Below are positions 1 through 64,000 of a stretch of 64,000 nucleotides of DNA, one piece after another; position 1 is the stretch's first letter, and every line of letters starts with the position of its first letter. The stretch lies in the NCBI GenBank assembly GCA_019454835.1, contig JACFNP010000007.1, positions 1 through 64,000 on the forward strand, given 5' to 3'. This stretch comes from Rubellimicrobium sp. (GTDB lineage: Bacteria > Pseudomonadota > Alphaproteobacteria > Rhodobacterales > Rhodobacteraceae). The translations under genes were made by a program, and so were the position numbers. Below the pieces are notes generated by a model that did not search any database, was not told the origin of the DNA, and saw only the letters and a list, made by a program, of their open reading frames with translations.

Positions 1-54
1 GGTGGGTCAGTTCTCGGTGGAAAAACCGGGTCACGTCTCGATGGAAATCAACAC
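1..54. mobile_element. Terminal repeats of an insertion sequence (IS21-like), cut by the window edge
   Basis: Two direct copies of GGGTCA-NN-TCTCGRTGGAAA lie at 4-23 and 28-47, a period of 24 bases with 17 of 20 positions identical. Multiple short repeats of this kind, beginning GGGTCA and ending in TGGAAA, are what I know from the termini of IS21-family elements. The M14 peptidase gene to the right loses its homology at this point and takes its stop codon (48-50) from the repeat, as expected if the element inserted into that gene. The transposase genes would lie outside the window to the left. The family assignment is from memory of IS21 ends. Confidence 0.5.
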
Positions 55-1000
55 TGCACGCCGACCGGCACCGAATAGGCGATGATTCCGGTGCAGGGCG
101 CATATCCGTGATCGCAGGCCGAGATCGGCAGTGGCCGGACCCGTGTTTCGGGCAAGGGGCCGGGATCGCCCGCCACGATACCTCGCCGCATCATGTAGCG
201 CAGCAGGTTGTGCGCATCCGCAGCGGCCAGTCCGTCATCGACATCGCGCGATCCGTGCAATTCCACCGTGCCGGTCAGGCCGGGCTGCGCCACCGCGCCA
301 CCGGCTTCCGGGCCGAGCGCGCGTGCGACCTGCGCCCACAACTGCCCGACAGCGGCGCTGAAGGGGCGGTCGCGTTCCATCCAGGCGTGAACGAACGTCG
401 CGGCGCTGCCCATCTGCGCGGAAAATTCCGTGGCAAGCCCGGCGGCATCGTCGTCGCAATAGACATAGTGCGGAGATTCCCCCGCGCAGTGCAGATCAAA
501 GCAATAATCCGCGTCGATCGACAATCGCATCAATGCGATCCGCAAATGGTCGAATTCGGTGCGCGCGGGCTGTTCATCCAGCGCTGCCAGCGCAGCCTCG
601 CGCACCAGTGCCACATTGGCAGCGGCATCGGCAGTCACGCGCGGCGCAATGCGCCCGGCGACTGCCGCGCCGATCCATGGAAACCGCGATTGTAGTTCTC
701 GCGGCTGGCCTGATCGAAACGGCCATAATGCGTGCCTGACAGGTCCTGTGCAAAACCGATGGGATTGGCCATCGGCACCAGAACCACCTCGCCGGTGATC
801 CGGCCTGCAGCTTCGGCCTGATCCAGAAGCCGGGTCAGGTGATGGATCACCAGCGGACCTGGCATCTCGCCCGCATGCAGCGCGCCCTGGAGATACATCT
901 TCGGCCGTGCCCCCGGCACGCCGTAGCGGATCACCTGCAGGCTGCGGCTTGTCCCCTGGCTGACCGGAGGCAGGGATAGCTGCTCGACGGATTTGGGCAT
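48..1000 (-). pseudogene. M14-family zinc deacylase (succinylglutamate desuccinylase/aspartoacylase type), frameshifted and 3'-truncated
   Basis: Two reading frames together spell one protein of the AstE/AspA-type M14 family, which removes acyl groups from amino-acid derivatives. The first frame (about 680-1000) starts at an ATG with GGAG upstream and carries the metal-binding HAGE-PG motif and the ENYNRGF motif. The second frame (48 to about 680) continues with DLHC and then GTVELHG, which holds the expected catalytic Glu. The frames join around 676-684, where one missing C would restore GFPWIG. The normal C-terminal beta domain of about 70-90 residues is missing because the frame runs into the insertion-sequence repeat at the left edge. 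Both lesions make an inactive gene likely. The neighbouring Lrp gene may once have controlled it. Confidence 0.75.
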
Positions 1001-1118
1001 GATGAATCTCCGGCGGATGCGATGGCGTGATTTGCGTCTCGCTCGCATGTCTCAGCCGTTATCGCAAGCCGTATCAGCCGATAATCGCGTCTGACATCTG
1101 GTTTGCGCAAAACTGCGT

Positions 1119-1601
1119 TCAGCTACCCTCTTTCGGCCAGGGGATCGGCAGCGATGTCCGCCCCAGCACCTGCTTGAGCGCGAAACTGGACGTGATGTTG
1201 CGCACGCCGGGGATCGTGCCCAGCTTTTCGGACAGGAAGGTGTTGTATTCGTCGAGATCGCTCAGCACCACGCGCAGGATATAATCCGCCGATCCCGACA
1301 GATAGTAGCAGTCCATCACCTCGGGAAAGTTGACGACAGCGGCCTCGAACTCCTTGTCATCAAGCTGGCGCTCGACCTTCACGGTGATGAACACGGTAAC
1401 CTTCAGATTCAGCGCCCTCGGGTTGACCATGGCGTTGAAGCTGGTGATCGCCCCGGATGCCTCGAGCTCCTGCACGCGGCGTGAACAGGGCGAAGGAGAA
1501 AGGCCCACGGCGCGGGCCAGCTCGTTGTTGGAAATCCGCGCGTTGCGTTGCAGATGATCGAGAATCTGCAGGTCAATCAGATCCAGCCGCCAGTCATTCA
1601 T
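1119..1601 (-). CDS. Lrp/AsnC family transcriptional regulator
   Basis: A 160-residue protein of standard Lrp/AsnC size. Residues about 6-60 form the helix-turn-helix domain, including ISNNELARAVGLSPSPCSRR. Residues about 68-150 form the RAM ligand-binding and oligomerisation domain, with the usual VMDCYYLSGSADYILRV core. Such proteins form dimers to octamers and respond to amino acids. GGGAGCGG precedes the start codon at good spacing. It is transcribed toward the broken M14 deacylase, 118 bases downstream, so control of amino-acid or acyl-amino-acid use was its plausible role. The effector cannot be read from sequence. Confidence 0.9.
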   Translation of the reverse strand: MNDWRLDLIDLQILDHLQRNARISNNELARAVGLSPSPCSRRVQELEASGAITSFNAMVNPRALNLKVTVFITVKVERQLDDKEFEAAVVNFPEVMDCYYLSGSADYILRVVLSDLDEYNTFLSEKLGTIPGVRNITSSFALKQVLGRTSLPIPWPKEGS

Positions 1602-2169
1602 CGCGCACCGCTCCCGTCATGTGGCCTGTCCTCGCCGAACCTTGCGTAGTGGCCATATCATTCAATTCCACAGTGGATGTCCACGCATTCAGCATATCCA
1701 TCCGGCGAAGCCCGCGCCGGTTCCCGGCTGTCGGTTGCGCCTCGTGGCGATCATGTCGAGAGGTTTTTGTCAGCCGCTGCTGCGGGGGGTTTCCGCCTCG
1801 ACACTGGCTTGCCTCGGCCGCGACGCCTTCTCGCGGGCGTCAAGCATGTCCACGCCAGAACGCGCAAGGGCGCGGGCTGGTCGGACGACTTCGCGCGCAG
1901 CGCCATCGGGTAAATGCGACAGCCCTGCCCGCCTCACAGCAATCGGGCGATCAGCATATTCCGTCATTGCGAGGAGGCGCAGCCGACGAAGCAACCCCGG
2001 TGTTGCGTGTGAGCGGTCGAGGTTGCTTCACTACGTTCGCAATGACGGGATTTGCGGGCGGCGACGCCGTGCCGACCCGCGCAGCCGCAGTTCGCCCGAT
2101 TGCCCTGCCCCCGCCCACAGCCTTGACATGGCGAGCGCAGCCCCTCTCATCGCCCGCGAGGAGACCGCC
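1602..2169. other. Intergenic region holding a MITE-like palindromic unit
   Basis: This stretch separates the divergent Lrp and OsmC genes. Its right half is filled by the repeat unit at 1940-2102. The left part (1602-1939) has no frame with family resemblance; the AT-richer patch around 1655-1705 is the likeliest location of the Lrp-gene promoter, though no convincing -35/-10 pair stands out. Frames that cross the region on both strands look like composition-driven noise. Confidence 0.5.
1940..2102. repeat. MITE-like palindromic repeat, copy A (full unit with terminal inverted repeats)
   Basis: The unit starts with CAATCGGGCG (1940-1949) and ends with its exact complement CGCCCGATTG (2093-2102). 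Inside lies the roughly 90-base core (1961-2048), which begins CCGTCATTGCGAGGAGGCG and ends CGCAATGACGG and can fold into a long hairpin, with GAAGCAACC opposite GGTTGCTTC. Copy C at 27368-27531 has the same boundaries, the same internal order and nearly the same length (164 versus 163 bases). Related cores occur at four more places in the window. Confidence 0.8.
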
Positions 2170-2646
2170 ATGACCGACCGCTTGCACCGCTATGCCCCGA
2201 CGATCACCTGGACCGGCAACACCGGCGACGGCACCGTCCGCATTGGCGGCTACCGCCCCGACCACGTCCTGTCGGGCGCAGGCAAGGACGGCATCGCCGG
2301 TGCCTCGGACCCGGCGTTCGGTGGTGATCCCGCGCGCTGGAACCCCGAGGAGCTGCTGGTTGCCGCGCTCTCGTCGTGTCACATGCTGTGCTATCTCGCG
2401 GCCTGCGCCCGCGCGCGGGTGATGGTGACCGCCTATGAGGATACGCCCGAGGGGATCATGCGCGAACGCCCCGCAGGCGGGGGGCAGTTCGTCGCGGTCA
2501 CGTTGCACCCCCGCATCACGATCAGCACCGGGTCCGACCCGGCCCGCGCCGCCCGGCTGCACGGGCCCGCGCACCGCGAATGCTTCATCGCCGCTTCGGT
2601 GAATTTTCCCGTGACGGTCGATCCCGTCATCACGCAGGCGAGCTGA
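2170..2646 (+). CDS. OsmC family protein
   Basis: A 158-residue OsmC/Ohr-superfamily protein. Such proteins are small dimeric thiol peroxidases that reduce organic hydroperoxides. The central segment WNPEELLVAALSSCHMLCYL carries the first redox cysteine in the expected helix (ASSC-type motif). The second conserved cysteine appears in the motif AHRECFIA near residue 139. The start at 2170 is preceded by CGAGGAGAC; longer in-frame starts upstream would run back through the repeat unit and are rejected. It stands alone, downstream of the palindromic repeat and convergent with the MocR-type regulator. Confidence 0.88.
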   Translation: MTDRLHRYAPTITWTGNTGDGTVRIGGYRPDHVLSGAGKDGIAGASDPAFGGDPARWNPEELLVAALSSCHMLCYLAACARARVMVTAYEDTPEGIMRERPAGGGQFVAVTLHPRITISTGSDPARAARLHGPAHRECFIAASVNFPVTVDPVITQAS

Positions 2647-2750
2647 TCCCGCCGCCCGATCCTGCGAGCCCTGCGCCCGCGCCCCGGTTTGCGGCCGGGC
2701 CGGAGTGTCTTGCGCGCAGCCGGACAGAACAGGGGGCAAGGTTCAAACTT

Positions 2751-4223
2751 TCACGCCCGACACGCGACAAACGCCCGGCGCAGGGCGCTGATGCCGCGGG
2801 CGGTCTGCGGGGCGTCACAGGCGGCGTAGCCGAGGATGAGGCCGTGCAACTCGCGGCCCGCACGGAAATACTGCGAGAATGGCGACACGTTGACCCCTTG
2901 CGTTGCGGCGGCCAGGGCGACGGTCCGGTCATCGAGGTGGTCGTTCAGCCGGGCGACCACCTGGATGCCCGCTTCCGAGGGAAGAAGCCGCATGAAATCG
3001 CCCAGTTCGCGGTTGCAGGTGTCGTAGAACGCCTGTCGCCGTTCGGCATAAAGGCGCCGCATCCGCTTCAGGTGGCGGCTCAGATGGCCTTCGGCGATGA
3101 AATCGGCAAGCGCCGCCTGCAGCATGAGCGGCGCGAACTGCCCGGTCGTGCCAAGCGCGCGGCTGATGCCGGGCGGAAAGCTGCGCGGCAGGACGATGAA
3201 GCCCAGCCGCAGCGCCGGGAACATCAGTTTCGTGAAGGTGCCGACATAGATCACCCGCGCGCTGCGGTCGGTGCTCTGGAGCGCCGGAACCGGGCGGCCC
3301 TGAAAGCGGTATTCGCCGTCGAAATCGTCCTCGATGATCCAACTGTCGAAACGTTCGGCCAACTGGTGCAGGCGCTGGCGCTGCTCGGCGCGCATGGTGA
3401 TGCCCAGCGGGTGCTGGCAGGCGGGGGTGACATAGATGATGCGCGGCGCCGATTCCGGTGCCTCGAGATGCCAGCCGTCGCCGTCGACCGGCAGCGGCAG
3501 AAAGGTGGCGCCCGCGACGGCAAAGGCGGCGCGGGCGGCGTAATAGCCCGGCTCCTCCATCCATACATGGTCGCCGGGGTCGATGAGCAGCCGCGAGAGC
3601 AGATCGAACGCAGCCTGCGCGCCGGTGGTGATGACGACCTGGTCGGGCGTGCAGGACACGCCGCGCGCGGCGGCAAGGTAACCGGCAATCGCCTCGCGCA
3701 GTTCCGGCAGGCCGGTGATGTGGTAGGTGCCGAACAGGTTGTGCCCGGCATGGGCCGCGCGCCGCGCAAGCAGGCGCGACAGCACCCCGAACGGGAAATG
3801 TGCCGAATCGGGGATGCCGGGATGAAAGGCGACATGGCCGGGCGTGCCGTGATGGACCGGCTGCGCCATGAGCCGGACCCCCGCCTGCGCGAGACTGCGG
3901 CTGACGACCGCCGCCGCTGCCGCATCCGCCGGTTCCGGCTCGGCCGGCAGGTCGACGACGACCGCGCGGGCCCCGGCCCTGCTGGCCAGATAGCCCTCGG
4001 TCGCCAACTGGTCATAGGCGGCAACGACGGTATTGCGCCCGATCTTCAGATCGAGCGCCAGTTCGCGCGTCGACGGAAGCTCGGACCCGGCGGGCAGCAC
4101 GCCGCGCCGGATCAGGTCGGCGAGCGTACGGTAAAGCTGGCGCTGCAACGGTTCCGCAACGCCGCGCCCGACGGACAGCGCGTCGAGCGGAAATATCTGC
4201 CGCTTGCGTGGCTGTCCCGACAC
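2751..4223 (-). CDS. MocR/GntR-type transcriptional regulator with aminotransferase domain
   Basis: A 490-residue MocR-subfamily regulator. It has an N-terminal GntR winged helix (about residues 20-85, with ELPSTRELALDLKIGRNTV) followed by a fold-type I aminotransferase-like domain that binds PLP as effector. The PLP lysine is near residue 332 in GTFTKLMFP, and EDDFDGEY lies near 298-305. I chose the GTG at 4223 because GGGGAGGG sits just before it; a TTG at 4250 is an alternative. The gene is divergent from the inositol operon, with 132 bases between them. The family's namesake controls rhizopine (methyl-inosamine) catabolism in rhizobia, which fits the neighbours. Control of the iol operon is inferred. 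Confidence 0.9.
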   Translation of the reverse strand: MSGQPRKRQIFPLDALSVGRGVAEPLQRQLYRTLADLIRRGVLPAGSELPSTRELALDLKIGRNTVVAAYDQLATEGYLASRAGARAVVVDLPAEPEPADAAAAAVVSRSLAQAGVRLMAQPVHHGTPGHVAFHPGIPDSAHFPFGVLSRLLARRAAHAGHNLFGTYHITGLPELREAIAGYLAAARGVSCTPDQVVITTGAQAAFDLLSRLLIDPGDHVWMEEPGYYAARAAFAVAGATFLPLPVDGDGWHLEAPESAPRIIYVTPACQHPLGITMRAEQRQRLHQLAERFDSWIIEDDFDGEYRFQGRPVPALQSTDRSARVIYVGTFTKLMFPALRLGFIVLPRSFPPGISRALGTTGQFAPLMLQAALADFIAEGHLSRHLKRMRRLYAERRQAFYDTCNRELGDFMRLLPSEAGIQVVARLNDHLDDRTVALAAATQGVNVSPFSQYFRAGRELHGLILGYAACDAPQTARGISALRRAFVACRA

Positions 4224-4355
4224 CCGACCCTCCCCGTCCGGGCGACCCAACCGGGCGCAAGGCTACTGGTCCCATCATTTCGAGTCAAACTGGCTCTCGG
4301 AATGGGCACAGATCACGAGGATAGTTGACCGGTAATCTGGCGGGGGAACATTCCG
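4224..4355. promoter_or_regulatory. Shared regulatory region between the MocR-type regulator and the iol operon
   Basis: This 132-base gap must hold both divergent promoters. ACTGG occurs as a direct repeat at 4265-4269 and 4289-4293 (24 bases apart), and CCCAT (4271-4275) is matched by ATGGG further right. MocR proteins typically bind paired direct repeats, so this is the best candidate operator, but the repeats are short and could be chance. Confidence 0.35.
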
Positions 4356-5261
4356 ATGAGCGTCAGGCTGGGCATCAACCCGATCACCTGGACCAACGAT
4401 GACATGCCCGAGCTTGGCGGCGACACGCCGCTCGAGACCTGTCTCGCCGAGACGGCGGCTGCCGGTTACGCAGGCACCGAACTGGGCGGAAAATTCCCCC
4501 GCGACAGCGCCGAACTCGGCCCGATCCTTGGCCAGCACGGTCTGGCGCTGGTGTCGGGCTGGTATGACGGCCGTATTCTCGAACGCAGCGTGGCCGAGGA
4601 ATTCGATGCCATCGAACCGCATCTGACGCTGCTGCGCGATCTGGGCGCGCGCCACGTCGTCTATGCCGACACCTCGCGCGGGCGGAACGGCGCGATCTTC
4701 GAGCCGATCTCGCAGCGCCCCGTTCTGGCCGAGGACGAATGGCGCCCCTATGGCGCGCGCATCACCGGACTGGCCGAACGGATGGCCGATTTCGGCGTGG
4801 CGATGGCGTTCCATCACCACATGGGCACGATCATCGAAAGCGATGCCGAGATCGACCGGCTGATGAACGTCACCGGCGAGGCAGTCGGGCTGCTTTACGA
4901 CACCGGCCATTGCGCTTTTTCCGGCGGCGACCCCGAGGCGCTGCTGCGCCGCCATGTCGCGCGCGTGGTCCATGTCCATTGCAAGGACGTGCGCCCGGAC
5001 ATTCTTGCCCGCGCCCGTGCCGACGACATGAGCTTCATGGGTGCGGTCCTCGAAGGCATCTTCACGGTGCCCGGCGACGGGGCCATCGACTATCCGACCC
5101 TGCTGCGCATCCTTGCCGACGGGGGCTATGCGGGCTGGCTGGTGGTCGAGGCCGAACAGGACCCGGCCAAGGCGCATCCGCTGACCTGTGCGACGATGGG
5201 CTATCGCAATCTGCTCGGCCTTGCGCGCGACGCGGGCTTTCACGTCATCGAAAGGGCATGA
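4356..5261 (+). CDS. iolE: Myo-inosose-2 dehydratase (IolE/MocC-like)
   Basis: A 301-residue xylose-isomerase-like TIM-barrel protein matching IolE, which dehydrates scyllo-inosose (2-keto-myo-inositol) to 3D-trihydroxycyclohexane-1,2-dione, the second step of inositol breakdown. The opening [18 protein letters not shown] is typical of IolE, and later landmarks are FHHHMGT (152-158), YDTGHC (181-186) and HVHCKD (206-211). The rhizobial rhizopine protein MocC belongs to the same family. It is first in an operon and overlaps the next gene by ATGA. The function is strengthened by iolG, iolC, iolD and iolB downstream. Confidence 0.93.
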
Positions 5262-6124
5262 CCATGGCTGCCAACGACCCGCAGGTGATCTTCAACATCG
5301 ACGATGTCGGCATGTGTCACGGTGCGAACACGGCCTATCTCGAGCTGGCGCGCGCGGGCGCGGTCGATTCCGGCTCGGTCATGGTGCCCTGCCCGTGGTT
5401 TTCCGAGATCGCCGAAGAGGGTGCGGGCGATGCGTCGCTGAATCTGGGCGTCCATCTCACCCTGACGGCAGAGAAGCGCCACTACCGCTGGCGGCCGCTG
5501 ACCGGCGCCAGCCGCGCCTCGGGGCTGGTCGACGGCGACGGCTTCATGTGGCGCAGCGTGGTCGAACTGCGCCGCCATGCGAACCCCGAGGCGGCCGAGG
5601 CCGAGATGCGCGCCCAGATCGACGCCTTCCTGGCCACGGGCATCAGGCCAAGCCATCTTGACGGCCACATGGGCGCGGTGCTCGCCCCCGAGTTCTGCGA
5701 CCGTTACGTCACCGTTGCGCTCGACTACGGGATTCCGACGCTGTTTCCGGCCAGTCTCTCGGCCTACATGCCGAACCACAACCTGCAGGGCGTGGCCGAT
5801 GCGGCGCTCGCCCCGGCGGCGGAGCGGCTGGCGGCTTCGGGCCAGCGCCTTGCCGACCGCGTTCTGGAAACGCCGTGGAACCGGGATCGCCCGCGCGAGG
5901 ACCGCTATGACGCGCTGCTGGACCGCATCGGGCCGGGCCTGACCTTCATCTGCTTTCACGCCAACGCGCCGGGCGAACTGGAACTGATCGAACCCGGTTC
6001 GGCGGCGATCCGCATCGACGAATACGAGCTGCTCGCCTCGCCCGGTTTCCGGGCGAAGGCGGCAGGACTGGGCCTGCAGCGAGGATCGCTGCGGGACCTG
6101 ACTGCAACAACGGGAGTGAAGTGA
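5258..6124 (+). CDS. ChbG/YdjC-family carbohydrate deacetylase-like protein
   Basis: A 288-residue member of the YdjC/ChbG superfamily, metal-dependent enzymes that remove acetyl groups from N-acetylated sugars. Visible metal/catalytic motifs are IDDVGM (Asp15-Asp16), LGVHLTLT (His66) and SHLDGHMG (His133 and His137). The ATG overlaps the iolE stop (ATGA); a second ATG six bases later is possible. YdjC proteins are normally found with chitobiose or other amino-sugar genes, so a place between iolE and an ABC transporter in an inositol operon is unusual and points to an N-acylated or amino-substituted inositol as substrate. That substrate is inference. Confidence 0.85.
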
Positions 6125-6166
6125 CGGCGTGGCGGCAGCGGGCCGCCTATCAGGGAGGAGAAGCGA

Positions 6167-7153
6167 ATGATCCGGGACTTTCTCAAGTCGCCCCACGGGC
6201 GCATGGTGCAGGCTGCGGGCGTGGCGCTTGCACTGACCTTCGGCGCAAGCGCCGCCGACGCGCAGGTCAAGGGGCCGGAAGACGTGCGTATCGTCTTCGT
6301 CACCCACGGTCAGGCCAACGATGTCTACTGGACCGTGGTGAAGAACGGGATGCTGGCAGCAGCCGAGCAACTCGGTGTCACGGTGGACTATCAGGCGCCC
6401 GAGACCTTTGACGTGGTGCGCATGGCGCGCATGATCGAGGCCGCCACCGCATCGAATCCCGACGGCATCGTCGTCTCGATTCCCGACGCCGACGCGCTGC
6501 ATGACCCGATCGAGGCCGCCAAGGCCGCCGGCATTCCGGTGGTCGTCATCGACAGCGGCATGGAGCAGGTAGAGAACTGGGGCCTCGATCTCTATGTCGG
6601 CGGCCACTCGGAATATGACAACGGCGTGCGCGCGGGCCAGATCATGGCCGAGGCGGGCGTCAGCCATGGCATCTGCGTGAACCACGAGGTCGGCAACGTC
6701 AGCCTCGACCTGCGCTGCCAGGGCTACAATGACGGGCTTGCCGAAAGCGGCGGCGGGTCGGAAGTGGTCGCCTCGACCATGGACCCGACCGACGTGACCC
6801 ACCGCGTCGAGGCCTATCTTACTGCCCATCCCGAAGTGACCGGCGTGCTCACGCTGGGGCCGACGGTGGCGGCGCCGATCCTGAAGATGTTCGAGGACCA
6901 GGGCACGACCGACAACTATCGCCTTGCCTCGTTCGACCTCTCGCCCGAGATTCTGGACGCGGTCGCCAACGGGAGCGCGCTGTTTGCCATCGACAACCAG
7001 CAGTTCCTGATGGGCTATTATCCGGTGATGTTCCTCGCCTCGCGGGCGATGTATCGCACCTTCCCCACCGACAACGTGTGGACGGGGCCGTCCTTCATCA
7101 CCGCCGAGGACGCCGCCGCCGTGCGCGACCTCAGCCGTCAGGGCATCCGCTGA
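6167..7153 (+). CDS. Sugar/inositol ABC transporter, periplasmic substrate-binding protein
   Basis: A 328-residue type-1 periplasmic binding protein (Peripla_BP_4, ribose/galactose-binding type). The N-terminus has a signal peptide with a hydrophobic stretch at about 14-26 and a likely cleavage after ADA near residue 31. The mature part begins with the beta-strand IVFVTHGQANDVYW and contains the hinge elements DGIVVSIPDA and TLGPTVAA. AGGGAGGAG precedes the start. It sits upstream of its permease and ATPase within the iol operon, so inositol or an inositol derivative is the likely ligand. MocB of rhizopine catabolism is the same type of protein. A hairpin follows the stop codon. Confidence 0.9.
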   Translation: MIRDFLKSPHGRMVQAAGVALALTFGASAADAQVKGPEDVRIVFVTHGQANDVYWTVVKNGMLAAAEQLGVTVDYQAPETFDVVRMARMIEAATASNPDGIVVSIPDADALHDPIEAAKAAGIPVVVIDSGMEQVENWGLDLYVGGHSEYDNGVRAGQIMAEAGVSHGICVNHEVGNVSLDLRCQGYNDGLAESGGGSEVVASTMDPTDVTHRVEAYLTAHPEVTGVLTLGPTVAAPILKMFEDQGTTDNYRLASFDLSPEILDAVANGSALFAIDNQQFLMGYYPVMFLASRAMYRTFPTDNVWTGPSFITAEDAAAVRDLSRQGIR

Positions 7154-7165
7154 CGTGAACCGATG

Positions 7166-7196
7166 CGCGCCGCTCCGGGGCGTCCGGGGCGGCGCG
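7166..7196 (+). promoter_or_regulatory. Intercistronic hairpin between binding-protein and permease genes
   Basis: CGCGCCGC (7166-7173) pairs perfectly with GCGGCGCG (7189-7196). Adding the T-G, C-G and C-G pairs inside gives an 11-base-pair stem with a 9-base loop. No T-run follows, so it is more likely an mRNA-stabilising or partial-termination hairpin that keeps the binding protein more abundant than the membrane components. That role is known for other ABC operons and inferred here. Confidence 0.55.
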
Positions 7197-7233
7197 TTCT
7201 GATACAGTTGGGCACGGGCGGGGGATTCGACAG

Positions 7234-8370
7234 ATGAGTCTGACGACTGACGACAAACCGGCAGAGACCGGGGCTGGCGCGGCAAGTGCAGCGCGAAACG
7301 GCCATTCGCCGCGTCTCATGGTGCGGCTGCTGCGGCGGCCCGAGCTGGGTGCCGTCACCGGCACGGTGCTCGTCTTTGCATTCTTCGCGATCACGGCCGG
7401 AAACAGCGGCATCTTCAGCCTGATGGGGGTTGCAAACTTCCTGCAGGTCTCGGCGCAACTCGGCATCCTCGCGGCGCCGGTCGCGCTGCTGATGATCGGG
7501 GGCGAGTTCGACCTTTCGGTCGGATCAATGGTCGGCTTCGCCAGCGTCACCATCGGCCTCGGCGTCACCGAATTCGGCCTGCCGATCTGGCTGGCGCTGG
7601 GCATTGCCTTCGCCTTCGCCATCATCATCGGCACGATCAACGGCATCCTCGTGGTCCGCACCGGCCTGCCGTCGTTCATCGTCACGCTGGCAGGCATGTT
7701 CATCCTGCGTGGACTGACGCTGGCGATCACCCGCACCATCACCGGACGCACACAGATTCCCTATATCACCGAAGGCCATGAAAACAGCTTCATCGTCCAG
7801 CTTTTCGGCGGCAAGTTCGGCACCTCGCTGTTCCAGTATCTGGGCGACATCGGCTGGATCGCGGTGCGCCCCGACGGGCGGGCGCTGGTGAACGGCCTGT
7901 CGATGTCGATTGCCTGGTGGATCGTGGTCACCGCGATCTGCGCCTGGATTCTGGCGCGCACCCGCTTCGGCAACTGGATCTTCGCCGCAGGCGGTGACGC
8001 CGATGCCGCGCGCAACATGGGTGTGCCGGTAGCGCGGGTGAAGATCCTGCTCTTCGTCGGCACCATGCTGGGCGCCACGATCTTCGCCGCCGCCCAGGTG
8101 CTCGAGGCCGGATCGGCCGACACGCTGCGGGGCTTCCTCAAGGAGTTTCAGGCCATCATCGCGGCGGTGATCGGCGGCTCGCTGCTGACGGGGGGCTACG
8201 GCTCGGCGATCGGCGCGGCATTTGGCGCGCTGATCTTCGGCACGGTCGAGATGGGCATCTTCTACACCGGCATCGATTCCGACTGGTTCCAGGTGTTTCT
8301 CGGCGGGATGCTGCTGATTGCGGTGCTGGTGAACAATCTGGTGCGCCGCAAGGCGACGGAGGCGCGTTGA
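7234..8370 (+). CDS. Sugar/inositol ABC transporter permease (RbsC type)
   Basis: A 378-residue inner-membrane permease of the branched-chain/ribose type (BPD_transp_2). It has a soluble N-terminal tail of about 35 residues and then roughly ten hydrophobic segments. Diagnostic stretches are [20 protein letters not shown] (the GEFDLSVG signature after TM3), [13 protein letters not shown], and the C-terminal [15 protein letters not shown]. It would form the translocation pore with the ATPase encoded immediately downstream (TGATG junction) and receive substrate from the binding protein upstream. Confidence 0.92.
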
Positions 8371-9170
8371 TGGCACAGGCAGCGGATTCCACCCCGATCG
8401 TCGAATTGCGCAACGTCTCTAAGCGCTTCGGCTCGGTCGTCGCCCTGCGCGGGATTTCCTTTGCCGCGCGCGCGGGCGAGGTGCATTGCCTGCTGGGTGA
8501 CAACGGCGCGGGCAAGTCGACGCTGATCAAGACCCTCTCGGGCGTTCACACGCCGACCGAGGGCGAGATGCTGGTGCAGGGCCGTCCGGTGCGGTTTTCC
8601 TCGCCGCGCGACGCGCTTGACCACGGGATCGCCACGGTCTTTCAGGACCTGTCGATGATCCCGCTGATGAGCATCACCCGCAACTTCTTTCTCGGGCGCG
8701 AGCCGGTGAAAGGCGCGTTCCCCTTCCGGCGCTTCGACATGCAGGCCGCCGATGCCATCGTCGCCGAGGAGCTTGCCAATATCGGCATCACCCTGCGCGA
8801 CCCGCAACAGGCGGTCGGCACCCTGTCGGGCGGCGAGCGCCAGTGCGTCGCCATCGCCCGCGCGGTCTATCACGGCGCGAAGGTGCTGATCCTCGATGAA
8901 CCGACCTCGGCGCTGGGCGTCCATCAGGCGGGCATCGTGCTGCGCTATGTCGCGCAGGCGCGGGCGCGCGGACTGGCGGTGATCTTCATCACCCACAACA
9001 TTCACCACGCCTACCCGGTGGGCGACACCTTCACCCTGCTCAACCGCGGCACCTCGCTGGGCACCTTCGCCAAGAGCGAGATCACCGAGACCCAGGTGCT
9101 CGAGATGATGGCGGGCGGGCGTGAACTGCAGCAGATGCGGGCCGAACTGGGCGCCGAGGCGACAGGCTGA
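8370..9170 (+). CDS. Sugar/inositol ABC transporter ATPase, single-domain
   Basis: A 266-residue ATP-binding subunit with Walker [10 protein letters not shown] (about residues 43-51), signature LSGGERQ, and Walker [13 protein letters not shown]. Classical ribose-type transporters use an ATPase of about 500 residues with two fused domains; this one has a single domain, as in FrcA, so two copies presumably dimerise. The ATG at 8370 overlaps the permease stop by one base; a TTG one codon earlier is the alternative. It energises the operon's transporter. Confidence 0.92.
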
Positions 9171-9211
9171 CGGGCGTACCGGGCCAAGGGAACCGGGCCA
9201 AAGGAGGAGCA

Positions 9212-10156
9212 ATGCCAGTATTCCGACTGGGTCTTGTGGGTGCGGGGCGCATGGGGCTTACCCATCTGCGGGCGCTGGAGCGCAGCCGCAAGGTCAAGGT
9301 CGTGGCCATTGCCGAGGCTGCCCCCGATGCCCGCAGCCGGCTGCCCCTGCCTGCCGGGCGCATCTTTCCGGACTGCGCGGCGATGCTGGATGCGGGCGGC
9401 CTCGACGGCGTTCTGGTCGCGGTGCCGACCCCGGCCCATGTTGCCACCGTGCGCGAGATCGCCGCTGCCGGGCTGCCGATCCTGTGCGAAAAGCCCTGCG
9501 GTCTGAACGTGGCCGAAGCCCGCGCTGCCGCAGCGGCGGCCGATGCCGCCGGGGTGCGCCTGCAGGTCGCCTACTGGCGCCGCTTCGTCCCGGCGCTGCG
9601 GCGGTTGCGCGAACGGATCGCGGCAGGCGCGCTTGGCGACATCTATCTGGTCGCCTGCCATCAATGGGACGAGACGCCGCCCTCCGCCGCCTTCAGGCGC
9701 TCGGGTGGCGGCGCGTTTCTCGACATGGGCGTGCATGAATTCGATCAGATGCGCTGGCTCAGCGGTCAGGAACCCGGACACTATCGCGTGGCGCGTTCTG
9801 CCGCGACCTTTGACGCCGTGGTGCCCGAAGACCCCGACGCCGTGCAGGCATTGTGCGATCTGTCGGGTGGCGCGACCGGCCTCGTCTCGCTCGGGCGACG
9901 GTTTCCGCCGGGGGATGCCTGCTGGGTGCAGGTCTTCGGCACCCTCGGGTTCGAGAACTGCCGCTTCCTGTGGCCGCCGCGCGGCGATGCCGTGCTGATG
10001 GCCGCGCTGCGCCGCCAGGCCGAGGATTTCGCTGCCGCCGTCGCCGGAGCCGCATCCGAAGGCGCGACGGGCAAGGATGCCATCGCCGCGCTCGAGGCTG
10101 CCGAGGCCGCCGGTGCCGCATTGCGCGCGGACCCGGCGCTCGCAGCCAGCGCCTGA
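9212..10156 (+). CDS. Gfo/Idh/MocA family oxidoreductase (inositol dehydrogenase-like)
   Basis: A 314-residue NAD(P)-dependent dehydrogenase. The N-terminal Rossmann fold opens with [14 protein letters not shown] (GxGxxG), the conserved EKP motif appears in LCEKPCG near residue 92, and the C-terminal alpha/beta domain carries [14 protein letters not shown], with the catalytic histidine. Members oxidise inositols, sugars and aminated sugars. It is the first of two neighbouring paralogs; they diverge strongly in sequence, so they probably take different substrates or isomers (for example scyllo- versus myo-inositol). A strong AAAGGAGGAG ribosome site precedes the start. Confidence 0.88.
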
Positions 10157-10182
10157 ACAGGAATCTGCCGCCAGGAGGACAT

Positions 10183-11193
10183 ATGAGCGTCAGGATCGGA
10201 ATCATCGGCACGGGGGCCATCGGCCGCGATCACGCGCGCCGCATCGCGCAGGTGCTTGCAGGCGGCACGGTCGTTGCCCTTGCCGACGCGAATCCCGCTG
10301 CCGCCGAGGCGGTGCGCCGCGACATCGCGCCGGGGGCTGAGGTATTTGCGCGCGGGCAGGATCTGATCGCCAGCCCGTCGGTCGACGCGGTGCTTGTCAC
10401 CACCACCGGCGCCACGCACGAACCCTATGTCCTTGCCGCCATTGCCGCAGGCAAGCCCTGCTTCTGCGAGAAACCGCTTGCCACCACCGCCACCGCCGCA
10501 TTGCGGATCGTCGAGGCCGAAACGGCGCTTGGCCGCCGTCTGGTGCAGGTCGGCTTCATGCGCCGCTACGACGCGGGCTATGGCGCGCTGAAAGACGCCA
10601 TCGCGCGCCACACCGGCCGCCCGCTCATGGTGCATGCCGCGCATCGCAACCAGAGCGTGCCCGGTGACTTCGACACCCCGATGGCGATCCACGATACACT
10701 GATCCACGAGATCGACGTGTTCCGCTGGCTGCTCGAGGATGACCATGTCTCGGCCAGGGTGCTGTTTCCGCGCACGACATCGCGCAGCCACGCGAACCTG
10801 CGCGACCCGCAGATCGTCATTCTGGAAACCGCAAAAGGCGTGGTCATCAGCGTCGAGGTTTTCGTGAACTGCGCCTACGGCTATGACATCCAGTGCGAGG
10901 TGGTCGGCGAAAACGGCACCGCCCGCCTGCCCGAGCCGATGGCGGTGCAGACGCGCACCGGCGCAAGGCTGCAGAACGACATCCTCACCGACTGGAAGGA
11001 ACGCTTCATTGACGCCTATGACATCGAACTGCGCGACTTCCTGCAGGCTGCGGCGCGCGGCACCGTCGCCGGACCCGGCGCCTGGGACGGCTACATGGCC
11101 GCAGTCACCGCCGACGCCTGCGTCAGCGCGCAGGCCCTGGCGGGCGAGGCGGTCCCGATCAGCACGCCGGCGCGCCCCGCGCTTTATGACTGA
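10183..11193 (+). CDS. iolG: Inositol 2-dehydrogenase-like Gfo/Idh/MocA oxidoreductase
   Basis: A 336-residue Gfo/Idh/MocA dehydrogenase, the closer of the two paralogs to IolG, which oxidises myo-inositol to 2-keto-myo-inositol. It shows [16 protein letters not shown] (NAD site), [10 protein letters not shown] (EKP motif near residue 94), [10 protein letters not shown], and the catalytic stretch [14 protein letters not shown] with the H-x-x-D pair. Its 336-residue length matches IolG (about 330-345). The ATG at 10183 has CAGGAGG seven bases upstream; an upstream in-frame extension would overlap the previous gene and is rejected. Confidence 0.88.
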
Positions 11194-11202
11194 GGCGCGC
11201 TG

Positions 11203-13119
11203 ATGCCCGAAGCCACGCCCAAACCCCTTGATGTCATCACGATCGGTCGTGCGGGCGTCGACCTTTACGGCACGCAGGTCGGCGGGCGGCTTGAAGACAT
11301 GGGGTCGTTCCAGAAATACATCGGCGGCAGCCCCACGAACATGGCCTGCGGCATGGCGCGGCTGGGGTTGCGGGCGGCGCTTGTCACGCGGGTCGGGGAC
11401 GAGCACATGGGCCGCTTCATCCGCGAGGAACTCGCGCGCGAGGGCGTGGACCTGCGCGGGGTGACGACCGACCCGGAACGGCTGACCGCGCTGGTCATCC
11501 TCGGCATCCGCGACCGCGAACGGTTCCCGCTGATCTTCTACCGCGAGAACTGCGCCGACATGGCGCTGTGCGAGGCGGACATCGACGAGAGCCTGATCGC
11601 CGAATCTCGCGCGTTGGTGGCGACCGGCACCCATCTGTCGCATCCCGCCACCACGGCGGCGGTGCTGCGCGCGCTGCGGCTGGCGCGGCAGCACGGGGCG
11701 CGCAGGGCGCTCGACATCGACTATCGCCCGAATCTGTGGGGCCTGTCGGGCCATGGCGACGGCGAGAACCGCTATATCGAAAGCGCCGCCGTCACCGCGC
11801 GGCTGCAGGCGACATTACACCATTTCGACCTGATCGTCGGCACCGAAGAGGAATTCCACATCGCGGGCGGCAGCACCGACACCATCGCGGCGTTGCGCGC
11901 GGTACGGGCGGTGTCGGATGCCACCCTCGTGTGCAAGCGCGGGCCGATGGGGGCGGTGGCCTTCGCGGGCGCGATCCCCGACGATCTGGATGCAGGCGAA
12001 AGCGGTCCCGGCTTCGCCATCGAGGTATTCAACGTCCTTGGCGCGGGCGACGGTTTCATGGCCGGGCTGGTGAAGGGCTGGCTTGACGGCGAGGGCTGGC
12101 CGCGCGCGCTCGAATACGCCAATGCCTGCGGCGCGCTTGCGGTCAGCCGCCACGGCTGCACCCCGGCCTATCCCTCGCTGGAAGAGCTGCATTTCTTCCT
12201 GTCGCGCGGCGTCACCCGCCCCGATCTGCGTAACGACCCCGACCTTGCGCAGGTGCATTGGGCCACCACGCGCAAGGGCGACTGGTCCACGATGCGGGTG
12301 TTTGCCTTCGACCACCGCAGCCAGCTTGAGGCGCTGCCGGGCGCCACGCCCGACCGCATCGGCGCGTTCAAACTGCTGTGCGTTGAGGCTGCGCAACAGG
12401 TGGCGCGCGGGCAGCGGGGCTACGGCATCCTGTGCGACGGGCGGCTGGGTCAGGATGCGCTGATGCGGGCCGAGGGCACGGGGCTGTGGATCGGCCGCCC
12501 GGCGGAACTGCCCGGCGCGCGCCCGCTGCGGTTCGAGCCCGCGCTTGGCCCCGATCTGGGCGGCCTGCGCGAATGGCCGCGCGGGCAGGTGGTGAAATGC
12601 CTGGTCATGGCGCACCCCGACGACGACCCCGCCACCGCCGCCGCGCAAGAGGACGAGGTGCTGCGGCTGTGGAGCGCCGCGCGCAGGCAGGGGCTGGAGT
12701 TCCTGCTTGAACTGGTGGCCTCGCCCCTTGGGCCGGTGGATGACGATACCACGGCGGCGCTGATCGGGCGCTTCTACGCCGCGGGGGTGTTTCCCGACTG
12801 GTGGAAGCTCGAACCGCTGGCTACGGATACCGCCTGGGCACGCGCCGTGGCCGCGATCGAGGCGCATGATCCCCGCACGCGCGGCATCGTCGTGCTTGGC
12901 CTCGACGCGCCCGAAGAGGCGCTGGCGGCAAGCTTCGAACTCGCCGCACGCCAGCCGCTGGTGAAAGGCTTTGCGGTCGGGCGCACGATCTTCGGCGCCG
13001 CCGCGCGCGACTGGATGGTGGGCGCAATCGACGACACGGCGACGGTTGCGCGCATGGCCGACAATTACACGCGGCTCTGCGCGCTGTGGGACACGGCCCG
13101 TGCGCGCGCCGGCGACTGA
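11203..13119 (+). CDS. iolC: 5-dehydro-2-deoxygluconokinase fused to DUF2090 domain
   Basis: A 638-residue fusion. Residues about 8-330 are a PfkB-family sugar kinase with IGGSPTNMACGMARLGLR near the N-terminus and the catalytic-base motif GAGDGFMAGL near 280. This is IolC, phosphorylating 2-deoxy-5-keto-gluconate. Residues about 345-638 are DUF2090, with TIM-barrel-like strands such as RVFAFDHRSQLEAL. In this fused form DUF2090 is thought to supply the aldolase step otherwise made by IolJ, giving dihydroxyacetone phosphate and malonate semialdehyde; I recall this assignment from annotation practice and cannot verify it here. No separate iolJ is in the window. Confidence 0.92.
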   Translation: MPEATPKPLDVITIGRAGVDLYGTQVGGRLEDMGSFQKYIGGSPTNMACGMARLGLRAALVTRVGDEHMGRFIREELAREGVDLRGVTTDPERLTALVILGIRDRERFPLIFYRENCADMALCEADIDESLIAESRALVATGTHLSHPATTAAVLRALRLARQHGARRALDIDYRPNLWGLSGHGDGENRYIESAAVTARLQATLHHFDLIVGTEEEFHIAGGSTDTIAALRAVRAVSDATLVCKRGPMGAVAFAGAIPDDLDAGESGPGFAIEVFNVLGAGDGFMAGLVKGWLDGEGWPRALEYANACGALAVSRHGCTPAYPSLEELHFFLSRGVTRPDLRNDPDLAQVHWATTRKGDWSTMRVFAFDHRSQLEALPGATPDRIGAFKLLCVEAAQQVARGQRGYGILCDGRLGQDALMRAEGTGLWIGRPAELPGARPLRFEPALGPDLGGLREWPRGQVVKCLVMAHPDDDPATAAAQEDEVLRLWSAARRQGLEFLLELVASPLGPVDDDTTAALIGRFYAAGVFPDWWKLEPLATDTAWARAVAAIEAHDPRTRGIVVLGLDAPEEALAASFELAARQPLVKGFAVGRTIFGAAARDWMVGAIDDTATVARMADNYTRLCALWDTARARAGD

Positions 13120-13159
13120 GGCAACCGCCCTGCGGGGCGTCAGACAGGGGGACGAGGCG

Positions 13160-14983
13160 ATGGAGACGATCCGGCTGACGGCGGCGCAGGCGATGGTGCG
13201 CTGGCTGTCCGTGCAGAACAACGAGGCGGGCGCGCGCTTCATCGAAGGGGTCTGGGCGATCTTCGGCCACGGCAATGTCGCCGGTCTGGGCGAGGCCTTG
13301 CACAGGATCGGCGACGCGCTGCCCACCTGGCGCGGTCAGAACGAACAGACCATGGCGCATACCGCAATTGCCTGGGCCAAGACGCGGCGGCGGCGGCAGG
13401 CGATGGCGGTGACGACATCAATCGGGCCGGGGGCGACCAACCTTGTCACGGCCGCCGCGCTGGCGCATGTGAACCGGCTGCCGGTGCTGTTCATCCCCGG
13501 CGATGTCTTTGCCGGGCGCGGCCCCGATCCGGTGCTGCAGCAGCTCGAGGATTTCGACGACGCCACCGTCTCGGTCAACGACACGTTGCGCCCGGTCAGC
13601 CGCTTCTTCGACCGCATCACGCGCCCCGAACAGTTGCTGTCCGCGCTGCCGCGCGCGTTGGCGATGATGACCGACCCCGCCGGTTGCGGCCCCGCCACCA
13701 TCGCCTTTCCGCAGGACGTGCAGGCCGAGGCCTGGGATTATCCCGCCAGCTTCTTCACGCCCCACATCTGGCGCATCCGCCGCCCCGAACCCGACCCGCG
13801 CGAAGTGGCCGATGTGGTGGCGCTGCTGAAGGCGGCCCGGCGCCCGCTGATCGTCGCAGGCGGCGGCGTGATCTATTCGGGGGCCGAGGGCGAACTGGCC
13901 GCCTTCGCCCGCAGGCACAACATTCCCGTGGCCGAAACCCAGGCGGGCAAGGGCGCCATCGCCTGGGACGAGCCGCTGAACTTCGGCGCACCCGGCGTCA
14001 CCGGCACCGGCCCCGCCAACGAGGTTGCCGCCGATGCCGATCTGGTAATCGGCATCGGCACCCGGTTCCAGGACTTCACCACCGGCAGCCGCACCCTGTT
14101 CGCCAGCCCCGGCCGCAGGCTGGTGTCGATCAACCTTGCCGCGCATGATGCGATGAAACACGGTGCGGTCGGGCTGGTGGCCGACGCGCGCCAGGCGATC
14201 CGCGCCATCGAGGCCGCGCTGGGGTCCGTGACCTTCGCCGATCAGGACAATGGCCGCCGCGCCGCGTGGTTCGCCGCCACAGATACGCTCTGCGCCGCGC
14301 CCAACCACGACGGGCTGCCGTCCGATGCGCAGGTGATCGGGGCGGTGCAGCGCGTGGCCACGCCTGCGACCTTGGCGATGTGCGCGGCGGGTACCATGCC
14401 GGGCATGCTGCAGGTGCTGTGGCGCGCGAGCGCGGGCGGCTATCACATGGAATACGGCTATTCCTGCATGGGCTACGAGATCGCGGGCGCGCTGGGCGTG
14501 AAACTTGCCGCGCCCGAGCGCGAGGTGATCTGCTTCGTCGGCGACGGCAGCTACATGATGGCCAATTCCGAACTGGCCACGGCGGTGATGCGCCGCGTGC
14601 CCTTTACCGTGGTGCTGACCGACAATCGCGGTTTCGGCTGCATCAACCGCCTGCAGATGAGCACTGGCGGCGCCGAGTTCAACAATCTCTACGCCAGCAC
14701 CAATATCGAGGCCCAGCCCGAGATCGACTTTGTCGCCCATGCCGCCAGCATGGGCGCATATGCCGAACGCGCGACCGGCATCGCCGATCTCGAGGCGCGC
14801 ATCGTCGCCGCCCGCGACCGCGACCGGCCGACCGTGATCGTGATCGAGACCACCCCCTACCACGACCGCGACGTTGGCGGGCACTGGTGGGATGTGGCGG
14901 TGCCCGAAGTGTCCGCGCGCGCCGAGGTGCGCGACGCCTACCGCCGCTACGCCGAACAGACCGCGCGGCGGGTGATGAACTGA
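13160..14983 (+). CDS. iolD: 3D-trihydroxycyclohexane-1,2-dione hydrolase (IolD)
   Basis: A 607-residue thiamine-diphosphate enzyme with the three-domain pyruvate-oxidase layout. The N-terminal PYR domain contains the catalytic Glu in RGQNEQTMAHTAIAW, the central domain holds PLIVAGGGVIYSGA, and the C-terminal PP domain holds the Mg/ThDP site GDGSYMM near residue 461 with downstream TDNRGFGCINRLQ. The EFNNLY segment is typical of IolD. The enzyme opens the dione ring to 5-deoxy-glucuronate. The ATG at 13160 follows GGGGGACGAGG. Size and order (iolC-iolD-iolB) match inositol operons. Confidence 0.94.
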   Translation: METIRLTAAQAMVRWLSVQNNEAGARFIEGVWAIFGHGNVAGLGEALHRIGDALPTWRGQNEQTMAHTAIAWAKTRRRRQAMAVTTSIGPGATNLVTAAALAHVNRLPVLFIPGDVFAGRGPDPVLQQLEDFDDATVSVNDTLRPVSRFFDRITRPEQLLSALPRALAMMTDPAGCGPATIAFPQDVQAEAWDYPASFFTPHIWRIRRPEPDPREVADVVALLKAARRPLIVAGGGVIYSGAEGELAAFARRHNIPVAETQAGKGAIAWDEPLNFGAPGVTGTGPANEVAADADLVIGIGTRFQDFTTGSRTLFASPGRRLVSINLAAHDAMKHGAVGLVADARQAIRAIEAALGSVTFADQDNGRRAAWFAATDTLCAAPNHDGLPSDAQVIGAVQRVATPATLAMCAAGTMPGMLQVLWRASAGGYHMEYGYSCMGYEIAGALGVKLAAPEREVICFVGDGSYMMANSELATAVMRRVPFTVVLTDNRGFGCINRLQMSTGGAEFNNLYASTNIEAQPEIDFVAHAASMGAYAERATGIADLEARIVAARDRDRPTVIVIETTPYHDRDVGGHWWDVAVPEVSARAEVRDAYRRYAEQTARRVMN

Positions 14984-15007
14984 ACCGCCGAACCCGGAGG
15001 GCATCCG

Positions 15008-15874
15008 ATGCGACATCTTCTGCGCAGGCCGCGCGGCAACTTTGGCAAGGTCCACGACATCACCGTGGAGAACGCGCGCGGGCCGCTGTCGCCCGATTGG
15101 GGCTACGTGGGCTTCGGCCTCCATCACCTGCGCCCCGGCGACAGCGCCGCCGAGGCCACCGGCGCGCGCGAGGCAATCCTCGTGCTGGTCGAGGGCAAGG
15201 CGCGGATCGAGGGCGCAGGCCACGACTGGGGCGAGCTGGGCGAGCGCCTTTCCGTGTGGGAGCGCACGCCGCCCCATGCGCTCTACCTCCCGCCGGGGGT
15301 TGACTGGCGGGCGGTGGCGACCACCGATTGCACGCTGGCCGTCTGCACCGCGCCGGGCAAGGGCGGCCATGCGGCGCGGCTTCTGGGCGGTGCGGATTGC
15401 GCCATGCTCACGCGCGGCAAGGGCGGCAACACCCGCCACATTTACAACATCGCCATGGAGGATGCCGATGTCGCCGACAGCCTGCTGGTGACCGAGGTGT
15501 TTACCCCGAACGGGCACTGGTCCAGCTACCCCGGCCACCGCCACGACGAGGACGACTTTCCCCGCATCACCTGTCTTGAGGAAACCTACTACTTCCGGCT
15601 CGACCGCCCCGGCGCCTGGGGCCTGCAGCGGGTCTATACCGAGGACGGCACGCTGGACGAGGCGATGGCCGTGCGCGACGGCGACGTGACCTTGGTGCCA
15701 CGCGGCCACCACCCCTGCGCCGCGCCCTACGGGTTCGAGATGTACTACCTCAACACCATGGCCGGACCGCGCCGCAACTGGCGCTTCATCGCCGATCCGG
15801 CGAGCGCCTTCGTACTGGAGCGGGACGGACAGGCGGCGGGGGGTGAGGAACCCGGAACCACTGGTGCCACATGA
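15008..15874 (+). CDS. iolB: 5-deoxy-glucuronate isomerase (IolB)
   Basis: A 288-residue bicupin matching IolB, which isomerises 5-deoxy-glucuronate to 2-deoxy-5-keto-gluconate, the IolC substrate. The metal-binding cupin motif YPGHRHDEDD lies near residues 174-183, followed by ETYYFRLDRP with the Glu ligand and VPRGHHPCAAPYGF with the distal His. The N-terminal GYVGFGLHHLRPG is also characteristic. It ends the operon. iolA (malonate-semialdehyde dehydrogenase) is not in the window, so that last step must be encoded elsewhere. Confidence 0.94.
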   Translation: MRHLLRRPRGNFGKVHDITVENARGPLSPDWGYVGFGLHHLRPGDSAAEATGAREAILVLVEGKARIEGAGHDWGELGERLSVWERTPPHALYLPPGVDWRAVATTDCTLAVCTAPGKGGHAARLLGGADCAMLTRGKGGNTRHIYNIAMEDADVADSLLVTEVFTPNGHWSSYPGHRHDEDDFPRITCLEETYYFRLDRPGAWGLQRVYTEDGTLDEAMAVRDGDVTLVPRGHHPCAAPYGFEMYYLNTMAGPRRNWRFIADPASAFVLERDGQAAGGEEPGTTGAT

Positions 15875-16420
15875 TCGAGCACGACTCCCTCGTTCCCCGC
15901 CCGGCCAGCTCCTGCCCGAGCGCCGTCGTACGCAAGGCGGGCGCGCGGTCGTGAAACGGCAGTCCGGCGCGCCGGGCAAAGATGCGCTTGCCGCAGGTTG
16001 CCAGATGCTCGCGCGATTGCATTCCGAAAGGCGCGGCAGGACGAAAGGCGCGACGGGCTGCGTCGGCTCGGACAAGCGCCATCACGAGCCGGATGGCCGC
16101 GAATGCGCAAGCGCTTGCCAGGGCCGGGGGTGGTCCGCGCAGGCCATGCAGAAAACTCCGGTAGGGCATATTCCCGAACGGCAGGTGATACTCGTGTCTC
16201 GCGCAAGGCGTGCAGCCCCGGCGCGCGTGTGGTCACCCGGTGGCGCTTGATCAGCGGGCACGATCTGGCGTTGCATGGCGGCACGAATTCACAGTAGCCA
16301 TGTCCGGACCAGTCGTCGCGCGGGGCAACAGGCTGCGCAGGGCGCACGACGTGTCGAGCCTGACCTGCGCGAACCCCCGGCGAGGTGCCGGTGGTCCCTG
16401 GCCTCGAGGATGCAATCAAG
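15875..16420. other. Intergenic region with no recognisable gene
   Basis: About 546 bases between iolB and the lactonase gene. A minus-strand frame (15786-16169) would encode about 127 residues, but it has no start with a good ribosome site, overlaps the end of iolB, and resembles no family I know. It could be a decayed gene. The downstream transcription unit must start here, yet no clear promoter hexamers or operator palindromes stand out. Confidence 0.4.
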
Positions 16421-17305
16421 ATGGAAATCAGTGTCCTTGCCGATGTGAAGCCGCTGCTTGGCGAAGGCCCGCTCTGGGACGCGGAGGCCGGGCGGCTCTA
16501 CTTTGTCGATGCGCTTGGTCGGCGTGTCTTCCGGTGCACCGAACACGGGGCCGAGATGCGTGCATGGACTGTTCCCTCGCGGGTGGGCGCGGTTGCGCTC
16601 TGGGACGGACAGGGGCTGGTGGCCGCCCTGGCCGACGGGTTCTGGCGGCTTGATCTGGAAAGCGGCGCCTGCGACCTGCTTGTGCGACCCGACCCTGTCA
16701 ACGCGAATACGGCTCTGAATGACGGCAAGGTCGATCCGATGGGGCGCTTCGTCTGTGGCTCAATGGATCTTGGAGAGGAACACCCGACCGGCGCGCTGTG
16801 GCGACTCGAGCCTGATCGCACCGTTACCTGCCTCGGGCAGGGCATCATCTGTTCAAACGGCCCGTGCTGGTCCCCGGATGGAAGCGTGTTCTATTTTGCT
16901 GACAGCTTCACGGGGGAAATCGGCGCCTGGGACCATGACCCGGCGACGGGGGAAATCTCGGGCCGGCGTACGTTTTACACTGTCCCAGACGAACGCGGAG
17001 GAGCGCCGGACGGGGCTACGGTAGATGAGGAAGGCGCCGTCTGGAGCGTGGCGGTCTTTGACGGGCGTATCCGCCGCCTGTCGCCCGAGGGCGAAGTTCT
17101 GCGCGAAATTGAGATGCCGGTGCGCAAGGTGACCAGTGTGGCATGGGGCGGCGCCGGGCTTGACCGCCTTTTCGTCACGTCGATGGCCGAGCCGCCGCTG
17201 CCCCGATATCCTGGCGATGGCCAGTTGCGCGGGTCGCTTTTCGTCATCGACGGCCTGGGCGTGCGCGGCAGACCGGAGCCACGATTTGCAGGAGGATTGT
17301 CATGA
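16421..17305 (+). CDS. SMP-30/gluconolactonase family lactonase
   Basis: A 294-residue six-bladed beta-propeller of the SMP-30/gluconolactonase/LRE family, which hydrolyses sugar lactones to aldonic acids using one divalent metal. Ligand positions are visible: Glu15 in LLGEGPLWD, Asn in the ALNDGKVDPMGRF stretch near 97-103, and Asp in GAPDGATVDEEG near 194. I chose the ATG at 16421, preceded by GAGGA, because the protein then begins at the usual place just before the GEGPLW motif. It overlaps the following SDR by ATGA, so lactone formation and hydrolysis are likely consecutive steps. Confidence 0.9.
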   Translation: MEISVLADVKPLLGEGPLWDAEAGRLYFVDALGRRVFRCTEHGAEMRAWTVPSRVGAVALWDGQGLVAALADGFWRLDLESGACDLLVRPDPVNANTALNDGKVDPMGRFVCGSMDLGEEHPTGALWRLEPDRTVTCLGQGIICSNGPCWSPDGSVFYFADSFTGEIGAWDHDPATGEISGRRTFYTVPDERGGAPDGATVDEEGAVWSVAVFDGRIRRLSPEGEVLREIEMPVRKVTSVAWGGAGLDRLFVTSMAEPPLPRYPGDGQLRGSLFVIDGLGVRGRPEPRFAGGLS

Positions 17306-18075
17306 GCGGTCGAACGGCTGTCATTTCCGGTGCCGCGCAGGGTATCGGCCACGCGACTGTAAAACGCCTTATGCGCGAAGGGTTCTCGCGCTTCCTGCTG
17401 ATCGACCGCCAGAGCGAGGCGCTCAAGGCGCGTTGTGCCGCGCTGGCCGAGGCCGGTGCCGAGGCGACCGCGCTGGTTGCCGATCTGGCAGGGATGGACT
17501 GGCGCGCGCCGCTTGCGGCAGCGCTCGCACGGATCGGCCCGGTCGACGTGCTGGTGAATGCCGCAGGCACAACGGCGCGTGGCGGAATCGAGGACACGAC
17601 GCAGGAGACCTTCGACCTGATCTTCCACCTGAACGTGCGGGCACCGTTTTTCCTCATGCAGGAGGTGGCGCAGCACATGCGGGCGGGCGGGGTCATCGTG
17701 AACATAACCTCGATGCTGGCCTATGGCGGGCCGCCGTTCCTGGTGCCGTATTCCGCGTCCAAGGCGGCGCTCGTCGCGCTGACCAAAGGCGCCGCGAACA
17801 CGCTCAAGCAACGGGGATTGCATGTCTTCGCGGTCAATCTCGGCTGGACCTGGACTCCGGGCGAACAGGAGGTGCAGACCCGCGTGCATGGTCTTGCCCC
17901 CGACTGGGCCGAGACCATCGGTGCCCGGCAGCCCTTTGGCCGCCTGCTCATGCCCGAAGACCCCGCCGGGCTGATCGCGTTTCTCGTATCACCCGACGCC
18001 CGCATGATGACGGGCGCGGTGATCGACCTCGACCAGTACGTTGCCGGGACGGTCGAGGACAATCCGGGGAACTGA
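17302..18075 (+). CDS. Short-chain dehydrogenase/reductase
   Basis: A 257-residue classical SDR. The cofactor motif SGAAQGIG covers residues 9-16, NAAG occurs near 90-93, and the catalytic Tyr150-x3-Lys154 sits in PYSASK after the Ser of NITSM. The C-terminal QPFGRLLMPEDPAGLIAFL and MMTGAVIDLDQ segments are typical of sugar or polyol dehydrogenases of this class. With the overlapping lactonase, a sensible role is oxidising an aldose at C1 to its lactone, or a sugar acid further along. Substrate and cofactor preference cannot be read from sequence. Confidence 0.9.
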   Translation: MSGRTAVISGAAQGIGHATVKRLMREGFSRFLLIDRQSEALKARCAALAEAGAEATALVADLAGMDWRAPLAAALARIGPVDVLVNAAGTTARGGIEDTTQETFDLIFHLNVRAPFFLMQEVAQHMRAGGVIVNITSMLAYGGPPFLVPYSASKAALVALTKGAANTLKQRGLHVFAVNLGWTWTPGEQEVQTRVHGLAPDWAETIGARQPFGRLLMPEDPAGLIAFLVSPDARMMTGAVIDLDQYVAGTVEDNPGN

Positions 18076-18139
18076 GCCGCAGAACCGCAGCCCCCGCAGG
18101 GCATGGCGGTCTTTCAGGTAGCCGGGTGCGCTGCCTATT

Positions 18140-18230
18140 CCGTCACCCGCGAGGCGAAGCCGAAGCAACCTCGACCGCTCGCACACGACATCGAGGTTGC
18201 TTCGTCGCCTGCGGCTCCTCGCAATGACGG
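18140..18230. repeat. Dispersed palindromic repeat, copy B
   Basis: This copy starts CCGTCACCCGCGAGGCGAAGC and continues to CTCCTCGCAATGACGG. GAAGCAACCTCGA on the left pairs with TCGAGGTTGCTTC on the right, so it folds into a long hairpin. The left end is diverged (ACCCGC in place of ATTGCG). A CGCCCGGTTG just after the copy resembles the right terminal repeat of the longer units at 1940 and 27368. It sits between the SDR gene and the XylF-like gene. Confidence 0.75.
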
Positions 18231-18274
18231 AATGTGATGTTCGCCCGGTTGCACCGGGCCCTCTTTGCAGCGAT

Positions 18275-18303
18275 TGACAAGGTAAAACGTTTACGCTTAC
18301 CGT
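18275..18303 (+). promoter_or_regulatory. Promoter with embedded LacI-type operator upstream of the XylF-like gene
   Basis: TTGACA (18275-18280) is a perfect -35 hexamer. After 17 bases comes TACCGT (18298-18303), a weak -10. Between them lies GTAAAACGTTTAC (18282-18294), a near-perfect palindrome with the central CG typical of LacI-family operators. A LacI-family gene lies in the same cluster (23653-24741) and is the obvious candidate repressor. A repressor bound here would cover the promoter spacer. Confidence 0.6.
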
Positions 18304-18416
18304 CACCCCACTGCATCGGATGACACGGGGAGGGCCGCGAGGCCGCGTCGTCCGCCGAACAGTTGGTTGAAACGAACGAAAACCACTCGGGCCAGACACT
18401 GGGGAGCAATTTTGCC

Positions 18417-19499
18417 ATGAATGAACTCAAATACAGCAGACGCAGCATCCTGGGGGCCACCGCGCTCGGGCTGGTCATGACGGTCGCTCCGGCAACGCTC
18501 AGCCTCGCGCAGGATGACGAGGGGCCGCTGGTGGTTTTCCTTCTGCCGGAAAACGTGACCGCGCGCTGGGAAAGCCAGGACAAGCCGTTCTTCATCGCCG
18601 CCATGGAGCGGGAATATCCCGGCGTTCGGGTAAGGGTCGAGAACGCGCTCAACGACCCGGCAAAGCAGTTGTCGCAGGCCGAAGCCGCACTGGTGAGCGG
18701 CGCGAAGGTTCTGGTCGTGACCGCCATCGACCAGCGGGGCGCTGCCGTCATCGTCGAGCACGCCCGGAGAGAGGGCGTTCCGGTCATTGCCTACGACCGG
18801 CTCATTCAGGAAGCCGACCTCGCCTATTATGTCTCGGTGGACGGCCACACCATCGGCGAGCTGCAGGGGACGTGGCTGGCCGAGAACACCGAGGACGGCG
18901 ACCGTATCGTCGTCATCAACGGCTCGCCGACGGATGACAACGCCCATCTGTTCGAGCAGGGCTACATGAGCGTCCTGCAACCGATGTTCGATGACGGCAG
19001 CCGTGTTCTCGTCGAGTCGGTGTGGACGCCGGGCTGGGATCCTTCCAAGGCGCAGGAACAGATGGAGCAGATCCTCACGCGCACCGATAACGGTGTGGAT
19101 GCGGTTCTGTCGGCCAACGACGGGATGGCGGGCGGCATCATTGCCGCACTCGACGCACAGCGCCTTGCCGGCGAGGTGCCGGTGACCGGCCTCGACGGCA
19201 CGTTGAGCAGCCTGCAACTGATCCTGCAGGGCAAGCAGTCGATGACGGTCTGGCGGTCGCTCAACGATCAGGCCAGCAAGGCGGCGGCAATCGCGGCGGC
19301 CCTGCTGCGCGGCGAAGAACCTGATGCCAGCCTTGTCGAAGGCGCGCCGATGAACAACGGCAGGGTCGATGTGCCGTGGGCGAAAGTCGTTCCCATGGTG
19401 ATCACGACCGAGAACATGCAGCTCGAGATCGACGATGGCGCGGTCACGGCCGAAGATCTGTGCAAGGGCATGCCCGAAGTCGGCCCGTGCAGCGCGTAA
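18417..19499 (+). CDS. XylF-like sugar ABC transporter substrate-binding protein
   Basis: A 360-residue type-1 periplasmic binding protein closest in layout to XylF (xylose-binding). The N-terminus YSRRSILGATALG has twin arginines followed by a hydrophobic stretch and a cleavage-like SLAQ, so Tat export is possible. Other markers are VFLLPENVTARWESQDKPFF, NDPAKQLSQAEAALVSGAKV and QSMTVWRSLNDQASKAA, which matches the XylF family's C-lobe. GGGGAG precedes the ATG at 18417. With the ATPase and permease downstream it makes a complete transporter. The ligand is probably a pentose, sugar acid or similar polyol. Confidence 0.88.
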   Translation: MNELKYSRRSILGATALGLVMTVAPATLSLAQDDEGPLVVFLLPENVTARWESQDKPFFIAAMEREYPGVRVRVENALNDPAKQLSQAEAALVSGAKVLVVTAIDQRGAAVIVEHARREGVPVIAYDRLIQEADLAYYVSVDGHTIGELQGTWLAENTEDGDRIVVINGSPTDDNAHLFEQGYMSVLQPMFDDGSRVLVESVWTPGWDPSKAQEQMEQILTRTDNGVDAVLSANDGMAGGIIAALDAQRLAGEVPVTGLDGTLSSLQLILQGKQSMTVWRSLNDQASKAAAIAAALLRGEEPDASLVEGAPMNNGRVDVPWAKVVPMVITTENMQLEIDDGAVTAEDLCKGMPEVGPCSA

Positions 19500-19522
19500 C
19501 CAGGTAAGGCGAGGCCGCAACC

Positions 19523-20299
19523 ATGAACGACGGAAGCGGCCTTGCCGCTGCGCCGGTACTTGCGCTCAGCGGGATTTCAAAACGCTTCGGGGCGGTGCAG
19601 GCACTGACCGATGTTGATTTTGAAGTCTTTCCGGGCGAGGTCGTGGCGCTGACAGGCGACAACGGCGCCGGCAAATCGACCCTCATCAAGGTGATTGCCG
19701 GAACCCATGCCCCGGATGCGGGCACCATTCGCTTCGATGGCGCGGAGGTGTCGATCAACTCGCCGCGCCAGGCGGCGGCCCTGGGCATCGAGACGGTCTA
19801 TCAGGACCTTGCGCTTTGCGACAATCTCGATGTCGCCGCCAACATGTTTCTCGGCCGCGAGACCGTGAAAGGCCCGGCATTGCTCGGCAGGCTTTCCGAT
19901 CTCGACATGGAGCGCCGCGCGCTTGAGGTGCTCAAACGGCTGAATGTCACGACGATCCGCAATGTCCGCTCTCCGGTTGCCATGCTGTCCGGTGGCCAAC
20001 GGCAGTCGGTGGCGATTTCCCGCGCGGTGATGTGGAACTCGAAGGTCGTGCTGCTTGACGAACCGACGGCGGCGCTCGGGGTGGCGCAGACCCACGAGGT
20101 TCTGGAACTGATCAAGGAACTGCGCGCGCAAGGACTCGGCGTCGTGCTGATCTCGCATAATCTGCACGACGTGTTCGAGGTCGCGGACCGCATCGCCGTC
20201 CTTCGTCTCGGGCGCAACGTGGCGACGTTCCGGCGTGACGAGACCACGCCGGAAGAAGTCGTCGCTGCCATCACCGGCGTATTGGAGACCACCAAGTGA
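19523..20299 (+). CDS. Sugar ABC transporter ATPase, single-domain
   Basis: A 258-residue ATP-binding subunit with Walker [10 protein letters not shown] (about residues 48-56), signature MLSGGQRQ, Walker B VVLLDEPTAALG, and the switch His in VVLISHNLHDVFE. Like the other two sugar ATPases in this window it has one nucleotide-binding domain, whereas xylose- and ribose-type systems often have a fused pair. It overlaps the downstream permease start (GTGA). It powers uptake of the ligand carried by the XylF-like protein. Confidence 0.92.
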   Translation: MNDGSGLAAAPVLALSGISKRFGAVQALTDVDFEVFPGEVVALTGDNGAGKSTLIKVIAGTHAPDAGTIRFDGAEVSINSPRQAAALGIETVYQDLALCDNLDVAANMFLGRETVKGPALLGRLSDLDMERRALEVLKRLNVTTIRNVRSPVAMLSGGQRQSVAISRAVMWNSKVVLLDEPTAALGVAQTHEVLELIKELRAQGLGVVLISHNLHDVFEVADRIAVLRLGRNVATFRRDETTPEEVVAAITGVLETTK

Positions 20300-21531
20300 A
20301 ACCAGGCGCGGACAAGTCAACCACCTCTTCCGGCGCCGATGACGCCCGGCCCGTCGGCCTGCTCGGCGGCCTGATCCGCGACCTGCGCCAGCGCATCGGT
20401 TCGGGGGACATCGGCGTTCTTCCTGTCGTGCTTGGCCTTGCGGTCATCTGGATATATTTCCAGGCACAGGATTCTCACTTTCTGACCCCCCGCAACCTCT
20501 CGAATCTTGCTCTCCAGATATCCGTATCGGGGACCATCGCCATCGGCGTCGTGCTTGTCCTGCTGCTGGGAGAGATCGACCTGTCGTTCGGCTCGGTCGC
20601 CGGGGCGACGGCGGCGGTGCTGGGCGTCCTGATGGTGCAATACGACTGGCCATGGTGGGCGGCGATCCTTGCCATGTTGCTGGTCGGCACTCTGATCGGC
20701 ACGATGCAGGGCGTCTGGATCGCCATTCTCGGTGTACCGTCCTTTGTGGTGACGCTTGCCGGGCTGCTGATCTGGCTTGGCGTCCAGTTGCATGTGCTTG
20801 GTGACGCCGGAACGCTCAACGTCTTTGATCGTCACATCACGTCCATCGCCTCGACCTTCCTGCCGGCGGTCTGGGGGTGGGTGCTGGCGGGCGTCGCCGT
20901 CTGTGGCTATGTCGGGTCGCATCTTGTCGAGGACAGCCAGCGGCGGCGCGCCGGAATGTCCGGCCAGTCGCGCCCGCTTTTGTTCATGCAGGCAGCGCTG
21001 ATCGCGGTCATGCTGTTCGGCACCGTTGCCGTGCTCAATCGTGCCTATGGCGTGCCGACCGCCGGTGTCGTGCTTTTCGTCCTGGTCGCGTTCTTCAACT
21101 GGGTGGCAAGCCGGACGCGCTTCGGGCGCCATATCTATGCCGTTGGCGGTCAGGTCGAGGCCGCACGCCGCGCCGGGATCGCGGTTGCGCGTATCCGTAT
21201 CTATGTATTCGCCCTTTCGGGCCTGCTGGCAGCCGCCGGTGGCCTGATCCTGACCTCACGACTGCAGGCGGCGAGCACCCAGTCCGGCGGCGGAACCCTG
21301 CTGCTCGAGGCGATCGCCGCAGCGGTCATCGGCGGCACCAGCCTGTTCGGCGGGCGGGGCAGCGTGTGGGGCGCGCTGGTCGGGGCGCTGGTGATCGGCA
21401 GCGTTTCCAACGGGCTCGATCTCGTCGGTCAGCCGGCGGACGTGAAATATATGGTCGAGGGTGCCATCCTGCTTCTGGCGGTCACCGTCGATGCCTATTC
21501 TCGTCGCCGTCTCGCGGTGAGCGGGCGCTAG
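20296..21531 (+). CDS. XylH-like sugar ABC transporter permease
   Basis: A 411-residue inner-membrane permease with roughly ten to twelve hydrophobic segments and a polar N-terminal tail of about 35 residues. VVLLLGEIDLSFGSVAGATA corresponds to the GEIDLS signature of the family, PSFVVTLAGLLIWLG follows, and AAVIGGTSLFGGRGSVWGAL is near the C-terminus. Length and the long central loop match XylH (about 390). It starts with GTG overlapping the ATPase stop. A GC-rich hairpin lies after the stop codon. Confidence 0.92.
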   Translation: MKPGADKSTTSSGADDARPVGLLGGLIRDLRQRIGSGDIGVLPVVLGLAVIWIYFQAQDSHFLTPRNLSNLALQISVSGTIAIGVVLVLLLGEIDLSFGSVAGATAAVLGVLMVQYDWPWWAAILAMLLVGTLIGTMQGVWIAILGVPSFVVTLAGLLIWLGVQLHVLGDAGTLNVFDRHITSIASTFLPAVWGWVLAGVAVCGYVGSHLVEDSQRRRAGMSGQSRPLLFMQAALIAVMLFGTVAVLNRAYGVPTAGVVLFVLVAFFNWVASRTRFGRHIYAVGGQVEAARRAGIAVARIRIYVFALSGLLAAAGGLILTSRLQAASTQSGGGTLLLEAIAAAVIGGTSLFGGRGSVWGALVGALVIGSVSNGLDLVGQPADVKYMVEGAILLLAVTVDAYSRRRLAVSGR

Positions 21532-21545
21532 ACGCCAGGCCGACA

Positions 21546-21592
21546 GGCGACGGCGACGGGGGGCATCGGCCTCGCCCCCGGCGGTTGTCGCC
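21546..21592 (+). terminator. GC-rich hairpin between permease and dehydrogenase genes
   Basis: GGCGAC (21546-21551) pairs with GTCGCC (21587-21592), and an inner GGGGC/GCCCC block strengthens the stem. Only a short TTCTT run follows, so it may terminate a part of transcripts or act as a processing barrier, not as a strong intrinsic terminator. Confidence 0.4.
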
Positions 21593-21618
21593 GTTCTTGC
21601 CATAAAGGGAAAGACCCC

Positions 21619-22560
21619 ATGCGTGACCGGATCATCGCCATCATCGGCACGGGCCTCATCGGCCAGTCCTGGGCCATCGCCTTCGCGCGCGCGGGGTGCA
21701 CGGTGCGCCTGTTCGATCACCTGCCGCAGGCCGCCGCCAGGGGTCGTGAAGACATCGCCCGCACCCTGCGCGATCCGGTTGCCGCCAATCTGTCGCCCGG
21801 TGTCGATGCGGCGACGGTCATCGGCCGCATCCATTGCGCGCAAAGCCTTGCCGAAGCGGTCGAGGGGGCGATCCATGTGCAGGAAAACACGCCCGAGCAT
21901 CTTGATGTAAAGCAGCGCGTCTTTGCCGAACTCGACGCCATCGCCGATCCGGCGACGGTGCTCGCAAGCTCGAGCTCCGCGCTGCTGCCGTCGCGCTTTG
22001 CCGCGGGCCTTGCCGGAAGCGCCCGTTGCCTCGTGGCCCATCCGCTGAACCCGCCCCATCTCATCCCGGCGGTCGAACTGGTCCCCTCGCCCGAAACCTC
22101 TGCCGACACCATGGCCCGGACACGCGCCTTGCTGGGTGACATCGGCCAGAAACCCGTGGTCCTGAATCATGAGATCGAGGGCTTCCTGATGAACCGCCTG
22201 CAAGGCGCGTTGCTTGACGAGGCATTCACGCTGGTCGCGCGCGGGGTCGTCAGCGTCGAGGATGTCGATACGGCAATGAGCGCCGGGCTGGGGCGGCGCT
22301 GGTCGTTCATGGGGCCGTTCGAGACCATCGACCTGAATGCGCCGGGCGGCGTCAAGGGGTTCATCGAACGTTACGGCCCCGCCTACGCCGCCATCGGGCG
22401 CGAGCGGCCGCAGCGCGCGGAATGGAGCGGCGATCTGGCCGATACGGTGATTGCCGCAAGGCGACGGCTGCTGCCGGAAAGCGAACTGGCCGCCCGTGCG
22501 GCATGGCGGGACGCCCGGCTGGCGGCGCTCGCCGGTGCCCTGAACGACAAGGAGACCTGA
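21619..22560 (+). CDS. 3-hydroxyacyl-CoA dehydrogenase-like enzyme (L-gulonate/L-carnitine dehydrogenase type)
   Basis: A 313-residue protein of the lambda-crystallin branch of the 3-hydroxyacyl-CoA dehydrogenase family. NAD binding is shown by IIGTGLIGQ (residues 9-16). The catalytic His141-x11-Glu153 dyad lies in AHPLNPPHLIPAVE, and GPFETIDLNAPGG follows in the C-terminal domain. This branch contains L-gulonate 3-dehydrogenase and L-carnitine dehydrogenase, which oxidise the 3-hydroxyl of free acids. The next gene is a beta-keto acid cleavage enzyme, the same pairing as in carnitine breakdown. In this sugar-type cluster the substrate is more likely a 3-hydroxy aldonate. Confidence 0.88.
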   Translation: MRDRIIAIIGTGLIGQSWAIAFARAGCTVRLFDHLPQAAARGREDIARTLRDPVAANLSPGVDAATVIGRIHCAQSLAEAVEGAIHVQENTPEHLDVKQRVFAELDAIADPATVLASSSSALLPSRFAAGLAGSARCLVAHPLNPPHLIPAVELVPSPETSADTMARTRALLGDIGQKPVVLNHEIEGFLMNRLQGALLDEAFTLVARGVVSVEDVDTAMSAGLGRRWSFMGPFETIDLNAPGGVKGFIERYGPAYAAIGRERPQRAEWSGDLADTVIAARRRLLPESELAARAAWRDARLAALAGALNDKET

Positions 22561-22563
22561 CAG

Positions 22564-23493
22564 ATGGCGACACGCCGCAAGGTTATCATCAGTTGCGCCC
22601 TGACCGGCGCCATCCACACGCCTTCGATGTCACCCTATCTGCCGGTGACGCCTGAGCAGATCATCGCCGAAGGCCGCCGCGCCGCCGAGGCCGGGGCCGC
22701 CATCCTGCATGTCCATGCCCGCGATCCGCAGACCGGGCGCCCCGACCAGTCGGTCGCCGCGTTCGGGCGCATCCTGCCCGCGCTGAAAGCCACCGGCGCC
22801 GTCATCAACATCACCACCGGCGGCAGCCCGTTCATGGCGGTGGACGAACGGGTAAAACCCGCCGCGCATTTCGCGCCCGAGCTGGCCTCGCTCAACATGG
22901 GGTCGATGAACCTCGGGCTTTATCCGATGCAGGCCCGCCATCCCCACCTTGCGCAGGAATGGGAAAACGAGCATCTGGAAAACTCGCGCGATCTCGTCTT
23001 TCGCAATACCTTCAAGGACATCGAATTCGTCCTTGCGTCCTGCCTCGGCAACGGCACGAGATTCGAGTTCGAGTGCTACGATATCGGCCATCTCTACACG
23101 CTGCGTCACATGGTGGATCGCGGCAAGGTCGGCGACATGCTATTCATCCAGTCGGTGTTCGGGCTGCTGGGCGGGATCGGCAGCGATCCCGAAGACGTGC
23201 AGATGATGCGCCGCACGGCGACCCGCCTTTTCGGCGACGGCTATCAGTGGTCGGTGCTGGGTGCCGGGGCCAGCCAGTTGCGTATCGGCGCGATGTCCGC
23301 CGCAATGGGCGGCCATATCCGCGTCGGACTGGAAGATTCGCTCTGGGTCGGGCCCGGCGAACCGGCAACCTCGTCAGCCGATCAGGTTGCACGGGTCCGG
23401 CTGATCCTTGACGGCCTTGGAATGGACATCGCAACCCCCGACGAGGCCCGTGCGATGCTGGGCCTCAAGGGCGGCGATCAGGTGAACTTCTGA
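22564..23493 (+). CDS. Beta-keto acid cleavage enzyme (BKACE, DUF849)
   Basis: A 309-residue TIM-barrel BKACE family protein. These zinc enzymes condense a 3-keto acid with acetyl-CoA and cleave it to acetoacetate plus a new acyl-CoA. Zinc ligands are visible in ILHVHARD (His49, His51), with the distal Glu in VGLEDSLWV near residue 256. NITTGGSPFM and LNMGSMN are family landmarks. It starts three bases after the dehydrogenase, whose product would be a 3-keto acid. BKACE substrates vary widely; the lactonase and sugar transporter suggest a sugar-derived acid. Confidence 0.93.
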   Translation: MATRRKVIISCALTGAIHTPSMSPYLPVTPEQIIAEGRRAAEAGAAILHVHARDPQTGRPDQSVAAFGRILPALKATGAVINITTGGSPFMAVDERVKPAAHFAPELASLNMGSMNLGLYPMQARHPHLAQEWENEHLENSRDLVFRNTFKDIEFVLASCLGNGTRFEFECYDIGHLYTLRHMVDRGKVGDMLFIQSVFGLLGGIGSDPEDVQMMRRTATRLFGDGYQWSVLGAGASQLRIGAMSAAMGGHIRVGLEDSLWVGPGEPATSSADQVARVRLILDGLGMDIATPDEARAMLGLKGGDQVNF

Positions 23494-23652
23494 AGCGCCC
23501 GAGGCGGGGGCGCGCGGAATGGATCGCGGGGCGCCGTTCCCTTGTGTTCCGGGCGCACGGTCGTTAGGTCGCCCATCCTGTTGACGGGCCTTCCGGCAGG
23601 CGACCCGAGACGGATGCCCGAATTATCGGAAAGGTGGAAGCTGGCGCTGGCA

Positions 23653-24741
23653 ATGGACCGCAAACCGAAAACGCCTCTGCGCCCGCAAGCGCACCGCCGC
23701 CCTGCCGGTGATTTGCCGCCGGATACGACGGGCACGCGCCCCTCCGGCAAGCCCGCAGTCACGATCCGCGACGTGGCGCGCCATGGCGGCGTATCCATCG
23801 CAACGGTCTCGCGCGTCATCAACAACGAGGCGCAGGGCGTTTCTCCAAAGACACGGGCGCGGATCCAGTCCCTTGTCAAGGAACTGAACTATCGCCCCAG
23901 CCGCATCGGCCAGGCGCTGCGCGGGCAGGCGACCGACACTTATGCACTGGTGATTTCCAACATCCAAAACAGCCTCTATGCGGCGATCGCCTGGGAACTC
24001 GAGCGGCGGCTCAATGATGGTGGCGGGGTCATGCTCCTGTTCAACACCAACGAGAATGCCGATCTACAGGACCGCTGCCTCGCTGAAATCAACGCCCGCC
24101 ATGTCAGCGGTCTTTTCATCCTGTGTGCGGTCGAGAGCCGGAGCCTGCGGCAGACCGTCGCGCAGTATCATACCGTTTTCATCAATCGCCGGGTCACGTC
24201 CCTGGGCGAGACTTCATTCGTCGGCGTGGACGACTACGCGGCCGCCCGCGATGTCGTCTCGATGATCGTCGAGGCCCGGCACCTGCCGCTCGGCGTCATC
24301 CACGGCCCGCTCTACTCTGACACCAGCGCCAGCCGCCTGCGCGGCCTACGCGATGCGCTGCATGAAAAGGGCATTCCCCTGGAGGCGGGCGACATCCGCG
24401 AGGCGGATCTGTCGATGGACGGCGGCTATCGACACGCGCGGGAACTGCTGCGGCAAAAGACCTATCGCGCGCTCTTTTGCGGCAGCGACCAGATTGCATA
24501 CGGCGCCTACCGGGCCTGTTGCGAGAGGGGACTTGCCGTTCCCGACGATATCCAGATTTACGGCTTCGACGGCAACCCGCTGAACGAATGGCTGGCGCCC
24601 TGGCTCAACACGGTCCGCATCCCGCATACGTCCTTTGCCAGCGAGGCGATCCGGCAACTGGCGAGCCTGCGCGAGGGCGGCGTTCATCGGTCCATCATCC
24701 TGCCCTATGACATCGTCGCGGGGAGTATGAACGGGCGGTGA
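23653..24741 (+). CDS. LacI family transcriptional regulator
   Basis: A 362-residue LacI/GalR regulator. The helix-turn-helix is VTIRDVARHGGVSIATVSRV (about residues 36-55), followed by the hinge helix near NYRPSRIGQALRG. Residues about 95-355 form a periplasmic-binding-like effector domain with YALVISNI and LFCGSDQIAYGAYRA. The N-terminal tail before the HTH is longer than usual and lysine/arginine/proline-rich; starts at 23614 and 23542 would lengthen it further, so the start is uncertain. It closes the sugar-acid cluster and probably binds the palindrome at 18282-18294. Confidence 0.9.
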   Translation: MDRKPKTPLRPQAHRRPAGDLPPDTTGTRPSGKPAVTIRDVARHGGVSIATVSRVINNEAQGVSPKTRARIQSLVKELNYRPSRIGQALRGQATDTYALVISNIQNSLYAAIAWELERRLNDGGGVMLLFNTNENADLQDRCLAEINARHVSGLFILCAVESRSLRQTVAQYHTVFINRRVTSLGETSFVGVDDYAAARDVVSMIVEARHLPLGVIHGPLYSDTSASRLRGLRDALHEKGIPLEAGDIREADLSMDGGYRHARELLRQKTYRALFCGSDQIAYGAYRACCERGLAVPDDIQIYGFDGNPLNEWLAPWLNTVRIPHTSFASEAIRQLASLREGGVHRSIILPYDIVAGSMNGR

Positions 24742-24958
24742 CGGCGGTGTCCGAGCGTTTCGGCGCCTGACGGATTCCAGAACTCCATGGCGGGTCTTCG
24801 GTGCGCCCCCGCCCCTGGGACAGGCACAGCGCAAACCCGACCAGTCGCGGCGGTTTTTCCGCAGCCTGCCGGACTTGATCCATCAGACGCCGGGGCAGAA
24901 CACCGGGGCCGTGTCCGTGCCGCTTGCCCGTCGCCGCGCTGCATCGCAGTCTTTCACC

Positions 24959-27295
24959 ATGGTCACCGCGTCTTTCCGTCTGCTTCCCCGCCCGGCGCTG
25001 GTTGCGCGTATCCTGCGCGCCGCTGGGCCGCTGACGGTCATCGAGGCGCCAGCGGGCACCGGCAAGAGCGTGCTTCTCGCCGCTCTCGCACAAGCCGGGG
25101 GGCTGTCGCTTTCCACCGACGCGGCGCCACCCGCCGCCGGGCTGTGGGACGTGCCTGCGGTGGCGCAGACCGCGCCGCTGCCAACCGGCGCGCGCCTCGT
25201 CATCGCCAAGCGGCCCGGCACCGCGATCCCCGGCCTTGCGCGGGCGCGGGTTTACGGCGAGGTCTCGGAATTCACGGCAGACGACCTGCTGCTGACCGAG
25301 GCCGAGCTTGTCGCAGCGGGCCTTGCCCCCGGCGTTGCCGCCGAAGTGATGGTGCGCAGCGGCGGCTGGCCCTGCCTGCTGCCTGCGGTGGTCGGCGCGC
25401 GCGCAGAACCCGAGGCACTGGCCGAATTCCTGCATGATGAAATTCTGTCACATTACCCCCCGGCGGCCATCGCGGCGCTGGGTGCGCATCTGGCCGAACC
25501 GCTGCGCCGGTTCGAGCCGCGCCTTCTTGCCGGGCTGCCCTTTGCTCATCCCGGTACGGCGCTGCATCCGGCACTGGCGGCCGTACGGGCGCCCCTGCAA
25601 CACGCAATCGCCCGGCGTCTGGCCGAGCGCACCCGCGATCCCGCCGATGCCCGCGCCGTCGCGGTCATGCAGGCCGCGCTTGGGCGCCTGCCCGAGGCGA
25701 TCGCCACCTTTCAGGGCACGGGTGCCTGGCAGGCCGCCCTGGCGGCGCTGCGGCAAAGCGGGGGGCCGTTCTTCCTCCAGCGCTTTGGCCCCGAGGCGAC
25801 CGAGCGGATGCTGGCGGGCTTTCCCGCCGGTCTGCTGCTCGAGGACGAAACGCTGGTCACGACCCGCGCCATGCTGGGCGTGAAGGGTGGCGATGTCGCG
25901 CTGGCGCTGCACGTCCTGACCGAGCGCTGGGGCCCGCGGATGCTGGATGCGGCGGCAGTCCTGGGTGATCGGGACTTTTCGCTGCCGGTGCGCTTCTTCC
26001 GCCTCGTGCTGCGCATCTGGGAGGACTTCTCGCTGCCGGTCGATTTTCTCGATGCAGCCTATCGCCTGCATGCCGAAATGTCGCCGGGCGACGACCTTGG
26101 CCATGGCGCGTTCTACAATACCGTGCTCGAATTCTACATCCGCGAGCGGCGCCTGCCCGAGGCCGAGCATGTCGCGCTCGAGGCCGCGCGCCATTTCGGT
26201 CGCATTCCCGTTCCGGTTCTGTCGTTCTTCATCGAGCTGCACCTCGGCCTGATCCGACTCATGCAGGGCGACACCGGCGCGGCACAGCGGCAACTGGTGC
26301 AGGCGCAGCGCTTTCTCGAGGCGGTATCCTACGCCTGCCCGGCCGAATCGCGCATCCTCGCCATGGTCGAGGCCTGCGTCGCGTTCGAGCGCGGCAATCC
26401 CGACGCGCTGCACCACTTTCTCGCGGGCGAGATCGACGCCCTGACCGAAGGCGAGATATGGCCCGGTATCGCCGAGGTCGCGCTGACCTACGGCTCGCAG
26501 CACCTGCTCGAGACCCGCTCGCTGGTGGCAGCGCGCGCGTTCCTTGACCGCTGGCGCGTGCGGCAGGAACGGGCGGCACAGTTCCGTAGCCTGATCGACC
26601 TGCGCGAGATCGCCCTGATGCAGAGCGCGGGCCGCTGGGCCGAGGCCGGGCGCATGGCCGCGCAGTTGCCGTCGAGCGTGACGCTCGACTTCGTGCTGGC
26701 AGGGGCCGACCGGCTGGCGACATTGCGCGACCGTGACGACGTGGCGATGGCGCTGGTCTGGCTGAGGCAACTCGCACAGACCGCGCCGCGCCGACCGGGG
26801 CTTGAACGGCTGGTCGCCTCGATCATCGACAATCCGCATCTGCTCGGGCGGCAGCGGGTGGCGGCGCGGGTGTGGCAGGTCCATATCCTGCGCCGCACCG
26901 GCCATCAGGGGCCTGCCGCCGCGATGCTCGCGCGCCTGTTCGGCGACGCGGCGCGCGATGGCGTCGTTGCGCCGCTGACCGAAGAGCGCCAGTTCCTTGT
27001 CGACATTCTCGCCACCCACCGGATGCGCGAGGCGGTCGAGGCCGAAGACGGTGCCCGCCGGATCCTGCGCGGCCTGCTCGCGCCCGGCCCGGCGCGGGCA
27101 GCGGGACTGACCCGCCAGGAAACCCGTATCCTGCGCGCCCTTGCCGAAGGCGCAAGCAACAAGGCGATTGCCAACCTGATGGGGCTGAGCGAGTCGACGG
27201 TGAAATTCCACCTCGCCAACCTCTATCGCAAACTTGGCGTGACCACCCGGCGCGGCGCGCTGAGCCGGGCACATGCCAGCGGCCTGCTGCGGTAG
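24959..27295 (+). CDS. LuxR-family, MalT-like regulator with shortened ATPase
   Basis: A 778-residue large LuxR regulator. The N-terminus LLPRPALVARIL leads into a P-loop, IEAPAGTGKSVLL (about residues 24-36). A middle region of helical repeats (about 180-690) resembles the TPR-like sensor of MalT proteins. The C-terminus is a LuxR HTH (LTRQETRILRALAEGASNKA, then STVKFHLANLYRKLG). Between the P-loop and RLVIAKRPG, where MalT-type ATPases carry their Walker B Asp-Asp motif, only about 35 residues remain and no such motif is present. A TTG at 24875 could give a longer protein; no start has a good ribosome site. The target genes are unknown, possibly the transporter operon downstream. Confidence 0.85.
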   Translation: MVTASFRLLPRPALVARILRAAGPLTVIEAPAGTGKSVLLAALAQAGGLSLSTDAAPPAAGLWDVPAVAQTAPLPTGARLVIAKRPGTAIPGLARARVYGEVSEFTADDLLLTEAELVAAGLAPGVAAEVMVRSGGWPCLLPAVVGARAEPEALAEFLHDEILSHYPPAAIAALGAHLAEPLRRFEPRLLAGLPFAHPGTALHPALAAVRAPLQHAIARRLAERTRDPADARAVAVMQAALGRLPEAIATFQGTGAWQAALAALRQSGGPFFLQRFGPEATERMLAGFPAGLLLEDETLVTTRAMLGVKGGDVALALHVLTERWGPRMLDAAAVLGDRDFSLPVRFFRLVLRIWEDFSLPVDFLDAAYRLHAEMSPGDDLGHGAFYNTVLEFYIRERRLPEAEHVALEAARHFGRIPVPVLSFFIELHLGLIRLMQGDTGAAQRQLVQAQRFLEAVSYACPAESRILAMVEACVAFERGNPDALHHFLAGEIDALTEGEIWPGIAEVALTYGSQHLLETRSLVAARAFLDRWRVRQERAAQFRSLIDLREIALMQSAGRWAEAGRMAAQLPSSVTLDFVLAGADRLATLRDRDDVAMALVWLRQLAQTAPRRPGLERLVASIIDNPHLLGRQRVAARVWQVHILRRTGHQGPAAAMLARLFGDAARDGVVAPLTEERQFLVDILATHRMREAVEAEDGARRILRGLLAPGPARAAGLTRQETRILRALAEGASNKAIANLMGLSESTVKFHLANLYRKLGVTTRRGALSRAHASGLLR

Positions 27296-27367
27296 ACGGA
27301 ACCGGCCCGATCCGGTCGCGCCGCATGGAGGCCGGGCAGGTCACGCGCATCGACCCCTCGCACAGGG

Positions 27368-27531
27368 CAATCGGGCGCGCGGCATGTTCCGTCATTGCGA
27401 GGAGGCGCAGCCGACGAAGCAATCCCGATGTTGCGGGTGAGCGGTCGGGGTTGCTTCGCCTGCGGCTCGCAATGACGGGATTTGCGGGCGACGACGCGGC
27501 GCCGACCCGCGCGGAGCCGCTCGCCCGATTG
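27368..27531. repeat. MITE-like palindromic repeat, copy C (full unit with terminal inverted repeats)
   Basis: Bounded by CAATCGGGCG (27368-27377) and CGCCCGATTG (27522-27531). The core (27389-27478) begins CCGTCATTGCGAGGAGGCG and ends CTCGCAATGACGG. The right flank GGATTTGCGGGCG followed by GCCGACCCGCGC is shared with copy A at 1940-2102, so the two are copies of one unit of about 163 bp and not just two core palindromes. It lies downstream of the LuxR-type gene. Confidence 0.8.
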
Positions 27532-27573
27532 CCTTGCTCCCTCGCACCGCTGCTTGACGCCGGGTCAATAAAA

Positions 27574-27615
27574 AACCTGTCCGTATCAGGTAAAAACCTG
27601 TTCTCATGACAGGTT
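27574..27615. promoter_or_regulatory. Two tandem dyads, probable operator of the peptide-transporter operon
   Basis: AACCTGT (27574-27580) is matched by CAGGT (27587-27591), and AACCTGT (27595-27601) is matched perfectly by ACAGGTT (27609-27615). The two dyads repeat with a 21-base period, two helical turns, so two regulator dimers could bind on one face of the DNA. The local sequence is AT-rich compared with its surroundings. It lies about 100 bases before the binding-protein gene. The regulator could be the IclR whose remnant lies at the operon end, or the LuxR-type protein upstream. Confidence 0.6.
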
Positions 27616-27712
27616 GTTGCGCGTTTGCGCGCAATGCAGTCTTTTTTCCTGTCGGGGCGCGCGCGTCGGCGACAGCCCGGCCGGAGTGCCGGGGCGCATC
27701 ATGGGGGACAAC

Positions 27713-29260
27713 ATGCTGAAACGACTGCTTCTCACCTCATCCGCCGCGCTGATGCTGCCGTTTGCAGCGGCGGCGCAGAACGTGGTGACCATGAACACCG
27801 TGCAGATCTTCGGCACGATCGACCCGGCCAAGATCAGCGACTACACCGATTACATGGCGGCGGTGAACCTGTACGACGGCCTCGTCACCGTCGATTCCGA
27901 AGGCAATCTCGTCCCGCAACTGGCCGAAAGCTGGGTCGTGGCCGACGACGCCTCGTCCGTGACCTTCACGCTGCGCGCGGACGCGCATTTCTCGGACGGC
28001 TCGCCGGTCGAGGCGAAGGACGTGGTCTATTCGTTCGAGCGCCTGCTGCGGATCAACCAGGGTCCGGCCAACCTGTTCGACGGCGTGGTCGAATCTGGCA
28101 ACGTGCTCGCCAACGACGACGGCACCGTGACCTTCAACCTGTCGCGGCCCTTTGCCCCCTTCATGGCCACCGTGCCCGCGCTGATGATCGTGAACTCGGA
28201 TGTCGTTGCCGAACACGCGGGCGACGATGATGCGCAGGCCTGGCTGGGCGAGAATGTCGCCGGGGCCGGGGCCTATCTGCTGCAAAGCTGGGATCGCGGC
28301 GCGCAGATGACCATCACGCGCGACGCCGGTTACTATGGCGGTTTCGGCGATGGCCCGATCGACGAGGTCCGCTGGGTCATCACCAATGACGAGGCCACCG
28401 TGCGCGCCATGGCCGCTTCGGGCGAGCTGACGATGACCTCGCAATACCAGTCGCCCGAAACCTACAAGGCACTGGTCGACATGGGGCGGTTCCGCATCGA
28501 GAGCCGCCCGACCTCGACCGCCTTCTACCTGAAGCTGAACACCCAGGCCGAGCCGACCGACGACGTGCATATCCGCCGCGCCATCGCCTATGCCACCGAT
28601 TACGACACGATCCGCGACGTGATCCTGCCGGGCGAGCAGATGACCACGGTGCTGCCGCAGGGCTTTGCCGCCTTCTGGAACCCCGATGTCGAGGCGCCGC
28701 GCTACGACCTTGCCGCCGCCGCCGACGAGATCGCGCAGTCGTCCTGGGCGGGACAGCCGATTCCGATCACGCTCTCCTATGTGGCCGGCACCGCCTTCGA
28801 GGAGGAAATCAGCCTGCTGATGCAGGCCAATCTCGAAAGCCTCGGCTTTGTCGTGACCCAGGACCCCGAGCCGTGGAACCGGATCACCGAGATCGCCTCG
28901 TCGGTCGAGCAGACGCCCAACGTGAACCAGATCTTCTACGGCCCGACCTATCCTTCGCCCGATTCGATGTTCTTCCCGCAGTTCGATTCGGCTGCCTCGG
29001 GCACATGGATCAGCATGGACTGGCTGCAGGACCCCGAGGTTGACGCCATGATCGCCGCCGCGCGCGCCACCGGCGACGTGGACGAACAGGCCGTCATCTA
29101 CAAGGACCTGCAGGCGCTGCTGGCCGACCGCATGGTCTCGATCCCGCTGATGGCGCAGACCCAGCAGCACGCGATGGATAATTGTCTGACCGGCTTTGTC
29201 GCGGTGCCGCCGATGATGAGCTTCGAGTTCGACTTCAGCCGCTACGCCTGGACCTGCTAG
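27713..29260 (+). CDS. Peptide/dipeptide-type ABC transporter substrate-binding protein
   Basis: A 515-residue family-5 solute-binding protein (SBP_bac_5, DppA/OppA type). It has a signal peptide MLKRLLLTSSAALMLPFAAA with cleavage expected near residue 20. Markers are LAESWVVADDASSVTFTLR, the FSDGSPVEAKDVVYSFERL signature near residues 80-100, and IRRAIAYATDY. GGGGGA precedes the ATG at 27713; MGDN at 27701 is an in-frame alternative. It heads an operon with two permeases, two ATPases and hydantoinase-type enzymes, so the ligand may be a cyclic amide or a small peptide-like compound. Confidence 0.9.
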   Translation: MLKRLLLTSSAALMLPFAAAAQNVVTMNTVQIFGTIDPAKISDYTDYMAAVNLYDGLVTVDSEGNLVPQLAESWVVADDASSVTFTLRADAHFSDGSPVEAKDVVYSFERLLRINQGPANLFDGVVESGNVLANDDGTVTFNLSRPFAPFMATVPALMIVNSDVVAEHAGDDDAQAWLGENVAGAGAYLLQSWDRGAQMTITRDAGYYGGFGDGPIDEVRWVITNDEATVRAMAASGELTMTSQYQSPETYKALVDMGRFRIESRPTSTAFYLKLNTQAEPTDDVHIRRAIAYATDYDTIRDVILPGEQMTTVLPQGFAAFWNPDVEAPRYDLAAAADEIAQSSWAGQPIPITLSYVAGTAFEEEISLLMQANLESLGFVVTQDPEPWNRITEIASSVEQTPNVNQIFYGPTYPSPDSMFFPQFDSAASGTWISMDWLQDPEVDAMIAAARATGDVDEQAVIYKDLQALLADRMVSIPLMAQTQQHAMDNCLTGFVAVPPMMSFEFDFSRYAWTC

Positions 29261-29263
29261 AGC

Positions 29264-29310
29264 ATTTCGCAGTCAAACGGAAACGTTTGACGCCCGCGAC
29301 AATGCGCAGG
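29264..29310. repeat. Intergenic hairpin with a TCAAACG/CGTTTGA core
   Basis: TCAAACG and CGTTTGA form a perfect 7-base stem with a GAAA loop. Outside it, TCGC pairs with GCGA and GCATT pairs with AATGC with small internal bulges, giving a hairpin over 40 bases long right after the binding-protein stop codon. Similar AGAGCATTT...CAAACGGAAACG hairpins are familiar to me as intergenic repeats in rhizobia and relatives. It may protect the binding-protein mRNA or reduce read-through into the permease genes. Confidence 0.55.
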
Positions 29311-29460
29311 AACAAAGGGGCGGAGCGGGTCCGCCGGGTGCATGAATACGCGACCCGCTCCAGCCCCGCTGTTCCGGCCCTGCGGGGGACATTCTCCCTT
29401 CTCTCGCAGGGCACCATCCCGGTGCAGGGCGTGTAGCCGACCGGGTTTTCGAGGGGCGTG

Positions 29461-30486
29461 ATGGAATTTGCCGCTTTCCTTCTGCGCAGGCTTGCCTGGT
29501 CGCTTCTGGTGCTGGTGGGGCTGTCGATCGTCATCTTCACCATCGCCCGCGTCATGCCCGGCGATCCGGCACGCATGGCGCTTGGCCCGCGCGCCAGCGC
29601 CGAACAGGTCGAGGCGCTGCAGACCGAGCTTGGCCTCAACAAGCCCTTCGTCGAACAATACCTCGGCTATGTCTCGGGGCTGGTGCGCGGTGATCTGGGG
29701 CAGTCGCTGCTGACCCGGCGGTCGGTCTCGGACGACATGCGCGCCAGCTTTCCGGCCACGCTGGAGCTGGTGCTGATCACCATCCTGTTCGCCTTTGCCG
29801 TCGGCGTGCCGCTTGGCGTCATTGCCGCCAACTGGAAGGACCGCTGGCCCGACAACGCGGTGCGCGGGGTGGCGATCTTTTCGGCGGTGATGCCGTCGTT
29901 CTTCATCGCGCTGCTGCTGCAGGTGCTGGCGGGCTATGTGCTGCAGATCCTGCCCACCACCGGGCGATTGCCGCGCGGCACCGATTTCATCGCCTCGCCC
30001 ACCGGCATGTTGCTGGTCGATTCGCTGGTGCAGGGGCGGCCGGATGTGTTTCTCGAGGCCCTGCGCCACCTGTTGCTCCCGGCACTGGCGCTGTCGCTGG
30101 CCACGATGGGGCAGGTGGCGCGGATCACGCGGGCCAGCATGATCGACGTGAGCCGCCAGGACTATATCGAGGCCGCCCGCGCCTTCGGCATCCCCGAGCG
30201 GCTGCGGCTGTTCAAATACCAGTTGCGCCCCGCCTTCGTGCCGCCGCTGACCATCGCCGGTCTCGAATTCGCCTCGCTGATCGGCAATGCCTTCGTGGTC
30301 GAGCTGATCTTTTCCTTCGACGGCATGGCCGCCTACGGGGTGCGGGCGATCCAGCAGAAGGACCTCAACGCCATCATGGGCGTGGTCATGGTCTCGGGCG
30401 TGTTCTTCGTGCTGGTGAATCTGGTCATCGACCTTGCGGTGGGTCTGGTCGATCCGCGCGTGCGCATCCGGGGGGCACGGACATGA
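29461..30486 (+). CDS. ABC transporter permease, DppB type
   Basis: A 341-residue inner-membrane permease of the DppB/OppB type. The first transmembrane helix is LLVLVGLSIVIFTIARVMPG with the usual PGDPA after it. FATLELVLIT-like and GVPLGVIAA helices follow, and the EAA loop is visible as DYIEAARAFGIPERLRLFKY, which contacts an ATPase subunit. GAGGGG precedes the ATG; a GTG one codon earlier is possible. It overlaps the second permease by four bases. The 200-base gap upstream holds the hairpin at 29264-29310. Confidence 0.93.
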   Translation: MEFAAFLLRRLAWSLLVLVGLSIVIFTIARVMPGDPARMALGPRASAEQVEALQTELGLNKPFVEQYLGYVSGLVRGDLGQSLLTRRSVSDDMRASFPATLELVLITILFAFAVGVPLGVIAANWKDRWPDNAVRGVAIFSAVMPSFFIALLLQVLAGYVLQILPTTGRLPRGTDFIASPTGMLLVDSLVQGRPDVFLEALRHLLLPALALSLATMGQVARITRASMIDVSRQDYIEAARAFGIPERLRLFKYQLRPAFVPPLTIAGLEFASLIGNAFVVELIFSFDGMAAYGVRAIQQKDLNAIMGVVMVSGVFFVLVNLVIDLAVGLVDPRVRIRGART

Positions 30487-31364
30487 GCGACCTCGACCTG
30501 TCGGAACAGGCCGCGCTGTCGAACGCCTGGCAGAACTGGTACCGCTTTTCGCGCAACCCGACGGCGGTGATCGGCGCGATCATCGTCGTGGTCGCGGTGT
30601 TGCTGGCGGTATTTGCCCCCTATATCGTGCCCTACCCCGCCGATGCCGGGGCGGTGGTCGATTTCCAGCACCGCCACCTGCCGCCGTCCTGGGAGCACTG
30701 GTTCGGCACCGACAACACCGGGCGCGACAATTTCAGCCGTGCGATCTACGGGCTGCGGGTGTCGCTGGCGCTGGCGGGCGTGGTGCTGGTGATCGCGGTG
30801 CCGGTCGGCACGGTGCTGGGCATCCTCGCGGGCTATTTCGGCGGCTGGACGGAAATCGTCATCATGCGCCTCACCGACATCGCGCTGGCGATCCCGCCGC
30901 TGGTGGTGGCGCTGGCGGTGGCGGCGGTGCTGGAGCCGACGCTGCTCAACTCCATGCTCGCGCTGGCGTCGCTGTGGTGGACCTGGCACGCGCGGCTGGT
31001 CTATTCGGTGACGCGGCAGGTGCGCGCGCAGGAATATATCGAGGCGGCTGAGACGCTGGGCGCGTCAAAGCTGCATATCCTGTTCCGCGAAATCCTGCCC
31101 AATGTCATCTCGCCGGTGGCGGTGAAGACCTCGCTCGATGCGGGATTCGTCATCCTGATCGGCGCGGCGCTGTCCTATCTTGGCCTTGGCGTGCGGCCGC
31201 CGACCCCGGACCTGGGCACCATGGTGGCGAACGGCGCGAATTTCCTGCCCGATTTCTGGTGGGAATCGATGTTGCCCGCGACCGTGATCCTGGTGCTGGC
31301 ACTGGGTTTCAACCTGCTGGGCGACGGGCTGCGCGACCTCTTCGACGTGGAGGACGTGCGATGA
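30483..31364 (+). CDS. ABC transporter permease, DppC type
   Basis: A 293-residue DppC/OppC-type permease. It has a cytoplasmic N-terminus, a first membrane helix (AIIVVVAVLLAVFAPYIV), a periplasmic loop ending HWFGTDNTGRDNFSRAIYG (the conserved GTDxxGRD motif), and the EAA loop EYIEAAETLGASKLHILF. The C-terminus GFNLLGDGLRDLFDVEDVR is standard. It pairs with the DppB-type permease and overlaps genes on both sides by four bases, indicating translational coupling. Confidence 0.94.
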   Translation: MSDLDLSEQAALSNAWQNWYRFSRNPTAVIGAIIVVVAVLLAVFAPYIVPYPADAGAVVDFQHRHLPPSWEHWFGTDNTGRDNFSRAIYGLRVSLALAGVVLVIAVPVGTVLGILAGYFGGWTEIVIMRLTDIALAIPPLVVALAVAAVLEPTLLNSMLALASLWWTWHARLVYSVTRQVRAQEYIEAAETLGASKLHILFREILPNVISPVAVKTSLDAGFVILIGAALSYLGLGVRPPTPDLGTMVANGANFLPDFWWESMLPATVILVLALGFNLLGDGLRDLFDVEDVR

Positions 31365-32176
31365 GCCTGCTGTCGGTCGAGGACATCCACGTCTCGTTCA
31401 CCACCTACGGGCGCACGACCGAGGTGCTGAAGGGCGTCTCGCTGTCGGTGCCTGCCGCGCAACAGGTGGCGCTGGTGGGCGAATCCGGCTCGGGCAAGTC
31501 GGTGACGATGAAATCCATCATGGGCCTGCTGCCGCAGGCTGCCCGCATCACGCAGGGTCGCATCCTGTTCGACGGCGACGACCTGCTGACCATGCGCGAA
31601 CGCGACCGGCTGAAACTGCGCGGCACCGCGATGAGCATGGTGTTCCAGGACCCGATGTCGTCGCTGAACCCGGTCTGGACCGTCGCGGACCAGCTTTCCA
31701 CCATCCTGAAATATGCCGACCGCCGCCTTGGCCGCGCCCGCGACCGCAGGGGCCGGATGGCGCGGGTCCACGAGGTGCTGGCGCAGGTGCGGATGCGCGA
31801 GCCGGAGCGGGTGGCCGCCTCCTATCCGGTGCAGCTTTCGGGCGGGATGCGCCAGCGGGTGCTGATCGCCATGGCGCTGCTGTCGGAACCGCGCCTCTTG
31901 ATCGCCGACGAACCGGGCACCGCGCTCGACGTGACCACGCAGGCGCAGATCCTCAAGCTGCTGAAGGATCTGGTGACCGAACGCCAGCTTGCGCTGCTGA
32001 TGATTACCCACAACCTCGGCGTGGTGCGCGAGACCTGCGCCTATACCTACGTCATGCACAAGGGCGCCATCGTCGAGGAAGGCAGGACCGCCGCCATCTT
32101 TGCCGAACCGCAGCAGGACTATACCCGCGCCCTGATCGCCGCCGTGCCGCGCCTGACCGGGAGGGATGCGGCATGA
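31361..32176 (+). CDS. ABC transporter ATPase, DppD type
   Basis: A 271-residue ATPase with Walker A GESGSGKSV (about residues 39-47), Q-loop FQDPMSSLNPVWTV, signature LSGGMRQRV and Walker B LLIADEPGTALDV. The FQDPM-SLNP stretch and the C-terminal QQDYTRALIAAVP are typical of DppD/OppD proteins, though the C-terminal iron-sulfur cysteine segment of some relatives is absent. It starts inside the stop of the DppC-type gene (ATGA) and overlaps the next ATPase. Confidence 0.93.
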   Translation: MSLLSVEDIHVSFTTYGRTTEVLKGVSLSVPAAQQVALVGESGSGKSVTMKSIMGLLPQAARITQGRILFDGDDLLTMRERDRLKLRGTAMSMVFQDPMSSLNPVWTVADQLSTILKYADRRLGRARDRRGRMARVHEVLAQVRMREPERVAASYPVQLSGGMRQRVLIAMALLSEPRLLIADEPGTALDVTTQAQILKLLKDLVTERQLALLMITHNLGVVRETCAYTYVMHKGAIVEEGRTAAIFAEPQQDYTRALIAAVPRLTGRDAA

Positions 32177-33039
32177 GCGCACCGACGCTGGAAATCCGCA
32201 ACCTGACCAAGACCTTCCCGATCCGCACTGCCTTTGGCGGCAAGGCGGGGGCGGTGACGGCGGTGGACGATGTATCGCTGCGCGTCGCGGCGGGGGCGGT
32301 CTACGGGCTGGCCGGGGAATCGGGGTCGGGCAAATCGACCATCGCCCGCATGGTCATGGGGCTGACCCGACCCGATTCCGGCGACATCCTGATTGACGGG
32401 CAGTCGATCATCGGCGTGAAAAGTCACGCGCATCGCGGGCGCGTGCAGATGGTGTTCCAGAACCCCGGCGCCAGCCTGAACCCGCGCCGCACCGTGGGCC
32501 AGTCGATCCGCGTCGCGCTCGATGCCCACGGCAAGCCCGCCGCGCGCGTGGGCGACCTGCTCGACATGGTGCAGCTTCCGCGCCATTTCGCCGACCGCTA
32601 TCCGCACGAACTGTCCGGCGGCCAGAAGCAGCGGGTGGCCATCGCCCGGGCGCTTGCGGTGGAACCCCGGCTGCTGGTGCTGGACGAGCCGACCTCGGCG
32701 CTTGACGTGTCGGTACAGGCCAAGGTGATCGAGCTGCTCGAGGACCTGGGCCGTGATCTGGGCCTGACCTACCTTTTCATCAGCCACGACCTCAGCCTGA
32801 TGCGCAACTTCACCGCCGAGGTCGGCGTGCTCTACCGCGGCCGCATCGTCGAGACCGGCCCGACCGCGCGGGTCTTTGCCGATCCGCAGCACGACTATAC
32901 GCGGCTCCTGCTGGCCTCGGTTCCGGTGATCTCGGACGAGGAAGCGGCGCTGCGCCCCGACATTCCCCTCATCAACGGCGAGCTTCCCACGGCCGAGGAA
33001 CTCCTCGCCCTGCGGCAGGCAGAAAGGAAAAGCGAATGA
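32173..33039 (+). CDS. ABC transporter ATPase, DppF type
   Basis: A 288-residue ATPase with Walker A GESGSGKST (about residues 49-57), Q-loop FQNPGASLNPRRTVGQSI, signature LSGGQKQRVAIARAL, Walker [14 protein letters not shown], and the switch His in FISHDLS. The SLNPRRTV motif marks the DppF/OppF partner. It completes a two-permease, two-ATPase peptide-type transporter and overlaps the HyuA-like gene (ATGA), coupling uptake to the enzymes downstream. Confidence 0.94.
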   Translation: MSAPTLEIRNLTKTFPIRTAFGGKAGAVTAVDDVSLRVAAGAVYGLAGESGSGKSTIARMVMGLTRPDSGDILIDGQSIIGVKSHAHRGRVQMVFQNPGASLNPRRTVGQSIRVALDAHGKPAARVGDLLDMVQLPRHFADRYPHELSGGQKQRVAIARALAVEPRLLVLDEPTSALDVSVQAKVIELLEDLGRDLGLTYLFISHDLSLMRNFTAEVGVLYRGRIVETGPTARVFADPQHDYTRLLLASVPVISDEEAALRPDIPLINGELPTAEELLALRQAERKSE

Positions 33040-34574
33040 TCCGCATCGGAATCGACGTGGGCGGCACCAATACCGATGCCGTCATCCTCGACGGTGCCCG
33101 CGTGGTGGCGGGCGTGAAGGCGCCCACCTCGGGCGACGTGATGACCGGCGTGGTCGAGGCGCTGAAGAAGGCGCTGGCCGAGGCCGGGATGCAGGCGTCG
33201 CAGGCCGATGTGATGATGATCGGCACCACCCATTTCACCAATGCCGTGGTGCAGCGCCGCAACCTCGCGCAAACCGCCTGCGTGCGGCTGTGCCTGCCGG
33301 CCACCGCATCCCTGCCGCCGATGGTGGACTGGCCCGACGACCTGCGCGCGGTGATCGGCGGCCACTGGTGGCTGGCCCATGGCGGCAACGAATTCGACGG
33401 CCGCAGGATTTCGCCGCTGGACGAGGCCGAACTGGTCGGCATCGCCGCCGAAATCCGCGCGAAGGGCATCGCCTCGGTCGCCGTGTCGTCGGTGTTCTCG
33501 CCGGTCTCGGACGATATGGAGCGCGAGGCGGGCGCGATCATCGCCCGCGAACTGCCCGAGGCGCATGTCACGCTGTCCTCGGACATCGGCCGTATCGGCC
33601 TGCTCGAGCGCGAGAATGCCGCCATCATGAACGCCTGCCTGCGCGACCTGTCGCGCGATGTCGTCGAGGCATTCCGCCGCGCGCTTGCGGGCGTGGGCTT
33701 CACGGGACGCTTCTTCCTGACCCAGAACGACGGCACCCTGATGGATGCCGCCTTTGCCGAACGCTTCCCGGTGCTGACCTTCGCCTCGGGGCCGACCAAC
33801 TCGATGCGCGGCGCGGCGTTCCTGTCGGGCGTGAAAGACGCGATCGTCGTCGATATCGGCGGCACGACGGCGGATGTGGGGTCGCTGCAAAAGGGCTTTC
33901 CGCGCCAGGCGACCGTCGCCGTCGAAGTGGGCGGGGTGCGCACGAACTTCCGCATGCCGGACGTGTTCTCGATCGGGCTGGGCGGCGGCAGCCATGTGCT
34001 GGAAGGCGGCGCCAGGGTCGGGCCGACCTCGGTGGGTTACGAACTGCTGTCCAAGGCGCTGGTGTTCGGCGGCGACGTGCTGACCGCGACCGACATCGTG
34101 GTGGCCGATGGCGGCATCGAACTGGGTGACCCCGCGCGCGTCGCCGGTCTTGCCCCCGACCTCGTGCGCCGGGCGCGGGACCGCATCGCCGAGATGCTCG
34201 AAGACGCGGTCGAACGCGCCCGCGTCAGCCCCGAGCCGCTGCCGGTCATCGTCGTGGGCGGTGGCTCGATCATCGTCGAGAAGCCGATTGCCGGGCTCGA
34301 TCTCATCAAGCCCGATCATTTCCCGGTGGCCAATGCCGTGGGCGCCGCCATCGCCCAGGTCTCGGGCGAGGTGGACCGCGTCTATTCCCTGTCCGAGATG
34401 AGCCGCGATGCCGCGCTTGCCGATGCCAAGGCGCAGGCGACGGATGCCGCCGTGGCCGCCGGTGCCCGCCGCGACAGCATCGAGATCGTCGATGTCGAGG
34501 ACGTGCCGCTGGCCTATCTGCCCGGCAACGCCACGCGGGTACGCGTGAAGGCCGTGGGTGAGCTGAATGTCTGA
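33036..34574 (+). CDS. Hydantoinase/oxoprolinase (HyuA-like) protein
   Basis: A 512-residue protein of the hydantoinase A/5-oxoprolinase superfamily, ATP-dependent openers of cyclic amides with an actin-like fold. The N-terminal phosphate-binding motif is GIDVGGTNTDAVILDG (residues 4-19), a second phosphate motif is VVDIGGTTADVGSL (about 270-283), and an adenosine-type motif is SIGLGGGSHV. It is shorter than HyuA proteins of about 690 residues, but this length is usual for members that travel with DUF917 genes. It overlaps the first DUF917 gene by eight bases. The substrate is probably a hydantoin-like ring imported by the adjacent transporter. Confidence 0.88.
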   Translation: MIRIGIDVGGTNTDAVILDGARVVAGVKAPTSGDVMTGVVEALKKALAEAGMQASQADVMMIGTTHFTNAVVQRRNLAQTACVRLCLPATASLPPMVDWPDDLRAVIGGHWWLAHGGNEFDGRRISPLDEAELVGIAAEIRAKGIASVAVSSVFSPVSDDMEREAGAIIARELPEAHVTLSSDIGRIGLLERENAAIMNACLRDLSRDVVEAFRRALAGVGFTGRFFLTQNDGTLMDAAFAERFPVLTFASGPTNSMRGAAFLSGVKDAIVVDIGGTTADVGSLQKGFPRQATVAVEVGGVRTNFRMPDVFSIGLGGGSHVLEGGARVGPTSVGYELLSKALVFGGDVLTATDIVVADGGIELGDPARVAGLAPDLVRRARDRIAEMLEDAVERARVSPEPLPVIVVGGGSIIVEKPIAGLDLIKPDHFPVANAVGAAIAQVSGEVDRVYSLSEMSRDAALADAKAQATDAAVAAGARRDSIEIVDVEDVPLAYLPGNATRVRVKAVGELNV

Positions 34575-35673
34575 TCGCGACGGATACCCGCTGACCGAGG
34601 ACGACCTGCTGCCGCTGTCGCTGGGCGCGGCGGTGCTGGGGACGGGCGGCGGCGGCAACCCCCATATCGGCATGTTGCGGGTGCGCGAACTGATGCGCAA
34701 GGGCGCGACCACGCGCATCATCCCGCTGGACGCCCTGCCCGACGACGCGCTGGTCAGCGAAGTCGGCGGCATCGGCGCGCCGCTGGTCGGGATCGAGAAA
34801 TTCGAGCAGGGCGAGGAATGCCTGCGCGCCATGCGCGCGCTGGAAGATTTCACCGGCGAACGTTTTGCCGCCATGATCTCGGCCGAGATCGGCGGCGCCA
34901 ATTCGATGGAGCCGATCATCACCGGGCTGCAGGCCGGGCTGCCGGTGCTGGATGGCGACGGCATGGGCCGCGCCTTCCCCGAAGTGCAGATGACCACCTA
35001 TTTCATCTATGGTGGCAAGCCCTCGCCCGCCGCCATTGCCGATGAAAAGGGCAACACGCTGGTGTTCCGCGATGTCATCGACATGTACTGGCTGGAACGC
35101 TTTGCCCGCGATGCGGCGGTGGCGATGGGCGGGGCGGCGGGCCTTGCCACCGCGCCGATGCGCGCCGATTTCGTGCGCCGCGTCGCCGTGCCCGATACCG
35201 TCACCCAGGCACTGACCATCGGTCGCACCATCCTCGACGCCCGCAAGCGGCGGCGCAACGTGGTCGACCGGGTGATCGCCGCCACCGGCGCCACATTGTG
35301 CTTCACCGGCAAGATCACCGACGTTCGCCGCGAACTGAAGGGCGGCTTCGTGCGCGGCGAGGCGCGGATCGACGGTCTGGGCGACTGGGCCGGAAGTGAG
35401 GCGCGCATCGCCATCCAGAACGAGAACCTCGTCCTCTGGGTCGACGGCAGGCCGGTGGTCATGGTGCCCGATCTCATCATGAATCTCGAACTCGACACCG
35501 GCGAGCCGATCACCACCGAGGTGCTTCGCTACGGCCAGCGCGTCGCCGTCATCGCCATGCCCGCACATGCGCTGATGAAGACCCCCGAGGCGATGGCCGT
35601 CGTCGGTCCGCAATGTTTCGGCTACCCCGAACTGACCTTTGCACCGCTGGCACATGCGCCGGTGACAGCCTGA
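34567..35673 (+). CDS. DUF917 (S-methyl-thiohydantoin desulfurase-type) protein, first copy
   Basis: A 368-residue DUF917 protein. The N-terminal glycine motif VLGTGGGGNPHIG (residues 23-35) and DGDGMGRAFPE in the middle are the family's landmarks. NLVLWVDGRPVVMVPDL lies in the C-terminal domain. The family, also named for S-methyl-thiohydantoin desulfurase, usually accompanies HyuA-type proteins and is poorly characterised. It is a clear paralog of the next gene (same motifs, same order), so the two may form a heteromer. No catalytic mechanism can be assigned from sequence. Confidence 0.88.
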   Translation: MSDRDGYPLTEDDLLPLSLGAAVLGTGGGGNPHIGMLRVRELMRKGATTRIIPLDALPDDALVSEVGGIGAPLVGIEKFEQGEECLRAMRALEDFTGERFAAMISAEIGGANSMEPIITGLQAGLPVLDGDGMGRAFPEVQMTTYFIYGGKPSPAAIADEKGNTLVFRDVIDMYWLERFARDAAVAMGGAAGLATAPMRADFVRRVAVPDTVTQALTIGRTILDARKRRRNVVDRVIAATGATLCFTGKITDVRRELKGGFVRGEARIDGLGDWAGSEARIAIQNENLVLWVDGRPVVMVPDLIMNLELDTGEPITTEVLRYGQRVAVIAMPAHALMKTPEAMAVVGPQCFGYPELTFAPLAHAPVTA

Positions 35674-35684
35674 GGAGAGGCCCA

Positions 35685-36758
35685 ATGAAGATCATCAGAC
35701 AGGTGCAGGCCCACGATCTCGACGACATCGCCACCGGCGGCGCCGTGCTGGGCACCGGCGGCGGCGGCGATCCCTATGTCGGCAAGCTGATGGCCCGCGA
35801 GGCGATCCGCAAACATGGCCCGGTGACGCTGGTGGATGTCGAGGGAATGGCCGACGACGCCCTCATCGTGCCCGCCTGCATGATGGGCGCGCCCACGGTG
35901 ATGACCGAGAAGCTGCCGCAGGGCGACGAGCTGCTGAATGCCTTCAACCAGTTGCAGCGCCTGATGGGCCGCCCCATCGACGCGGTGCTGTGCGGCGAGG
36001 CGGGCGGGGTGAATTCGACCATCCCCTTTGCCATTGCCGCCGCGGCGGGTCTGCCGCTCATCGACGGCGACGGCATGGGCCGCGCCTTCCCCGAACTGCA
36101 GATGGAGACCTTCACGCTGCACGGCGTCTCGGCCACGCCGATGGTGCTGTGTGACGACAAGGGCAACAGCCTCGTGCTCGACACGGTATCGAACGCCTGG
36201 ACCGAACGTCTGGCGCGCGCGGCCACCATCGAGATGGGTGGCTCGGCCTTGCTGACCTTCTATCCCATGTCGGGCGCACAGGCGAAAAAGGCCGTCGTGC
36301 GCGGCACGCTGTCACTGTGCGCGCGCATCGGCCGCACCCTGCGCGAGACGCGGGCCGCGCATGGCGACCCGGTGGCGGCGCTGGTCGGTCTGCTGGGCGC
36401 GCAGCTGCTGTTCCACGGTCGCGTGCAGGACATCGAGCGGCGCACCGAGGGCGGCTTCGCCCGCGGTCGCGCCGTTTTCGGCGGGCTTGACGACTGGAAG
36501 GACAGCACGCTTCGCATCGACTTCCAGAACGAATTTCTGATCGCCGAACGCGATGGCGAGGTGCTGGTGACGACACCCGACCTGATCTCGGTGATCGAGG
36601 ACGACACGGGGATGCCGGTCACCACCGACTCGCTGCGCTACGGCCAGCGCCTCATCGCCATCGCCTTCCCCTGCGACCCGCAATGGCGCACCCCCGAGGG
36701 CATCGCCCTCGTCGGCCCGAGGTATTTCGGCTACGATCTGGACTACCGGGCGTTGTAG
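35685..36758 (+). CDS. DUF917 (S-methyl-thiohydantoin desulfurase-type) protein, second copy
   Basis: A 357-residue paralog of the preceding protein with VLGTGGGGDPYVG (residues 21-33), DGDGMGRAFPEL, and NEFLIAERDGEVLVTTPDL in the C-terminal domain. The ATG at 35685 has TGAGGAGAGG upstream; an in-frame extension to 35613 overlaps the first copy and has no ribosome site. The tandem arrangement suggests an old duplication followed by divergence, since only motif-level identity remains over much of the length. It is the last intact gene of the transporter operon. Confidence 0.88.
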   Translation: MKIIRQVQAHDLDDIATGGAVLGTGGGGDPYVGKLMAREAIRKHGPVTLVDVEGMADDALIVPACMMGAPTVMTEKLPQGDELLNAFNQLQRLMGRPIDAVLCGEAGGVNSTIPFAIAAAAGLPLIDGDGMGRAFPELQMETFTLHGVSATPMVLCDDKGNSLVLDTVSNAWTERLARAATIEMGGSALLTFYPMSGAQAKKAVVRGTLSLCARIGRTLRETRAAHGDPVAALVGLLGAQLLFHGRVQDIERRTEGGFARGRAVFGGLDDWKDSTLRIDFQNEFLIAERDGEVLVTTPDLISVIEDDTGMPVTTDSLRYGQRLIAIAFPCDPQWRTPEGIALVGPRYFGYDLDYRAL

Positions 36759-36762
36759 GGGG

Positions 36763-37365
36763 GTGGACATACCGGGGGCCGCGCGGTCGTCTTCGTGTCC
36801 CGACAGCGCGTATCTCGCAGGCCCGAACAGAGGCGGTATCGACCTCATGGCTGTCGCCAGCCGGGAAATGCATGATCTCGCGCGCGAAACAGGCGAGACC
36901 GTGCAGATCTGCGCCCGTGACGACGACATGATGACGGTCGTTGCCATGGCGCGAGGTGATCGGCATATGGGCGTCGCTTCAGATGTCGGGACGCGGGTGC
37001 CGTTGAACTGGACGGCATCCGGTCGGCTGCTGCTCGGGCATCTGCCCGGCGACGACCGACGCGAGTTCTTCGCCTCGCACGCCCGCCCCTCGACCACGGC
37101 TCTGGCTGAAACCGATCCGGTGGCCCTGAGCCGCATGGCGGGCGAGGAATTTGATGCACGTCTGGCGGTTCAGATGAGCGCGTCGGAATACGCCGTCGCG
37201 TGTATCGCCGCGCCGATCCGCGACATTGGAGACACATGCATCGCAACCATCTCGATCGTCCTGCCCGAGTCGGTCGCGCGAGCCGAACTCTCGCGTATGG
37301 CACAAGCGGTCCGGGGTGCCGCAAGCCGGATCGAAACGGCACTCGGACGAGCATCGCTAGATTGA
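36763..37365 (+). pseudogene. IclR-family regulator remnant lacking the DNA-binding domain
   Basis: About 175-200 residues match only the C-terminal effector domain of IclR regulators: LARETGETVQICARDDD, GTRVPLNWTASGRLLLGHLP (the effector-pocket segment) and ASEYAVACIAAPIRD. An intact IclR of about 250-270 residues would have a winged helix-turn-helix in front, but only about 25 unrelated residues lie upstream before the DUF917 stop codon. The remnant follows the operon by four bases. It may be a decayed local regulator, or a stand-alone effector domain that modulates another IclR protein. Confidence 0.7.
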
Positions 37366-37529
37366 AGCAGGTGCCCGGTTCCGGCATCTGGTGGATAGGG
37401 TCCGCGATGGACCGCCCCGGCCCGACGGCAGCTTCGGCACGGGCCGCGTGTTCAGTCAACCTGTGCGCGTCATCCAGGGTGCCGTGCGCCCGCGTACATG
37501 CCCGCCACGGCCCGCCGCACACGGTGCCA

Positions 37530-38468
37530 TCAAGACATCTGTGCCCGCCGGGCGAGATGCACGCCCGCCAGCATGCAGCGCACCGAGCCGCCGGCCAGTT
37601 CTATCGTGGGCACCGCCAGCGGCAGGATCGTGGCATGGCGTTCGATCACGACAATCTGGTCGGGGCGCAGGCTGGCGAGTGCGCGCTCGGACAGCGCCAG
37701 AACCGCACCTTCACGACCCTGCAGCTCGATCGCATTGCCCGCAAAGCTTTCGATCTGATCCATGTCCAGTGCGATCACGTCACGGCCGGGTTCGCGCAGG
37801 CGGGCGGCGATTTCGGCGCGCCGCCCGGCATCGGGGATGGCATCCAGACCTGCCATGGCAAAATGGGTTCCGATGCACATCAGCACGTTGGTATGGTAGA
37901 TTGGCTGCCCCTGGCGGTCCGCAGCGGAAAACATCATCGGTTCAAAGTTGAAATGGGTGCAGAACCGCTCCAGCGCGACCTCGTCGGCACGGCGCGAGCG
38001 CGTGACATAGGCGACCCGGACGATATGGTCGAGGACCATCGCGCCGGTCCCTTCTAGGTAGATGCCGTCCTGTTCGAGTCCCGAGTAGTCGATCACATCC
38101 TGCACACGGTAGGCGCGTTTCAGCATCTCGATGATGTCGGGGCGGCGTTCGGGGCGGCGGCTGGGTGAATACATCGGGTAGATCGCGACATGCCCGCCGG
38201 AATGGGTCGAGAACCAGTTGTTCGGAAAGACCGAATCCGGGGTCTGGTCGCCCTCGTCCTCGAACAGGTGCACGGTGACACCTGCGCCCTCCAGCCGCTC
38301 GGCGGCCTTCGTCACCTCGTCATGGGCTGCAAGGGCGACGGCGCGGGGGCTGCAACCGTCGGCGGGGGCCTGAAAGGAATTGTCTGCAACCGTGGCCGGG
38401 TTGGGGGTGAACCAGTGCGGGCGGATCATCACCACCGAAGCCGGGGCCTGCGCGGAATAGCGGCTCAT
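37530..38468 (-). CDS. ctlX: Citrulline hydrolase CtlX-like amidinotransferase-fold protein
   Basis: A 312-residue protein of the arginine deiminase/amidinotransferase superfamily resembling CtlX, reported to hydrolyse citrulline to ornithine. Substrate-binding and catalytic landmarks are DSVFPNNWFSTH, EGTGAMVLDH, YHTNVLMCIGTHFA with the catalytic His, and Cys298 in GGSVRCMLAGVH at the C-terminus. It overlaps the upstream ornithine cyclodeaminase gene by four bases (same strand), a sensible pairing because the product of CtlX is the substrate of that enzyme. The exact reaction is from family knowledge. Confidence 0.87.
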   Translation of the reverse strand: MSRYSAQAPASVVMIRPHWFTPNPATVADNSFQAPADGCSPRAVALAAHDEVTKAAERLEGAGVTVHLFEDEGDQTPDSVFPNNWFSTHSGGHVAIYPMYSPSRRPERRPDIIEMLKRAYRVQDVIDYSGLEQDGIYLEGTGAMVLDHIVRVAYVTRSRRADEVALERFCTHFNFEPMMFSAADRQGQPIYHTNVLMCIGTHFAMAGLDAIPDAGRRAEIAARLREPGRDVIALDMDQIESFAGNAIELQGREGAVLALSERALASLRPDQIVVIERHATILPLAVPTIELAGGSVRCMLAGVHLARRAQMS

Positions 38469-39517
38469 CGGGCGGCACCGGGCCGGGCGGCGTCCTGTGG
38501 CGGCGTCAGCATCCCGAACAGATTGCGCGGGTCGGATGGCGCAACGATCAGATCGATCTCGGTGAAGAACGGCGTGTTCCGGATACGGTCATGGATCAGC
38601 CGCAGCACCGAGAAATCCTCGATTCCGAACCCGACCGAATCGAACAGGGTCACCTGGCTGGCCGACCGCCGCCCCTGAATCTGACCCGCGATCACACGCC
38701 ACAGTTCGGTCACCGGAAAGTCGGCGGGCTTGCTCTGGATTTCGCCCTCGATCCGGGTCTGCGGCGGGTATTCGACGAAGACATCGGCGCGATCAAGGAT
38801 CTCGGCCTGCAATTCGGTCTTGCCGGGGCAGTCGCCGCCGACCGCGTTCAGATGCACGCCCGCGCCGACCATGTTGGCTGACAGAACGGTTGCGTTGCGC
38901 TTGTCCGCAGTGATGGTGGTGATGATGTCGGCACCCAGCACGGCCTCTTGCGCCGAGGCGCAGGTCCTGATGTCGATGTCGACGCCGTGACGCGCCATGT
39001 TGCTGCGGAACTTGGCGACCGAGTCCGGGTCGATGTCGAATACCTGCAGGCGGCGGATGCCCAGAAGCGTCGCAAAGGCAAGCGTCTGGAACTCGGACTG
39101 GGCGCCGGCCCCGATCAGCGCCATCACCGCCGAATCCTGCCGCGCCAGATGGCGGGCCGCCAGCGCCGAGGTAACGGCGGTGCGCAAGGCGGTGGCGATC
39201 GTCATCTCGCTGAGCATGAGCGGATAGCCGGTCACGACATCGGCCAGCACGCCGAAGGCCCCCACCGTCTGCAGTCCGAGCAGGGGGTTGCCGGGATGGC
39301 CGTTCACATATTTGCAGCCATAGAGGCGGCCGTCGCTGGCGGGCATGAGCTCGATCACGCCGACATCGGAATGCGAGGCAAGGCGCGGCGCCTTGTCGAA
39401 CTCTTCCCAGCGGCAGAAGTCCTCGGTCATGTAGTCGGCCAGGGCGGCCATGAACTGCTCGATCCCCGTTTGCGCAAGCAGATCGACAAGGTTCTGCGGA
39501 CTGACGAACTGCACCAT
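38465..39517 (-). CDS. Ornithine cyclodeaminase
   Basis: A 350-residue ornithine cyclodeaminase/mu-crystallin family protein, converting ornithine to proline and ammonia with bound NAD. The Rossmann motif ALIGAGAQSEFQTLAF lies near residues 132-147, and the substrate region includes LYGCKYVNGHPGNP with its Lys. GVHLNAVGGDCPGKTEL contains the conserved catalytic Asp. It is transcribed first, with ctlX following, and is divergent from the Lrp-type regulator 126 bases away. Together the pair would turn citrulline into proline. Confidence 0.9.
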   Translation of the reverse strand: MVQFVSPQNLVDLLAQTGIEQFMAALADYMTEDFCRWEEFDKAPRLASHSDVGVIELMPASDGRLYGCKYVNGHPGNPLLGLQTVGAFGVLADVVTGYPLMLSEMTIATALRTAVTSALAARHLARQDSAVMALIGAGAQSEFQTLAFATLLGIRRLQVFDIDPDSVAKFRSNMARHGVDIDIRTCASAQEAVLGADIITTITADKRNATVLSANMVGAGVHLNAVGGDCPGKTELQAEILDRADVFVEYPPQTRIEGEIQSKPADFPVTELWRVIAGQIQGRRSASQVTLFDSVGFGIEDFSVLRLIHDRIRNTPFFTEIDLIVAPSDPRNLFGMLTPPQDAARPGAAR

Positions 39518-39570
39518 GGCGGTCTCCTGAAAGCATTGCCTGGAGCAAGGGTAGGCCGGTGCAGTTATCC

Positions 39571-39610
39571 AGCAAAACTTGCAATTATGCTTGTGATGAA
39601 TGATAAATCA
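39571..39610. promoter_or_regulatory. Probable Lrp-type binding site between ornithine cyclodeaminase and the Lrp gene
   Basis: An AT-rich patch in otherwise GC-rich DNA contains a dyad AGCA-N13-TGCT (39571-39591), close to the Lrp consensus layout of AGCA/TGCT ends around an AT centre. A second dyad, GTGAT-N9-ATCAC, begins at 39592. The location between a divergent Lrp gene and its presumed targets fits autoregulation plus activation. The first dyad would overlap the most upstream possible start (39587) of the regulator, supporting a later start. Confidence 0.5.
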
Positions 39611-39643
39611 CGCACATTGCGCAGCACGGGCAGGCATATCGCC

Positions 39644-40069
39644 ATGCACATCTTCGACGAACTGGATCACCGACTCATCGCCCTGCTGCGCGAGGACGGG
39701 CGCGCCCCGGTTTCCCGGCTGGCTGCGGCGCTGAACGTGTCGCGCGCCACCGTGCAGGTGCGGATGGAGCGGCTGCTGCAGTCCGGGGCACTTCTGGGTT
39801 TCACCGCGCGCGTGCGCGAGGATCACGCCGATGGCGCGGTGCGCGCGATCATGCTGATCGAGGTGGCGGGACGCTCGATCACCGCCGTCATCCGCCGGCT
39901 GCGCGGCCTGCCCGAGCTGTATACCTTGCACACCACGAACGGAGGCTGGGATCTGGTGGCCGAAATCCGCGCCGCCAATCTGCACGATTTCGACCGCCTG
40001 CTGCGCGAGGTGCGCAGCATCGAGGGCGTCCTGAACAGCGAGACGAGCATCCTGCTCAGTTCGGTCTAG
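39644..40069 (+). CDS. Lrp/AsnC family transcriptional regulator (citrulline/ornithine genes)
   Basis: A 141-residue Lrp/AsnC regulator. It begins MHIFDELDHRLIALLREDGR, the usual start of such proteins, then the HTH (PVSRLAAALNVSRATVQVR, residues about 23-41) and the RAM domain with TLHTTNGGWDLVAEIRA. In-frame starts at 39587 and 39596 would add a basic tail and are less likely. It is divergent from the ornithine cyclodeaminase-ctlX pair and probably senses ornithine, citrulline or proline to control it, as for other local Lrp paralogs. The effector is inferred. Confidence 0.88.
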   Translation: MHIFDELDHRLIALLREDGRAPVSRLAAALNVSRATVQVRMERLLQSGALLGFTARVREDHADGAVRAIMLIEVAGRSITAVIRRLRGLPELYTLHTTNGGWDLVAEIRAANLHDFDRLLREVRSIEGVLNSETSILLSSV

Positions 40070-40197
40070 CTGCGCCCTGTCACCAGGTTGCCCCTTCGGG
40101 GCCGATCCGGGAGGGCGGTGCATGCGGATGGTTTGCGTGCCGTCCGCGCGCCAGCCGCCCCCAATATACCGCCCCCGCGCCTTCCCGCAGACGCCCC

Positions 40198-40647
40198 CTA
40201 CCGCCGCCCGGCGAAGAAATCGCGCAGGAGGCGCGCCGAATCGGTCCCGGCGATGCCGTCGAAGACCTCGGGCGCGTGGTGGCATTGCGGGTGGGCAAAG
40301 ACCCGCGCGCCGTGGGCGACGCCGCCTGCCTTGGGGTCGGCGGCGCCGTAGTAGAGCCGCGCGATCCGCGCCAGCGAGATTGCCCCCGCGCACATCGGGC
40401 AGGGTTCCAGCGTCACATGCAGTTCATGGCCCGGCAGCCGTTCCGACCCCGCCGCCCGGCAGGCCGCGCGCAGCGCGAGGATTTCGGCATGGGCGGTCGT
40501 GTCGCAAAGCTCGCGCACCCGGTTGCCCGCCCGCGCCACCAGCCGCCCGCCGGGAGCCACGACCACGGCGCCCACCGGCACCTCGCCGCGCGCCGCCGCC
40601 GCCCGCGCCTCGTCGAGTGCCAGGTCCATCCAGCCGCGCGATGTCAT
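40198..40647 (-). CDS. tadA: tRNA-specific adenosine deaminase TadA
   Basis: A 149-residue zinc deaminase converting the wobble adenosine of tRNA-Arg(ACG) to inosine. The catalytic motif HAE (His53, Glu55) and zinc cysteines Cys83 and Cys86 in LEPCPMCAGAI are in place, and the length matches TadA. Residues LYYGAADPKAGG and HHAPEVFDGI are typical. It is essential in most bacteria. It follows mipZ on the same strand with only 12 bases between, so they are probably cotranscribed. Confidence 0.95.
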   Translation of the reverse strand: MTSRGWMDLALDEARAAAARGEVPVGAVVVAPGGRLVARAGNRVRELCDTTAHAEILALRAACRAAGSERLPGHELHVTLEPCPMCAGAISLARIARLYYGAADPKAGGVAHGARVFAHPQCHHAPEVFDGIAGTDSARLLRDFFAGRR

Positions 40648-40659
40648 GGCCCCGCCCGC

Positions 40660-41469
40660 TCAGAAATCGACCTTCACGCCGGGCAGGTCCAGCGCCTTGA
40701 TCAGGTCGCGCAATTCCTGCCGGGCGGCGACGTTCGAGATGTTGAGGCTCGACACGCCCAGATCGCGCAGATCGAGCAGCGTCAGCCCGCGCGGGAACAG
40801 TTCGCGGAACACCACCCGTTCGGTGAACCCCGGCGCGACGCGAAAGCCGATCCGGCGGCTGAGATGATCGAGCGCCTTTTCCATCTTGGCCTTGTTCACC
40901 ATCGCCTGCGCGCCCAGCCGGTTGCGCGCCACCACCCAGTCGATGGGCGGCAACCCCGCCTGCGCGCGCAACTGCCGTGCGTTCCAGACCATTTCCGCAT
41001 AGACCGACGGCCCGAGGATCCTTTCCCCGTCGGTGTCGATATGCGCGAGCAGGTCGAAATCGACGAAACTGTCATTGAGCGGCGTGATCAGCGTGTCGGC
41101 CAGCGAATGGGCCACCTGGCTGAGCCGCGTATGCGATCCGGGGCAGTCGATGAGGATGAAATCCACGTCGGGTTCAAGCCCCGCCACGGCCAGCGACAGC
41201 CGCTGGTCCATCGCGTTCTCGCCGGGGGCCAGCGTCGCATGGTCGATCTCGGGCAGATCGACATGGATCGGCGTCGGCAGGTCAAGACCCTCGGCCTGCA
41301 TGTAGCGGCGGCGGTTGTCGAAATAGCGCCCGAGGCTCTTTTGCCGCAGGTCCAGATCAAGCGTCCCGATCCGGTGGCCCATCCGCGCCAGCGCCGTGGC
41401 CACATGCATGGCGACGGTCGACTTGCCCGCGCCGCCCTTCTCGTTGCCCACGACGATGATATGCGCCAC
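40660..41469 (-). CDS. mipZ: Division-plane positioning ATPase MipZ
   Basis: A 269-residue ParA/MinD-superfamily ATPase matching MipZ, which forms gradients from the chromosomal poles and inhibits FtsZ so that division occurs at mid-cell in alphaproteobacteria. The deviant Walker A is GNEKGGAGKST (residues 8-18), the second switch is DFILIDCPGSHTRL, and DLDLRQKSLGRYFDNR is specific to MipZ. ParA partition proteins lack this combination. The gene is on the minus strand upstream of tadA. Confidence 0.93.
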   Translation of the reverse strand: MAHIIVVGNEKGGAGKSTVAMHVATALARMGHRIGTLDLDLRQKSLGRYFDNRRRYMQAEGLDLPTPIHVDLPEIDHATLAPGENAMDQRLSLAVAGLEPDVDFILIDCPGSHTRLSQVAHSLADTLITPLNDSFVDFDLLAHIDTDGERILGPSVYAEMVWNARQLRAQAGLPPIDWVVARNRLGAQAMVNKAKMEKALDHLSRRIGFRVAPGFTERVVFRELFPRGLTLLDLRDLGVSSLNISNVAARQELRDLIKALDLPGVKVDF

Positions 41470-41684
41470 GTTTTGCCCCCCGGCCTGCCGTCCCGTGCCG
41501 CGACGATAGCGGCCAGGGCGCGGTTAGGGGAAGCGTCTCGTGCGGGCAAGGGGTCGGGGCGGGATGCGCCGCTGCCGTGGCGCGCCGTTCTTGCCACGCC
41601 CGGCCTGCGGGTGTGTGATGCGGCCCGAGTCGTCCGGTCGGCATCGGGCGCCCGATGCACCGTCATCAACCGATGGAGAGAGCC

Positions 41685-42524
41685 ATGACCGGGCAAGCCG
41701 AACTGGCCCAGAAATTCCGTGCGCGCCACCAGCCGGGCAATCCGCTGTTCATGCCCAATGTCTGGGACGCGCTCAGCGCGCGCATCACCGCCGAGGCGGG
41801 CTTCGAGGCGCTGGCCACCACCTCGGGCGGCGTCGCCTGGGCGCTGGGCCATGCCGACGAGGAGCACACCCCCTGGGACGAGGAAATCGCCGCCCTGCGC
41901 CGCATCACGCGCGCGGCGCGCGGGCTGCCGGTGACCGCCGACATCGAGGGCGGCTTCGGCGCGACCCCGGATGATGTGGGCGACCATATCGTTCAGGTCG
42001 CCCGCGCGGGGGTGGTCGGCGTGAATCTCGAGGACAGCACCGGCGGCGCCCTGCGCCCGGTGGACGAGGCCGCCGCCCGCATCGCCGGGGCGCGCGCAGG
42101 CGCGGCCCGTGCGGGCGTGCCCGTGGTCATCAACGCGCGCTGCGATGTGTTCATGCTGGGCGGCGACACGCCGGATGCCCTGCTGGACGCGGCGCTCGCG
42201 CGCGGGCGTGCCTATCTGCGGGCCGGGGCCGACTGCATCTTTCCCTTCGGCCTGCTCGACCCGGCGCGCATCGCCCGCTTCTGCCGCGACCTCGGCGCGC
42301 CCGTGAACGTGAGCGCCCGGCCCGGCCTGCCCGGCGTCGCGGAACTCGCGCGACTTGGTGTCGCACGCATCACCACCGGCACCGCGACTACCCTTGTCGC
42401 CGCCGCCGCGACGCGCCATCTGATGCAGGCCCTCCGCGCCGGTGCGCCGTTCGACGTGCTGTCGGCAGCCATGACATATCCCGACGCGCAGGCACTGTTT
42501 CGCACAGAAGGACATCAACCATGA
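41685..42524 (+). CDS. Isocitrate lyase/PEP mutase superfamily protein
   Basis: A 279-residue member of the isocitrate lyase/phosphoenolpyruvate mutase superfamily (PEP_mutase group). Markers are NVWDALSARITAEAGFEAL, the metal-binding ADIEGGFG with its Asp and Glu, VNLEDSTGG, and VVINARCDVFMLGG. The K-K-C-G-H active-site loop of isocitrate lyase is absent, so it is not a glyoxylate-cycle enzyme; oxaloacetate decarboxylase or 2-methylisocitrate lyase-like activity are possible. GGAGAG precedes the ATG at 41685. It overlaps the AhpD-like gene by four bases. Confidence 0.85.
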   Translation: MTGQAELAQKFRARHQPGNPLFMPNVWDALSARITAEAGFEALATTSGGVAWALGHADEEHTPWDEEIAALRRITRAARGLPVTADIEGGFGATPDDVGDHIVQVARAGVVGVNLEDSTGGALRPVDEAAARIAGARAGAARAGVPVVINARCDVFMLGGDTPDALLDAALARGRAYLRAGADCIFPFGLLDPARIARFCRDLGAPVNVSARPGLPGVAELARLGVARITTGTATTLVAAAATRHLMQALRAGAPFDVLSAAMTYPDAQALFRTEGHQP

Positions 42525-42991
42525 GCAAGAGACTCGATTCCCGCCGGGCCAATCCGGCGGTGATGCAGGCGCTGGGCGGCCTGCAGGCGGCGATCAACGA
42601 TTCCGGGCTCGAGCATCCGCTGCTCGAACTGGTGAAGATCCGCGCCTCGCAGATGAACGGCTGCGCCTGGTGTCTCGACATGCACACCAAGGACGCCATC
42701 GCCGCCGGTGAAACCGTGCAGCGCCTGATGGGTGTCGCCGCCTGGCGCGAGGGTCCGTTCTACACCGACCGCGAACGCGCCGCGCTGGAATGGACCGAGG
42801 CGCTGACCGCGCTGGCAGGCAGCAACGGCGTGCCGGACGAGGTCTATGACCGCGCCATCGCGCAGTTCAGCGAGGCCGAGATGATGTCGCTGACGCTGGC
42901 GATCATCGCCATCAACGGCTGGAACCGCATCAACGTCGGCTTCGCGCGCGAGGCGGGCGACTACCACCCGCCCAAGGCCAAATCGGCGTAA
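42521..42991 (+). CDS. AhpD/carboxymuconolactone decarboxylase-like alkylhydroperoxidase
   Basis: A 156-residue all-helical AhpD-like protein. The redox pair Cys48-x-x-Cys51 with His55 sits in NGCAWCLDMH, the hallmark of the alkylhydroperoxidase core. LYDRAIAQFSEAEMM-type and NGWNRINVGF segments complete the domain. Such proteins form trimers or hexamers and reduce peroxides. It starts inside the stop region of the PEP-mutase-fold gene, so both are cotranscribed; the functional link is unknown. Confidence 0.9.
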   Translation: MSKRLDSRRANPAVMQALGGLQAAINDSGLEHPLLELVKIRASQMNGCAWCLDMHTKDAIAAGETVQRLMGVAAWREGPFYTDRERAALEWTEALTALAGSNGVPDEVYDRAIAQFSEAEMMSLTLAIIAINGWNRINVGFAREAGDYHPPKAKSA

Positions 42992-43013
42992 GGCGACGGG
43001 CGGGGCAGCCCCT

Positions 43014-43128
43014 CCGTCATTGCGAGGCGCAGCCGAAGCAACCCCGACCGCTCACCTACAACATCGGGGTTGCTTCGTCGGCTGCGCCTCCTCGCAATGA
43101 CGAAATATACCATTCTCCCGATTGCCCT
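43014..43128. repeat. Dispersed palindromic repeat, copy D
   Basis: The core (43014-43102) starts CCGTCATTGCGAGGCG and ends CCTCCTCGCAATGACG, with GAAGCAACCCCGA paired to TCGGGGTTGCTTC. It is followed by CTCCCGATTGCCCT (43115-43128), matching the right terminal inverted repeat of the longer units in 12 of 14 positions or better. The left terminal repeat is not preserved, since the unit abuts the end of the AhpD-like gene. Confidence 0.78.
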
Positions 43129-43203
43129 GGGCAGCCCCGCCCCGTCACGGCCAGCCGCAGGCGACTCCATTCGCACCGGGCCAGGCGTCGGGCCGGATGG
43201 ATA

Positions 43204-43238
43204 GCGCCGGCGGCTTCGCCGCCTCGCAATGACGCGAG
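43204..43238. repeat. Partial palindromic repeat (right arm only)
   Basis: CGCCGGCGGCTTCGCCGCC followed by TCGCAATGACGCGAG is the right arm of the dispersed palindrome without its left partner. It lies about 100 bases after copy D. The rest of the gap up to the frcB ribosome site (43239-43404) holds no recognisable gene; the frcB promoter must lie in it. Confidence 0.6.
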
Positions 43239-43414
43239 AGGCGCCCTCACTGATAGCGGTAACGGAATCTCGCCGTCGGGGGGCATCCGGCGCCGGATTC
43301 CTGTTGACGCGCCCCGTCCGATGGCTTTCCCTGATGCCGTCCCCCCGCATCGAGGGGAAGGGAGAGACGGGCATTGCCCGCTCTGTTGTCATGTTAACCA
43401 TCCGGGAGGATCAG

Positions 43415-44428
43415 ATGAAGAAACTGCTTGCGGGCACGGCACTTGCGCTCATGGCGACGACCGGCACGGCGATGGCCGACGACATTTCGGCCTGCCTCAT
43501 CACCAAGACCGACACCAACCCGTTCTTCGTGAAGATGCGCGAGGGCGCGCAGGCCGCCGCCGAGGAACTGGGCATCACGCTCTATACCTACGCGGGCAAG
43601 ATCGACGGCGACCACGAAAGCCAGGTCGCCGCGATTGAAACCTGCATGGCCAACGGCGTCTCGGGGATTCTCATCACCGCCTCGGACACCGCCGCCATCG
43701 TCGATTCGGTGACCCAGGCGCGTGACGCGGGGATTCTCGTCATCGCGCTCGACACCCAGCTCGAACCGGCCGACGCCGCCGACGCGACCTTTGCCACCGA
43801 TAACTTCGAGGCCGGGCGCCTGATCGGCGAATGGGCCGCCGGGCGGCTGGGCGACGAGGCCGCGAACGCGCGGATCGCGCTGCTCGACCTGACCGTGATG
43901 CAGCCGACCGTGGACGTGATGCGCGACCAGGGCTTCCTGACCGGCTTCGGCATCGACGTGAAGAACGTGGCCGTGAACGGCGACGAGGACGATCCCCGCA
44001 TCGTCGGCAACGCCCTGACCGACGGCGCCGAAGAAGGCGGGCGTCGCGCCATGGAGCAACTGCTTGCGGTCGATCCCGGCGTGAACGTCGTCTACACGAT
44101 CAACGAACCCGCCGCCGCCGGTGCCTACGAGGCGCTTGTCGCCGCCGGGATCGAGGACAACGTCCTGCTGGTCTCGGTCGACGGCGGCTGCCCCGGCGTG
44201 CAGAACGTGGCCGAGGGCGTGATCGGCGCCACCAGCCAGCAATATCCGCTGCGGATGGCCTCGCTCGGCATGGAGGCGATTGCCCAGTATGCCGCCGACG
44301 GCACCCTGCCCGAGCCCACGCCCGGCAAGGACATCTTCGACACGGGCGTCACGCTCATCACCGACAACCCGGTCGAGGGCGTGCCGTCGATCTCGTCGGC
44401 CGAGGGCATCGATCTCTGCTGGGGCTGA
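43415..44428 (+). CDS. frcB: Fructose ABC transporter substrate-binding protein
   Basis: A 337-residue periplasmic binding protein matching rhizobial FrcB closely over its whole length. There is a signal peptide [21 protein letters not shown], then [54 protein letters not shown], and [15 protein letters not shown] with [21 protein letters not shown] strong GGGAGGA precedes the ATG at 43415. FrcBCA imports fructose (and in rhizobia also mannose and ribose). frcC and frcA follow. The adjacent frcR and frcK genes found in rhizobia are missing. Confidence 0.93.
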
Positions 44429-44448
44429 TCCCGGCTGACATGACGCGA

Positions 44449-44470
44449 CCTGCGCCCCACAGGGCGCGGG
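44449..44470 (+). promoter_or_regulatory. Intercistronic hairpin between frcB and frcC
   Basis: CCTGCGCCC (44449-44457) pairs with GGGCGCGGG (44462-44470), a nine-pair stem including one T-G pair, with a four-base CACA loop. A second small GC hairpin follows near 44485-44502. No T-run is present. As with the similar hairpin at 7166-7196, it likely shields the binding-protein message or causes partial termination before the permease gene. Confidence 0.5.
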
Positions 44471-44538
44471 CCGGAACGGGGGACGGCGGGCGATAGCCGC
44501 CGCCCCCACCGCCTGACAGGGGCACAGGGGAGGACAGG

Positions 44539-45702
44539 GTGAACGACGGTCCAGACAGCTACGAATCGGTCCTCAAGACCCGCCGCGACGACAGCGTGGC
44601 CGAGTTCCAGGAAGAGCACACGCTTCTGCGGCGCTTTCAGCATGTCCTGCACGCGACCCCGTCGCTGGTGCCGCTGGTCGTGCTGGTGGTCTCGACGCTG
44701 GGCTTCGGCATCTATCTCCAGGCGCAGGGCAAGGCGTTCCTGTCCGCGCCGACGCTGTCGCTGATCCTGCAACAGGTGCAGATCGTCGGCATCGTCGCCG
44801 CCGCGCAGACGCTGGTGATCCTGACCGCAGGCATCGACCTCTCGGTCGGTGCGATCATGACGCTGTCCTCGATCGTCATGGGCCAGCTTGCCGTGAACGT
44901 CGGCCTGCCGACCCCGATCGCGCTGCTCATCGGCTTTGGCGTCGGCGGCGGCATCGGCTTCATCAACGGCTGGCTCGCGGCGCGGGTGAAGTTGCCGCCG
45001 TTCATCGTCACGCTGGGCACCTGGCAGATCTTCCTTGCCGCCAATTTCCTCTATTCCCGCAACGAGACGATCCGAAGTCAGGTCGTGCGCGAGGAAGCGC
45101 CGATGCTGCAATGGCTGGGCCTCAAGCCCAACGAGCAGATCGTCAACCTGGTCGAACGCCTGCAGGGCATCACATGGGACGGGCGCCGCCCGGCCAGCAC
45201 CGGAAATACGGTCCTCGACCTGATCTGGTCGGTGAACATCACCTATGGCGTGGTGGTCATGGTGGTGCTGGTCTTCGTGCTGGCCTGGGTGCTGCGCAAC
45301 ACCGCCTGGGGGCGGCATGTCTATGCGGTGGGCGACGACCCCGAGGCCGCGCAACTGTCCGGCGTGAACGTGAAGAAGACGCTGATCTCGGTCTATGTGC
45401 TGGCGGGCCTCATCTGCGCGCTGGCGGGCTGGGCGCTGATCGGGCGGATCGGCTCGATCTCGCCGACATCGGGCTATGACGCCAACATCCAGTCGATCAC
45501 CGCCGTGGTGATCGGGGGGATTTCGCTGTTCGGCGGACGCGGCTCGATCATGGGGGTGTTCTTCGGCGGCCTCATCGTCGGCGTGTTCGAGCTGGGCCTG
45601 CGCATGGCGGGCGCCGACGCGCAATGGACCTTCCTGCTGATCGGCGCGCTCATCATCGGCGCGGTGGCGGTGGACCAGTGGATCAGAAAGGTGGCGGCAT
45701 GA
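44539..45702 (+). CDS. frcC: Fructose ABC transporter permease
   Basis: A 387-residue inner-membrane permease of the ribose/fructose type. It has a cytoplasmic N-terminus of about 45 residues and then roughly ten membrane segments. LVILTAGIDLSVGAIMTLSS is the family signature, LPPFIVTLGTWQIFLAANFL follows, and AVVIGGISLFGGRGSIMG is near the end. It starts with GTG after GGGGAGGACAGG. An insertion of about 40 polar residues around RPASTGNTVLDLIW, seen in FrcC proteins, is present. It overlaps frcA by four bases. Confidence 0.93.
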   Translation: MNDGPDSYESVLKTRRDDSVAEFQEEHTLLRRFQHVLHATPSLVPLVVLVVSTLGFGIYLQAQGKAFLSAPTLSLILQQVQIVGIVAAAQTLVILTAGIDLSVGAIMTLSSIVMGQLAVNVGLPTPIALLIGFGVGGGIGFINGWLAARVKLPPFIVTLGTWQIFLAANFLYSRNETIRSQVVREEAPMLQWLGLKPNEQIVNLVERLQGITWDGRRPASTGNTVLDLIWSVNITYGVVVMVVLVFVLAWVLRNTAWGRHVYAVGDDPEAAQLSGVNVKKTLISVYVLAGLICALAGWALIGRIGSISPTSGYDANIQSITAVVIGGISLFGGRGSIMGVFFGGLIVGVFELGLRMAGADAQWTFLLIGALIIGAVAVDQWIRKVAA

Positions 45703-46484
45703 GCAACCCCGAACCGTTCCTGAAGGGCCGCGGCCTGACCAAGCGCTTCGGCAAGGTCGTGGCGCTGAACAACTGCGACTTCGACCTTTACCCCGGCGAA
45801 ATCCTCGCCGTGATCGGCGACAACGGCGCGGGGAAATCCACGCTCATCAAGGCGATCTCGGGCGCGATCATCCCCGACGAGGGCGAGATCACGCTTGAAG
45901 GCCGCCCGGTGCACTTCACCTCGCCCACCCAGGCGCGCGAGGCCGGGATCGAGACCGTCTACCAGACCCTTGCCATGTCGCCCGCGCTGTCGATCGCCGA
46001 CAACATGTTCATGGGCCGCGAATTGCGCAAGCCGGGCTTTTCCGGCCGCTGGCTGCGCAAGCTCGACAAGCCGCGCATGGAAAAATTCGCGCGCGACAAG
46101 CTGTCCGAACTGGGGCTGATGACGATCCAGAACATCGGCCAGGCGGTGGAAACCCTGTCGGGCGGCCAGCGCCAGGGCGTCGCCGTGGCCCGCGCGGCGG
46201 CGTTCGGGTCCAAGGTCATCATCCTCGACGAACCCACGGCGGCGCTGGGCGTGAAGGAAAGCCGCCGCGTGCTGGAGCTGATCCTCGACGTGAAATCGCG
46301 CGGCATCCCGATCATCCTGATCTCGCACAACATGCCGCATGTCTTCGAGGTCGCCGACCGCATCCACATCCACCGCCTCGGCCGCAGGCTCTGCGTCATC
46401 AACCCCAAGAACCACACGATGTCCGACGCCGTGGCCTACATGACCGGCGCCCGCGAGCCGGAGGCCGAGCTCGAGGCGATGTAG
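45699..46484 (+). CDS. frcA: Fructose ABC transporter ATPase
   Basis: A 261-residue single-domain ATPase, as known for FrcA. Walker A is GDNGAGKST (about residues 40-48), signature TLSGGQRQG, Walker B VIILDEPTAALG, and the switch His is in ILISHNMPHVFEVADR. The C-terminal VAYMTGA motif is typical of fructose and related importers. The ATG at 45699 overlaps the frcC stop. It energises FrcBC and ends the operon; the following region is repeat-rich. Confidence 0.94.
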   Translation: MSNPEPFLKGRGLTKRFGKVVALNNCDFDLYPGEILAVIGDNGAGKSTLIKAISGAIIPDEGEITLEGRPVHFTSPTQAREAGIETVYQTLAMSPALSIADNMFMGRELRKPGFSGRWLRKLDKPRMEKFARDKLSELGLMTIQNIGQAVETLSGGQRQGVAVARAAAFGSKVIILDEPTAALGVKESRRVLELILDVKSRGIPIILISHNMPHVFEVADRIHIHRLGRRLCVINPKNHTMSDAVAYMTGAREPEAELEAM

Positions 46485-46568
46485 GGGGGCGTTGGGAGGC
46501 GAAGGCAAGGCAATCTACCCGCCACCCCCGCCGCATGGCCCGCCACCCCCCGGCCGCATGGATTACCA

Positions 46569-46596
46569 CGTCGCCTGCGGCTCCTCGCAATGACGG
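46569..46596. repeat. Partial palindromic repeat (right arm only)
   Basis: CGTCGCCTGCGGCTCC followed by TCGCAATGACGG is identical to the right arm of copy B at 18140-18230, again without the left arm. It lies 14 bases before the complete copy E, so two units arrived or duplicated side by side and one lost half. Confidence 0.6.
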
Positions 46597-46609
46597 CGGT
46601 AACGGCCTT

Positions 46610-46698
46610 CCGTCATTGCGAGGAGGCGAAGCCGACGAAGCAACCCGAGGGTTTGCGCGAGCGGTCGAGGTTGCTTCGGCTTCGCCTCGCAATGACGG
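46610..46698. repeat. Dispersed palindromic repeat, copy E
   Basis: It begins CCGTCATTGCGAGGAGGCG and ends GCCTCGCAATGACGG, with GAAGCAACC opposite GGTTGCTTC around a less conserved centre. It fills the gap between frcA and tRNA-Lys together with the partial copy to its left. The remainder of the 324-base gap has no recognisable gene; the tRNA promoter must lie in 46699-46808. Confidence 0.78.
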
Positions 46699-46808
46699 CG
46701 ACGCCGACGCCGCCGCACCAGCCCGCGCAGGGCAACTCACCCGATAACCCGTCTCCCCCCGCTTTCGCGGTTGACGCGCCCCGGCCCCTCCCCTACTCAC
46801 CGCGCCGG

Positions 46809-46884
46809 GAGCCCGTAGCTCAGTTGGTAGAGCAACTGACTTTTAATCAGTTGGCCGCGCGTTCGAGTCGCGCCGGGCTCACCA
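46809..46884 (+). tRNA. tRNA-Lys (anticodon UUU)
   Basis: The 76-base cloverleaf is complete. The acceptor stem GAGCCCG (46809-46815) pairs with CGGGCTC (46874-46880), followed by the discriminator A and an encoded CCA. The D arm contains GCTCAGTTGGTAGAGC, the anticodon arm ACTGA-CTTTTAA-TCAGT gives UUU for lysine, and the T arm contains GTTCGAGTC. The gene is convergent with ftsK, whose stop codon is six bases further right. Confidence 0.97.
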
Positions 46885-46889
46885 CCCCC

Positions 46890-49844
46890 CTACTGCACCT
46901 CCGGCACCAGAATCTCGCGTTTGCCGACCGCGTTTGCGGCGGACACCACGCCCTGGTCCTCCATCTGCTCGACCAGCCGCGCGGCCTTGTTGTAGCCGAT
47001 GGCGAGCTTGCGCTGGATATATGAGGTCGAGCATTTCCGGTCGCGGGCCACGATCTGCACCGCCATGTCGTAAAGCGCATCGTCGCCTTCCGCGCCCGAG
47101 GACAGGCCCAGCACCGCGTCGATGTCGGTGGCGACCTCGTCGTCGGGGCCGTCGGTGACGCCCGACTGGTAGTCCGGCGGACCCCAGGCCTTGAGAAAGG
47201 CCACGACTTCCTCGACCTCCTCGTCCGAGCAGAACGGCCCGTGCACCCGCTGGATGCGACCGCCGCCGGCCATATACAGCATGTCGCCCATGCCCAGCAG
47301 TTGCTCGGCGCCCTGTTCGCCCAGGATGGTGCGGCTGTCGATCTTGGACGTGACCTGAAAGCTGATCCGGGTCGGGAAGTTCGCCTTGATCGTGCCGGTG
47401 ATGACATCGACCGACGGCCTCTGCGTGGCCATGATGAGATGGATGCCCGAGGCGCGCGCCATCTGGGCAAGGCGCTGGATGCAGGCCTCGATCTCCTTGC
47501 CCGCGACCATCATCAGGTCGGCCATCTCGTCGACGACGACGACGATATAGGGGAAGGGTTCGGGCAGGATTTCCTCGGTCTCGAACACCGGATCGCCGGT
47601 TTCCTCGTCAAAGCCGGTCTGCACGGTGCGCGAGAACACCTCGCCCGCGCCCAGCGCCTCGCGGACGCGGCCGTTGTAGCCCTCGATGTTGCGCACGCCC
47701 ATCTTCGACATCTTGCGGTAGCGGTCCTCCATTTCCGCAACCACCCATTTCAGCGCCACCACCGCCTTCTTCGGGTCGGTGACGACGGGGGACAGCAGAT
47801 GCGGGATGCCGTCATAGACGGACAGCTCCAGCATCTTCGGGTCGATCATGATGAGGCGGCATTCCTCGGGCGTCAGCTTGTAAAGCAGGCTGAGGATCAT
47901 GGTGTTGATCGCCACCGACTTGCCCGACCCCGTGGTCCCGGCGATCAGCAGGTGCGGCATCTTGGCCAGGTTGGCGACCACCGGCTCGCCGCCGATGTCC
48001 TTGCCCAAAGCCAGCGGCAGCCGCATCTGGCTGTCGCCGAACTGGCGCGCCGCAAGGATTTCGCGCAGCACCACCTTCTCGCGGCGCTCGTTGGGCAGTT
48101 CGATGCCGATGACCGAACGCCCCGGCACCGTGGACACCCGCGCCGAGAGCGCCGACATGCTCCGCGCGATGTCGTCGGCCAGGCCGATGACGCGGCTGGC
48201 CTTGAGGCCCGGCGCCGGTTCCAGTTCATACATCGTCACCACCGGGCCGGGGCGGACACTGACGATCTCGCCCCTCACGCCGTAATCGTCGAGCACCGAT
48301 TCCAGCATCCGCGCGTTTTCTTCCAGCGCCTCGTCCGAAAGCGTGTGATGCGGCACCCCCGCCGGATCGGCGAGCAGCGCGAGCGGCGGGAATTCGTAGC
48401 CCGCATAGCGATCTTCCAGCGGCAGCACGGGCTGCGCCTCGGCCCTCGCACGGGTCGAGGGCTGGATCGGGCGGCGGTTCATCGCCTGCACCACGCGCGG
48501 CGCCGCAGGGGCGGCGGGGCTGTTGGCGAAGGCCGGAGTCTCGACCGGGTTCTCCCAGACCTCCGCGTCGTCATCGTCGATGACCGGGTCGGCCGCAGGC
48601 GCGGCAGGGCCGGTCAGCGGCGGCTCGTCCAGATGCGGGCGCGGGGATTGCGGCGCCTGCGCGCCAAGGATCAGCGGGCGCGGGCCGCGCAGCCGGGCGA
48701 TGGCCGAGGCGACGCTGCCGCCGATGGCACCCGCCGTCATTTCGCCCACCGCCTGCGGCGTCACCACCTGCCCGGCGCGGGCGCGGGCGCGGATCGCGTC
48801 GCCGATCCGGGCGCGGATGCGGTCGTCGACCGGCAGCGTGTCGATGTCCTCGTCGATGTAGTCGTCGCGGCGAGCAGACGGTGGCTCGGGCCGCTCGGCC
48901 GGGCGCGTGAAGATGCCCGGCACCCGCGACAGCAGCGCCCCGATCCCCGAGGGCGCGGGCGGCATGGCCCGGCGCGGCGGCGCGGCCAGCCCCGAGGCCG
49001 ACACCGGCGGCGGCATCAGCGGCGCGCGCATGGCGGCCTCGCGCGGCGCGACCGCGGGTTCTGGCGCGCGCACCACCGCCGCCTGCCGCCGGGGCGGCGG
49101 CAGCTCGTCCTCAAGCGCGACCGCCCGTTCACGACGCGCCGCGCGCATCCCGACCGCGCGGGCCTGTGCGCCCCGCGCCACCTGCGCCGAGGCCCGCATC
49201 CCCCGGCCAAGACCGCGCAGGATCATCTCGTAGCCCCAGCCCGCGCCGAGGATCAGGAACCGCAACGCCCCGCGCGCCTCGTCGCGGGTGACGCCCGCGA
49301 CCCAGGCGACCGAGACCAGCACCGCCAGCGCCAGCGCCAGCGACATGACCTTCACCGCAAACCCGGCGCCCAGCGGCAGCACGGTCAGCGCAAATCCCAG
49401 CACCGTGTCGCCGAACAACCCGCCCAGCCCGAAGCGCGGCGCCCAGCCCGCAGGCGGCGCCAGCGTCGCGCCATACAGCGCCGCCAGCGCCACGGCGAGC
49501 GGCGCGAACACCAGCCGCCCCAGCCGCTCCTCGCCCAGATGCAGCGGCAGCCGCAGCCCCCAGGCCAGCAGCACCAGCGGCACCACCCAGGCCGCCCGCC
49601 CGACGATCATCGTCAGCGGATGCGCGACCGAGGCTCCCAGCCGCCCCAGCCAGTTGTGCACCGGCGCGTCACTCGCCAGCATCCAGTTCGGATCGTCCGG
49701 GCTGTAGGACCAGAGCATCAGCCCGGCCGCCACCCCCAGCGCCGCCAGCAGCAGCCCGCCCAGTTCGAGCGAGCGGCGTTCCAGCACCGCCTGGGTTTCC
49801 CGGTCCAGCAGCGGCCCGCGTCCCCGTGTCTGATAGGTCGCCAT
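46890..49844 (-). CDS. ftsK: DNA translocase FtsK
   Basis: A 984-residue FtsK. The N-terminal 190 residues carry four or five membrane helices (for example [18 protein letters not shown]) that anchor it at the division septum. Residues about 215-490 are a proline/alanine/arginine-rich linker. The motor domain follows, with Walker [13 protein letters not shown] near residue 635 and Walker [14 protein letters not shown]. The C-terminal gamma winged helix ([20 protein letters not shown]) recognises KOPS sequences and activates XerCD at dif. All functional parts are present. The gene is convergent with tRNA-Lys. Confidence 0.96.
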
Positions 49845-49856
49845 GGCAGCTCTCCC

Positions 49857-51035
49857 TCAACCGTAAAGACAGGCGGCAACAAGGCGAAGGCCCCGCTGCA
49901 CGTCCTGCATGGGCGCGACCATGGCCACACGGATATGGCCCGCACCCGGATTCAAACCATCGACCTCGCGCCCCAGATAGGCGCCCGGCAGGACGCGCAC
50001 CCCGGTCTCGCGCCACAGCTTCAGCGTGGCCGCCTCGCTGTCCTCGACCGGCAGCCACAGGAAAAAGCCGCCCTGCGGCGCGACATAGCCGGGCACATCG
50101 CCGAACACCTCGTCGGCCAGCGCGTATTTCGCGTGATAGAGCGCGCGGTTTTCCACCACATGCGCCTCGTCGGCCCAGACCCGCGCCGCGACCGCCTGAA
50201 GCGGCAGCGGCAGCGGTGCGCCGCCATAGGCGCGCAACTGGCGCATGGCGGCGATGCCCGCGCGCCCGCCCGCGACAAAGCCCGAGCGCAGCCCCGGCAG
50301 GTTCGACCGCTTCGACAGCGAATGGAACGCCAGCACCCGTTCCGGGTCGGCGCCCATCGCGGCGGCAACCTGCAAGGCGCCGGGCGGCGGCGCGTCGCGC
50401 CAGATCTCGGCATAGCATTCGTCGGCGATGATGCGGAAATCATGCCGTTCGGCCAGCGTGATGACCGCGCGCCACCAGTCCGCATCCGCGACCGCGCCCT
50501 GCGGGTTGGCGGGCGAGCAGACATAGAACAGCGTCGTGCGCGCCAGCGTTTCCTCGGGGATCGCGCCCGGATCGGGCAGAAAGCCGGTCGCGGCGGTCGC
50601 GGGCAGGAACACCGGCTCGGCCCCGGCGGCGCGGGCGGCGGCAAGGTAGGGCTGATAGAACGGGTTGGGCATGAGGATCGCCGCCTGCGCGCCGTTCTTG
50701 CGCACAGGCGACAGCGCCAGACCGGCGGCGAACAGCCCCTCGCGGGTGCCGTTCAGGGTCAGGACGTTATCGGGTGCCATCGCCACGCCGTAGCGTCGCA
50801 CCAGCCAGCCGATGATCGCGGCCAGCAGTTCGGGGGTGCCGTCGTTCGGGGGGTAGCGGCCGAAACCCTCGATCTCGCGCGCGATGATTTCGGCCACGAA
50901 ATCCGGGAACGGGTGATGCGGCTCGCCGATGGACATCGACAGCGGGTCGCCGCCCGGCGCCTGCCCGTCAAGCAGGCTCCGCAGGCGCGTGAACGCATAG
51001 GCGCCAAGGTCCGTGAACCGCCCGGTTTCTGTCAT
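49857..51035 (-). CDS. Class I/II aminotransferase (DapC-like)
   Basis: A 392-residue fold-type I aminotransferase. PLP contacts are visible: YVCSPANPQGAV, the Asp in IIADECYAEIW, and the Schiff-base Lys in HSLSKRSNLPGLRSGF. The SKRSN-PGLRSGF stretch is typical of N-succinyl-diaminopimelate aminotransferase (DapC) in lysine/peptidoglycan synthesis. The N-terminal SIGEPHHPFPDFV and RYPPNDGTPELLAAI agree. I chose the ATG at 51035; a longer frame to 51431 overlaps the amidase and is rejected. It lies 12 bases upstream of ftsK. A general aminotransferase remains possible. Confidence 0.87.
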   Translation of the reverse strand: MTETGRFTDLGAYAFTRLRSLLDGQAPGGDPLSMSIGEPHHPFPDFVAEIIAREIEGFGRYPPNDGTPELLAAIIGWLVRRYGVAMAPDNVLTLNGTREGLFAAGLALSPVRKNGAQAAILMPNPFYQPYLAAARAAGAEPVFLPATAATGFLPDPGAIPEETLARTTLFYVCSPANPQGAVADADWWRAVITLAERHDFRIIADECYAEIWRDAPPPGALQVAAAMGADPERVLAFHSLSKRSNLPGLRSGFVAGGRAGIAAMRQLRAYGGAPLPLPLQAVAARVWADEAHVVENRALYHAKYALADEVFGDVPGYVAPQGGFFLWLPVEDSEAATLKLWRETGVRVLPGAYLGREVDGLNPGAGHIRVAMVAPMQDVQRGLRLVAACLYG

Positions 51036-51157
51036 CACTGCCTCAAGTCCGGGGTCGTTGCGCCCCGTGTAGCGCCAGACTAGCCCGACGCACCGGCCAG
51101 TGTCCAGAAAAACGGCACCGGAATCGCGCGCTTGCAGCGCGGCGCGTGGCTTTCGCG

Positions 51158-52495
51158 TCAGGCGGCGCGGCCAAGCACCCGCTCGGCGCCCGCCGCCAGC
51201 CGCAGCAGCCGCCCGTCGCAGCCCGCCAGCCCGTTCAGCAGCAGCCCGCAGGACAGCGTGCCGGTGGGCAGGCTGATCCCGCAGAGGTCGAACAGGTTGC
51301 CGAACCGGGTGTTGCGCAGGGTGCGCAGGTTCACCCGCTGGTAATAATCCACATCCGCCGCCACAAGCGCGGTTTCGGGCGGCAGGATCGGCGCGGTCGG
51401 GCACAGGATCGCATCGAAGGGCGCCGCCCAACCGGCAAACCGCTGCCGCAGCGCGTGCAATTCGTCGCGCGCCGCGATCCAGTCGGCGGCGGCGATTCCC
51501 TCGCCCGCGCCGATCCGGCTGCGGATCTGGTGATACATCAGATGGCCCTTTTCAGCGACAAGGTCGCGCCAGAAGGCCCAGGCCTCGGCGGGATACAGCA
51601 CGCCCGCCAGGTCCCAGGCCCGCGCGATCCAGTCGGCCCGCGCATGGGTGATCCGCGCCCCCGCCGCCGCCAGCCGCTCGACCGCCCCGGCAAAGGCTGC
51701 GGCGGGCGCCTCGTCCACGTCCTCGCCCACCACCGACCCGAGCACCAGCAGCCGTGCACCCGCGACGCTGGCCCCCGCCAGATCGACGGGCCTTGTCCCG
51801 CCCAGCAGCGCCACCACTTCCGCCGCATCCTCGACGCTGCGCGCCAGCGGCCCGGCCACGTCGAAAGACGCGCACAGCGGCAGCGCGCCGCGCATCGGCA
51901 GGGTGCCGAACGAAGGCTTGTAGCCCACCAGATCGTTCCAGGCCGAGGGCAGCCGGATCGAGCCGCCGGTATCCGACCCCACCGCCGCCGGGGCCAGCCC
52001 GAAGGCCACCGAGGCCGCCGCGCCGGAAGACGACCCGCCGGGCAGCAGCCGCGCGTCATGGACATTGGGCGGCGTCGCCGTCACCGGGTTGTAGCCCAGC
52101 CCCGAGAAGGCGATCTCGGACATGTGGGTCTTGCCCAGACAGACCGAACCCCCGGCGGTCGCATTGGCAAGGATGTCGCAATCCGCCTCGGGCACCCGGC
52201 CCGCCAGCATCGCGGTGCCAGCCTCGGTCGCCGTGCCCGCGCTGTCGTAGAGGTCCTTCCACGACAGCGGCACCCCATCCAGCAACCCGCGCCGCAGCCC
52301 CGAACGCGCCCGCGCACGGGCGGCCCCGGCCTCGGCCAGTGCCCGTGCGCGGGTGGTGCGGGCATAGATCGCCGCGCCCTGCGGGTGGAGGTCGATGGCG
52401 TCGAGAATCCCTTCGGCCAGGTCCAGCGGATCAAGCCGCCCTGCCCCGATCCCGCGCCCCAGGTCTGCCGCCGTCGCGCCGTGCCAGTCCGCCAT
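51158..52495 (-). CDS. Amidase (amidase-signature family)
   Basis: A 445-residue amidase-signature enzyme. The Ser-cisSer-Lys triad is readable as Lys80 in PLSWKDLYD, Ser155 in PGGSSSGAAAS and Ser179 in DTGGSIRLPS. The length is usual for stand-alone amidases, slightly shorter than GatA, and GatB/GatC are not adjacent, so it is probably not the tRNA amidotransferase subunit. It may hydrolyse small aliphatic or aromatic amides. It lies between the DapC-like gene and a DUF3035 lipoprotein on the same strand. Confidence 0.92.
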   Translation of the reverse strand: MADWHGATAADLGRGIGAGRLDPLDLAEGILDAIDLHPQGAAIYARTTRARALAEAGAARARARSGLRRGLLDGVPLSWKDLYDSAGTATEAGTAMLAGRVPEADCDILANATAGGSVCLGKTHMSEIAFSGLGYNPVTATPPNVHDARLLPGGSSSGAAASVAFGLAPAAVGSDTGGSIRLPSAWNDLVGYKPSFGTLPMRGALPLCASFDVAGPLARSVEDAAEVVALLGGTRPVDLAGASVAGARLLVLGSVVGEDVDEAPAAAFAGAVERLAAAGARITHARADWIARAWDLAGVLYPAEAWAFWRDLVAEKGHLMYHQIRSRIGAGEGIAAADWIAARDELHALRQRFAGWAAPFDAILCPTAPILPPETALVAADVDYYQRVNLRTLRNTRFGNLFDLCGISLPTGTLSCGLLLNGLAGCDGRLLRLAAGAERVLGRAA

Positions 52496-52528
52496 GCCGT
52501 CCCCGTTCCTGCCGCAGGGATGAACCCC

Positions 52529-52558
52529 CCTTCATCCTTGTCGAAATACTCCCGGGGG
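52529..52558. repeat. Rhodobacterales-type GGAGTATTT intergenic motif, copy 1
   Basis: Read on the minus strand, this is CCCCCGGGAGTATTTCGAC followed by AAGGATGAAGG. The same sequence, with GTG in place of CGA, occurs on the plus strand at 58196-58224. Both copies sit beside runs of G and C that can form a hairpin. I recall this motif as a frequent intergenic sequence downstream of genes in Rhodobacterales. The function is unknown; a terminator-associated role fits its positions. Confidence 0.6.
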
Positions 52559-52597
52559 GAGGCCCGCAGGGCCGGGGGGCCGCGCCCCCCGCGCGGC

Positions 52598-53080
52598 TCA
52601 GCGGCGCGGCGGTGCCGTGGGGGTCGCCACGCCCGCCGCCCGGAAGCGCGCGATCTCGGCCCATGGGTCAAGGCTCTGGCGCGCATAGGCCGCATAATAG
52701 GGATCGCGCGCCGACAGGCCCCGACCGCCGCGCCCGGTGCGGCTGCGGAATGCGGCGTCCTCCTGCGCGACGGTCGCGCGGATGTCCGGGTCGGTGCGCC
52801 AGGTGCCGAGCTGCGCCAGCAGCGCCGCATCGCCCGCGACCCCCGCGCCGTCCCGTCCGCCCAGCAGCGCCATGGCCGCGCCCACCGGGTCGGGGTCGGC
52901 AAGGTTCGTGCCTCCGGGCGCGGGCAGCGCCAGCGTGTCGGGGATGACCAGCGGGCGCATCGGCAGCACCGAGAAATCGTCAGGCACCCGCGCGCCGGAG
53001 CCCAGCCGATGCAGCGCCCCGCCGCCCGAACAGGCGGCCAGGCCGAAGGCCAGCATCAGAACCCCTGCAATGCGGATCAC
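52598..53080 (-). CDS. DUF3035 lipoprotein (BamF-like)
   Basis: A 160-residue lipoprotein. Starting from the GTG at 53080 (GAGAGGC upstream), it begins VIRIAGVLMLAFGLAACSGG, a signal peptide with the lipobox LAAC. Just after comes VPDDFSVLPMRPLVIPD, the PDEFxV...PLxxPPD motif of alphaproteobacterial DUF3035/BamF proteins, associated with the outer-membrane assembly complex. The remainder is low in recognisable features. A longer frame to 53203 would place the signal peptide internally and overlaps lspA, so it is rejected. It lies 49 bases after lspA on the same strand. Confidence 0.85.
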   Translation of the reverse strand: MIRIAGVLMLAFGLAACSGGGALHRLGSGARVPDDFSVLPMRPLVIPDTLALPAPGGTNLADPDPVGAAMALLGGRDGAGVAGDAALLAQLGTWRTDPDIRATVAQEDAAFRSRTGRGGRGLSARDPYYAAYARQSLDPWAEIARFRAAGVATPTAPPRR

Positions 53081-53129
53081 GTCGCCTCTCACCCTTTGGC
53101 GCAACTGATAACAGGCGAAAACCCGCGCG

Positions 53130-53600
53130 TCACGCCCCTTTGGCCTTGCCGCCGCCGAAGAGCACGAGACCGATGGCGCCCGCGAATACCCAGACATCCG
53201 CAAGGTTGAACGAGAACGGGTTGCCCCAGCCCGGCAGGCCGGTGTTGAGAAAATCGGCGACCGCGCCGTAGATCAGCCGGTCGACGACATTGCCCAGCGC
53301 CCCGCCGACAAGCAGCCCGGCGGAAACCCGCATCGGCGGCCTGGCGCCGTGGTCGCGCGCCACCCAGACCAGCACCGCCGCCGAGATGGCCAGCGCAAAG
53401 GCGATCAGCAGCCAGCGCGCGTCGAAGCTGGAAAGGATGCCGAAATTCACGCCCCGGTTCCATGCCATGCGAAAGTTCAGCCACGGCGGCAGCACGGCGA
53501 TTTCCTGCCGCGTTGCCAGATCAAGCCAGCGCACCACGATCCATTTCGACGCCTGATCGAGCAGGAAGGCCGCCAGCGCCACGATGAAGGTAAGCCGCAT
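53130..53600 (-). CDS. lspA: Lipoprotein signal peptidase LspA
   Basis: A 156-residue integral membrane aspartyl protease (signal peptidase II) that removes signal peptides from prolipoproteins. Four membrane helices are apparent. The catalytic aspartates are Asp116 in GNVVDRLIYGAVADFL and Asp135 in FSFNLADVWV, matching the known pair. The conserved WNRGVNFG motif lies near residues 47-54. It follows purH by ten bases and precedes a lipoprotein gene, so the operon supplies both enzyme and a client. Confidence 0.96.
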   Translation of the reverse strand: MRLTFIVALAAFLLDQASKWIVVRWLDLATRQEIAVLPPWLNFRMAWNRGVNFGILSSFDARWLLIAFALAISAAVLVWVARDHGARPPMRVSAGLLVGGALGNVVDRLIYGAVADFLNTGLPGWGNPFSFNLADVWVFAGAIGLVLFGGGKAKGA

Positions 53601-53610
53601 GTCGTGCGCC

Positions 53611-55170
53611 CTAGTGCCGGAAGTGGCGCATGGCGGTAAAGACCATGGCGATTCCGGCTTCGTCGGCGGCGGCGATCACCTCGGCGTCGCGCATCGACCC
53701 TCCGGGCTGGATCACCGCCCGCGCCCCGCCCGCCGTCGCGGCCAGCAGCCCGTCGGCGAAGGGGAAGAAGGCGTCCGAGGCCACGACCGCGCCCGCCGCC
53801 GCATCTCCCGCCTGTGCGGCGGCGATCCTCGCGCTGTCGACGCGGCTGGTCTGGCCCGCACCGATCCCCAGCGTGACGCCGCCCTTCGCCAGAACGATGG
53901 CGTTCGACTTCACATGCTTCACCACCCGCCAGGCGAACAGCATATCCGCCAGCTCGCGCGCATCGGGCGCGCGCCGCGTCACCACGCGCAGCGCCTGCGG
54001 GTCAACCGTGCCGTTGTCGCGGTCCTGCATCAGGAACCCGCCCGCCACCTGCCGCAGCGACAGCGAGGGCGCTGCCGGGTCCGGCAGCGCGCCGGTCAGC
54101 AGCAGGCGCAGGTTCGCCTTGCGGGCGAATATCGCGCGCGCGCCTTCATCGGCATCGGGGGCGATGACGACTTCGGTGAAAATGTCGGTGATCGCTTCGG
54201 CGGCAGGCGCGTCGATGGGGCGGTTCAGCGCCACGATCCCGCCGAAAGCCGAGACCGGATCGGCGGCCAGCGCCCGGCTCCATGCGTCATGCGCGTCCGC
54301 CCCCAGCGCGACCCCGCAGGGGTTGGCGTGTTTCACGACGACGCAGGCCGGGTCGGTGCCGAATTCGGCCACCAGTTCAAAGGCCGCATCGGTGTCGTTG
54401 ATGTTGTTCCAGCTCAGTTCCTTGCCCTGCACCTGCCGCGCGGTGGCGACGCCGGGCCGGGCGCTGCCGTCGCGGTAGAAGGCCGCGCGCTGGTGCGGGT
54501 TCTCGCCATAGCGCAAAGGCTGCGCCAGCACCCCGGCCACGGCGCGGCGGCGCGGCGCGGCCTCGCCCGTCCGGTCGGCCAGCCAGTTCGACACCGCCGC
54601 GTCATAGGCGGCGGTGCGCGCAAGGGCCCTCTGCGCCAGCACCCGGCGCAGGGCGCCGCCGGTGGCACCGTCATTCGCGGCCAGTTCGTCCAGCAGCACC
54701 GGATAATCCTCGGGGTCCACCACCACCGCGACATCGGCGTGGTTCTTGGCCGCCGCGCGGATCATCGCCGGGCCGCCGATGTCGATGTTCTCGACGCAGG
54801 TGGCATAATCGGCGCCCGCCGCGACCGTGGCCTCGAACGGGTAGAGGTTCACCACCAGCAGATCAATCGCCGGAATCCCGTGCGCCGCCATCGCCGCCGC
54901 ATCCGCCCCCACATCGCGGCGCGCCAGCAGGCCGCCATGGATGCGCGGATGCAGGGTCTTGATGCGACCGTCCATCATCTCGGGGAAGCCGGTCACTTCG
55001 GCCACATCCGTCACCGCCAGCCCCGCATCGCGCAGCGCCGCCGCCGTGCCGCCCGTGGACAGCAGCTCCACCCCGCGCGCGGCCAGCGCCTGCGCCAGGT
55101 CCACCAGCCCGCCCTTGTCGGACACCGAAAGCAGCGCGCGGCGCAGGGGGCGGAGATCGGGCATCGTCAT
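53611..55170 (-). CDS. purH: Bifunctional AICAR transformylase/IMP cyclohydrolase PurH
   Basis: A 519-residue PurH catalysing the last two steps of IMP synthesis. Residues 1 to about 190 form the cyclohydrolase (MGS-like) domain, with [25 protein letters not shown] and [17 protein letters not shown]. The remainder is the transformylase domain, with [13 protein letters not shown], the catalytic KHANPCG, and [12 protein letters not shown]. The ATG at 55170 overlaps the stop of the heparinase-type gene (ATGA). The upstream in-frame extension lies in another gene's coding frame and is not part of PurH. Confidence 0.97.
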
Positions 55171-56909
55171 TCGTCCTCTTCGGGGTCGGGACCGGGATCG
55201 CGCAGCGCGTTCGGCGTGCCGGGGGTCTTGGCCAGCGACCAGCGCACGCGGGTCGCATAATCGATCGCGCGGCCGGATAAAACCACCTGCTGCGTCGGGC
55301 GCGGCACGGTCCGCCCCGGTTCGAGCCAGACCGAGGGCCGCAGGCTGATCGCCTCGGCGCCGTCCTGGCGCAGCATCCAGACCTCGCCGCTTTTCAGGGA
55401 AAGGATGACGCAGTCGCCGCGCTCGCCCAGGCTCGCCTCGACTTCGGGGTGAAGGTGGAAGCGGATCGAGAAGGCGACCCCGCCGCCGGTATCGGCGCGG
55501 GCGCGGGCAAAGACCGCCTGTTCCGCCGCATCGAGCGCGATCAGCAGTTCCTCGCCGGTCAGCGCCCGCCCGTCGAGCGTCAGGTCCAGCGTGCGCGCAT
55601 ACATCAGCCCGTGCGTGCGCTGCCAGCCGTTGTGCGCCGCGCCCATGCGGTGCGAGGTGGCGGTCAGCGCCGCCTCGCCGGGCACGGTGTCGGGCGCCTC
55701 GGACAGCCGCTCGTCGCCGCCGGGGCCAAGCCGCGCCGACGAGAATCCGTCGAGCCCGAGCACCGACTGGCTGGCCGTCGCCCGTGCCGCCCGTGTCCAT
55801 TGCGCCCCGAACCCCGCGCCGCTGCCGCAGTTCACGATCAGCGGACGGCGGCCCGAGGTCAGCTCGAACGCCAGCGTCGCCGCATGGGCATCGGACAGGC
55901 CGCGCGGCGGCGGCGCGGCGTCCATGATGACGGTCGAACGCCCGGCGGCAAGCCGCGCATAGCCCATCGCCAGCCCCTCGTGCCGGGCACGGCTGCCGCT
56001 GGCGGCCAGCGCGGCATCGAGCGCCCCGTCGCGCCCGCGCCCGCCGCCGTGAAAACGCGCAAGCCGCCCGTCGGCATGGCGCAGCGCGCGCAGCACCGGG
56101 GCGATGCGCTGGCGCGCGGCCTCGATGGCGGGGGGAATGTCCGGCACGGCGGCACGGCGGCAGACGCGGTTGAGCAGCGTCAGGATGTCGCATAGCGCCT
56201 GGGGGTTGCGCGAGGCGATGGCGCCATCCGCGTCGATCACTGCCTCGCAATGCCGCCCCAGCGCCACCAGCGCCGGGCCCCGGTGGTGGGCGAGCGTCTC
56301 GAAGGTCGCCGCCCCCTCGACCAGCCCGGCCAGCGCCGTCAGGCGCGGCAGCCCCTCGGGGGCCGCCTGCCAGCGGCGGGCGAGAAACAGCACCTGCCGC
56401 GCGAGGCAGCGCCCCGTCTGCGCGACCTCGGCCTCGGGCAGCCCGCGCGCGAGGAAACGCCCCTGCCCGAGCCAGTGCATCACCCGCGCCCCCGTCACCT
56501 CCGCCTGCCAGCCCGGCCCCTGCCCGCGCCCGTAACGGCGCATCCAGTCGCGCACCCAGACCTGCGCCCGCGCCCGCGCCATCGCGTCGCCCGCAGCGGC
56601 CAGATCGTCGAGCCAGGCAAAGGACTGCCGGGCGTCCTCGGCATCCGGCGGCAGCGGCACGCTCCAGAGCGTCCCCGAGGCCAGCGAGACCTCGTGCCCG
56701 GCCAGCCGGAACTGCCCGGCGACCAGCCGCGCCCCGCGCGCCGGATTGCCGGGGCCGACGGCATCCTCGCCGGGCGCGAAACCCGCAGACAGCCGCGCCC
56801 GCCCGGCAAGCCGCGCCTGCACCCGGTCGAGAAGGCCCGACCGGACCCGTCCTGCGCTGCGGCCTGTGCTCACCTGTCGCGTCACTCGCTTTTCGGGCTG
56901 CCCGGCCAT
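55167..56909 (-). CDS. Heparinase II/III family protein
   Basis: A 580-residue protein of the heparinase II/III-like type, with an alpha-helical toroid in the N-terminal half (to about residue 290) and a beta-sandwich C-terminal domain. Markers are [24 protein letters not shown]-type repeats around [20 protein letters not shown], and [20 protein letters not shown]. Members are lyases of uronic-acid polysaccharides or predicted such. The location upstream of and overlapping purH is a frequent Rhodobacterales arrangement. No signal peptide is visible. The substrate is unknown. Confidence 0.85.
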
Positions 56910-56997
56910 GATAGGCGGGCGGCGCGGGGCTGTCACGCCGGGGGAAAGGGCGCGCGGGGGGTGGTGCTGCTTCCCGCAATGACGGGGGAAGGGAACA

Positions 56998-57088
56998 CCG
57001 TCATTGCGAGCCGTCAGGCGAAGCAACCCCGACCTCTCGCACACAACGTCGGGGTTGCCGCGTCGGCTGCGCCTCCTCGCAATGACGG
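56998..57088. repeat. Dispersed palindromic repeat, copy F
   Basis: It starts CCGTCATTGCGAGCCG and ends CTCCTCGCAATGACGG, with GAAGCAACCCCGAC paired to GTCGGGGTTGC. The left arm is diverged (AGCCGTCAGG in place of AGGAGGCGC). Short fragments of the tip (CGCAATGACGG or CGCAATGAGCGG) flank it on both sides near 56976 and 57117, suggesting repeated local rearrangement. It lies between the divergent heparinase-type and mdh genes. Confidence 0.75.
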
Positions 57089-57169
57089 ACACTCCTCGCG
57101 GGTGACGGACACTCCCCGCAATGAGCGGGGGCGCCCCCGACCCTTGCGCCATTGGCCCCGCAGGTCTAG

Positions 57170-58168
<999 letters not shown>

Positions 58169-58172
58169 TCCC

Positions 58173-58193
58173 GCAGGGGGGCCCTGCCCCCCT
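58173..58193 (+). terminator. GC hairpin downstream of mdh
   Basis: CAGGGGG pairs with CCCCCTG around a short centre, directly after the mdh stop codon and directly before the GGAGTATTT motif. There is no T-run, so it is not a canonical intrinsic terminator, but in GC-rich genomes such hairpins often end transcripts. Confidence 0.45.
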
Positions 58194-58195
58194 GA

Positions 58196-58224
58196 CCCCC
58201 CGGAGTATTTGTGCAAGGATGAAG
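58196..58224. repeat. Rhodobacterales-type GGAGTATTT intergenic motif, copy 2
   Basis: CCCCCGGAGTATTTGTGC followed by AAGGATGAAGG, the counterpart of the minus-strand copy at 52529-52558. Here it lies between the mdh hairpin and ftsE and contains an ATG-like AAGGATG that does not start a gene in frame with FtsE. Confidence 0.6.
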
Positions 58225-58259
58225 GACGGGGCCGCACTGGGGCTGCGACGGGGGGCCGG

Positions 58260-58934
58260 GTGATCGAGTTGCGCAAGGTGGCCTACAGCTACGGCGGCGG
58301 CGAGTTGTTCGCCGAGGTCTCGCTTGCGCTTCAGCCGGGGTCGTTCCACTTTCTCACCGGGCCATCGGGCGCGGGCAAGACCACGCTCATGCGGCTGTTG
58401 TCGGCGGAACTGCTGCCGACGCGCGGCGAGGTCACGCTGTTCGGCCAGCCGACCGGCGCCATGTCGCGCGACGACGTGGCCGGAGCGCGGCGCAGGATCG
58501 GCCTCATCCATCAGGACTGCCAGTTTCTCGATCACCTGACGCTGGCCGAAAACGTCATGCTGCCGCTGGCCGTCGCCGGGCGCCAGCCCGAGGCGCAGGG
58601 CAATATCGCCGAGCTGCTCGCCTGGGTCGGCCTCACGCGGCAGGCCGACCAGAAGCCGCCGTCGCTGTCGGGCGGCGAACGCCAGCGCGCGGCGCTGGCG
58701 CGCGCGGTGATCGGCTCGCCGGAACTGGTGCTGGCGGACGAACCCACCGGCAACATCGACTGGGAGATGTCGCAGCGGCTGCTGACGCTGCTGGCGGAAC
58801 TGAACCGCATGGGCCGCACCGTGCTGATCGCCACCCATGACCTGAACCTGATCCGCGCCGCCCGCGCGCTGGTCCCGGCGCGGACCCTGCGGCTGGCGCA
58901 GGGGCGGCTGGTGACGGCGGGGGCCGATCTGTGA
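58260..58934 (+). CDS. ftsE: Cell division ATPase FtsE
   Basis: A 224-residue ABC ATPase matching FtsE. Walker A is GPSGAGKTTLM, the Q-loop lies in GLIHQDCQFLDHLT, signature LSGGERQRAALARAV, and Walker B LVLADEPTGNID. The TGPSGAGKTT and ADEPTGNID forms are characteristic of FtsE/LolD-type proteins. It starts with GTG at 58260 and overlaps ftsX by four bases. With FtsX it links cytoplasmic ATP hydrolysis to activation of periplasmic peptidoglycan hydrolases during division. Confidence 0.9.
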   Translation: MIELRKVAYSYGGGELFAEVSLALQPGSFHFLTGPSGAGKTTLMRLLSAELLPTRGEVTLFGQPTGAMSRDDVAGARRRIGLIHQDCQFLDHLTLAENVMLPLAVAGRQPEAQGNIAELLAWVGLTRQADQKPPSLSGGERQRAALARAVIGSPELVLADEPTGNIDWEMSQRLLTLLAELNRMGRTVLIATHDLNLIRAARALVPARTLRLAQGRLVTAGADL

Positions 58935-59830
58935 GCATCCTGTCCGCCCCGCGCTCGGTCGCCGCCGAGATGCCGCCCGACCGGGTGGTGCCGCCCTCGG
59001 GGTTCACCGCGCAACTGACCGTGCTGGCCGCGGCGGCGATGGCGTTCCTGGCGGTGTTCGCGCTGGCGCTGGGGTCGGCGGCGGGGCGGCTGGCGGAAAG
59101 GTGGGACGCCGAACTCGCCCGCACCGCGACGCTGCGCATTTCCGCGCCCCCCGACCAGATCGCGGCCCAGACCGAGGCCGCGCTGCGGGTGCTGCAGACG
59201 ACGCCCGGCATCGCCTCGGCGCGCGCCATGACCTCGGCCGAGGCGCAGGCGCTGCTGCAGCCCTGGTTCGGCCCCGACCTGCCCGTCGCGCTGCTGCCCA
59301 TTCCGCAGCTTGTCGAGATCACCACCACCGACGCGGGTTTCGACGCCACCGGCCTGCGCGCGCGCCTTCAGGGCGAGGTGCCGGGCGCGGTGCTGGACGA
59401 TCACACCCGCTGGCGCGCGCCGCTGATCGCCGCCGCCGGGCGGTTGCGGGTCTTCGGCGGGCTGGCAGTGGCGCTGATCGCGCTGTCGATGGCCGCCATG
59501 GTGACGCTGGCCGCGCAGGTGGCGCTGGCCGCAAACGAACGGGTGATCCGGGTGCTGCGCCAGGTGGGCGCGTCGGATCGCTACATTACCCGCGCCTTCG
59601 TGCGCCGCTTCACCCTGCGCGGCCTTGCCGGGGCGGCGGCGGGCACGGCGGCGGGGCTGCTGGCGGTGCTGTTCCTGCCGGGCGACGACGCCGCTGGCGG
59701 CTTTCCGACCGGGCTGGGGTTTCAGGGCACGGGCTGGCTGATCCCGCTGGCCGTGCCGCCCTTCGCCGCCGCCGTCGCCTGGATCGCCACCCGCACCGCC
59801 GCGCGGCGCAGCCTGCGCGCCATGACCTGA
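58931..59830 (+). CDS. ftsX: Cell division membrane protein FtsX
   Basis: A 299-residue FtsX-like permease: a first membrane helix (LTVLAAAAMAFLAVFALAL), a periplasmic loop of about 110 residues (about 55-165) expected to contact hydrolase activators, then three membrane helices including FGGLAVALIALSMAAMVTLA and the C-terminal GWLIPLAVPPFAAAVAWIA. RVLRQVGASDRYITRAFVRR is the conserved cytoplasmic segment before TM3. It begins with GTG overlapping ftsE. Sequence conservation of FtsX is low, so the gene order is part of the evidence. Confidence 0.88.
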   Translation: MSILSAPRSVAAEMPPDRVVPPSGFTAQLTVLAAAAMAFLAVFALALGSAAGRLAERWDAELARTATLRISAPPDQIAAQTEAALRVLQTTPGIASARAMTSAEAQALLQPWFGPDLPVALLPIPQLVEITTTDAGFDATGLRARLQGEVPGAVLDDHTRWRAPLIAAAGRLRVFGGLAVALIALSMAAMVTLAAQVALAANERVIRVLRQVGASDRYITRAFVRRFTLRGLAGAAAGTAAGLLAVLFLPGDDAAGGFPTGLGFQGTGWLIPLAVPPFAAAVAWIATRTAARRSLRAMT

Positions 59831-59840
59831 GAGGTTGCCG

Positions 59841-60551
59841 ATGTTCCAGTGGCTGCGCTCGCTGATCTTCACCATCATCGTCTACGGCGCCATGCTGCCG
59901 GTCGGCATCATCTGGCTGCCCGCCGCGCTGCGCAGCCGTGCAGGCGCCATGCGCGCGGCCAAGGCCTGGTGCCGGTTCGTGCTCTGGCTGGCGCCGTGGC
60001 TGGTCGGCATCCGGGGCGAGGTGCGCGGCACGCCGCCCGAGGGCGAGGTGATGATCGCCGCCAAGCACCAGTCGTTCCTCGACATCATCCTCATCATCTC
60101 GGCGGTGCCGCACGGCAAGTTCATCATGAAGCGCGAGCTGATCCGCGCCCCGATCCTCGGCTGGTATGCCTTGCGCATCGGCTGCGTGCCGGTTGATCGC
60201 GGCAGGCGCGGGCAGGCGGTGCGGCAGATGCTGGCGGATGTGCGCGAAGGCCGGGCCGATCCCGGCCAGCTCGTCATCTATCCGCAGGGCACGCGGGTGC
60301 CGCCGGGCGAGTACCGCCCCTACAAGAGCGGCACCGGCGCACTTTACGCCGAGCTGGGCCAGCCCTGCGTGCCGGTCGCCTGCAATGTCGGGCTGTTCTG
60401 GCCGAAGAAGGGCGTGATGAAATATCCCGGCCGCGCCGTGGTCGAGTTTCTCGACCCGATCCCGCCTGGCCTGCCCGCGCCCGACTTCATGGCACAGGTC
60501 GAGGCGGTGATCGAGGGCGCGAGCGACCGGCTCATGGCCGGGACGGGCTGA
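59841..60551 (+). CDS. plsC: 1-acyl-sn-glycerol-3-phosphate acyltransferase
   Basis: A 236-residue membrane-associated PlsC acyltransferase making phosphatidic acid from lysophosphatidate. The catalytic H-x4-D motif is His76-Gln-Ser-Phe-Leu-Asp81 in AAKHQSFLDI, block II is FIMKRELIRAPILGW, block III is VIYPQGTRVPPG (Gln in place of the usual Glu), and block IV is VPVACNVGLFWPK. An N-terminal membrane helix covers about residues 8-30. GAGAGG precedes the ATG at 59841. It follows ftsX by ten bases. Confidence 0.93.
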   Translation: MFQWLRSLIFTIIVYGAMLPVGIIWLPAALRSRAGAMRAAKAWCRFVLWLAPWLVGIRGEVRGTPPEGEVMIAAKHQSFLDIILIISAVPHGKFIMKRELIRAPILGWYALRIGCVPVDRGRRGQAVRQMLADVREGRADPGQLVIYPQGTRVPPGEYRPYKSGTGALYAELGQPCVPVACNVGLFWPKKGVMKYPGRAVVEFLDPIPPGLPAPDFMAQVEAVIEGASDRLMAGTG

Positions 60552-60554
60552 ACG

Positions 60555-61514
60555 TCAGGCGGCCAGCCCCTGCGATCCCATCGCCAGGAACTTCTGGCGC
60601 CGGTCCTGGCGCAGGGCCTTGGCGGCCTTGCCGTCGAGATCCTTCAGCCATCCGGCCAGCAGCGCCCCCACCGCCGCCATCGCCGCAGCGCGGTCACGAT
60701 GCGCGCCGCCCACGGGTTCCTTCACCACCCGGTCGATGACGCCCAGCCCCGACAGGTCCTGCGCGGTCAGATGCAGCGCCTCGGCGGCCTCGCGCATCTT
60801 GTCGGCGTCCTTCCACAGGATCGAGGCGCAGCCCTCGGGCGAGATCACCGAATAGATCGAATGTTCGAGCATCGCCACGCGGTTCGCCGTCGCAAAGGCC
60901 ACCGCGCCGCCCGATCCGCCCTCGCCGATGATGACCGACAGCATCGGCACGCCCAGCGCGAGACATTTCTCGGTGGCGCGCGCGATGGCCTCGGACTGGC
61001 CGCGTTCTTCGGCACCCTTGCCGGGATAGGCGCCCGGCGTGTCGACCAGCGTGACCACCGGCAGGCCGAAACGGTCGGCAAGGTCCATGAGCCGGATCGC
61101 CTTGCGGTAGCCTTCGGGGCGGGCCATGCCGAAATTGCGCTCGATGCGGCTTTTGGTGTCGTGGCCCTTCTCCTGCCCGATCACCATGACCGCGCGGCCC
61201 TCCAGCCGCGCCAGCCCGCCCATGACGGCATGGTCCTCGGCAAAGTTGCGGTCGCCCGCCAGCGGCGTGAAATCGGTGAACAGCGCCTCGATGTAGTCGC
61301 GGCAATGCGGGCGGTCGGGGTGACGCGCGACCTGGCATTTGCGCCATGCCGACAGGTCGCCATAAATCTGCGCCAGCATCTCGGACGCCTTGCGGTCAAG
61401 GGCGGCGGCTTCCTTCTCGACATCCATCTCGGGATTCGCCCGGCCCATGGCGCGCAGTTCGGACGCCTTGCCCTCGATCTCGGCAAGCGGCTTTTCAAAT
61501 TCGAGATAGTTCAT
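60555..61514 (-). CDS. accA: Acetyl-CoA carboxylase carboxyltransferase alpha subunit
   Basis: A 319-residue AccA, which with AccD transfers the carboxyl group from biotin to acetyl-CoA for fatty-acid synthesis. It opens [20 protein letters not shown], typical of AccA. The carboxyltransferase core includes [53 protein letters not shown], and the oxyanion segment [19 protein letters not shown] precedes the ATG at 61514. The reading frame stays open far upstream, but that part is antisense to other genes. It is convergent with plsC, with three bases between the stops. Confidence 0.97.
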
Positions 61515-61753
61515 CAGACACTCCGGCACCCGGTCACGGCCCCAGATATGGCGGCAGCGGTCCCGGCGTGCAAGCGGGCGAAATAGTGCTGCGGACCCAA
61601 CGGCAGACTTGAAACGACTCCGGGGTTCTGCGATTCTCGCGCCTGCGTGACCATACGACATCCGCAGGACACCCGGCGCGATCCCGCGCTGCATCGAATA
61701 CGAACCGCCACACCCGGCATCCGGGGGCCAGGCGATCAACAGGGGGTAATTCC

Positions 61754-62656
61754 ATGATACGGCCACTTCTCGCCGCGTTCGCGCTGGCATTCGTGACCCT
61801 GCCGGGGCTGGCGGCGGCAGATGATTCCTGCGTCTGGGCCAACGACGGCGAATGCGACGACGCCACGCTGGGCGGCACCGGCGCCTGCCAGCCGGGCACC
61901 GACGCCACCGACTGCGCGCGCACCGGCACGCCTGCGGGCAAGCCCGGTATGCTCCCGAGCGGGGCGGGCAACGATTCCTGCGTCTGGGCCAATGACGGCG
62001 AATGCGATGACGCCACGCTGGGCGGCACCGGCGCCTGCGAACCGGGCACCGACGCCACCGACTGTGCGCGGCCGGGCGCCGCCACCCCGATGGCCCCGGC
62101 GGCAGGCAACGATTCCTGCCAGTGGGCGCATGACGGCGAATGCGACGACGCCACCCTTGGCGGCACCGGCGCCTGCGAGCCGGGCACCGATGCCACCGAC
62201 TGCGCGCGGCCGGGCCAGCCGGGGACGGCGGGCGGGGCGACCTCGCAGGTTCCCTTCGCGCAACTGCAGGGCGATGATTCCTGCCAGTATGCCCATGACG
62301 GCGAATGCGACGAGGGGCGTTTCGGCGGCGGCTTCTACTGCGCCTCGGGCACCGATGCGAGCGACTGCGCCGCCATCGCCGCCACGGCCCAGTGCCAGTG
62401 GGCCTTCGACCTCGAATGCGACGAGGCCCGCTTCGGCGGCGGCGGCTACTGCGCCGACGGCACCGACACCTTCGACTGCGCCATCCTTGCCACCGGCATG
62501 AACGACGATTCCTGCGTCTGGGCGAACGACGGCGAATGCGACGAGCCGCGCTACGGCGGGGCCAACTGCCGCGACGGCTCGGACACCACCGACTGCCGGG
62601 CGCAGGCCGGCGGCAGCGCGGGCGGCCCGACCAAGCCGATGTCGATCGGGAACTGA
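61754..62656 (+). CDS. Secreted protein with six four-cysteine Asp/Gly-rich repeats
   Basis: A 300-residue exported protein of no family I can name. A signal peptide (residues 1 to about 21) is followed by six repeats of about 29 residues at 26-54, 76-104, 122-150, 177-205, 214-242 and 254-281. Each has four cysteines spaced C-x7-C-x10-C-x8-C (x9 in the last third interval) and the pattern DGECD...GTDxxDC. All 24 cysteines lie in the repeats, so each repeat is probably a small disulfide-bonded unit, perhaps binding calcium through its acidic residues, as in LDL-receptor-A or Notch-type modules. Repeats 1-3 are almost identical, 4-6 diverged. Linkers are Pro/Gly/Ala-rich. AGGGGGTAA precedes the start. 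Confidence 0.85.
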
Positions 62657-62692
62657 GCGCGGGCTTCCCGCCACATCCACCCGGAACCGGAA

Positions 62693-62719
62693 GGGGCGCG
62701 TGATGCGCCCCTTTCTTTT
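62693..62719 (+). terminator. Intrinsic terminator after the cysteine-repeat gene
   Basis: GGGGCGC (62693-62699) pairs with GCGCCCC (62705-62711) around a GTGAT loop, followed by TTTCTTTT. It lies 36 bases after the stop codon. This is the clearest Rho-independent terminator in the window. Confidence 0.85.
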
Positions 62720-62856
62720 GCGCCCCTTCCTTTTGCGCCCGTCGCCGCTGCCGCAACGATCCCACCGCAACACCCCGGATTTGACCCTGCCAAGCCGCAA
62801 TCGTGCCGGATTTGGCGGTCACTTCTCGCCGCACTGTATGGTGTGAGAGGGGGATC

Positions 62857-63762
62857 ATGGACCGCCTGACAGAAATGGAAGCCTTTGCCACGGTCGTTGA
62901 CCAGGGCGGCTTCACCGACGCGGCCCGGAAGATGGGGATTTCCAAATCCGCCGTCTCCAAGCATGTGTCGGCGCTGGAGGCACGGCTTGGTGCGCGGCTG
63001 CTCAACCGCACCACCCGTCGCGTCAGCCCGACCGAAATCGGGCTTGCCTATTATGACCGCGCCCGCCGCGTCCTGAACGACGCGGGCGAGGCCGATGCGC
63101 TGGTGACTGCCATGCAATCGGCGCCATCGGGATTGCTGCGCATCTCGGTCGCCACCGATTTCGGGGTGAACCACCTGTCGCCGGTGCTGGGCGACTTCCT
63201 GAAGGAATACCCCGACATCACCGTGAACATGGTGCTGAACAACCGTTATGTCGAGCTGATCTCGGAAGGCTTCGACATGGCGATCCGCATCGGCGAGCTT
63301 GAGGATTCCACCCTGCGCGCCCGCAAGATCGCCGACACGACGCGCAAGATGATTGCCGCGCCGCGCTATATCCAGCAATTCGGGCGCCCCGAACGCATCG
63401 ACGACCTGAACGAACACAAGCTGCTGCACTATTCCAACCAGTCCAGCGCGGCGGTGTGGAAGATCACCGCGCCCTCGGGGGAAAAGCGCCAGATCCGCAC
63501 GGCGGGCTGGCTGACCGTCAATGACGGCCAGTCGCTGCTCAACGCCTGTGTGGCCGGGCTCGGCATCGCCTACCTGCCCTCGTTCCTCTTCGCCGACGCG
63601 ATGAGCAAGGGGCTTGTCGAGGAGGTGATGCCCGGCCTGCCGGAGGAGGTGCAGGGCATCTATGCCGTCTATCCACCGGGCCGGTTCACCCAGCCCAAGG
63701 TGCGCGCCTTCATCGACTTTCTGGTCGCGGTGTTTTCCGAGAAGGGGCCGCAGGACTGGTGA
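62857..63762 (+). CDS. LysR family transcriptional regulator
   Basis: A 301-residue LysR regulator. The N-terminal winged HTH (residues 1 to about 60) includes [35 protein letters not shown] and [15 protein letters not shown]. The remainder is the substrate-binding domain with [18 protein letters not shown], the [14 protein letters not shown] segment and [22 protein letters not shown] precedes the ATG at 62857. It is not divergent from an obvious target; the cysteine-repeat gene ends upstream and an OmpA-type gene converges from the right. The target and effector are unknown. Confidence 0.92.
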
Positions 63763-63863
63763 AGCGCCGGGGCGGGCCGCGCCCGGCCCGGTGCGACGGC
63801 CCTGCCCTGTTGTCCTGTCGCATTGTCGCGGGCGCCGGATGTGCCATCCGGCTGCAAAATGCT

Positions 63864-64000
63864 CTACTCGCCGCCCACCAGCACCGCCTCGACCCGGCGG
63901 TTGGCCTCGCGGCCCTCGGGCGTCAGGTTCGAGGCGACGGGGGCCAACCAGCCCACGCCCTCGGCCCGCATCTGGCGGCGCGGGACGCCGTAATCCGTCG
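63864..64000 (-). CDS. OmpA-family protein, C-terminal end only (runs off the window)
   Basis: The last 45 codons of a minus-strand gene are visible. The translation contains YGVPRRQMRAEGVGWLAPV and then SNLTPEGREANRRVEAVL, the final part of an OmpA-like peptidoglycan-binding domain, where NLT-EGR--NRRVE is the conserved end. Such proteins tether the outer membrane to peptidoglycan. The start, signal peptide and N-terminal part lie beyond the right edge. Confidence 0.8.
   Translation of the reverse strand, partial: TDYGVPRRQMRAEGVGWLAPVASNLTPEGREANRRVEAVLVGGE

Follow-up and report, generated by a model that had tools for sequence, protein, structure and literature searches.

A protease-free, exported array of six four-cysteine modules encoded beside accA in Rubellimicrobium sp.

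The gene between accA and a LysR-type regulator

The window analyzed in this study, 64,000 nt of contig JACFNP010000007.1 of Rubellimicrobium sp. (assembly GCA_019454835.1), carries near its end a gene for a repetitive exported protein, which is transcribed divergently from accA and followed by a gene for a LysR-type regulator. The features of this region are as follows:

60555–61514, minus strand: accA, acetyl-CoA carboxylase alpha subunit, the divergent neighbor
61741–61746, plus strand: ribosome-binding-like sequence AGGGGG, recognized by eye
61754–62656, plus strand: gene for the six-repeat exported protein, ATG to TGA, 300 aa plus stop; the sister genome G372 has an orthologue in synteny
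61754–61819, plus strand: Sec-type signal peptide, residues 1–22, recognized by eye, cleavage after LAAA likely
61829–61915, plus strand: repeat 1 (type D), Cys1 to Cys4
61979–62065, plus strand: repeat 2 (type D), Cys1 to Cys4
62117–62203, plus strand: repeat 3 (type D), Cys1 to Cys4; closest to sister repeat S4 (91% aa identity)
62282–62368, plus strand: repeat 4 (position A of an A-B-C block), Cys1 to Cys4; the assignment follows the position, as the best matches of this repeat are ambiguous
62393–62479, plus strand: repeat 5 (type B), Cys1 to Cys4; 88% aa identity to sister repeat S2 and 91% to repeat 2 (PS2) of the sister's protease
62513–62596, plus strand: repeat 6 (type C, x9 middle loop), Cys1 to Cys4; 79% identity to sister repeat S3 and 84–88% to the protease repeats PW2 and PS3 (88% to PS3)
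62692–62720, plus strand: possible intrinsic terminator, GGGGCGC-GTGAT-GCGCCCC followed by a T-rich tail, seen by eye and absent from the pattern-scan list
62857–63762, plus strand: LysR-type regulator, downstream, syntenic in the sister genome too

The initial annotation had described a secreted protein built from six four-cysteine repeats, and this description holds: the reading frame is intact, a Sec-type signal is visible by eye, and all 24 cysteines of the protein lie inside the repeats. The spacing C-x7-C-x10-C-x8-C, which had been given for the repeats in general, applies to repeats 1–5, whereas repeat 6 has the spacing C-x7-C-x9-C-x8-C. Repeats 1–3 are indeed nearly identical (88–94% at the protein level, 87–92% at the DNA level), and the remaining repeat pairs have protein identities of 53–65%. 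The mature protein of 278 aa has a pI of 4.05 and a net charge of −38, with 48 acidic versus 10 basic residues. A lipobox, a C-terminal anchor or further domains were not found when the sequence was read by eye, and the Pfam search revealed neither Trypsin (PF00089) nor a catalytic His/Asp/Ser domain. Judged from its sequence, the window protein is thus an exported, very acidic array of disulfide-type modules. Two other origins of the gene were considered and rejected, namely a mobile or plasmid-borne gene (no match among 72,556 plasmid records) and a phage origin (the sole PHROG line was non-significant, E 0.056).

In the sister genome, which matches Rubellimicrobium sp. SJ585 (contig JADYZU010000037), the orthologue is likewise flanked by accA and the LysR gene. 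Both proteins have six repeats, but the order is A-B-C-D-D-D in the sister and D-D-D-A-B-C in the window. Repeats 5 and 6 of the window protein are 84–91% identical to the protease repeats PS2, PS3 and PW2, while for repeat 4 no one counterpart stands out, so that it is called A by position only. As a block, repeats 4–6 correspond to the beginning of the protease array in the sister species. Since repeats 5 and 6 match both sister and protease repeats, the block of repeats 4–6 derives from a protease array, or from a common ancestor with one. The D copies of the two species are 81–91% identical to one another in the repeat comparison; their DNA identity is 80–91% between and 81–95% within species, and the flanking accA and lysR genes have a DNA identity of 85%. 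A recent duplication of repeats 1–3 in the window strain, as had been assumed initially, was therefore rejected: the triplet is common to both species and, because the sister has three matching copies, predates the species split. The D copies look young because the third-position GC content (88%) leaves synonymous sites little room to differ.

The module family, its protease fusions and its two-cysteine branch

Searches of the window protein against Pfam and NCBIfam yielded nothing at E<=10, and neither the protein nor a profile of repeats 4–6 matched any PDB sequence. A 54-member single-repeat profile retrieved only noise from the PDB, with E-values of 0.19 and 2.5; the line at 2.5, the tail of the LDL-A module of enteropeptidase, was the only LDL-A-like one. 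None of the members of this profile matched a Pfam family, and nothing relevant on the motif or on cysteine-repeat proteases of Rhodobacterales was found in the literature. The early suspicion of an undescribed family thus gained support, and the module appears to represent a family that is uncatalogued in the searched libraries (Pfam, NCBIfam, PDB sequences). Relatives may also exist in algae or protists, where similar C-x2-A-x-D-G-x-C-D motifs seem to occur.

A scan of genome contigs identified 277 stretches encoding relatives of the module, from which 79 distinct loci were kept. Most hosts are Rhodobacterales and Maricaulales; Bauldia and Brevundimonas are represented as well, as are single MAGs with the labels Trueperaceae, Phycisphaerales and Thermoanaerobaculia. 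In samples that were even by group, the repeat profile matched 11 of 289 alphaproteobacterial genomes, a few of these matches being two-cysteine or partial, and a three-repeat profile matched 13 of 245 genomes of the order. An iterated profile recovered 393 repeats in 88 ORFs, and the module is therefore far beyond chance. The four cysteines are conserved in 99–100% of these 393 repeats, D28 and D31 in all of them, and the repeats of the window protein likewise have the four cysteines, C2-D-[DE] and D-x-x-D-C4. The number of repeats varies within the family, up to about 10 or more, and the linkers are of low complexity and rich in P, G and A. The module thus marks an annotation gap: it has no Pfam, NCBIfam or PDB-sequence entry, although many alphaproteobacteria and members of some other phyla possess it.

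Several individual genomes deserve mention. In one alphaproteobacterial genome (G148; loci L034, L007 and L031) 27 repeat matches are spread over several contigs, and they include a ten-repeat array without a protease. Locus L143 (genome G662) has a protease-free ORF of 731 aa with well over ten diverged four-cysteine repeats. The protein encoded at L082, whose contig is labelled as part of an Anaerolineae MAG, is near-identical to that of the alphaproteobacterial locus L007, and the contig is probably misbinned.

Arrays without a protease, such as that of the window gene, are in the minority. Among 101 distinct module-bearing ORFs, 79 contain motifs of a trypsin-like protease C-terminal to the repeats. 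The genome of the window itself encodes such a paralogue on a different contig (G000:C26; L133 4525–6081, minus strand), with a signal peptide, five repeats and a Pfam Trypsin domain (E 2.5e-11). The His/Asp/Ser triad and the three protease-proximal modules are conserved in 33 aligned members. The predicted structure of a repeat-bearing protease (pLDDT 82) is closest to Escherichia coli YdgD (PDB 7uxg, E 1.4e-18). Both members of the window's genus possess the free array as well as the protease form, the two genes being separated by about 11 kb in the sister genome, and some other genomes contain one form only. In four Octadecabacter loci (L060, L064, L067, L073) a protease-free exported ORF with three repeats lies about 130 nt or less upstream of an ORF with repeats and protease on the same strand. 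The pair is possibly an operon, and this gene order fits a joint function of the free array and the protease. In Rubellimicrobium thermophilum DSM 16684 (L050) the gene for repeats and protease is split across two frames (ORFs at 4873 and 5663), which suggests a frameshift or a sequencing error.

The sister genome contains a second exported gene adjoining the orthologue (L134 8023–8910, minus strand), with three two-cysteine repeats that contain the motif DATDC. A profile of 21 two-cysteine repeats aligned with the four-cysteine profile with an hhalign probability of 98 (E 6e-14). C2, C4, D9, D13, D14, D28 and D31 are retained in 21/21 of these repeats and E11 in 19/21, while C1 and C3 are both absent. 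In all fetched loci taken together, 349 repeats have four cysteines, 46 have C2 and C4 only and none has just one of C1 and C3, a tally that leaves out the few remaining patterns as mis-registered or unrelated matches and that comprises perhaps few independent observations of the joint loss, because the two-cysteine branch may go back to a single ancient event. As C1 and C3 disappear only jointly, the pattern is as expected for disulfides C1–C3 and C2–C4, which would surround an acidic core that is putatively Ca-binding. At L011 (genome G029) two-cysteine repeats are combined with a Trypsin_2 and a weak PPC domain, which is a second, separate combination of repeats and protease.

Two-cysteine genes are directly divergent from accA in 11 of 17 examined loci (L134, L176, L199, L200, L203, L206, L207, L212, L213, L147, L225), which include the sister (L134), R. 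thermophilum (L176) and several other genera of the Rhodobacteraceae. The slot is held by the four-cysteine gene alone in the window, and by both a four-cysteine and a two-cysteine gene in the sister. Because two-cysteine genes occupy it in many of the examined loci, the slot is probably old, and it seems that the four-cysteine gene joined it and then replaced the two-cysteine gene in the lineage of the window. At these loci a secreted repeat protein is thus tied to a gene of fatty acid synthesis.

Proposed architecture and alternative readings

The attachment of the module mainly to the N-terminal side of secreted trypsin-like proteases, the paralogue in the same genome and the two-cysteine branch had all escaped the initial annotation. 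Taken together with the array itself, they lead us to a reading to which we give about an even chance: the window protein would be a soluble exported array of six disulfide-stapled modules, likely Ca-binding, that is an offshoot of a protease array and shares an extracellular partner with the protease. The disulfide pairing, the cation, the binding role and the regulation in this proposal are drawn from the sequences and from an analogy to PAPP-A.

The protein would form a chain of six modules, each of about 32 residues, folded independently and stapled by the C1–C3 and C2–C4 disulfides. The C2–C4 staple would join the D-x-E-C-D-D/E patch (D9, E11, D13, D/E14) to the D-x-x-D-C patch (D28, D31), and six carboxylates could thus be gathered in one small module around a divalent cation. 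Ca2+ is the likeliest ligand, because the setting is extracytoplasmic and disulfide-forming. The conserved cysteines and acids agree with the disulfide-rich acidic module and plausible Ca site of the initial annotation. Acidic residues adjoining cysteines also occur in modules that do not bind metal. In the two-cysteine branch the acids survive and the putative C1–C3 bond does not, so that function likely resides in the acidic core, with this bond as a supplementary staple.

The fold prediction that had been suggested gave a model for repeats 4–6 (AlphaFold2, 34 sequences, pLDDT 86, pTM 0.59). The model has sparse regular structure, with a short helix that begins just past D28, passes C4 and reaches into the linker; residues 14 and 23 of the first module form a bridge, which recurs in the second. 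Comparison with the PDB (Foldseek, VIA-align) did not yield a relative, nor any match in favor of an LNR-like fold, and modules this small are hard to detect.

In evolutionary terms, the window protein would be an offshoot, free of the protease part, of the N-terminal arrays that secreted YdgD-like proteases of the trypsin family carry, with one extra module triplicated. The free array and the protease array would most likely bind the same extracellular partner, be it a substrate, the cell surface or a matrix, in a Ca-dependent and multivalent manner. On the protease the array could aim or restrict cleavage, and the free array could act as co-binder, adaptor or competitor, with the same partner or the protease itself as its target.

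Other readings take up parts of the same evidence. The extreme acidity of the mature protein (pI 4.05, charge −38), the low-complexity P/G/A linkers and the variable repeat number would also be expected for a cation buffer or acidic matrix protein, which holds Ca2+ in the periplasm or a surface matrix and has no specific partner. However, modules B and C are 79–91% conserved and are kept distinct across paralogues, which exceeds the needs of a bulk buffer, and the fusion of most family members to a protease argues for a positioned role; we regard this reading as unlikely. The free arrays directly upstream of the protease gene in Octadecabacter and the coexistence of both forms in the window's genus could instead point to regulation of the protease by the free array, which would bind to the protease's own array or to its active site as inhibitor or partner in assembly. 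Against this, the two genes are on separate contigs in the window genome and some 11 kb from each other in the sister, an inhibitor motif was not found, and some genomes have one form only, so that the odds are similarly low.

Two further explanations are much less probable. The resemblance of the A-B-C block to the protease array and the shuffled module order between the two species might be remnants of a decaying protease gene that lost its catalytic half and survived by chance. This is very unlikely, as the ORF is intact with its export signal at the same locus in both species, while the neighbors have diverged to 85% DNA identity, and as the cysteines and acids are intact in six of six repeats. 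The least probable reading takes the modules for genuine LDL-A or Notch (LNR) repeats of eukaryotic origin. C-x-x-G-S-D-x-x-D-C is locally similar to the C-terminus of LDL-A, and enteropeptidase, albeit at E 2.5, was the sole LDL-A-like line in the PDB search. Yet the modules have four cysteines instead of six, the Pfam LDL-A and Notch models miss them, and the broad alphaproteobacterial spread together with the two-cysteine branch points to a bacterial history.

Comparison with known systems

Among the nearest known systems are the two-cysteine proteins of Rhodobacteraceae, which are themselves uncatalogued. They share the homologous module with the same acids, the export in tandem repeats and the accA-divergent slot. 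They differ in a longer C2–C4 stretch (25–26 versus 18–19 residues) and in an additional conserved tail, R-x-L-x-x-x-G-x-I-x-L. For the repeat-bearing paralogues, YdgD of E. coli offers the nearest solved catalytic domain (about 33% identity); the match is confined to this domain and includes no repeat, and conversely the window protein is without a catalytic domain.

The similarity to LDL-A and Notch modules, which had been noticed initially, does not extend to membership. The LDL-A module has six cysteines and three disulfides (PMC4500599), in contrast to four cysteines in the six repeats of the window and in the 393 family repeats, and LDL-A membership was rejected on this count and because PF00057 did not match, either in the search with the protein or at the window gene in the whole-genome search. 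Lin12-Notch (LNR) membership was rejected because PF00066 failed to match in the same searches. What is shared with LDL-A (about 35–40 residues) is the clustering of acids near the last cysteine, where C-x-D-G-S-D-E-x-x-C of LDL-A resembles C-x-x-G-T-D-x-x-D-C of the bacterial module, and the organization in tandem arrays; Ca binding is a feature of LDL-A and putative here. The module seems to work like an LDL-A or LNR array in design, and by the tests made it is outside both families.

A narrower analogy holds for the LNR modules of PAPP-A. These have about 30 residues, short helical turns and Ca2+ among acidic residues; the disulfide pattern is 1–3/2–4 in LNR1 and LNR3, and LNR2 has a single disulfide (PMC9579167). 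Disruption of Ca binding in an LNR abolishes the cleavage of IGFBP-4, but not that of IGFBP-5 (PMC9579167). The PAPP-A and the bacterial modules are alike in size, in the acidic residues and in the attachment to a protease, and the putative 1–3/2–4 pairing and acidic core of the bacterial module would match those of PAPP-A LNR1 (PMC9579167). They differ in that PAPP-A is a metzincin and the bacterial protease is trypsin-like, and in that the bacterial modules form arrays and are also free-standing; a sequence match was not found with Pfam PF00066, and no PAPP-A chains were retrieved in the PDB profile searches with the repeats. It is a speculative possibility that there is a bacterial LNR-like system, in which a Ca-dependent two-disulfide module tunes the specificity of a secreted trypsin-like protease and also circulates as free arrays with an affinity for these targets or for the protease itself. 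Should Ca binding and protease targeting prove true, the free-standing array would be a convenient form for structure and binding work, and the bacterial modules would parallel the Ca/disulfide modules that set protease specificity in animals.
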